Source: a virus
Direction: 5' to 3' (one strand)
IMG/VR virus record: IMGVR_UViG_3300020205_000817
Coordinates: 1 to 27,699 of that record
Length of the DNA stretch: 27,699 bases
Part shown: positions 1-27,699 of the stretch, in pieces
Numbering within the stretch: position 1 is the first letter of the stretch
Layout: every line of letters starts with the position of its first letter
Program-made: the position numbers and the translations under genes
Notes under the pieces: generated by a model
What the model was told of the DNA's origin: nothing
Databases searched by the model: none
What the model saw: only the letters and a program-made list of their open reading frames with translations

Positions 1-18
1 ACGTATCAATAAGTCAAA

Positions 19-255
19 TTATTTAACGTCAATCAATTTATTAAGGTCACTACCAGTTTGTTTTGATAACTTGTCAAATTCTTTGGATAGTCTAGTTTGA
101 CGTTCTGATTTGTAATCTTCCATGATCATGGAAAATTGGTGGATCGATGATGGCATGACTCTATATGCCATCATCATCTTCCTTTCTAGGTCTATTATTT
201 TATCAGATAGTTCTTTATCTGATAACTCAGTTAGTGTACCAACCAAGGGATGCAT
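19..255 (-). CDS. conserved small phage protein, function unknown (78 aa)
   Basis: I do not recognise a function. The 78 aa product starts MHPLVGTLTELSDKE and is highly charged and probably all-helical, with no membrane segment or cysteine motif. The opening (His-Pro-Leu, then Leu-Ser-Asp-Lys-Glu and a Leu-Glu-Arg-Lys helix) resembles short proteins I recall from T4-like phages of aquatic bacteria; that is from memory, not a search. Its ATG (253-255) shares one base with the stop codon of the 298 aa structural gene (TAATG), so it is probably translated by re-initiation on the same late mRNA. The coupling suggests a virion or assembly role, which is inference. Confidence 0.7.
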   Translation of the reverse strand: MHPLVGTLTELSDKELSDKIIDLERKMMMAYRVMPSSIHQFSMIMEDYKSERQTRLSKEFDKLSKQTGSDLNKLIDVK

Positions 256-1151
256 TATGCAGCGACGGCTTTAACTACCGCAAAATTAATTACTGGTTGC
301 TCAGTAGTAGTGCCAGTTGTTGTTGCAAACGTAATGTTAAAGCTACCAGCCGCCACCGCAGTAACAAACATTGCCATCTTGTCTGTTCCAGACTGTTGGT
401 TAATTACGATAACATCATTTGCCGCAACAAAACTATTTGTCACAGTAAACGTTTGATACGAAGTTGAACCGGCCGCTGAAAATAACGTAATTGTTCCAGA
501 AGATTTATTGAGTGTCACACCAGTTGTACGTGATGTAATTTGAGTTATTGCTCCGCCACCAATCGAATATCCTAATGCTGGCACACTTAAGTCACGGACG
601 GTAACTGTTGTACCTGCATCGTCCGTAGTAAACTCATACGTGTAGGTATTGGTACCGGCCGGAAAGGTAATTACTTGGCCAGATATACCCTGTACTGTAG
701 TAAGTCCTCGGCTAACTGCCGCTGGTAATGTCAATGTGCGACTAGACGCATCGGTAGTAATAGCTAATCTAATTCTACCCAACTGTCCTGCTGGTGGCAA
801 ATTTGAAAATGCCAATGTAACGTTGCCGTTAGTGGTAACTGTTTGATAATGGCCAAGAGTATGATCTAAGGTGACTGTTCCGCTGGTTGTACCCAATGCT
901 ACTCTGGTTTCGCTAAAGTCCAACACCTGAGCACCGGACAACACCGTATCACTAAGTGAGTTGCTGAGTATATCACCATTTAGCGCAGACTTCAGCAATA
1001 CTTTGCTCTGCAAATCTTCAATTTCGCTTTTGGCGTAACTAAAGTTATTTTTTGCGTTAGTGAAATTATCCCTGAATCCTTGACTGTCATTGTCTTGCCC
1101 TGCGACAGGAAATGCGCCATCAATGTTATTTGCGTTTATGTTCGATGCCAT
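255..1151 (-). CDS. virion structural protein, fibre or neck type (298 aa)
   Basis: Probable virion structural protein. Residues 1-57 (MASNINANNIDGAFP, then GQDNDSQGFRDNF and an AKSEIEDLQSKVLLKSAL helix) match an N-terminus I know from structural proteins of T4-like cyanophages, where it probably anchors a beta-rich appendage to the particle. The rest is rich in Thr, Ser, Val and Gly with alternating hydrophobic residues, as expected for beta-structured fibre domains. No enzyme motif is visible. The start is supported by GGAG about 9 nt upstream of the ATG and by an AATAAATA late-promoter octamer at 1176-1183. It lies between the 1858 aa fibre-like gene and the coupled 78 aa gene, all on the minus strand. 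The exact position in the virion is not shown by the sequence. Confidence 0.75.
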   Translation of the reverse strand: MASNINANNIDGAFPVAGQDNDSQGFRDNFTNAKNNFSYAKSEIEDLQSKVLLKSALNGDILSNSLSDTVLSGAQVLDFSETRVALGTTSGTVTLDHTLGHYQTVTTNGNVTLAFSNLPPAGQLGRIRLAITTDASSRTLTLPAAVSRGLTTVQGISGQVITFPAGTNTYTYEFTTDDAGTTVTVRDLSVPALGYSIGGGAITQITSRTTGVTLNKSSGTITLFSAAGSTSYQTFTVTNSFVAANDVIVINQQSGTDKMAMFVTAVAAGSFNITFATTTGTTTEQPVINFAVVKAVAA

Positions 1152-1175
1152 ACTGTATTCTCCAATCTATATGTT

Positions 1176-1183
1176 TATTTATT
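1176..1183 (-). promoter_or_regulatory. putative T4-type late promoter (AATAAATA)
   Basis: The minus strand reads AATAAATA, one base off the T4 late consensus TATAAATA. With T4 geometry (octamer at about -13 to -6) transcription would start near 1170, 19 nt before the ATG of the 298 aa structural gene and upstream of its GGAG ribosome-binding site. Confidence 0.55.
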
Positions 1184-1200
1184 ACTTTAAAATAAGTGTT

Positions 1201-4200
1201 CTAACTTAATCTCTGCATATGAAAAATATTCATTTTGGGCCACTTCAAATATGCATCCCCTTGGTCTTGTGTTGCGTAAGCATCTTTATTTGCAAAGAAT
1301 TGCATACTGTTGCCGTCAAACGTAGTTATTGTGCCTTTTTGTCGACTTTCTGGATCAGCCACACGCGGATTATATGGGTATTCCAGTGTAATCCCATCTG
1401 GTGCTAGCAATGGTTCTACAAAGTCCGCACCATCTGCATATATAAAACTTCTGCCTTGTACTTCAGTTCTGCCAGATTTTGGTGACCCAGTCGATCCATA
1501 TACACCATTTGCTACGCTAAGGCCAGATACGGTTGCTGACAAGATTCTGCCGTCTACTATTTGTTGATCTAATACTGTAATCCCGCTATTGGTTGACAGT
1601 CGCAATGCAATGGTGCTGCCATCATCGTATGGTTGCATATATCTCGCAACCGCAGTAAATGTTAAATCGTTAGCTGGGCTGGTTCCACCTAATTCTGTAC
1701 CCAGCACCTTGATAATATCACCAGTAAAGTAGTCTTTCCCTGGTACTGTAATATCAATAACTGTATTTGCTCGAGTATAACTTGTTCCAGTACCCGAGAA
1801 GATCAATCCAGATGGAGTACCTTTCATAGTTACTATTGGTGAACCACCCCTGCTCTTGCTTAAAGTAAACACGTTTTTACCATCAGTGTTTGTAATATAA
1901 TATGTGGTTGGATTAGAATAATCTGAAATTATATTATGTGTATAGGTCCAACCTGTGGGTGTTCCTGAATTAGTTATTATCGGCAATCCATTAATCTGCT
2001 CACTTAATGTAAATGTGTTAATACCATTTGTTGCGGTAATATAATATGTAGTTGGAGAAACATATCCAGCTATTGGTGGCAGACCATACTTAATAGTAAA
2101 CGTTGCGCCAGTAGTTGTCCCTGCCACAGTGGTTAATGGTGTACTGGTTGGATCAGGCGAAGTTGACAATGTAAATGTTGAATGCCCATCAGTTGCTATA
2201 ATATAATACGTTGCTGGTGGGTTGATGTATTCTGCAATACTACCAGTTCCAGCCAACGCATCTGATATCGTTATCTCTTGACCCACATAAAGCGAAGTAA
2301 GTGATGCTAATGGCGTACAACTAAAGGTTCCACGTGTACTGGTAATTTGTACTGAGGTTAGCGGTGCGGTTGCCACATTGGATGCATTTCCTGAAATTTT
2401 TATAGATTGTCCAACTGCCAATGTAGTGTTGGTGCAACTAAACGTTCCTGCTGTGCCTGTAATTTGCACCAACGGTATTGTTGGGCTACTGCTCATAGTA
2501 CCTGATATTGTTACTGTCTGATTTACTTCAAGGATAGCATCAGAACAACTAAATGTTCCAGCAATGCTGGTTGCTTGTACTGCTGTTAGTATTGGTGGCC
2601 CTGATTTAGTTACAGTTACTTTTGCGCCGGTTCCTATACCAGTCATTGTTACAGTATTTACTGATGAATAAGTTAATGATTCGGTAGGCAATACCGTAAA
2701 TACTAAATCATTAGTGGGAGTAGTTCCGCCCAAGTAAGTCCCTAATACTTTTAAGGTATCACCAGCAGTATAACCAATACCCAATGTTTCAACACTAATA
2801 CTAATATTATCTGGTGTATATGTAGTGTCCGATCCCAATTTGACTACTGTTACTGTTGCCCCAACACCACTTCCGGTTAAAGTTAGCGTAGGGATTGATG
2901 TGTAAATAGTGACTTGTATATCGGTTACACGAATTATTAAATCATTTGCTGGTGATGTACCACCCAACACCGCACCTGACACTTTAACTAAATCAGCTGG
3001 ACGGTATCCGCCACCCAATGCCGCTATACTTACTGATGTATTTGATTCAGTATATGCTACGCCAGTTCCAAGTTTGCTTATATTAATTGTCAATCCTGCA
3101 CCGGTGCCAGTTACTGCAATTGTTGGTACCGGTGCCCCAGTTTGTAAAGGTGCAGGAATAGCTGTTCCACCCACTAATGTAATTGCGTCAGGTCTACCCA
3201 CGTTAATTGCAGTACCACTTAGTGGTGTTACATCTCTTAACTTACCCAATGTTTCTGCGGTACCACTTATTGTGGTCACACCGGTCATTTCAGTAAATGT
3301 ATCACCACTAGTAAAATTATGTCTAATTCTATATACCTTGTTGTTGTATTTGATGTCTGGTTCGCCATACATATATGTAGTGTGTGGTTTCCAATCGCGT
3401 ATTAACTTTTTATTATAAACTTCGGTAACCGTTATTAATGCGTCGTTGACAAAATCAACACCACTTAAATTAGATCCTGGAATAGTAATTTGATCACCAA
3501 CTCGATATTCGTTCCCGCCATCAACAATATTAACTTCTTTATACTTGAGATTGTCACGACTAACCACAATAAATTCAGCACCAGCACCCATATTAGACAC
3601 TGTGCTTGGTACATATTTCTCAGTGTATAAGTCAAAGGTAGTAAGTTCGTTTGCAAGGAATTTTTCATCTGTCTTATTATAATTTCTAGTAAGATTATTA
3701 TCCCAGACATATCTATCCGCAACCACATGTAAATTGTTAAAATTTAGATCGCTGTTATTAAGTCGATATGCAATTTTCTTAGCAGTGCCTGGAACAACAT
3801 AAGCCAACACGCACCCAGTTGTAAATCCCAATACTCTACCATCCTCTTGCATGTCAGTCATCCAGTCTGGCAATGCTTTGTTTACTTGGCCCAATGTTCT
3901 AGTAATAAATCTTCTCATGTTAGCAAGATTATTGGGATATAACGAGTTAACGCCGTCAGTGGTAACAGTTGTAGCGACGTCAATCGAATCCATATCGGCT
4001 GAAAACGGAATTTTGTTGTCCGTTACATCAATAGCTGGAGTTACGTTAATACCTTCGCTATTTTGCAAATCATCCAATACATCTAAGTATACTATCTCGT
4101 ATCTAACTGAGTTATCATTGTTTAATACTCTGGCTGTTTTAGCTTTGCCAAAGTAAAGTTGTTTGTTATAATGGGCTTTGGATATAACCCCAACGTAGTC

Positions 4201-6777
4201 TGCCGCTGATGCAGGATTAACTCCGTTTGCCATTAATAGTCGCAGGTCTTTAGCTAATCCAAAGTTACTATCTTCTGGTCTATATAAATTAGCAGTGGGT
4301 ATAATTGCAGTATCTTCCAAGTAGCTAGATAATGACAATCGATCTGCTTTGGGTAACCGAGCCGCTATATACAAATTCTCGTAAGGTTTTACAAATGCTT
4401 TTTTCAAAGCCAAAGTAAATGTTTTGGTAGTATTAACAGTGTGGTAAATTGACTTGATGATAACGCTACTGGCAGTAATGGTTCCACTTGCGGTAACTGT
4501 TGAGATTGGCGTATTGTTCATTGCATTAATATACGAGCTAGCTAATGTAATACGGGTGCCGGTTACATCATCTATTACATAATATGTCCCAACGGCAAAA
4601 CCCACTGCCGTACCCAATGTTCTAGAGGTGACATGAAATGCTTGCCCACGCAAATATGTATTGTAAGTAACCGTAGCAACACCATCTGTGTTTATAAATG
4701 TAATGTTCGGTGTCACTAATACAGTGCTGGATGCAATTGCAGAAGTAGATACTCCAGAAATAGGTACTGGAGGTTGCGCCATTGCATTAGCATATGTACT
4801 AGCTAACATAATGGATGTTCCAGTTACTCTCTCAGTATAATAAGGTGACCCACTATTGTCTATATAAGGGATAACATAATATGTACCAATTGGAAATCCA
4901 GTTACTGTAGTCCCCATTGCTGTTATATTAAATATTTGACCTTTGGTATAAGTGTCTGATGTTACTGTTGCAACACCAGCAGATGTAATATTAGTAATGG
5001 TGTGTGATATAATAGTAGGAGTTTTTATATTAACATCATAAGCTCTAACTGTAAAACTATAAGTACGATCTATAGTAGTTTCTGAAATGTAAAAATTCTT
5101 TTTATCAAACGTTGTTGTACCAGCATCACACTCAAATGTACTGAATGTGGTGCGACCAATTAACAATCCGTTGTCTAATAATTTCAATCCTTGTGGTAAA
5201 CGACTGTGACTCCCGTCTAGTAATTCATAATATATTGTATTGCTGGTTTGTGCGGTGGCAGATATTTCTAATTCACTAACTGCACCATTATCCATAGACC
5301 CCAAGTTTGCTGGGGTATCCCAAACCACCCCAACACTTTCTTGTCCAGATATTGTAAGTTGAAATTGCTTGCGGCGACTTTTATAATACGTTTGCTCACC
5401 TGTTGCTGGATTAGTAGCGAGTACATCTTTTTTTCTTGCTCTAATATTAAACTTGTATGTTGTTTCAAGGTCAGGTAATACAGGTATAGTTCCTTGAATC
5501 CAACCAGTATCTGCATCCAACGTTAAATCAAAACCATCACGTGCAGATGTTGGCAATCCTATGCTACCAATATCGTATGCCGCCCCATCAAATGAATTAT
5601 CAAATCCTGTCTCTGAAGAGTTATCTTCAAAATACTCAATCGTATCACCATTGTAGTCTATCGCATCAAACTTGTACATAAAGTTGTTATCATGCAATAC
5701 TGGCCCAATCTCACCAATCTCGGTCTTCATAAGAGGACTATAAGTAACTTTACTATCCACAGTAAAGGTATTATCATCAACACTAATTTGATCTGATGAA
5801 ACTTTTATATCGCTACTAGAGATTACTCTTAAATTATAGCTCTTTGCATTTTCTTTGTTTCCATCACTGACTGTAATAGTAAATTGATAGTTAGAATATA
5901 TGTCTGTGCTGGGAGACAAGATTGGATAAGTGGTTACTGTTGGTGCATCATTATCGTATGTGCGACCATCAAACTGTTCATCGTCAAAACCCAAATTATT
6001 AATTTCTGTTCGTACCGCATCTGTCACATAGTAAGGACGAATAAACCCACTGATTTTACCAGTATGTTTATCTAGTGTTACACCATCTGGTAATTGTCCG
6101 GCAGACAAGGACCAAGTTATTGTATCTTCTATATCTAAATCCAATGCAGTGATATCAATATCTACATATTGGCCATCAAAGTATGTGCCCAGAGGATCAA
6201 ACTTTAAAATTTTCGGTGGGTTTGATCCCACAATGGTCATGCTAAATGTTCTATCTGCTACTGCGGCACCTGCTTGATACAATGAAATTACTAATGTTTC
6301 TCCAGCCGCGGCCAATGCACGATTTAATGTAACAGTTACTACTCCTGTTGACGATTTTTTAAATCTAGTTGTTATTATTGCGTTATCATTTATTACTGCT
6401 AACACACGAGTAATGTCAAAAGTAATAGGTTGCGTCAATATAAACTGAGTACGTGTTGCATTACCATTGCTGGTAAATGTTTCGTAGTAATCAGCTACTC
6501 TAGCTCTAACAGCAAATTTACTTGTAATTTGTTTAAACCTAATCCTAGCTATACTATCGTTTGTATCAGTTTCACGTAAGATAGTGTCAGGTGATCCAGC
6601 AATAGTTCCATAACTGTCAATGTGGACTCCTGATGGCGGGGTACCTGCGACCAATTCAAAGGAAAGTGGACGTGATGGATCAACGCTGTCGTAGGCTTCT
6701 AACCCTAACGCGAAGAAATTAAGCTCTGATACTGTACCTAAACTACCAGACGGAGTGGACCAAACTGGAACAGACAT
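1201..6777 (-). CDS. giant repeat-containing tail-fibre or virion structural protein (1858 aa)
   Basis: A very large, beta-rich, cysteine-poor protein, almost certainly a particle appendage. Putative-Ig (He_PIG-like) motifs of the type 'LPxGxxLDxxTGxIxG' occur near residues 40-63, 222-246, about 410-430 and about 525-550. Cadherin-like 'ITALDLDIEDTITW' and 'TVSDGNKENAKSYNL' segments lie beside them. The middle and C-terminal parts contain families of internal repeats: two 'GVATVT..GTYYVI..ITLASSYINAM' units, three 'YYITxTDGxxxFTLS' units, several 'GTFSC..VGQxITISG' units and three 'GYxxGDxxKVxGxxLGGTxPxNDLxF' units. The C-terminus has an aromatic and charged tail. The start has TAAGG 11 nt upstream and a perfect TATAAATA at 6812-6819. 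Adhesin or receptor-contact function is inference from architecture; a baseplate-wedge or whisker role is possible. Confidence 0.8.
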   Translation of the reverse strand: MSVPVWSTPSGSLGTVSELNFFALGLEAYDSVDPSRPLSFELVAGTPPSGVHIDSYGTIAGSPDTILRETDTNDSIARIRFKQITSKFAVRARVADYYETFTSNGNATRTQFILTQPITFDITRVLAVINDNAIITTRFKKSSTGVVTVTLNRALAAAGETLVISLYQAGAAVADRTFSMTIVGSNPPKILKFDPLGTYFDGQYVDIDITALDLDIEDTITWSLSAGQLPDGVTLDKHTGKISGFIRPYYVTDAVRTEINNLGFDDEQFDGRTYDNDAPTVTTYPILSPSTDIYSNYQFTITVSDGNKENAKSYNLRVISSSDIKVSSDQISVDDNTFTVDSKVTYSPLMKTEIGEIGPVLHDNNFMYKFDAIDYNGDTIEYFEDNSSETGFDNSFDGAAYDIGSIGLPTSARDGFDLTLDADTGWIQGTIPVLPDLETTYKFNIRARKKDVLATNPATGEQTYYKSRRKQFQLTISGQESVGVVWDTPANLGSMDNGAVSELEISATAQTSNTIYYELLDGSHSRLPQGLKLLDNGLLIGRTTFSTFECDAGTTTFDKKNFYISETTIDRTYSFTVRAYDVNIKTPTIISHTITNITSAGVATVTSDTYTKGQIFNITAMGTTVTGFPIGTYYVIPYIDNSGSPYYTERVTGTSIMLASTYANAMAQPPVPISGVSTSAIASSTVLVTPNITFINTDGVATVTYNTYLRGQAFHVTSRTLGTAVGFAVGTYYVIDDVTGTRITLASSYINAMNNTPISTVTASGTITASSVIIKSIYHTVNTTKTFTLALKKAFVKPYENLYIAARLPKADRLSLSSYLEDTAIIPTANLYRPEDSNFGLAKDLRLLMANGVNPASAADYVGVISKAHYNKQLYFGKAKTARVLNNDNSVRYEIVYLDVLDDLQNSEGINVTPAIDVTDNKIPFSADMDSIDVATTVTTDGVNSLYPNNLANMRRFITRTLGQVNKALPDWMTDMQEDGRVLGFTTGCVLAYVVPGTAKKIAYRLNNSDLNFNNLHVVADRYVWDNNLTRNYNKTDEKFLANELTTFDLYTEKYVPSTVSNMGAGAEFIVVSRDNLKYKEVNIVDGGNEYRVGDQITIPGSNLSGVDFVNDALITVTEVYNKKLIRDWKPHTTYMYGEPDIKYNNKVYRIRHNFTSGDTFTEMTGVTTISGTAETLGKLRDVTPLSGTAINVGRPDAITLVGGTAIPAPLQTGAPVPTIAVTGTGAGLTINISKLGTGVAYTESNTSVSIAALGGGYRPADLVKVSGAVLGGTSPANDLIIRVTDIQVTIYTSIPTLTLTGSGVGATVTVVKLGSDTTYTPDNISISVETLGIGYTAGDTLKVLGTYLGGTTPTNDLVFTVLPTESLTYSSVNTVTMTGIGTGAKVTVTKSGPPILTAVQATSIAGTFSCSDAILEVNQTVTISGTMSSSPTIPLVQITGTAGTFSCTNTTLAVGQSIKISGNASNVATAPLTSVQITSTRGTFSCTPLASLTSLYVGQEITISDALAGTGSIAEYINPPATYYIIATDGHSTFTLSTSPDPTSTPLTTVAGTTTGATFTIKYGLPPIAGYVSPTTYYITATNGINTFTLSEQINGLPIITNSGTPTGWTYTHNIISDYSNPTTYYITNTDGKNVFTLSKSRGGSPIVTMKGTPSGLIFSGTGTSYTRANTVIDITVPGKDYFTGDIIKVLGTELGGTSPANDLTFTAVARYMQPYDDGSTIALRLSTNSGITVLDQQIVDGRILSATVSGLSVANGVYGSTGSPKSGRTEVQGRSFIYADGADFVEPLLAPDGITLEYPYNPRVADPESRQKGTITTFDGNSMQFFANKDAYATQDQGDAYLKWPKMNIFHMQRLS
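1656..3150 (-). repeat. tandem and dispersed protein-coding repeats in the 1858 aa gene
   Basis: This stretch encodes diverged copies of a beta-module of about 60-70 codons containing 'LGGTSPANDL'. Copies are visible around 1656-1740, 2698-2800 and 2936-3015. Shorter 'GTFSC' (about 2310-2570) and 'YYITxTDG' (about 1860-2210) modules are interspersed. The copies are clearly related but differ at many positions, so they are old or diversified duplications, not exact tandem repeats. Confidence 0.7.
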
Positions 6778-6810
6778 TCGTTATGTGACCTTATATTTTT
6801 ACCTACTTAA

Positions 6811-7377
6811 CTATTTATAGTCGGAACAAAATTGGGTTATCGGTATATGTGATAAATTTTTCAATGTGTGAAATTCTCCTGGAATTATTACATTATCTGC
6901 AATTACACGTATATATTGGTGTTTGGGGTGTGATCTTACTACTTCTGTAATTTGTTCTATCCAACTACCAAAATAGGTTGGACCATCATTCGACTTCTTG
7001 TAAAATTCCGTATCTGCATAAACATTGTTAAATTTGCTGTTTACGCCACAAAGATCAAACCCCAACATATAGATAGTATGTGGATCAGATTTACTGGCAT
7101 ACGTTAATGCTATCGGACCACTGCTATATGTATAGTTATACACAATGGGATTAGCACCCATTCTGGGTAGTGGTTTTCTGGTATAAAATTTATGTTTTAG
7201 CGCATACCCGGACTTTTGTATCTCTGTACTGATACCTGGATCTGTTGCTACCAATACATCTGGTGTAAAATGTCGATAGAGTGCGTTACATCCGTAAATT
7301 TTTCCATACTTACGTAATGTAGTTAATTCAATCGGCTGTCTGGATACTCCGTTGCCTAATACAAATGTCAGTGTCAT
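6811..7377 (-). CDS. Rossmann-type protein, DUF115/sialyltransferase-like (188 aa)
   Basis: Not confidently assignable. The N-terminus has a nucleotide- or sugar-nucleotide-binding look: 'FVLGNGVSRQPIELTTLRKYG' (residues 5-25), then 'IYGCNALYRHFTPDVLVATDPG' (about 27-48). This 'GNGxSR ... GCNALYR ... DxLVATD' pattern is what I associate with DUF115/MptE-like and GT29/GT42 sialyltransferase-fold proteins, several of which occur in aquatic phages. Residue 107 onward, 'YMLGFDLCG', would fit a later Rossmann strand. It sits between structural genes, suggesting late expression and possibly surface-glycan modification, but catalysis is unproven. No strong Shine-Dalgarno is visible. The start lies directly after the terminator hairpin of the upstream gene, whose loop contains GTAAATA. 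Confidence 0.65.
   Translation of the reverse strand: MTLTFVLGNGVSRQPIELTTLRKYGKIYGCNALYRHFTPDVLVATDPGISTEIQKSGYALKHKFYTRKPLPRMGANPIVYNYTYSSGPIALTYASKSDPHTIYMLGFDLCGVNSKFNNVYADTEFYKKSNDGPTYFGSWIEQITEVVRSHPKHQYIRVIADNVIIPGEFHTLKNLSHIPITQFCSDYK
6812..6819 (-). promoter_or_regulatory. T4-type late promoter (TATAAATA)
   Basis: A perfect late octamer on the minus strand. It predicts a transcript start near 6806, 29 nt before the ATG of the 1858 aa gene. The octamer also encodes the last codons and stop of the upstream 188 aa gene (TAT AAA TAG, read Tyr-Lys-stop), so coding and promoter sequence coincide. Confidence 0.8.
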
Positions 7378-7386
7378 ATAGTGATT

Positions 7387-7415
7387 AAAAAGCCCTGGTA
7401 TTTACCCAGGGCTTT
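7387..7415 (-). terminator. rho-independent terminator after the 232 aa structural gene
   Basis: Perfect 10-bp stem AAAGCCCTGG / CCAGGGCTTT with a 7-nt loop, followed on the minus strand by a run of T (plus-strand As at 7387-7391). It lies 20 nt beyond the stop of the 232 aa gene and just before the 188 aa gene. The loop reads GTAAATA on the minus strand, resembling a weak late promoter. Confidence 0.85.
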
Positions 7416-7434
7416 AATCTTAATTAAAAATCAA

Positions 7435-8133
7435 TTAAGCGTTTGGTATTTTGCAATACGTAGCATCTGCTGTACCAAATGTCCAGGGTGTAGCTACATC
7501 AGTGACATAAACTGTACCAGTACCACGAGTCAACGTAGCTTTGTGGGCTGTTAACTTGGTTACATAGTAAGTACCGCTTGATGCATCTGTTGCTACAATT
7601 TCCATTTCACCGGCTGCTGAACTTGCTGAACTTTTCAGTTTGCAAATCATTGTGCCGTCTGCTGTTTTTACTTTATAACGTGTACCAGATACTTGCTTAA
7701 TTATATCAGCAACTTTGCGACTTCCGCCAGTTACATAAGCATAAGCAGTAATTGCATTTTCTTCATAAGTAGCTGAACCGACGGTACCGCTATCAACTTC
7801 AAATACTGCTGTTGCTGTTCCGGTTGTTTCTGCACCCCCATCGCTGTCAGCAATAGTAACTGTTGGCAATGCTGTGTATCCAGAACCTTTTTCTGTCATT
7901 GTGACTAGTGTTGGTGCACCTGCTGTAATTGTCACAGTACCAGTAGCTGTTACACCGCCTGGCAGTTGTGGAGCACTAAAAGTTACTGTTGAGGTAGCTT
8001 GAGTGAAATTAGCCCAGCTTCCGCCGATTGTTACACTGGCAATGCCGTTACCACCAATACCATCATCAGTTGTTACGCTTGTGGAACCGATGTTACGGTT
8101 ACCAAAATACTTTTTATTTAGACTTCTTGCCAT
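7435..8133 (-). CDS. virion structural protein (232 aa)
   Basis: Probable abundant structural protein. The opening MARSLNKKYFGNRNIG resembles structural proteins of aquatic T4-like phages that I recall. The body is Gly, Thr, Ala and Val-rich and contains the beta-repeat 'EKGSGYTALPTVTIADSDGG' (around residues 81-101), related in style to the 'GxGYxxGD' modules of the 1858 aa protein. There are no catalytic motifs. The start is well supported by AAGGAG 8 nt upstream of the ATG. The gene forms a single-gene unit: a CATAAATA late promoter at 8215-8222, a structured 76-nt leader and a strong terminator at 7387-7415. That suggests high, separately controlled late expression. Its place in the particle is unknown. 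Confidence 0.75.
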   Translation of the reverse strand: MARSLNKKYFGNRNIGSTSVTTDDGIGGNGIASVTIGGSWANFTQATSTVTFSAPQLPGGVTATGTVTITAGAPTLVTMTEKGSGYTALPTVTIADSDGGAETTGTATAVFEVDSGTVGSATYEENAITAYAYVTGGSRKVADIIKQVSGTRYKVKTADGTMICKLKSSASSAAGEMEIVATDASSGTYYVTKLTAHKATLTRGTGTVYVTDVATPWTFGTADATYCKIPNA

Positions 8134-8159
8134 TTGTTTTCTCCTTAAATGTGACGTTT

Positions 8160-8200
8160 TAGGTCATACGCGGTGGTCGCCGCATAAATCCGCTAACCTA
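8160..8200 (-). promoter_or_regulatory. hairpin in the 5' leader of the 232 aa structural gene
   Basis: On the minus strand TATGCGG pairs with CCGCGTA (one T.G pair) around a CGACCA loop (plus 8167-8186). An outer TAGGT/ACCTA pair (8196-8200 with 8160-8164) encloses it. It is GC-rich compared with the flanks and lies between the predicted start (about 8209) and the ribosome-binding site. It could stabilise the mRNA or control translation. Confidence 0.5.
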
Positions 8201-8214
8201 TTCAGTGGACAACT

Positions 8215-8222
8215 TATTTATG
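8215..8222 (-). promoter_or_regulatory. T4-type late promoter (CATAAATA)
   Basis: One base off consensus, predicting a start near 8209 with a 76-nt leader for the 232 aa gene. The TAA within the octamer is the stop codon of the upstream 99 aa gene (GCA TAA ATA). Confidence 0.65.
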
Positions 8223-8517
8223 CAAAATCTTGATTAGCCAGTATCATAAGCAATAAGTGTTGCTGAGCAAAACTTAACACGTCGTTGGCTTGTTGTATTT
8301 TTTCATTATATGATGTTTGGCCAGCGTCACTGGGACGTCGACGTATACGCATTAAAATTTTACTGCTTTCAAGCATTATACTGTCAATATTAGCCAGTAA
8401 TCTATGGAAATCGCGATGATATTGTGGGTATTTGTTACCGAAATGAAGTAGGCTTTGTCGTACATTATACCAGTGTTCCATGTTAGTTATAGTTACGTTT
8501 AGTAAGTCAATTTCCAT
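8218..8517 (-). CDS. small helical protein, function unknown (99 aa)
   Basis: I do not recognise this protein. It is predicted to be almost all helical: 'NMEHWYNVRQSLLHFGNKYPQYHRDFHRLLANIDSIMLES', a basic 'ILMRIRRRPSDAG' turn, and a C-terminal 'ANDVLSFAQQHLLLMILANQ' amphipathic helix. It has no signal peptide or clear membrane helix. It is divergent from the endolysin gene, whose perfect late promoter overlaps this ATG. No Shine-Dalgarno precedes the start. The only promoter-like octamer (TTTAAATA, 8523-8530) would begin transcription at the A of the ATG, so leaderless expression is possible. Met13 is an alternative start, also without a ribosome-binding site. Confidence 0.6.
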   Translation of the reverse strand: MEIDLLNVTITNMEHWYNVRQSLLHFGNKYPQYHRDFHRLLANIDSIMLESSKILMRIRRRPSDAGQTSYNEKIQQANDVLSFAQQHLLLMILANQDFA

Positions 8518-8524
8518 ATAAATA
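8517..8524 (+). promoter_or_regulatory. T4-type late promoter for the endolysin cassette (TATAAATA)
   Basis: Perfect octamer on the plus strand. It predicts a start near 8530, 17 nt before the endolysin ATG and upstream of its CGGAGA ribosome-binding site (8536-8541). Confidence 0.85.
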
Positions 8525-8530
8525 TTTAAA
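8523..8530 (-). promoter_or_regulatory. possible opposing late promoter for the 99 aa gene (TTTAAATA)
   Basis: One base off consensus on the minus strand, overlapping the plus-strand TATAAATA by two bases and pointing back at it. The predicted start is 8517, exactly the A of the 99 aa gene's ATG. Confidence 0.4.
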
Positions 8531-8546
8531 CAAACGGAGACTCACT

Positions 8547-9386
8547 ATGAAATTTAATTTCACTCAAGATCAATTAGCTAAAGTGTTGACACATAACAAA
8601 GACGTAGCTGGATGGTATACTGCTATGTGCGATGTTTTACCAAAATTTGAGATAGATTCAGAACTACGTGTAGCTGGATTTTTAGCGCAATGTGCTCATG
8701 AAAGTAATGACTTTACAGTACTACAGGAAAACTTGTATTATACTGCTGACGGATTAACTAAGATTTTCCCTAGGTATTTTACATCAGTTAATCCTGCTGA
8801 TTATGCCAAGCAACCAGAAAAAATTGCCAGTCGTGTTTATGGCGACAGAATGGGTAATGGAAATGAAGCCAGTAAGGAAGGCTATAAATTCCGCGGTCGT
8901 GGACCAATTCAATTGACTGGCAAAGATAACTATACTGCTTGTAGTAAATCAGTATATGGTGATTTACGTCTAGTAGAAAGTCCTGATCTAGTTACTACCG
9001 ACAAGGAAGCCGCACTGAGTACTGCTTGTTGGTTTTGGAAAAAGAACGGATTAAATGAAATTGCTGATCGTGGTGATATCGTTACTATGACCAAACGTGT
9101 CAACGGTGGTACTATTGGATTGGATGATCGTAAAAAACATTATGATACTGCCATGGCTGTATTTGGTGGCAAAGTACCTGAGCAAACTACTCCGGTATTG
9201 ACCGAAAACTTACGTGTGGGAAGTCGTGGCGATGCTGTTGCCGCTATACAGGCCAAGTTGGGGTTAAATGCTGACGGTGCATTTGGTCCAGGAACTGAAG
9301 CCGCTGTTAAAAAGTGGCAGGCAGATCATGGGTTAACTGCTGACGGTATTGTGGGACCAACAACGTATGGAAAAATGATAGGCTGA
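8547..9386 (+). CDS. endolysin: GH19 chitinase-like domain plus peptidoglycan-binding domain (279 aa)
   Basis: Cell-wall hydrolase for host lysis. Residues 1-207 are a glycoside hydrolase family 19 domain: 'FLAQCAHESNDFTVLQENLYY' (45-65) carries the expected catalytic Glu52, followed by 'YKFRGRGPIQLTGKDNY' (113-129), the substrate-groove signature. Residues about 215-277 are a PG_binding_1 domain ('LRVGSRGDAVAAIQAKLGL ... ADGIVGPTTYGKMI'). GH19 domains in phages cleave the peptidoglycan sugar backbone. There is no signal peptide, so a holin would be expected for access to the wall. The start is clear: CGGAGA 5 nt upstream of ATG and a perfect late promoter at 8517-8524. It is the first gene of a plus-strand cassette with the SprT-like gene, separated by one base. 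Confidence 0.93.
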   Translation: MKFNFTQDQLAKVLTHNKDVAGWYTAMCDVLPKFEIDSELRVAGFLAQCAHESNDFTVLQENLYYTADGLTKIFPRYFTSVNPADYAKQPEKIASRVYGDRMGNGNEASKEGYKFRGRGPIQLTGKDNYTACSKSVYGDLRLVESPDLVTTDKEAALSTACWFWKKNGLNEIADRGDIVTMTKRVNGGTIGLDDRKKHYDTAMAVFGGKVPEQTTPVLTENLRVGSRGDAVAAIQAKLGLNADGAFGPGTEAAVKKWQADHGLTADGIVGPTTYGKMIG

Positions 9387-9387
9387 T

Positions 9388-9879
9388 ATGCGGGTAACTG
9401 AGACCACAAAACGAGAACGTGAATCACAACGTGTCAGGCAATTGGGGGCACGCCGTGGTGTAATGACTCGACGAATTTATGGTTATGAAAAAACTTATTT
9501 AGAAACTATAGAGAAGTTAAACAAACCACGTGATCTTGGTTCATTGCAACGGCTTGCTAAAAAAATCTGGGCTGAATTTTATCATGGAAGTAGAAAACTT
9601 CCTGAGATTAGATTTGGCCCAGGCACATTAGAGCTGGGTTATCCATTAAGCTATACCATGGGATATAGTTTGATAGAACTATGCCCTGGTCAACGAAATG
9701 TTGTAACATTAGTTCATGAATTGGTTCATGCCATTGGGCCCAGTCAACATGGTGCAAACTTTGCACAGTTATATTATAAAGTATTGGAAAAATATTTACC
9801 TGTGGCGATACGCGAAAAAGTATATCAATATTTGGTCAAAGAACATTCTCAATTAATGAGAAAAGTTTACCACAAATAA
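9388..9879 (+). CDS. SprT-like zinc metalloprotease-fold protein (163 aa)
   Basis: Putative zinc-dependent peptidase. The motif 'HELVHAIG' at residues 110-117 is a classic HExxH site (His110, Glu111, His114), and the downstream 'HGANF' offers His121 as third ligand, as in SprT/Spartan-type minimal zincins. The N-terminus is very basic (KRERESQRVRQLGARRGVMTRR), suggesting nucleic-acid or virion contact. The ATG lies one base after the endolysin stop (TGATATG), so the two are co-transcribed and probably translationally coupled; this would make it a late protein. Its substrate is unknown: lysis, virion maturation and release of DNA-bound proteins are all possible. The stop is one base from that of the convergent 94 aa gene. 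Confidence 0.8.
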   Translation: MRVTETTKRERESQRVRQLGARRGVMTRRIYGYEKTYLETIEKLNKPRDLGSLQRLAKKIWAEFYHGSRKLPEIRFGPGTLELGYPLSYTMGYSLIELCPGQRNVVTLVHELVHAIGPSQHGANFAQLYYKVLEKYLPVAIREKVYQYLVKEHSQLMRKVYHK

Positions 9880-9880
9880 G

Positions 9881-10165
9881 TTATCCAATTTTTTTAATGT
9901 AGTATCCACCGCCAGTATATTCTTTTGGCAGTTGACGATATGGTATAGTATGTCTGGCACCATCGTTAGATTTGACGGTTAATGCATACTCTAACTGATT
10001 ACGGTTGATATGATTGATAGCCGATCCTGACCAACCAGTCACTGTTCCTGTGCCAGCTGGAATTTGATTGTATCCCCACTCAACAATATCACCTTTGACA
10101 ATTCTGGGTAGGTCAGCAATTTGTTCCAGCAAGTCTGAAAACGGTATAAGGATGTCAGCATTCAT
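9881..10165 (-). CDS. small beta-rich protein, function unknown (94 aa)
   Basis: I do not recognise this protein. After a short N-terminal helix ('FSDLLEQIADLPRIV') it looks like a small beta barrel: 'KGDIVEWGYNQIPAGTGTVTGW' and 'TIPYRQLPKEYTGGGYYIKKIG' are typical of SH3- or KOW-like folds, but this is only an impression. No Shine-Dalgarno precedes the ATG. A perfect TATAAATA at 10171-10178 would start transcription at the A of the ATG, implying a leaderless mRNA. The gene ends one base from the stop of the plus-strand SprT-like gene, with no terminator between them, so the two mRNAs may overlap at their 3' ends. Confidence 0.6.
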   Translation of the reverse strand: MNADILIPFSDLLEQIADLPRIVKGDIVEWGYNQIPAGTGTVTGWSGSAINHINRNQLEYALTVKSNDGARHTIPYRQLPKEYTGGGYYIKKIG

Positions 10166-10170
10166 AATAT

Positions 10171-10178
10171 TATTTATA
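10171..10178 (-). promoter_or_regulatory. T4-type late promoter (TATAAATA) adjoining the 94 aa start codon
   Basis: Perfect octamer ending 5 nt before the ATG at 10165. With T4 geometry +1 falls on the A of the ATG. It sits immediately beyond the terminator of the gp23 unit. Confidence 0.7.
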
Positions 10179-10180
10179 TC

Positions 10181-10207
10181 AAAACAAAAGCCCCATTGCT
10201 GGGGCTT
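10181..10207 (-). terminator. rho-independent terminator after the major capsid gene
   Basis: AAGCCCC / GGGGCTT 7-bp stem with a 6-nt loop, followed on the minus strand by TTTTGTTTT. It lies 43 nt past the gp23 stop and ends the head-gene transcript. Confidence 0.85.
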
Positions 10208-10249
10208 CTGTATTTGCTTTGCTTTTACTTCTTGGGTTTAACTTTTCGA

Positions 10250-11428
10250 TTAAGAGAAAGTTAAGTTTGATACTGCAATTTCACCCAAATAGTCGCCGGC
10301 ATTACCTAGAGACGATGCAGTGTTTGTCAATTCGACATAACCGTAACGTGTCATAAAGCCAACAACTGGTTCAAACGTAGCTGGGTCAAGCACAACGCCA
10401 CTGCTCATCAACGGAATGTATGGGCAATAGAACGCGGCTGCATCTGCTTCGCTGGAACCTTTGTAACCAACTAGAACTGCTTGTGAATCACTTGCGTATG
10501 AGTCAACATACACTTTCATGCTACCATTCAATGTACCTACAAACTTGGTGTTTGTTGGGGCTTCGAATGTGCCTTCAGTTGTACGAGCAAATGCGCTTGT
10601 AGTTGCACTTTGTAGCACTGTCAATGCTGTTGAGCTAACAACAGCCCAGTTACCAGCACCACGACGTGTACGCTGAGCAATTTTATTTGCTACACGATTG
10701 ATAAGAACGGCCAATGCGGCATGTTCGTCACCAACGAATGTTGCAGTACCACTAACAGCGGCTTGGTTGAAAGTTTCTTCAGTTGCTGCCAAGCTACGTA
10801 GGCTTCCAAGAACTTCTTGGTCGATTTCAACCGTAATTTCTTGTGCCAAAGCGGCCATAATTTCTGCTTCTACATCTAAGCCGTGCATTGATTGTGCATC
10901 TTGTGCGGCCTCAAACGTCCAACGAGCTGACAACTTACGTGTACGAGCTTCGACAGTCTGTTTTAGGATTTGCACGTTGATCTTACGACCAGGTGAACCT
11001 TCAAGAGTACTTGTTGCATCTGCTTTACCAGTACCAAGGGCACCAGAATAAGCTACAGCAATTTTAAATGGGCTTAGTGCTTCATCACCGGCTGTTGTGT
11101 TGGTGTCGAAACCACTAGTATCATCAGTTGTCTCTGCATAACGTACACGCAGAGTGTGAATTTGTGCTACTGGACCAGTCATTGGTTGTACACCAACGAT
11201 TTCGTTTGCAATAACTGTTGGCATTACACGGCGAATCACTGGAAGAATAACGCGATTCAATGTTGCTACGTTGCCTACGGCAGTAGCACCACTTGTTGCG
11301 GTTTCTGTCAAGTGCCTACGGGTGTTTTCCAACATTACAGACATACTTGTGCGGCGTGAACCATTAAGACCTTCTAACAGGGCCTCTTTCGTTTCACCCC
11401 AACGACTTTCTAAGAGTACTTGTGACAT
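10250..11428 (-). CDS. 23: major capsid protein gp23 (392 aa)
   Basis: Main shell protein of the T4-like head. The N-terminal part 'MSQVLLESRWGETKEALLEG', then 'SVMLENTRRHLTETATSGATA' and 'LNRVILPVIRRVMPTVIANEIVGVQPMTGP', is characteristic of gp23, as is the HK97-fold C-terminus ending '...YGYVELTNTASSLGNAGDYLGEIAVSNLTFS'. A prohead-protease consensus (Leu/Ile-x-Glu) occurs at Leu40-Thr41-Glu42 before a TATSGA linker, a likely maturation cleavage; another is at Leu17-Leu18-Glu19. It is shorter than T4 gp23 (521 aa), as in cyanophage homologues. The start has AAGGAG upstream. It lies 26 nt after gp22, with no visible promoter of its own, so it is transcribed with gp21 and gp22 and ends at the terminator at 10181-10207. 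Confidence 0.95.
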   Translation of the reverse strand: MSQVLLESRWGETKEALLEGLNGSRRTSMSVMLENTRRHLTETATSGATAVGNVATLNRVILPVIRRVMPTVIANEIVGVQPMTGPVAQIHTLRVRYAETTDDTSGFDTNTTAGDEALSPFKIAVAYSGALGTGKADATSTLEGSPGRKINVQILKQTVEARTRKLSARWTFEAAQDAQSMHGLDVEAEIMAALAQEITVEIDQEVLGSLRSLAATEETFNQAAVSGTATFVGDEHAALAVLINRVANKIAQRTRRGAGNWAVVSSTALTVLQSATTSAFARTTEGTFEAPTNTKFVGTLNGSMKVYVDSYASDSQAVLVGYKGSSEADAAAFYCPYIPLMSSGVVLDPATFEPVVGFMTRYGYVELTNTASSLGNAGDYLGEIAVSNLTFS

Positions 11429-11454
11429 TTTAACTTCTCCTTGTTTAACTACTT

Positions 11455-12555
11455 TTACTTCAGCCCTGCTAGACGACGTAGATCGATGACATTATTATCA
11501 TATTGATCTGGTGCCGCCCGAACAGCTTTGTCGCCAGTTACTACTAGGCTTTCGCTCAACACTTGCTTGCTTACTGCAGGCTGTGCTGGCTTACCATTTG
11601 TTAGTACTGCTGGCAGATACTTATCGAATGCAGATTTCAGTTTCGGCGTCTGCACTCCTTCCAACAACTCGGTCATTACTTTGGCCTTGTCTTTGGTTAG
11701 TGTTCCTAATAATTCAGCAGTAATTTTCTGACGCTCTGCGATATCTCGCGCAACGCGAATTTCTGCTTCTTTGCTTTCTACTAACCTGGTCTTTTCGGCA
11801 ACTTGCTTTTTACTCTCTGAAATGATGGCTTCTTTATCAGCAACAACTTTTTGTAGTTTACTGATTTCTGCGTTTTCATTTAAGTGAGTTACTGCAAATT
11901 CTCCAGCAAAGGCTTCAAAGAGTCTGCGACCAAACATATTTTCGCGAGCTTCTTTAATATCCTTCTTGAACTGTGTTAGTTCGGTTTTTAGATTCTTGAT
12001 TACTGATTCTTTAACAATAGCCGCACTTTGAGTCACAAATTTCTTTTGTAGTGATTCCAGTGTAGATTGTGCTGTGGTTAACAAACGGACCTTGGTTTCA
12101 GCTAAATCCTTCTTGTCGGTAGCAAACTCCTGAATTTCTTCAGCCAACGCTTTGATAACAAAACGGTCTAACTTGGCCATAGCCAAGTTTTGTGCTTTGC
12201 GATCTGAGCGCAGTTCCTGAATTTCTTCAGAAAGTTTGGTAGTTAAGAATGAATTAAACTTACGCCCAGTGTTTAATGCGTGTTTCTTAAAAGCTACACG
12301 ATCTTCCACCAGTTTACGTTTATCATCAGCAAATTCTTTTAGTTCTTGCGTCAGAGTTTCAGTTACCATTTTGTCTAAAGCTTCAACCATTACAGACTTA
12401 TCGTGCTCGTAGTTTCTAGCAAACTCTTCACGTAGTTCGGCACGTACTTGGTCACGGGTTTCAACTAATTTAGCTTCCCATGCTTCAGCGATTGCTTGCT
12501 TTGTGTCTTCGTTCACTATACCACTATCGATCAGAGGTTTGATAGCTTCTAGCAT
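11455..12555 (-). CDS. 22: prohead core scaffolding protein gp22 (366 aa)
   Basis: Internal scaffold on which gp23 assembles, later degraded by gp21. The protein is a long charged helical rod with several predicted coiled-coil segments (about residues 20-290), rich in Lys, Glu, Ala and Leu. 'MLEAIKPLIDSGIVNEDTKQAIAEAWE' at the N-terminus and 'FEAFAGEFAVTHLNENAEI' in the middle are typical of T4-like gp22. Many Leu-x-Glu sites would allow processive cleavage by the protease. The C-terminus '...VIDLRRLAGLK' is compact and basic. The start is supported by AAGGAGAT a few bases upstream. It lies between gp21 (10-nt gap) and gp23 (26-nt gap), the T4 order. Confidence 0.92.
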   Translation of the reverse strand: MLEAIKPLIDSGIVNEDTKQAIAEAWEAKLVETRDQVRAELREEFARNYEHDKSVMVEALDKMVTETLTQELKEFADDKRKLVEDRVAFKKHALNTGRKFNSFLTTKLSEEIQELRSDRKAQNLAMAKLDRFVIKALAEEIQEFATDKKDLAETKVRLLTTAQSTLESLQKKFVTQSAAIVKESVIKNLKTELTQFKKDIKEARENMFGRRLFEAFAGEFAVTHLNENAEISKLQKVVADKEAIISESKKQVAEKTRLVESKEAEIRVARDIAERQKITAELLGTLTKDKAKVMTELLEGVQTPKLKSAFDKYLPAVLTNGKPAQPAVSKQVLSESLVVTGDKAVRAAPDQYDNNVIDLRRLAGLK

Positions 12556-12565
12556 TTGGATCTCC

Positions 12566-13198
12566 TTATATTTTCAAGTCTTTGATGAGTCTCAACACTG
12601 AGGCTCGCAAATACTTTTGGACTTTTGGATCGGCACCTGCATCTTGCGATGCTTCGAATACCCTGTGCCCATAACGCATATTCATCAACCCTTCAAAAAC
12701 TGGCTGGGGATATGCATTTGGAGCACTAGGTTGTGCAACGATATCAACTGTTACTATTTCAAAATTACGAACTTTACCGGTACTGTCGTCAACTTCACCA
12801 CTACCACGTGAACTTACTCCTAGTTTTACACCACTGTCTAACATGGTGTGAACTATTTTACCCATTGGAGTTGGAATGATTTTCATCTTGCCAAATCCGT
12901 TAGGACCATCCATCCACATTTTAGTAATGACGTGACTAACCCGATCTAGGTTAATTTTAAGATCAGCAGGGTGATCTACTTCACCCAATACACTGTGACC
13001 TTTTTTAATTTGTTCATTAATTAAATCAACTGCGGCTGCTATCTCTTCCACGGGATATACCCGCTTGTTGGCATTTTCGACCGCAGCCTGAATAAAAATA
13101 CCTTTGAGATAAAGATCCTTTCCATCGCCAGTGCCCTCCGACTCTGTTACGAGCTGGGCTTGGTCGAAGGAAAGGTGTTCTCTAAGTAATATAGGCAT
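12566..13198 (-). CDS. 21: prohead core serine protease gp21 (210 aa)
   Basis: Maturation protease of the prohead, herpesvirus-assemblin-like fold. The expected triad is visible: His76 in 'LGEVDHPADLK', Ser130 in 'LGVSSRGSGE' and Asp152 in 'VTVDIVAQPSAP'; the Ser-Asp spacing of 22 residues matches T4 gp21 (Ser140/Asp162). 'NANKRVYPVEEI' (43-54) is also typical of the family. It cleaves after (Leu/Ile)-x-Glu in scaffold and capsid proteins, consistent with such sites in the neighbouring gp22 and gp23. The start has only a weak purine stretch upstream and lies 12 nt after the acidic core gene, so translation may depend on that gene. Confidence 0.94.
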   Translation of the reverse strand: MPILLREHLSFDQAQLVTESEGTGDGKDLYLKGIFIQAAVENANKRVYPVEEIAAAVDLINEQIKKGHSVLGEVDHPADLKINLDRVSHVITKMWMDGPNGFGKMKIIPTPMGKIVHTMLDSGVKLGVSSRGSGEVDDSTGKVRNFEIVTVDIVAQPSAPNAYPQPVFEGLMNMRYGHRVFEASQDAGADPKVQKYLRASVLRLIKDLKI

Positions 13199-13210
13199 GC
13201 TGTGTCTTTA

Positions 13211-14191
13211 TTACTTGGCTACAATGCTTTTATCATTGACACCACTGGCTTGGGTCGCTGTTGGCTTTGTTGCCGAGGACAACGACTTTTTTCCGCCTGC
13301 TGTGTTTTGCACTTTACCAATTAGATCTTTTGGCTTATCTGCACTTGGTGCTGATGTACCATCTGGTGCTGGATTGGATCCGCCACGTGCGATGTTTTTG
13401 TTGCTACCGCCCATGTCGTTCTTACCGGCAACTATGCTTTTGGTATTAACACTAGCTACTTTACCTGCATTTGCTACGCCTTGACCTTCTGCTGTTTTGT
13501 TGATTTCAGCAACAGTCTCAACGTATTCACGCATAAGTTCTGCGGCAGTTCTTGGATGTCTAGATTTAACTTCAGTCATCTTGGACTCTGCTACAACTTC
13601 TTCTGCATCATCTTCTTCTTCATCATCTTCTTCTGCTTCAGTAACTTCTTCGTCGTCGCTAGCAAAAGGATTTCCACCTTCTTCACCGCCGACTTCTTCG
13701 CTATCTTCTGCATCATCAACTTCTTCGCCTTCTTCGCCTTCTTCGTCACCGAAGTCAGGATCGTCGATTCCGTCGTTATGCTCTGACTCGCCTTCTTCAT
13801 CAGCCATTAATTCATCAAATTCTGCTTTAAGTTCGTCTAGGGCATCTTCAAGATCCATAACTCGATCTTCAATTGCGCCTTCGCCACCTTCTGCACCCAT
13901 GTCACCGCCCATTGCGTCACCGCCGATTTCCATGCTGTCACCGGCATCGCCGAGTTCTGCATCTAAACCACCAGTTTGGTCGTCTGAAGGGAACATTTCC
14001 TCTTCTTCTTCACCAATTTGTTCTTCGGCATTGATTTCATTGCCAAGTTCATCAAGTTGTGACTGATCTTGGTCCATCATATTTTCGTAAATCTGACGGC
14101 TACGATTTACAACGATATTGTGGAACACTTCACGTGCTTTATCTGTCTCGTCATTGAGAATATACTCAATTAGTTTTTCATAGTGGTTCAT
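13211..14191 (-). CDS. acidic prohead core protein, gp67/gp68-like position (326 aa)
   Basis: Probably an internal prohead core component. Residues 1-40 ('MNHYEKLIEYILNDETDKAREVFHNIVVNRSRQIYENMM') form a helix-turn-helix-like module found at the start of core proteins in T4-like phages. Residues about 45-205 are extremely rich in Glu and Asp, with Gly-rich spacers ('GGDAMGGDMGAEGG') and a 'DLEDALDELKAEFDELMADEEG' helix. The C-terminal 120 residues change to Lys, Ser, Gly, Asn and Thr-rich sequence containing two 'SIVAGK/SIVAK'-type segments. Its location between the portal-linked gene and gp21 is that of T4 genes 67 and 68. It has AAGGAA upstream of the ATG and a weak late octamer (AGTAAATA) at 14228-14235. 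Gene identity is by position and composition, not by clear homology. Confidence 0.75.
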   Translation of the reverse strand: MNHYEKLIEYILNDETDKAREVFHNIVVNRSRQIYENMMDQDQSQLDELGNEINAEEQIGEEEEEMFPSDDQTGGLDAELGDAGDSMEIGGDAMGGDMGAEGGEGAIEDRVMDLEDALDELKAEFDELMADEEGESEHNDGIDDPDFGDEEGEEGEEVDDAEDSEEVGGEEGGNPFASDDEEVTEAEEDDEEEDDAEEVVAESKMTEVKSRHPRTAAELMREYVETVAEINKTAEGQGVANAGKVASVNTKSIVAGKNDMGGSNKNIARGGSNPAPDGTSAPSADKPKDLIGKVQNTAGGKKSLSSATKPTATQASGVNDKSIVAK

Positions 14192-14227
14192 AAAGATTCC
14201 TTTTTAGGTTAGCATGACTATAGTGTG

Positions 14228-14235
14228 TATTTACT
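14228..14235 (-). promoter_or_regulatory. possible weak late promoter (AGTAAATA)
   Basis: Keeps the TAAATA core and differs from TATAAATA at the first two bases. It predicts a start near 14222, 31 nt before the acidic core gene. Its placement directly after a terminator argues that some promoter must exist here for the acidic core-gp21-gp22-gp23 unit. Confidence 0.45.
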
Positions 14236-14244
14236 ACGTAGATT

Positions 14245-14273
14245 AAAAAACCACCTCAAATGGGTGGTTTTTT
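14245..14273 (-). terminator. rho-independent terminator between the 79 aa and acidic core genes
   Basis: A6-CCACC / GGTGG-T6 hairpin with a 7-nt loop. It has T runs on both strands, so it could act in either direction. On the minus strand it follows the 79 aa gene by 20 nt and separates the portal unit from the acidic core-gp21-gp22-gp23 unit. Confidence 0.85.
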
Positions 14274-14293
14274 AACATTTCTTTGCAAAATTA

Positions 14294-14533
14294 TTACATT
14301 CCTGGTTGTGCCGGAGGTGCTCCATACTGGATTTTAACTTTCTGTAGCTTTTGTTTATTCTCAATTGCCCGTAGTTCATTCATTAATCTAAGTTTGCTTA
14401 TATGTGCCAATGTGAGCCTGGTTTTTCTAGTGTCGGTCAGCTTTAACGCCGTATTGTCTTGTTCAGCATCTATCCGTTGATCGTCTTGCTCAACGGAGTT
14501 GGATAGATCTGAAAACATTTCGTTTAGTCTCAT
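14294..14533 (-). CDS. conserved small protein next to the portal gene (79 aa)
   Basis: Function unknown. The product has an acidic N-terminal half ('FSDLSNSVEQDDQRIDAEQDN') and a conserved-looking basic helix 'TRKTRLTLAHISKLRLMNELRAIENKQKLQKVKIQYG' (residues about 36-70), ending in 'APPAQPGM'. Short proteins with this basic helix and PPAQPG tail follow gp20 in T4-like cyanophages as I recall them. The position matches T4 gene 67, but the protein is basic at its C-terminus and need not be equivalent. The ATG lacks a Shine-Dalgarno and lies 10 nt after the portal stop codon, downstream of a CATAAATA octamer that overlaps that stop. Confidence 0.75.
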   Translation of the reverse strand: MRLNEMFSDLSNSVEQDDQRIDAEQDNTALKLTDTRKTRLTLAHISKLRLMNELRAIENKQKLQKVKIQYGAPPAQPGM

Positions 14534-14540
14534 GATTAAT

Positions 14541-14548
14541 TATTTATG
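14541..14548 (-). promoter_or_regulatory. possible late promoter (CATAAATA) overlapping the portal stop codon
   Basis: One base off consensus; the TAA is the portal gene's stop (GCA TAA ATA). The predicted start is about 14535, only 2 nt before the ATG of the 79 aa gene. Confidence 0.45.
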
Positions 14549-16241
14549 CCAGTGGGGCTGGTTCTGGTGCCGGGGCACCTGGTGGTGCTCCTGGAACTGC
14601 ACCAGCTTCAGGTGCTCCTGGCATACCTTCTGGTGGCATCATCGCATCTGCTGAACCCATGTCTGATTCAATTCCGCCTGGTGTAATACCCACACCACGC
14701 AGACCCACGTCAGTTGTTCCTGGATCTGATTCATTGCCTTTTTCTTCAGCCCATAACTCATCATTTTCCAGCATCTCTTCTTCACTTAAGCCTAGATATC
14801 TCTTGAGTAAGAATCGTTTGCTTAGATATGGCAATGGCTCTAGTTGGGCAAATACTGCGGCACGTACTCCGTCAATCTCTGCTTGTTTGTTTTTACTAAA
14901 GTTTTGTGGTTCGTTAAATGTCAGGTCAAATATTGAATTGTCAATGTTTACTCCTCTCCAACGACAAAACATCTTAAATTCTGTATCTAATGTTTCGGCC
15001 AGCAATGTCTGTAAACGTATACAATACTGGTTAAATCGCCATTCCTGTATTAATGCTGTACCTACTTTGCCATCAGTAACTGATTGCGATCCGTCTTCGG
15101 GGCCAGTGGGCAAATAGCTACTGGGAATACGTAATCCACGGAATAGTTTATTGGTAAAGAAACGTAAATCGTCAATTTCTCCCAGGTTTGCCCCACCAGC
15201 TAATGTAGTAACATCACTGCCTTTGCCGTCAGCACCCACTGGAAAGAAGTAATCTTCGTTCATGCTCATTGGGTTGTATGTGGCATCCATCATATTAGTA
15301 CCACCGCCACTCTGACTGGGTATACGACGTTGCCAAACTTCGTTCTTTACACGTTCTACAAATGCCATGGCCATGTGGCTGGGCATATTGCCCACATCAA
15401 TCTTGAAAATTCTGCGCTCTGGCGCACGTTGTACACGGTAGATGATAATGCTGTCTTCCAGCAATTCCTTCTGCTTAAAGACTTTAAATATCTGTTCTAA
15501 TATACTATTGCCAAACGGCCAATTGGCATCTAACCCCTCTGTTAAACTTAAATGTACTACATGTTCTGCACCAATTACAGCTTCATTTTGTGCTGTGCTA
15601 AACCGAGTTGTCCCACTACTGCCTGTGGATGAAGTAGGTTGATACAGACCACCACTACTGGTATTTGGCTGTGTAGTATGTAGATCGCTTGTGGTTTTTT
15701 GTGTAGCAGTTAAATTTTCAAAATTTGGATGTAAATCTTTAATAATATATTGCTCAGGTTCTTTGCCCTTGCTTTCATTTACAATAACTTTAGTTACTTT
15801 ACCTGGCTCAACCCAGTATAACTCAAATGTTTCTGGATCTCTAAGAAAAACTTGATCGCCATACTTGAGTGAGTTACGGAATAATTTAAATATACGCTTG
15901 TTCCATTTGTTCAAGCTAATCCAGGCCAACATTTGTTCTTTTAGTATATTAACTTCTCTATCTGTAGGGCGGCCTTTAAATTGTAGATCAAAAGCCGCAC
16001 CATTGTTGGTGGCTTTTTGTGTACAAAACTCTGCAATTACATCTAACGCAGAATTTACTTCTGAATCTAAATCCATTTGTTCGTATTGATTATAACGATC
16101 TAAACGATTGGGATGACCAGTATATACTTCTGGTAATTGATGTTGGTAATTGCGGTAGGCAAAGTCTGGCCGCTGGTTAGCATTAGTTAGCGGGCTAACA
16201 TTGTTTATTTCTACTACCTTAAAATGCTTACGCCATGTCAT
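14544..16241 (-). CDS. 20: portal vertex protein gp20 (565 aa)
   Basis: Forms the dodecameric DNA entry ring and initiates head assembly. The N-terminus 'MTWRKHFKVVE', then 'LPEVYTGHPNRLDRYNQYEQMDLDSEVNSALDVIAEFCTQK' (about 34-74), is diagnostic of T4-like portals. So are 'YGDQVFLRDPETFELYWVEPGKVT', 'IIIYRVQRAPERRIFKIDVGNMP', 'FFPVGADGKGSDVTTLAGGANLGEIDDLRFFTNKLFRGLRIPSSYLP' and 'KRFLLKRYLGLSEEEM'. The C-terminal 50 residues are Pro, Ala, Gly and Met-rich ('GMPGAPEAGAVPGAPPGAP'), probably disordered. The start has TAGGAA about 8 nt upstream, but that site and the ATG lie inside the 3' end of the GIY-YIG endonuclease gene, which overlaps by 14 nt. No intron interrupts the frame. Confidence 0.96.
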   Translation of the reverse strand: MTWRKHFKVVEINNVSPLTNANQRPDFAYRNYQHQLPEVYTGHPNRLDRYNQYEQMDLDSEVNSALDVIAEFCTQKATNNGAAFDLQFKGRPTDREVNILKEQMLAWISLNKWNKRIFKLFRNSLKYGDQVFLRDPETFELYWVEPGKVTKVIVNESKGKEPEQYIIKDLHPNFENLTATQKTTSDLHTTQPNTSSGGLYQPTSSTGSSGTTRFSTAQNEAVIGAEHVVHLSLTEGLDANWPFGNSILEQIFKVFKQKELLEDSIIIYRVQRAPERRIFKIDVGNMPSHMAMAFVERVKNEVWQRRIPSQSGGGTNMMDATYNPMSMNEDYFFPVGADGKGSDVTTLAGGANLGEIDDLRFFTNKLFRGLRIPSSYLPTGPEDGSQSVTDGKVGTALIQEWRFNQYCIRLQTLLAETLDTEFKMFCRWRGVNIDNSIFDLTFNEPQNFSKNKQAEIDGVRAAVFAQLEPLPYLSKRFLLKRYLGLSEEEMLENDELWAEEKGNESDPGTTDVGLRGVGITPGGIESDMGSADAMMPPEGMPGAPEAGAVPGAPPGAPAPEPAPLA

Positions 16242-16806
16242 TTTGTATTCCTACTTTTCTTCCTAAAGTAAACTCCGCTGGTTCTTTGCCTGGTTCGAAC
16301 ATTTTTGTTGTTTGCCCATCATTATACCATCGTTTTTTGCTCATCGTTGATCCAATTTTAATATATCGCCCATCATCCTTTCGCCCGATGTTAGCTATTC
16401 TTATTTTTTCAATATGCTCTTTAGACTTGGGTTGTTTCATTTTTTGTTTTGTTGCCTCTGATTTTTTGATCCCCAACATGGTCTTTGAAATTTTCATTTT
16501 TGTTTCTTTAGAATGTCTCCATCCATAGTGACATGCCCATTGATTTATTTTAATATTATCCAAGATACCACCGTCTACTTTACGTCCGTATTTTTGTATT
16601 AAATTACCTTCTAATATTTTTGCTTCTGCATTTGTAAGGTTTTGTGCTATTTTGATTCTTTTTTCCTTAGACGGAGTTAATGTATGTACATGTTTTTTGT
16701 GGATTCTGCTATCTTTTCCTTTACCAATATAATAAGGCAATCCATTCTCATCTATATATTGATAGACATAAAAAACGGCTTTGTTTGTTTCAGTTTTCCA
16801 GCTCAT
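16228..16806 (-). CDS. GIY-YIG homing endonuclease with NUMOD3-type DNA-binding region (192 aa)
   Basis: A free-standing mobile endonuclease, similar in layout to T4 seg genes. The catalytic domain is at residues 8-75: 'VFYVYQYIDENGLPYYIGKGK' is the GIY-YIG core, followed by Arg in 'DSRIHKKH' and Glu in 'AKILEGNLIQKYGR', the expected metal ligand. Residues about 95-150 contain NUMOD3-like segments ('HSKETKMKISKTMLG', 'SKEHIEKIRIANIGR') that bind DNA. The C-terminal 'RWYNDGQTTKMFEPGKEPAEFTLGRK' module recurs in phage homing endonucleases. It cuts a target in phage DNA to spread itself. It has its own TATAAATA at 16832-16839 and AGAGG before the ATG, and its last 14 nt overlap the portal gene. 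Base composition is visibly more AT-rich than gp20. Confidence 0.9.
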   Translation of the reverse strand: MSWKTETNKAVFYVYQYIDENGLPYYIGKGKDSRIHKKHVHTLTPSKEKRIKIAQNLTNAEAKILEGNLIQKYGRKVDGGILDNIKINQWACHYGWRHSKETKMKISKTMLGIKKSEATKQKMKQPKSKEHIEKIRIANIGRKDDGRYIKIGSTMSKKRWYNDGQTTKMFEPGKEPAEFTLGRKVGIQNDMA

Positions 16807-16831
16807 GACTGATCCTCTGTGTTGTATAATC

Positions 16832-16839
16832 TATTTATA
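16832..16839 (-). promoter_or_regulatory. T4-type late promoter (TATAAATA)
   Basis: Perfect octamer predicting a start near 16826, 20 nt before the GIY-YIG ATG. It must also serve the portal gene, since no promoter is visible between them; it was probably the portal promoter before the endonuclease arrived. Confidence 0.8.
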
Positions 16840-16863
16840 GACATACGGAATAGCCAGTCTGGT

Positions 16864-19761
16864 TTAACCTGGCATCTTTTTCCAAAGATCAATCACTTCG
16901 TTGCGTTGGACCACTGCTTTTTTAGTAATCTTAATTGATTGTTTGGCTTTTTGTTCTGTCAATGCACGTTTAATCAATGGTCTGGTATTGCTTTCTGTTA
17001 ATGGTTTAGTTTCTACTTTGGTTTTCTCAACAAAGTTTTCAAACATGTCAAGTGCATTTTTAGCACGTTTGGTTAAACGTAACTCTGATTGAGGGATACG
17101 TTTAGACATGGCAGTATATATAGGAGCACTTTCTATAACTGGAGGGGATGTTACAGTCTTGGCTTTAACACTGGTACGTTTTTTTGATGCTACTTTGGGT
17201 TTACCAAAATTTTGATCTAACCGAGCACGTATATCGTTTACATATCCTGGTTGTGCTCGATTATCGAGTTTGAGCAGACTAGTCACTAAATCGTTGATTT
17301 CTTGACCAATTTCTCTCGTTACTGCTTGTACTTGGGCAGGGGTTGACGCTATTTCACCTGCCGGCGTTGCGGCTGCACCTGTTGAAGTTGCTGTTCCACC
17401 TGCGGCTGCACCTCCTGCTGGTGCTCCTGCTGGTGCTCCTGCTGGTGCTTCTGCTGGTGCTTCTGCTGGAGTATCTGGTTTAATTCCCAGTGCGGCTTTG
17501 GCTTTAGCTACTGCTGGATTATCAGGATTACCTGGGCCACCTGCGGCTGCACCTCCTCCTGCTGGTGTTGCTGTTCCACCTGCGGCTGCATCTGGTGCTG
17601 GTACTGCTGCCGCGTCTGTTATTGCTTGCGGTACTGGTAATTTTGATTGAGTAAACACATCTGAAATTACCGTTGCTGGCACTCCTTGACCTTGCAGGAA
17701 GGTTGCAATTTCATCTGATTCAGTTGGTTTATCTTTCCCCCAATTCATTCTTAACTTCTCGGCAGTAATTTTTGTGGTAAACTGATGCCCAAGTTGTTTA
17801 GCACCTGCCCACATTCTACTCAGTAAGCCTGGTTTTTTTGGCGTGGATGCTCCGGCTGCTGTTGCACCTGCTGGTGCTGGTGCTCCTGCTGGTGCTCCTG
17901 CTGGTGCTCCTGCTGGTGCTCCTGCTGGTGTTGCTGTTGCACCTGCTGGTGCTGGTGCTGGTGCTCCTGCTGGTGCTCCTGCCGGTGCTCCTGCCGGTGC
18001 TCCTGCCGGTGCTCCTGCTGGTGCTCCTGCTGGTGCTCCTGCTGGTTTTGCATCTGCTGCCGCGGCTCTTCTTGCTCTTCTTGCAGTAGTCGTAGCTGCC
18101 ATTGATGCTACATGCTCTGGATTATTTTTATCATAGATTTCTGGCTTAGGTGCTCCGCCTGCTGGTGGTGCATCTTCGTTTAATAATGATTCCGTAACTA
18201 CTATTTGTATATGACGTTGATATCTTTCTACGTTTTTAAATATATTGTCTATACCAGCTTCTGTAATATGGTAACGATGTTTGTAATTACGACCCAACGA
18301 TTCACCCAACATCCAAACATGTGCTGTTGTTTGACGATCAATCATTGCTGACAAATCAATAGTTTTGGCTTTGAATGGTTTAATGGAGTTGGTTGTAGCT
18401 ACAATTGCTTCCATCAACATATTGTTCATGTTACGGCGTGATTCGGCAACCTGCTGACCTGGTGCTGCCTTAAGTGTTGGTGTTGGTACTGGTGCTGGTG
18501 CCGCAGATGCTGGATTTGGGGTGTACTGTCCACTGGCTACTTTAGCGGCTGTGTCTGACGCGGTACCCACTCCTTGGTCGTATACTGAATTACCAGTTTC
18601 AGCTGGAATAGTAATTTTTTGCCCGGTCTTTAAAACATCAGGGTTTGTTATGTCTGGGTTGGCCTTCATCATATCAGGAACAGATACATTGTTTTTTTCA
18701 GCAATCTGGCTCAGTGTATCATTTTTAACTACAGTATACTCTGTACCATTACCTGCGGCACCTAGCTGACTATAATCAGCCGGAGTAGTGCCTGGCTCGG
18801 CAGTTTGCATAATTGCTTTATTCATATCAGCAGTGGAATCCGCACCATCTATGCCATATGCTTTGGCATTTGCGGCGTTGTTAGCCATAGTTTCTGCATC
18901 TAAAGCTGGCACATCTGGTCCACCACTGCCATTTGCAATATCATCCGCATTCATTTGTGATTGTGGTGTGACCGGCGTGCCGGGGGCGAGTGGGTCAGGG
19001 CCTGCGCCTGGCAGGGCTGTAGAATCAGGATTGTAGTAAGTACCGCCAGTTTCGGGATTAATTTTGAAACCGGGCATCAAGTTGCCGGCATCATCATATG
19101 CCGGCATTTTGCTAGGATCAAAAGCTGGCGCGGATCCGCCACTAAATGCTTGTTGAGCTTGTCCAATTCCGTATGCTGTTGCACCAGTTAAGAATCCAGA
19201 CCACAGTGAGCTACTTAATTTGTTACCCAATAGCAACTTGTCAAACAGCTTTATACCACCAAGAATAGCCGCACCACCAAGTCCTGCACCACTTAATCCA
19301 GTTAATGCTATCAAACCTGCATAGATTGCGCCTTGCATAATTGGATGTGCGTTTGCAAATTCACGATATTTTTTAATTGCAGTCATTATTTTACCATCTT
19401 GCCCGAACTTGTCGCCGAGTTTTCTGGCTAATATGTCATAACTAGTATCAAAACTTTCTATGCCGCTTGAAATACCAATTTTTTTATCGACTGCTCTAAA
19501 TGCGTTGGAAATTGCTGTTGCCGCATCTGTTGCCGTATCTTTGCCTTTGCCCAATAAAGTTCTGTTACTAGCACCACCTGGCATTTTACCAGCGGCTGTT
19601 ACACCCTTTTCAATGTTTGCAAACAAGTCTAAAATTTCTTTTTCGCTCATTTGTCTCTCAACCAGCATACGACCAGCACGATTAAATGCTTTATAAGTTG
19701 TATCTTCTCTGATCATATCTTCGAACAAACGTGGTTTTGGTAAAATTGCGGAAATTTTCAT
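16864..19761 (-). CDS. LysM and Pro-Ala-Gly repeat virion-associated protein (965 aa)
   Basis: A large modular protein of unknown exact role. In order: a helical N-terminus (1-130); a hydrophobic Gly/Ala-rich segment 'MQGAIYAGLIALTGLSGAGLGGAAILGGI' (142-170) that could insert in a membrane; a linker; a LysM domain at 342-388 ('YTVVKNDTLSQIAEKNNV ... LKTGQKITIP') for peptidoglycan or chitin-like glycans; a conserved-looking helical part (440-525, including 'HVWMLGESLGRNYKHRYHITEAGIDNIFKNVERYQRHI'); long (Ala-Pro-Ala-Gly)n runs (572-636 and 764-800) flanking a 'LRMNWGKDKPTESDEIATFLQGQGV' module (671-695); and a basic C-terminus. AAAGG precedes the ATG and a perfect TATAAATA lies at 19787-19794. 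Membrane segment plus LysM suggests cell-envelope contact during infection, perhaps as an ejected or tail-tip protein; this is inference. Confidence 0.7.
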   Translation of the reverse strand: MKISAILPKPRLFEDMIREDTTYKAFNRAGRMLVERQMSEKEILDLFANIEKGVTAAGKMPGGASNRTLLGKGKDTATDAATAISNAFRAVDKKIGISSGIESFDTSYDILARKLGDKFGQDGKIMTAIKKYREFANAHPIMQGAIYAGLIALTGLSGAGLGGAAILGGIKLFDKLLLGNKLSSSLWSGFLTGATAYGIGQAQQAFSGGSAPAFDPSKMPAYDDAGNLMPGFKINPETGGTYYNPDSTALPGAGPDPLAPGTPVTPQSQMNADDIANGSGGPDVPALDAETMANNAANAKAYGIDGADSTADMNKAIMQTAEPGTTPADYSQLGAAGNGTEYTVVKNDTLSQIAEKNNVSVPDMMKANPDITNPDVLKTGQKITIPAETGNSVYDQGVGTASDTAAKVASGQYTPNPASAAPAPVPTPTLKAAPGQQVAESRRNMNNMLMEAIVATTNSIKPFKAKTIDLSAMIDRQTTAHVWMLGESLGRNYKHRYHITEAGIDNIFKNVERYQRHIQIVVTESLLNEDAPPAGGAPKPEIYDKNNPEHVASMAATTTARRARRAAAADAKPAGAPAGAPAGAPAGAPAGAPAGAPAGAPAPAPAGATATPAGAPAGAPAGAPAGAPAPAGATAAGASTPKKPGLLSRMWAGAKQLGHQFTTKITAEKLRMNWGKDKPTESDEIATFLQGQGVPATVISDVFTQSKLPVPQAITDAAAVPAPDAAAGGTATPAGGGAAAGGPGNPDNPAVAKAKAALGIKPDTPAEAPAEAPAGAPAGAPAGGAAAGGTATSTGAAATPAGEIASTPAQVQAVTREIGQEINDLVTSLLKLDNRAQPGYVNDIRARLDQNFGKPKVASKKRTSVKAKTVTSPPVIESAPIYTAMSKRIPQSELRLTKRAKNALDMFENFVEKTKVETKPLTESNTRPLIKRALTEQKAKQSIKITKKAVVQRNEVIDLWKKMPG
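17400..18050 (-). repeat. 12-bp tandem repeats encoding Ala-Pro-Ala-Gly
   Basis: The plus strand shows near-perfect repeats of GCTCCTGCTGGT (some with GCC for GCT) at about 17877-18050, and shorter runs at about 17400-17465. They encode (APAG)n in the 965 aa protein. Copy number probably varies by slippage. Long open frames on the other strand here are artefacts of the 3n-length repeat. Confidence 0.9.
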
Positions 19762-19786
19762 GATTAACCTTTAATTAACGATAATG

Positions 19787-19794
19787 TATTTATA
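19787..19794 (-). promoter_or_regulatory. T4-type late promoter (TATAAATA)
   Basis: Perfect octamer, predicting a start near 19781 and a 20-nt leader with an AAAGG ribosome-binding site for the 965 aa gene. Confidence 0.8.
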
Positions 19795-19807
19795 TGGCGA
19801 CGCTTTA

Positions 19808-22579
19808 TTACGCAGTATTGCCTCTGATGTTCTTTAAGTAGTCTGACTGATCTTCTAGAGATTTAGCCATTTTTTCTAACAGTTTGTTTTGCTCTGTGAA
19901 CATGGTATTACCAGCTTTGGCTAACTTAAGTTGCTCGGCCACTGACTTATTAATCAGCAAGTCTGGCTGTGTTAAATCCATTGCTTTAAGTGTTTCGGCA
20001 TATTGTGTAGAACTTAATTTTTGTGCTTCTGATAATTGAGCCACTGTGGCTGCTTGTGTAGTTGGAGTTGCTCCGCCTTTGCCAACCGAAGTTCCAACTG
20101 CTTCTCCACCAGCTTTACCAGCAACACCACCACCCCAAGCACCCAATGCTCCACCAATTAATCCACCAATTATTGTACCTACTACTGGTACTACTGAGCC
20201 AACTGCCGCACCCATTGCCGCACCTGCCAAACCACCAGCAACACCACCACCAGCTTCACCAATGGCGCCGCCTTTTTGTTTAGATGCTTCTTCTTTGGTT
20301 ATCTCGCCTTTTTCTAATCTCTTGGATATGTCACTTAGCTCACTTGCCATCATACCAACTGCTATAACTGACCCTGCGGCACCCAATGCTTTACCACCAA
20401 CTTTTGCAATTGTTCCAAGTTTAGAAGGAGTTTTAGTGGGAGTACCTTTGTTTTTCCCACCGTCTAATAAATCTGATATACCAGGACCACCACTTGCCAT
20501 TACAACATGGAAAGGATTGGCGGCTGATCCGTCAGGAGCACCACCACCAAGTACACCAGCTATGGCACCGGCGGCACCGGACTTGCCTTTATTTTGGAAT
20601 TTTGCGGCTCTTCGTTGTTTACGGTTACCACCTTTGGGTCCGCCACCTTTGGGTCCACTCCCGCCAGGCGCACCCGGGCCAGTTGGAGTTGTTGGTGGCG
20701 GTGTTGTATTAGCTTTTGCTTGGTCATTTAGTTGGCGATTTTGTTTAAGTGATGCAAGTATGCCAGTGGCTGTAGCAATTGCACCAATTATTCCCACTGC
20801 TCCTTCAAGAATTTTCATCCAATTATCTTGAATAAATCCCAATGGTCCGGGTATTTTCTTCATCTCTTCAATTGCGGCGGTCATTAATTTGTTAACGGTT
20901 TTAACACCCTCAATATATGTATTCATGTGGCTAATAGCAAAAGTTTCTAATTCTACTCGTTGATTTTGATATGCCCTTTCCATAGCAATGTATTCGCCAG
21001 TAAGTTTGTCTTGCGTACTGGCGGCATTTTCAACAGAAGTTTTAACTTTTTCAAATGCTTCAGGTGTAAATTTTGCAATATCAGTTAACGTTTCATTAAA
21101 TGCTGCCGCAATATCCCCTACGCCACCAACCCCGGCCATTGCAGCCATTCCGATTCCTTCGGAATTTTTTCTATCTTGCTGTATTTCGTCTTTGTATTTG
21201 GCTTTAATTTTTATAACATCTTCTGGATTTGTTGCAGTGGTTAGTTCTTGCATCATACTAGAGTAACCATTACTGCTTGCCATCATTACTGCACCAGTTT
21301 TATTGACCACAGTACCAAAAACTTGCATTTCCATAAAATCTTTTTGTTGCTGTTTGGTCATACCTGCCATAGCATCTTGCATTGCTCTTGCTTGTTCAGG
21401 TGCCATTTCTGCTAACTTATTTTGAAATGCTAGGTTATTGGCAGCTTCACGAGCTTGAGCAATTTTTGCTTTGGCATCTTCACCAGTAATACCTGATATC
21501 AGTCTGAGATCTTTGGCATATTTTTCTGTTTCTTGTGCTAGTTTGGCATCACTCATGCCACGGCCAGTTCCGTACTTGTTCATTTGGCCCATTACATCTG
21601 CAACTAGACCTGCTTGCTCCTCAAACGTAAATCCCAACTTTTGCAATCTTTCGCCAACACCAGAGTTATTAATTTGTGTGGTAACTTTGCCTAATTTTTC
21701 AGTTGCGCCTGTCATTCCCAAACCGCTGGCGGCTAAATCTTTGGCATTTTCCTTGACTACTTTACCAAATTGCTGTACTGTTAATCCAGCACCATGAGCC
21801 GCATCAATCATGCCAGTCATGCCGTTTGAAAATACGGCACCCGATGCGCTCATTGTCTGGAAACCTTCACGAACTTGTTCTAATTGTTTGCCTAAAAACT
21901 CTACTGCAAACTTGGCGGCTTTACCAGCACCACTCGCAAAAGCATCCAGCATCATGCCAGCTACTGATGCAGCCGCACCCAATGCTTTTAATTTTGGACC
22001 TCCAGCCATTGCTATCGTGCCAACGCCTTGGAGTCCTTTGCCGGCAGCAGATCCTGCTTCAGATGCTAGATCAATTGCACTGGTTAATAATCCAGTTCCA
22101 GACTGAATTGCGCCCGCGCCAGATTGTATACCACTAAGTCCTGACGTAAACTTACTAAATGCACTGCCGCTTAAATTTATTAACCCTTTAGAAAATCCTG
22201 CAAGGGCCGCGCCACTAAACATTACTGTTTTATTAAATAGATTTAAATTGTCGACACTCTCTAATGCTTTTTTTTCTTTCTGTTTCTCAGCTAACTGTGT
22301 TTTAGACCATTGGTCTGTTTGTTTTGCTAATATTGCTAGTTCTTTTTCAAGAAGTTTTAATTTTGCTTGTTCTTGTGCTTTTAATTGTACATGTACTTTA
22401 ACTTGATCTTTAAAACTATTACCTAAAAAGACCGAATCACTTTTTAATTTTGCAAATTGTGTCGCAAGAGCAGAAATCCCCAGCCCTTTTTCAACTGTTG
22501 AGTTTTTTCCAGAATCACTTTTGGCGATGCGCTCAAACGCTTCCAGTATCTTTTTTAACTGTTCATCTTGGTCAGGCAT
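19808..22579 (-). CDS. putative tail tape-measure or hub-associated protein (923 aa)
   Basis: Tape-measure-like by composition. Residues 50-115 are a Lys/Gln/Leu coiled coil ('VKVHVQLKAQEQAKLKLLEKELAILAKQTDQ'). A long Gly/Ala/Ser helical stretch with repeated 'SGxxxxxSG' spacing follows, then Met/Gln-rich helices ('AMQDAMAGMTKQQQKDFMEMQ'). A hydrophobic segment 'PLGFIQDNWMKILEGAVGIIGAIATATGILASL' lies near residue 580-615. Near residues 800-860 is a glycine-zipper region ('GGGVAGGLAGAAMGAAVG', 'GTIIGGLIGGALGAWGGGVAG'). Such pore-like segments are common in tape-measure proteins. It is divergent from the gp26- and gp51-like hub genes, fitting a role in hub-tube assembly, where the tape measure starts. 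Against this, I see no clear similarity to T4 gp29. The ribosome-binding site is weak; a CATAAATA octamer lies at 22631-22638. Confidence 0.6.
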   Translation of the reverse strand: MPDQDEQLKKILEAFERIAKSDSGKNSTVEKGLGISALATQFAKLKSDSVFLGNSFKDQVKVHVQLKAQEQAKLKLLEKELAILAKQTDQWSKTQLAEKQKEKKALESVDNLNLFNKTVMFSGAALAGFSKGLINLSGSAFSKFTSGLSGIQSGAGAIQSGTGLLTSAIDLASEAGSAAGKGLQGVGTIAMAGGPKLKALGAAASVAGMMLDAFASGAGKAAKFAVEFLGKQLEQVREGFQTMSASGAVFSNGMTGMIDAAHGAGLTVQQFGKVVKENAKDLAASGLGMTGATEKLGKVTTQINNSGVGERLQKLGFTFEEQAGLVADVMGQMNKYGTGRGMSDAKLAQETEKYAKDLRLISGITGEDAKAKIAQAREAANNLAFQNKLAEMAPEQARAMQDAMAGMTKQQQKDFMEMQVFGTVVNKTGAVMMASSNGYSSMMQELTTATNPEDVIKIKAKYKDEIQQDRKNSEGIGMAAMAGVGGVGDIAAAFNETLTDIAKFTPEAFEKVKTSVENAASTQDKLTGEYIAMERAYQNQRVELETFAISHMNTYIEGVKTVNKLMTAAIEEMKKIPGPLGFIQDNWMKILEGAVGIIGAIATATGILASLKQNRQLNDQAKANTTPPPTTPTGPGAPGGSGPKGGGPKGGNRKQRRAAKFQNKGKSGAAGAIAGVLGGGAPDGSAANPFHVVMASGGPGISDLLDGGKNKGTPTKTPSKLGTIAKVGGKALGAAGSVIAVGMMASELSDISKRLEKGEITKEEASKQKGGAIGEAGGGVAGGLAGAAMGAAVGSVVPVVGTIIGGLIGGALGAWGGGVAGKAGGEAVGTSVGKGGATPTTQAATVAQLSEAQKLSSTQYAETLKAMDLTQPDLLINKSVAEQLKLAKAGNTMFTEQNKLLEKMAKSLEDQSDYLKNIRGNTA

Positions 22580-22610
22580 AATACTTTAAAATCCCCAGGG
22601 TTTTCTACAC

Positions 22611-22618
22611 TATAAATA
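22611..22618 (+). promoter_or_regulatory. T4-type late promoter for the gp26-like/gp51-like unit (TATAAATA)
   Basis: Perfect octamer, predicting a start near 22624 and a 28-nt leader containing GGGGGA before the gp26-like ATG at 22652. Confidence 0.85.
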
Positions 22619-22630
22619 TATGTATCAATT

Positions 22631-22638
22631 TATTTATG
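22631..22638 (-). promoter_or_regulatory. T4-type late promoter for the tape-measure-like gene (CATAAATA), facing the plus promoter
   Basis: One base off consensus, same variant as at 8215-8222. The predicted start near 22625 is adjacent to the plus-strand start at 22624; only 12 bp separate the two octamers. Confidence 0.6.
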
Positions 22639-22651
22639 GGGGAAATCTTAC

Positions 22652-23500
22652 ATGGTTGACAACAATCAAAATCCACTAGCAAAACATTTCAGACAGCCAT
22701 CAATCTATATCAAACTGCCCAGTGGTGGCAAATATTGGGCTGAAGGTAGTGTAGAACTACCGCTGAATGGGGAATTACCAGTATATCCAATGACCACCAA
22801 AGATGAGCTTACTTTACGTACACCTGATGCATTAATGAGCGGGCAAGGAGTTGTTTCTGTAATTCAAAGTTGTTGTCCCAATGTTAAAAATGCCTGGGAT
22901 GCTCCAAGTATTGACATGGATACATTGCTTATTGCTATCAGAATTGCCAGTTATGGGCATGATATGGATGTGGATTCGTTATGTGTAAAATGTCAGGAAC
23001 CCAATCGGTTTACTATTGACCTACGTTCAGCATTGGATTCTATTATTCCTCCTGACTACAATACTCCACTACAAGTAGGCGAATTGCGTATCAAACTTAA
23101 ACCGCAGGAATACACAGAAACATCCAAAGCCAATGCAATGGGTTACGAAGAACAACGTATGGTAGCAAATATTAACGAGTCCACTCTTGATGCAGAAGAA
23201 AAAGCCCGAGCAATAGCCGCACAAATGAATAAGCTGATTGATATGACTACTGACTTGTTGGCCAAGAGTACTGCATATATTGCGCTATCGGAAGGAGATG
23301 TAGTCAGTGATCAGAATTTTATCAAAGAGTTTTATGCCAATGCTCCATCTACTATAATTAGAACTATCCAGGAAAAGATAGGACAAATGGCCACTGATGC
23401 CGCTATTAAACCATATCAAGTTAAATGTACTTCGTGTGAAGCAGAATACAGCATGAGTGTGGACTTCGATTACGCAAGTTTTTTCGACGCAGGCTTTTGA
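22652..23500 (+). CDS. 26: baseplate hub protein, gp26-like (282 aa)
   Basis: Baseplate hub component or assembly factor. The N-terminal 'FRQPSIYIKLPSGGKYWAEGSVELPLNGELPVYPMTTKDELTLRTPDALMSG' and 'VIQSCCPNVKNAWDAPSIDMDTLLIAIRIASYG' are characteristic of the gp26 family of T4-like phages. Two cysteine pairs, Cys111-x-x-Cys114 and Cys259-x-x-Cys262, could bind one zinc ion, bracketing the C-terminal half. It is longer than T4 gp26 (208 aa). GGGGGA lies 8 nt upstream of the ATG and a perfect late promoter at 22611-22618. It overlaps the next gene, a gp51-like protein, by 4 nt if the TTG start is used, and is divergent from the tape-measure-like gene; together these look like a hub assembly locus. 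Confidence 0.85.
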   Translation: MVDNNQNPLAKHFRQPSIYIKLPSGGKYWAEGSVELPLNGELPVYPMTTKDELTLRTPDALMSGQGVVSVIQSCCPNVKNAWDAPSIDMDTLLIAIRIASYGHDMDVDSLCVKCQEPNRFTIDLRSALDSIIPPDYNTPLQVGELRIKLKPQEYTETSKANAMGYEEQRMVANINESTLDAEEKARAIAAQMNKLIDMTTDLLAKSTAYIALSEGDVVSDQNFIKEFYANAPSTIIRTIQEKIGQMATDAAIKPYQVKCTSCEAEYSMSVDFDYASFFDAGF

Positions 23501-23715
23501 CATTAGATGAACCTGGTCTCATTAAAATGCTTGAGAGTTACGACCAGGAGTCAAAAGCCTTAAAAGCAGAAGCACTACGTTTTTGCTGGGCGATGCGTGG
23601 TGGGTTAAATTACTCCGAAGCAATGGAGTTAAGCAAAGAAGAACGAGAGATAATCTCGGAATTAATCAAAGAGAATTTTGAAATAACTAAGAAATCTGGA
23701 ATGCCATATTTCTAA
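23497..23715 (+). CDS. 51: baseplate hub assembly protein, gp51-like (72 aa)
   Basis: Small helical protein equivalent to those annotated gp51 in T4-like cyanophages: 'MLESYDQESKALKAEALRFCWAMRGGLNYSEAMELSKEEREIISELIKENFEITKKSGMPYF'. The pattern 'CWxMRGGxxYxEAM ... EREIIxxLIxxNxExTKKSGxPxF' is what I rely on. T4 gp51 is much longer (249 aa) and acts in hub assembly, so equivalence rests on synteny with gp26 and cyanophage practice. The frame opens at TTG 23497, overlapping the gp26-like stop (TTGA), which favours translational coupling; the alternative is ATG at 23527 (residue 11). Neither has a strong ribosome-binding site. The trailing intergenic stretch carries the promoter of the next gene. 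Confidence 0.7.
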   Translation: MTLDEPGLIKMLESYDQESKALKAEALRFCWAMRGGLNYSEAMELSKEEREIISELIKENFEITKKSGMPYF

Positions 23716-23778
23716 AAGTTCTGTATGTATCCCGATCCCACAATCATAAAGTGGTATTACTACCTGTGACAGCAGGCA

Positions 23779-23786
23779 TCTAAATA
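23779..23786 (+). promoter_or_regulatory. possible late promoter (TCTAAATA)
   Basis: Keeps the TAAATA core and lies 43 nt before the 77 aa membrane gene, whose AGGAG ribosome-binding site is at 23816-23820. The same 9-mer ATCTAAATA recurs right after the gene's stop codon. Confidence 0.45.
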
Positions 23787-23829
23787 ATCATACTGTCCGC
23801 ACTGGATGGTATTATAGGAGATACACAAT

Positions 23830-24063
23830 ATGGAAATTATTACCGCAGTTAAAAAATGGGCCAGTTCCCTGGCCGACTTGGGCGTAAGCATCATTGCCTT
23901 GTCCATCGTTCTAGAGGTTTTGTTTAAAGGGATTGCGATTCCTTTCTTCCCAGCTACCTCAGTGATCTCAAACATTACATCAATAGTGGCATCAATAGGT
24001 TCTCAAGGTTTAGTGGGTTTGGTAGCAGTTTGGGTATTGTATAGTATTTGGAAGAACAAGTAA
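23830..24063 (+). CDS. small two-helix membrane protein (77 aa)
   Basis: Integral membrane protein of unknown function. Two hydrophobic helices are evident: residues about 14-38 ('LADLGVSIIALSIVLEVLFKGIAIP') and about 56-74 ('IGSQGLVGLVAVWVLYSIW'). A 'FFPATSVISNITSIVASIG' linker lies between them, with a basic N-terminal helix and KNK tail. It resembles short proteins seen in T4-like cyanophages. Size and topology would suit a holin, but it is 14 kb from the endolysin and has no known holin motif, so I do not assign it. The start is clear: AGGAG at 23816-23820, 9 nt before the ATG. It is the last gene of the plus-strand unit, ahead of the terminator at 24158-24184. Confidence 0.75.
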   Translation: MEIITAVKKWASSLADLGVSIIALSIVLEVLFKGIAIPFFPATSVISNITSIVASIGSQGLVGLVAVWVLYSIWKNK

Positions 24064-24071
24064 TCTAAATA
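24064..24071 (+). promoter_or_regulatory. possible late promoter (TCTAAATA) after the membrane gene
   Basis: Identical to the octamer at 23779-23786 and immediately after the stop codon at 24061-24063. With T4 geometry it would start an RNA near 24077 that ends at the terminator at 24184, about 108 nt long and without a closed reading frame. Confidence 0.35.
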
Positions 24072-24134
24072 CCACAAAGGAATATATTGCTCATGGTTAT
24101 TCTTAAAGTGATATATTCTTTTCCATCTTCTCTT

Positions 24135-24153
24135 AGTTGTTCTTCGAACAACT
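24135..24153 (+). other. 8-bp hairpin with TTC loop upstream of the terminator
   Basis: AGTTGTTC-TTC-GAACAACT, a perfect inverted repeat followed by a pyrimidine-rich stretch. It precedes the terminator hairpin by 4 nt and may assist it or be part of a small RNA. Confidence 0.6.
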
Positions 24154-24157
24154 TTCT

Positions 24158-24184
24158 TCTTCGCTTACGCTCGAAGATTTTTTT
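24158..24184 (+). terminator. rho-independent terminator of the gp26-gp51-membrane protein unit
   Basis: TCTTCG / CGAAGA stem with an 8-nt loop followed by seven Ts (24178-24184). It lies about 95 nt beyond the last plus-strand stop codon. Confidence 0.75.
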
Positions 24185-24208
24185 ATTCTTCTAATTGTTC
24201 TTTTAAGA

Positions 24209-24214
24209 TATAAT
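24209..24214 (+). promoter_or_regulatory. possible -10 element (TATAAT) before the structured RNA
   Basis: Perfect TATAAT placing a start near 24221, where the first arm of the outermost stem begins. No convincing -35 hexamer lies 17 bp upstream, so this is weak. Confidence 0.25.
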
Positions 24215-24218
24215 TATT

Positions 24219-24562
24219 AAGTGCTTTTATATAGCTTCATCTAGATTAACTAGTCATAATTTGCCTGAATCGGCAAAAAATGACTAAGGCACTTCATCTG
24301 AGTTGCACCAGCCACTGATCTAAAGAGATTGTATTTCTACACGGAGGCGGTTGTCCTGTACCCCCTACTCTAGCATTTGTCATAACAACGGGACCTACGT
24401 TACACGGATCAGCGATGTAACCTCGGTATGGGATGTATCTTTTTCACAGAGCCCAGAATCGTTTAAAGCCTATAAAGTTTGCTTCTTGCCTGCAACGCTC
24501 CAGCTAATCTGACGGCAACAGGGATACCTGGCAGTCTCAAGGAGGGTCGAGCTATCCCGACC
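24219..24562. ncRNA. candidate structured non-coding RNA, strand undetermined
   Basis: In the 527-nt gap between converging genes there is no credible protein frame, but G+C is visibly higher (about 48% at 24361-24420) and inverted repeats are dense. I see: AAGTGC 24219-24224 with GCACTT 24289-24294, enclosing TAGTCAT-AA-TTTGCC / GGCAAA-AA-ATGACTA (24251-24286, loop TGAATC); TTGT/ACAA around CATA (24377-24388); GTTACA/TGTAAC (about 24409-24421) with outer ACC/GGT; TTGCC 24486-24490 with GGCAA; CAGG-GATA-CCTG near 24520-24530; and GGTCG/CGACC at 24545-24562. I looked for tRNA, tmRNA, RNase P, group I and group II signatures and found none. It could be a novel phage RNA or a 3' region of the recombination operon. 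Confidence 0.4.
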
Positions 24563-24590
24563 AAACAATGTTGCTATGTAAATGCCTATA

Positions 24591-25094
24591 CTACTGTGTG
24601 AAAAATTCAGAATCGGGCTGTTTTAAGAATGTGCCAAGTTTGTATATGTAATAATTTTTATATTTAAAGGATTCTGGTGTGCCTGCGATCGGGTTTTGTA
24701 AAAATACTATCTCTGGAACGTTGTTGTATTTAACAATAAGTGCCAATTTTTTGCCTGAGTTGATACTGTCTTGTACTACTTGCCCCAACCAGTCATCCCA
24801 TTGTTTCACTGTGTGCTCTACAATGCTCTGAAAGGTCGGTGCAGTCTTGTAATGCTTACATTCTACACTAAATGCAAAGTTTCTGGGGCATATTAAATCC
24901 CCAAATATTGCATAATCCATACTGTGTGTTGCTGTTCGTTGCGTATTACTACCCCCGAAAAAACTACCACTGTCAGGGTTACGTCTAAATCCCTGCTCAA
25001 TACCTAATATTCCAGCAAATCGCTCGCTTAGTAAATTGGCTATTTTACGTTCAAAGCCATTTCCCTTCTGCTTGCCATTCACTCGTTTAGTCAT
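24591..25094 (-). CDS. PD-(D/E)XK nuclease, Holliday-junction-resolvase-like (167 aa)
   Basis: Putative structure-specific DNA nuclease. The N-terminal 'KQKGNGFERKIANLLSERF' (8-26) supplies Glu15; 'FRRNPDSGSFFGG' (36-48) matches the Arg-x-Pro-x-Ser-Gly segment of archaeal-Hjc-like resolvases; 'FGDLICP' gives Asp66; and 'FSVECKHY' gives the Glu78-x-Lys80 motif. Together these form a complete PD-(D/E)XK active site. Such nucleases cut branched DNA or recycle genomes in T4-like phages lacking gp49-type resolvase. It follows gp46 and the basic H1-like protein; its ATG shares a base with that gene's stop (TAATG). This supports a recombination and repair role. A restriction-endonuclease-like alternative cannot be excluded. 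Confidence 0.78.
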   Translation of the reverse strand: MTKRVNGKQKGNGFERKIANLLSERFAGILGIEQGFRRNPDSGSFFGGSNTQRTATHSMDYAIFGDLICPRNFAFSVECKHYKTAPTFQSIVEHTVKQWDDWLGQVVQDSINSGKKLALIVKYNNVPEIVFLQNPIAGTPESFKYKNYYIYKLGTFLKQPDSEFFTQ

Positions 25095-25282
25095 TAGGCC
25101 TTCGCAGTCATTGCGTTTTTCTTTTCCTGGATCTCGACTCTACGACTTTTCGTTAACTTAGATAGCTCACTCAGTGCCTTTCTGGCACGTCCGGCAGCAG
25201 CCTTGTTGCTCTTGACTTCAAATGCTTCTTGCTCTTTGGTATAAGTTTCAACGGCGGCCAAAATTGATTCATGTGTACTCAT
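25094..25282 (-). CDS. histone H1-like basic protein (62 aa)
   Basis: Small basic helical protein. 'KSNKAAAGRARKALSELSKLTKSRRVEIQEKKNAMTAKA' (residues 24-62) has the Lys/Ala/Arg pattern 'AAxRARKALxELxKLxKxxRxEIQExKN' seen in short proteins of T4-like cyanophages that are annotated as Hc1/histone-H1-like. The N-terminal 20 residues are neutral to acidic. Probable DNA or chromatin-like binding is inferred from charge and resemblance. The start has AAGGAG 7 nt upstream. It lies between gp46 (53-nt gap) and the resolvase-like nuclease (1-nt overlap), in an operon for DNA recombination. Confidence 0.7.
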   Translation of the reverse strand: MSTHESILAAVETYTKEQEAFEVKSNKAAAGRARKALSELSKLTKSRRVEIQEKKNAMTAKA

Positions 25283-25335
25283 TTGCTTCTCCTTGTTATA
25301 GTTAGTTATCTAGTTTTACCCAGGATCATAAATTT

Positions 25336-27132
25336 TTAAATGTTACTGACTTCTGTGCTGTTTTCATACGTAGTAAATCCATTCTCTTTGATTACTCTGA
25401 GAATGTTATTAACACGAGCACTGAGTTCGTCCTTGTGACTGACCAACCAAATACTCTTGTTTAATTCCCTGCTCATCTTCTTTAGCATACCCAGAGCATT
25501 GTCTACTCCACTGCTATCCAACCCATTGTCAATTAATTCGTCAATAAACAACAAGTTGATGGGCTGATATAAACTTTCCCAGACATCACGGAATGCCCAG
25601 CTTAAACTTAATATCAGTCTGGTACGTTCTCCCCTTGATAAATTATCAAAATCCAACTCACGGCCCAGCTCACTGATCTCTACAGTTAGGTCATTCATGA
25701 ATGTAACAGTGTGTGGTAAACCAATCTTTTCCAAATATTGACCTAACCGCATATTTAAATAACCCAAGTTTTGATCAATAATACGTTTACGTACAAAGCT
25801 ATCTTTGTTAGTTAACAGTTTTAATAAAAACTCCTGATGCTCTTTGACTGTGTTGAGTTGATTAATTGTTTCGTAATCTACCTCCACCACAGCCTTGTGA
25901 CGCATCTCGTCTATTTGCTCAGTATACGGATCAACTTCCTGTTCCTTGGTCTCTAACTGTTGCCCCAGAGCATCCAATTGATTTTTGTGATTGAGTGCAT
26001 GTTCAATATCGTCGTAAAATACCTTGGGTGCTTTACCCAACGCACCCAACTCCTTTAATGTTGTGTGATGTTCTAGTTCCTGTGTATCGTCAGCCAACCA
26101 CTGCAATGCGGCTTCGGTTAAACTGGCTTGTTTGGTTGTTTTAATTTCGTCCTGTTTACCATCATGGATAGTTTGTCCACACGCATAACATTCGTGATTG
26201 TCTAATGCGGCAATTTCCTTGTTTAGTTTGTCCTGAGTCTTTTCCAGTTTAGCTTTGCTGTCAGTACATTGTTTAATATACCGGTTGCAATCGTCTATTT
26301 GTTTTTTACGATCGTTAAACGTATCCAAATCACGATGAGCTTGAATTTCATCTTCAATGTTGATGTTAACTAACTCGCCGATGGCTCTGGATAATCTGAT
26401 CTTGTCTTCTTCCAGTTTATTGCACCATAACCGTTGACGTCGTTCCAATGCTTCAATTTGTTCCTTGATACGCACATTGGCTTCTTCGGTAGCTTTGATT
26501 TTGTGTTCTTCTTGAACAATTAAATCTTTTGTGCTTTTAGTTTGTATCTTGAGAGTTTCTGCCTTTTCACTTAGCAATGTAATACCCAGCAATTGCTCAA
26601 TGATATTGCGCTGTTCTGTGGCTTTTAAGTTAAGAAACGGCTCAGTATACGTGTTTAATGCCACTATATGTTTAAACATATCGTGACCCACCCCCAGTAT
26701 ACGTTCTATCTCTGATTGTGTTTCACGACTGTCTCCCTGGCTTTCGTTAGACGCAGATGCCTCTGCACCATCTTCTAGTCGTTCAACATCATTGACATAA
26801 AACTTTAAAAATGTAGGACGACGTCCACGTTCAATGCGATATTGATTTCCGCCGTGTTCAAACTCCACAGTAACAACCATGCTCTTGGCATTGGTTTTAT
26901 TAATTAGGTTATCTTTTTTAATGTTGGTTAATGCTTGTCCAAACAATGCATAACTCAACGCATTGGCAATAGTGGTTTTGCCGGTACCATTTCTAGCACC
27001 AGCATCATCACCACCCAGATCCAGATTCTCGCCCAATACCAATGTGAGATCATAACGATCAAAGTCAATTGCTTGTGTAACGTTACCCACACTCAGAAAA
27101 TTCTTTACCGTGAGATTCTTAATTTTGAACAT
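25336..27132 (-). CDS. 46: recombination endonuclease subunit gp46, SbcC/Rad50-like (598 aa)
   Basis: ATPase subunit of the gp46/gp47 complex, which resects DNA ends for recombination-dependent replication. Walker A 'GARNGTGKT' is at residues 45-53; a long coiled coil (about 185-310 and 320-440) is broken by the zinc hook Cys315-Tyr-Ala-Cys318; the ABC signature 'LSRGERTR' is at 498-505; Walker B 'LLFIDE' is at 527-532; and 'VSHKDEL' gives the switch His near 566. All Rad50-family elements are present, so it should be functional. Length is close to T4 gp46 (560 aa). Its ATG shares a base with the gp47 stop (TAATG), so the two subunits are translationally coupled, gp47 first. Confidence 0.96.
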   Translation of the reverse strand: MFKIKNLTVKNFLSVGNVTQAIDFDRYDLTLVLGENLDLGGDDAGARNGTGKTTIANALSYALFGQALTNIKKDNLINKTNAKSMVVTVEFEHGGNQYRIERGRRPTFLKFYVNDVERLEDGAEASASNESQGDSRETQSEIERILGVGHDMFKHIVALNTYTEPFLNLKATEQRNIIEQLLGITLLSEKAETLKIQTKSTKDLIVQEEHKIKATEEANVRIKEQIEALERRQRLWCNKLEEDKIRLSRAIGELVNINIEDEIQAHRDLDTFNDRKKQIDDCNRYIKQCTDSKAKLEKTQDKLNKEIAALDNHECYACGQTIHDGKQDEIKTTKQASLTEAALQWLADDTQELEHHTTLKELGALGKAPKVFYDDIEHALNHKNQLDALGQQLETKEQEVDPYTEQIDEMRHKAVVEVDYETINQLNTVKEHQEFLLKLLTNKDSFVRKRIIDQNLGYLNMRLGQYLEKIGLPHTVTFMNDLTVEISELGRELDFDNLSRGERTRLILSLSWAFRDVWESLYQPINLLFIDELIDNGLDSSGVDNALGMLKKMSRELNKSIWLVSHKDELSARVNNILRVIKENGFTTYENSTEVSNI

Positions 27133-27699
27133 TAAAGGTTCCTGTAAATATCTAGCAACAGATTTTTATCAAAGTGATCACTATCAATATTATTAATATT
27201 AGAGGTTACAATTTGATCAACACTCTCAAATATAATCTCTGCACCCAGGATATTCTCAGACAATGCTGTGTTTTTAGGTGGCATCAATGTAATCTCACGT
27301 AAATGATATTTGTCTATGAATGTTTCTTTAATAAAGTTGGCTTCTTCGTAGCTTAAATCAACATCTAAATTGACTCTAACGTGTTGTCGTGGCTTAAGCA
27401 AATTATCAGCATCAGACAATAAATCACTAAGTTTGAGTACAGCATATGTGGGTTGATCTGGCCAACTATGATATTCTGGCTCCTTGCCCCATTCCAATAT
27501 CATACAACCACGTTTCTCGTCTCCAGCATCAGCATAGTTATGTGGGAAACAATTACCCACATAGGTGATATTGTTGTGTTGTTGCCGTTTGTGGAAATGT
27601 CCGCTGAACACCTGACCGATATGACCAAAATGCTCACGACGTATATCGCCGTGTTCGGGCATCTGTACCATGGCATTCATGTAAAAATGCGGCAACTCA
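27132..27699 (-). CDS. 47: recombination endonuclease subunit gp47, SbcD/Mre11-like, 5' part outside the window
   Basis: Nuclease partner of gp46. Only the C-terminal part (about 188 residues) is here: the frame is open to the window edge and the TTG near 27695 is an internal codon (Glu-Leu-Pro-His). 'HIGQVFSGHFHKRQQHNNITYVGNCFPHNYADAGDEKRG' contains the Gly-His-x-His metal-binding motif of Mre11-type calcineurin phosphoesterases; the upstream motifs (Asp-x-His, Gly-Asn-His-Asp) must lie beyond 27699. The remaining C-terminal region is the capping and gp46-binding part. T4 gp47 is 339 aa, so roughly half is missing. Confidence 0.93.
   Translation of the reverse strand, partial: ELPHFYMNAMVQMPEHGDIRREHFGHIGQVFSGHFHKRQQHNNITYVGNCFPHNYADAGDEKRGCMILEWGKEPEYHSWPDQPTYAVLKLSDLLSDADNLLKPRQHVRVNLDVDLSYEEANFIKETFIDKYHLREITLMPPKNTALSENILGAEIIFESVDQIVTSNINNIDSDHFDKNLLLDIYRNL

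What the first reader, a model, noticed from the sequence alone, without database searches (positions are those of the whole stretch)
24219..24562. Candidate novel structured RNA between converging hub and recombination operons
About 340 nt without a protein frame, richer in G+C than its surroundings, with at least six perfect or near-perfect stems, including a two-storey hairpin with symmetric AA/AA internal loop (24251-24286) enclosed by AAGTGC/GCACTT. It matches no RNA class whose signatures I checked (tRNA, tmRNA, RNase P, group I, group II). Phages rarely keep this much non-coding sequence, so a function is likely: regulatory RNA, packaging or replication signal, or a member of the large ornate phage RNAs.
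Basis: partly seen in the sequence, partly recalled or inferred. Interest (0 to 1): 0.68.

Follow-up and report, generated by a model that had tools for sequence, protein, structure and literature searches.

The report
Twin-tag structured RNA of giant phages
This phage carries a roughly 350-letter folded RNA gene that no database holds; it recurs in hundreds of large T4-like phages (four or five copies each in some E. coli and Klebsiella giants) and displays two short tags that differ between phages but nearly always match each other, which suggests an unknown RNA tool of infection.

Summary
In detail: 24219-24562 is non-coding, richer in G+C, and matches no Rfam family. It is a real structured RNA, but on the MINUS strand, about 24590 to 24236, directly 3' of the PDDEXK nuclease gene. 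Relatives lie at the same spot in 66 of the 80 IMG/VR hub loci fetched; a 20-base signature returns more than 119 IMG/VR stretches. Helices, including a loop pseudoknot, covary strongly (92-94% of cells paired against 53% or less when slid; 221 and 299 double changes against 58 and 96 shuffled). The family extends to the named RaK2-like jumbo phages (121Q, GAP32, CBB, BF, XaC1, RaK2), unannotated, mostly 4-5 copies per genome, behind a TGRAAC/TGnTATAAT promoter. No cellular genome holds it. The striking feature: two identical 6-7-nt tags flank the 3' hairpin. The tag differs between phages, yet both copies agree (26/26 and 54/55), and all RNA copies of one genome share one tag. Best reading: a trans-acting RNA presenting two recognition sites for one phage-specific partner, not yet identified. 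The phages tested encode no reverse transcriptase, IS110 or TnpB. Transcription is inferred, not shown.

The parts
24236..24590 (-). Structured RNA gene; RNA 5' end near 24590, 3' conserved end near 24236
   Evidence: A6 full-length alignment and 56-pair consensus fold; R2 hit 24294-24471 minus, 149.3 bits
24545..24562 (-). 5' hairpin GGUCGGGAUAGCUCGACC
   Evidence: Covarying pairs in A6, cols 29-35/41-47
24429..24455 (-). Hairpin A: NNGG-CUC-UGU-GAAAMAGAU-ACA-A-CCNN; loop almost invariant, outer pairs covary freely
   Evidence: 46 double changes at its two outer pairs; signature of the pattern scan
24394..24426 (-). Long helix B (two segments)
   Evidence: Helices 3 and 4, double changes at 9 of 10 and 10 of 10 pairs
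24343..24365 (-). Hairpin C: GGGGGU-ACAGG-ACAA-CC-GCCUCC, with G.U at an inner pair in 40 of 43 relatives
   Evidence: helix 7; strand evidence
24351..24354 (-). Pseudoknot strand 2 (loop of hairpin C, ACAA)
   Evidence: Pairs with 24385-24388; 98.8% paired in A4, 93.6% in A5, where it was not part of the model
24385..24388 (-). Pseudoknot strand 1 (UUGU of CCGUUGU)
   Evidence: As above; UUGA/UCAA, UCAC/GUGA, UCGC/GCGA, CGUA/UACG variants
24324..24371 (-). Helix D: AGAG (24368-24371) with CUCU (24324-24327), enclosing hairpins C and E
   Evidence: 97.1% paired, all four pairs with double changes
24330..24341 (-). Variable-length hairpin E between helix D and hairpin C
   Evidence: Sequence pattern in A4 and A6
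24294..24299 (-). Tag copy 1: AGATGA, preceded by ACTC
   Evidence: Identical to copy 2 in 26/26 relatives and in 54/55 of an independent set
24237..24242 (-). Tag copy 2: AGATGA, preceded by ATCT
   Evidence: As above
24254..24283 (-).
   Evidence: Covarying pairs cols 348-355/361-368 in A6
24156..24184 (+). Intrinsic terminator of the hub operon, beyond the 3' end of the RNA
   Evidence: Hairpin plus T-run in the sequence; conserved in relatives
24591..25094 (-). PDDEXK_15 endonuclease gene immediately upstream (RNA strand)
   Evidence: Pfam PF24608 E=6.4e-24; PHROG RusA-like Holliday junction resolvase
22652..23500 (+). T4 gp26-like baseplate hub gene, convergent neighbour conserved next to the RNA
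   Evidence: Pfam PF12322; synteny

Best explanation
The element is a stand-alone structured RNA, transcribed leftwards (window minus strand) from just after the nuclease gene. It folds into a pseudoknotted core (hairpins A-C, helix D) with a 3' hairpin. On either side of that hairpin it presents two copies of one 6-7-nt tag in sequence predicted to be unpaired. SHOWN: the fold (covariation); the strand (G.U against A.C, promoters in relatives); virus-only distribution; identity of the two tags within an RNA; one tag per genome in multi-copy phages. INFERRED: the RNA acts in trans during the delayed-early phase. Both tags are read by one partner that differs between phages, either by base pairing with a target nucleic acid or by binding a phage protein that works on two sites. 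When the partner changes, every tag in the genome must change with it. In RaK2-like phages extra gene copies raise its dose.
For: Covariation in two alignments with controls, the second made of sequences not used to build the model. Strand: 253 G.U against 17 A.C cells on the minus strand; the strand-neutral scan also leans minus; consensus sigma-70 promoters TTGACA-17-TATAAT (L015) and TTGACT-16-TATAAT (L042) directly 5' of the RNA where it sits in other gene contexts. Jumbo copies carry TGRAAC and TGnTATAAT, the divergent RpoD-like class that PMC5259590 describes (TGAAACG) ahead of many DNA-synthesis genes. The RNA occurs in other gene contexts too (L004, L013, L015, L042). Tags: 26/26 identical pairs; 54/55 in an independent set, and 46/52 by the tetramer anchor against 10.8 shuffled, maximum 20 of 2000; CGUCAG in CBB/GAP32/BF, CGUCAA in 121Q/XaC1, CUUCAAG in RaK2, shared by the copies within each genome. 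No third covarying partner inside the RNA, so the partner is elsewhere.
Against: No RNA-seq was available, so transcription is not shown. No complementary target was found: tag complements are not enriched in the RNA region or clearly in the surrounding loci (48 against 36 expected), nor at special places in GAP32. In the window itself no convincing promoter is visible; the RNA could be processed from the nuclease transcript. Even spacing of the copies in RaK2-like genomes would not be needed for a trans role. L004, L241 and a few other families lack a clear tag pair. The tag searches required identity; (anchored) are the fair tests.
Confidence: 0.5

Rival explanations
1. Origin of replication transcript: the RNA is made from a middle-type promoter, stays paired with its template (R-loop, as T4 origins or ColE1 RNA II) and primes DNA synthesis; the tags are iteron-like sites of a phage initiator protein.
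For: Copies are spaced more evenly than random in GAP32, CBB and BF (P about 0.0015) and in 121Q and XaC1 (P about 0.02), all on one strand. The promoter class is that of DNA-synthesis genes (PMC5259590). The DNA just 3' of the RNA is A+T-rich (0.70-0.76). Concerted short repeats beside a hairpin recall iterons.
Against: GC skew of GAP32 does not change sign at the copies. Aquatic phages of 290-345 kb show one copy. The elaborate fold is more than a primer should need. Genomes tested share ancestry, so the spacing is one case, not five.
Confidence: 0.2
2. Large ornate RNA of the GOLLD/ROOL type: it assembles with itself into a multimer or cage, the tags being intermolecular contacts.
For: Phage-encoded, unknown function, pseudoknotted. 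Kissing contacts in those RNAs covary intermolecularly (PMC12286853). The commonest tag context AUCUAGAU is palindromic.
Against: No Rfam match to GOLLD, ROOL or OLE. It is shorter than they are. Most other tags (ACGAAA, AUAGCA, ACCACA) are not palindromic and have no complement in the RNA. No tRNA island beside it in the window.
Confidence: 0.1
3. A 3' untranslated element of the nuclease/gp46 operon mRNA that stabilises or regulates it in cis.
For: It begins only tens of bases after the nuclease stop codon in most aquatic phages and lies on the same strand.
Against: In L013, L015, L025, L042 and L101 and in three or four of the copies of each jumbo phage it follows other genes, with its own promoter in several.
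Confidence: 0.12
4. Template for tandem-repeat DNA synthesis, the tags being A and A' repeats as in DRT10 or telomerase.
For: Same formal pattern: variable sequence, obligatory identity, beside a stable stem-loop (PMC12632851).
Against: No reverse transcriptase in 12 of these phages although the control search works. Tags are about 50-85 nt apart and enclose a hairpin. All copies of a genome share one tag, which template realignment does not require.
Confidence: 0.03
5. The conserved structure acts on the plus strand, as part of the hub operon.
For: Single-sequence z is slightly lower on plus.
Against: A.C exceeds G.T on plus in a strand-neutral scan; consensus fold energy is lower on minus; promoters in relatives are on minus; a plus-strand terminator lies between hub genes and the element.
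Confidence: 0.03

Closest known systems
GOLLD and ROOL RNAs (large ornate phage/prophage RNAs)
   Same: Phage-borne, non-coding, elaborate conserved fold with pseudoknots, unknown function
   Different: No covariance-model match; about 350-500 nt; fixed place beside the baseplate hub in aquatic phages; paired identical tags
DRT10 ncRNA / telomerase RNA template (A-B-A')
   Same: Two identical short sequences, freely variable between systems, next to a stable stem-loop
   Different: No reverse transcriptase in the phages tested; repeats far apart around a hairpin; one tag shared genome-wide
ColE1 RNA II and T4 origin transcripts
   Same: Structured RNA (RNA II), middle-type promoter, several copies spread over the genome, A+T-rich DNA downstream
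   Different: No evidence of initiation; GC skew not changed; single copy in most relatives
IS110 bridge RNA and TnpB/IscB omega RNA
   Same: Structured RNA with short recognition sequences
   Different: No IS110 recombinase or TnpB domain in the ten genomes tested
freshwater-2 and other Weinberg motifs in Rfam
   Same: Candidate structured RNAs of aquatic viruses; freshwater-2 occurs in this same window
   Different: Different locus and sequence; no match to this element

Membership tests
Any Rfam 15 family (4227 models, incl. GOLLD, ROOL, OLE, HEARO, RNase P, tmRNA, group I/II) | Covariance-model score at or above gathering | tested here: not met
   Window, 13 loci with the RNA, 12 jumbo-phage loci
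tmRNA / tRNA | ARAGORN gene | tested here: not met
GOLLD/ROOL type | Homo-oligomeric cage | not testable with these tools
   Needs biophysics
GOLLD/ROOL type | Neighbouring tRNA island | tested here: not met
   No tRNA in the window
DRT / telomerase-like template RNA | Partner reverse transcriptase in the same genome | tested here: not met
   0 of 12 genomes with PF00078; control rings
IS110 bridge RNA | IS110 recombinase in the genome | tested here: not met
   0 of 10
Omega RNA (TnpB) | TnpB/Cas12f zinc-binding domain in the genome | tested here: not met
   0 of 10
Replication origin transcript | GC-skew change at the site | tested here: not met
   GAP32 skew stays positive at four copies and is near zero around the hub copy
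Replication origin transcript | DNA synthesis starts there | not testable with these tools
   Needs nascent-strand sequencing
New RNA family (window type plus RaK2-like copies) | Shared pseudoknot core CCGUUG..GG-NCAAC-C in the same order and strand | tested here: met
   R2 hits at the expected place in most jumbo copies, weak singly (20.5 bits at best); visible shared core
New RNA family (window type plus RaK2-like copies) | Identical tag pair flanking the 3' hairpin | tested here: met

The most novel reading that the evidence does not exclude
A programmable phage RNA: a conserved pseudoknotted scaffold that carries a phage-specific 7-nt address in duplicate and uses it to bring together, mark or block two copies of one target in trans; the address is re-coded in concert across all gene copies when the target changes.
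Probability: 0.25. Interest if true: 0.95.

Novelty: categorically new. Interest (0 to 1): 0.85.

Why it matters
Large T4-like phages, including well-studied E. coli and Klebsiella jumbo phages, carry several hundred bases of unannotated RNA, in up to five copies, at a place conserved across a deep clade. A conserved RNA at this scale with a variable, duplicated address implies a partner nobody has looked for. Because phages such as 121Q and PBECO4 grow on E. coli, transcription, partner and need can be tested directly. It also gives a ready-made covariance family for annotation.

Tried and rejected
Plus-strand RNA (first working assumption; overturned by G.U/A.C counts and promoters). tmRNA: GACGGGAUUUG of the jumbo copies on the plus strand resembles E. 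coli tmRNA by eye, but there is no tmRNA or Rfam hit, and it is the wrong strand. Decayed protein gene or intron: no frame, compensatory base changes. Cellular origin: 7 exact motif hits in 85,000 genomes, all chance; the best-scoring one lies in a dnaG gene. Second copy in a 177-kb aquatic phage (L283) lies in a coding gene, false. blastn of the window against named phages: no match, so named relatives were found only through the hub protein. PA5oct, Atu_ph07 and Phosso: no match to the model, although PA5oct and Phosso have large unannotated gaps in the same place. Complement of the tags inside the RNA or enriched in the loci: none. Paper searches found no description, but the library holds open-access papers only.

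Full report
WHAT WAS CHECKED. The interval 24219-24562 has no reading frame of note, is richer in G+C than its surroundings and contains the hairpin described. Its folding energy alone is unremarkable (z -1.85 plus, -0.91 minus). Rfam finds nothing.

RELATIVES. The neighbouring nuclease gene led to IMG/VR contigs in which the gap is conserved at about 73% identity (L002, L003) or more distantly (L004). The motif TGTNYCTKTTTCACAGAGCC gave more than 119 IMG/VR stretches, where one or two would be expected by my estimate, with variable complementary flanks. In 63 dereplicated families the RNA mostly lies between the T4 gp26-like hub gene and the nuclease/gp46 genes. A hub-protein alignment fetched 80 more loci; the covariance model finds the RNA in 66 of them, always on the strand opposite to the hub. 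Only 7 exact motif hits exist in 85,000 cellular genomes and all look like chance.

STRAND AND FOLD. A strand-neutral helix scan gave more A.C than G.T mismatches on plus (88 against 60), and the consensus fold is lower in energy on minus. On the minus-strand structure there are 253 G.U against 17 A.C cells (the structure was derived on that strand, so this count leans its way). Pair counts: alignment A4, 94.2% paired against 53% or less slid, 221 double changes against 58 shuffled; independent alignment A5, 92.1% against 49% or less, 299 against 96. The pseudoknot, which the model did not contain, is 93.6% paired in A5. In 26 full-length relatives 37 of 56 pairs show double changes. Shuffles do not correct for relatedness, but the slid controls keep it.

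NAMED PHAGES. By hub protein the nearest named phages are jumbo T4-like ones. Several have an unannotated gap at the same place. The 121Q gap matches 41 named phages, mostly at 4-5 places per genome, all copies on one strand. The aquatic-type model finds its best hit at the expected place in most of these copies; each hit is weak (best 20.5 bits) but place, strand and order agree, and the core ACCGUUG...CAACCCGC is the same. Aquatic phages of up to 345 kb show one copy. The jumbo copies are preceded on the RNA strand by TGRAAC and TGnTATAAT; PMC5259590 describes this promoter class (TGAAACG) ahead of many DNA-synthesis genes of CBB. In L015 and L042, where the RNA sits in another context, a consensus sigma-70 promoter is placed directly before it.

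THE TWIN TAGS. In the full-length alignment two segments near the 3' end, ACUC-NNNNNN and AUCU-NNNNNN, flank the 3' hairpin. The six bases differ widely between phages (AGAUGA, GGAUGA, AGAUAA, ACAUGA, ACGAAA, AUGAAG, AUAGCA, ACCACA and others) but both copies agree in 26 of 26; in L015 and L042 the MAFFT columns are shifted by three and the match is read by eye and confirmed. In an independent set 54 of 55 agree; anchored on the tetramer alone, 46 of 52 against 10.8 after shuffling. Agreement extends to the seventh base (91%). In jumbo phages all RNA copies of a genome share one tag: CGUCAG in GAP32/CBB/BF, CGUCAA in 121Q and XaC1, CUUCAAG in the two RaK2 copies read. No third segment of the RNA varies with it and its complement is not enriched nearby.

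MECHANISM. Two sites that change together, across several gene copies, are most simply read by one partner in trans. Whether this is a nucleic acid (address) or a protein (two operator-like sites on RNA) is open. The copies in RaK2-like genomes are evenly spaced (P about 0.0015 in GAP32, one shared ancestry), which keeps the origin-transcript rival alive, but GC skew and the single copy in aquatic relatives speak against it. Reverse transcriptase, IS110 and TnpB partners are absent.

LIMITS.

Noticed in passing
8131-8207 (-): Match to Rfam freshwater-2 RNA (RF02980, 56.8 bits), directly upstream of the gene at 7435-8133.
   Followed up: no
16228-16806 (-): 192-aa ORF with a GIY-YIG-like start (YVYQYIDENGLPYYIGKGK) between the portal gene and a 965-aa gene; by eye a homing endonuclease.
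   Followed up: no
17820-18150: Low-complexity PAGAPAGAP repeat inside the 965-aa protein, with long mirrored ORFs in other frames.
   Followed up: no
25094-25282 (-): Small basic protein matching histone H1-like Hc1 (PF07432, E=4.9e-10) between nuclease and gp46.
   Followed up: no
24156-24184 (+): Terminator hairpin with a conserved loop TTCGCTNNCGCTC; similar nested hairpins with GNRA-like tips recur downstream of the RNA in relatives.
   Followed up: partly
L142:6223-7238 and L141:5525-7039: Sinorhizobium phage Phosso and Pseudomonas phage PA5oct have 1.0-1.5-kb largely unannotated gaps between hub and resolvase genes that do not match the model; possibly other structured RNAs.
   Followed up: partly
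GAP32 record 341071-341184 (L285:2572-2685): Annotated ORF GAP32_503A lies inside an RNA copy and is probably not a gene.
   Followed up: no
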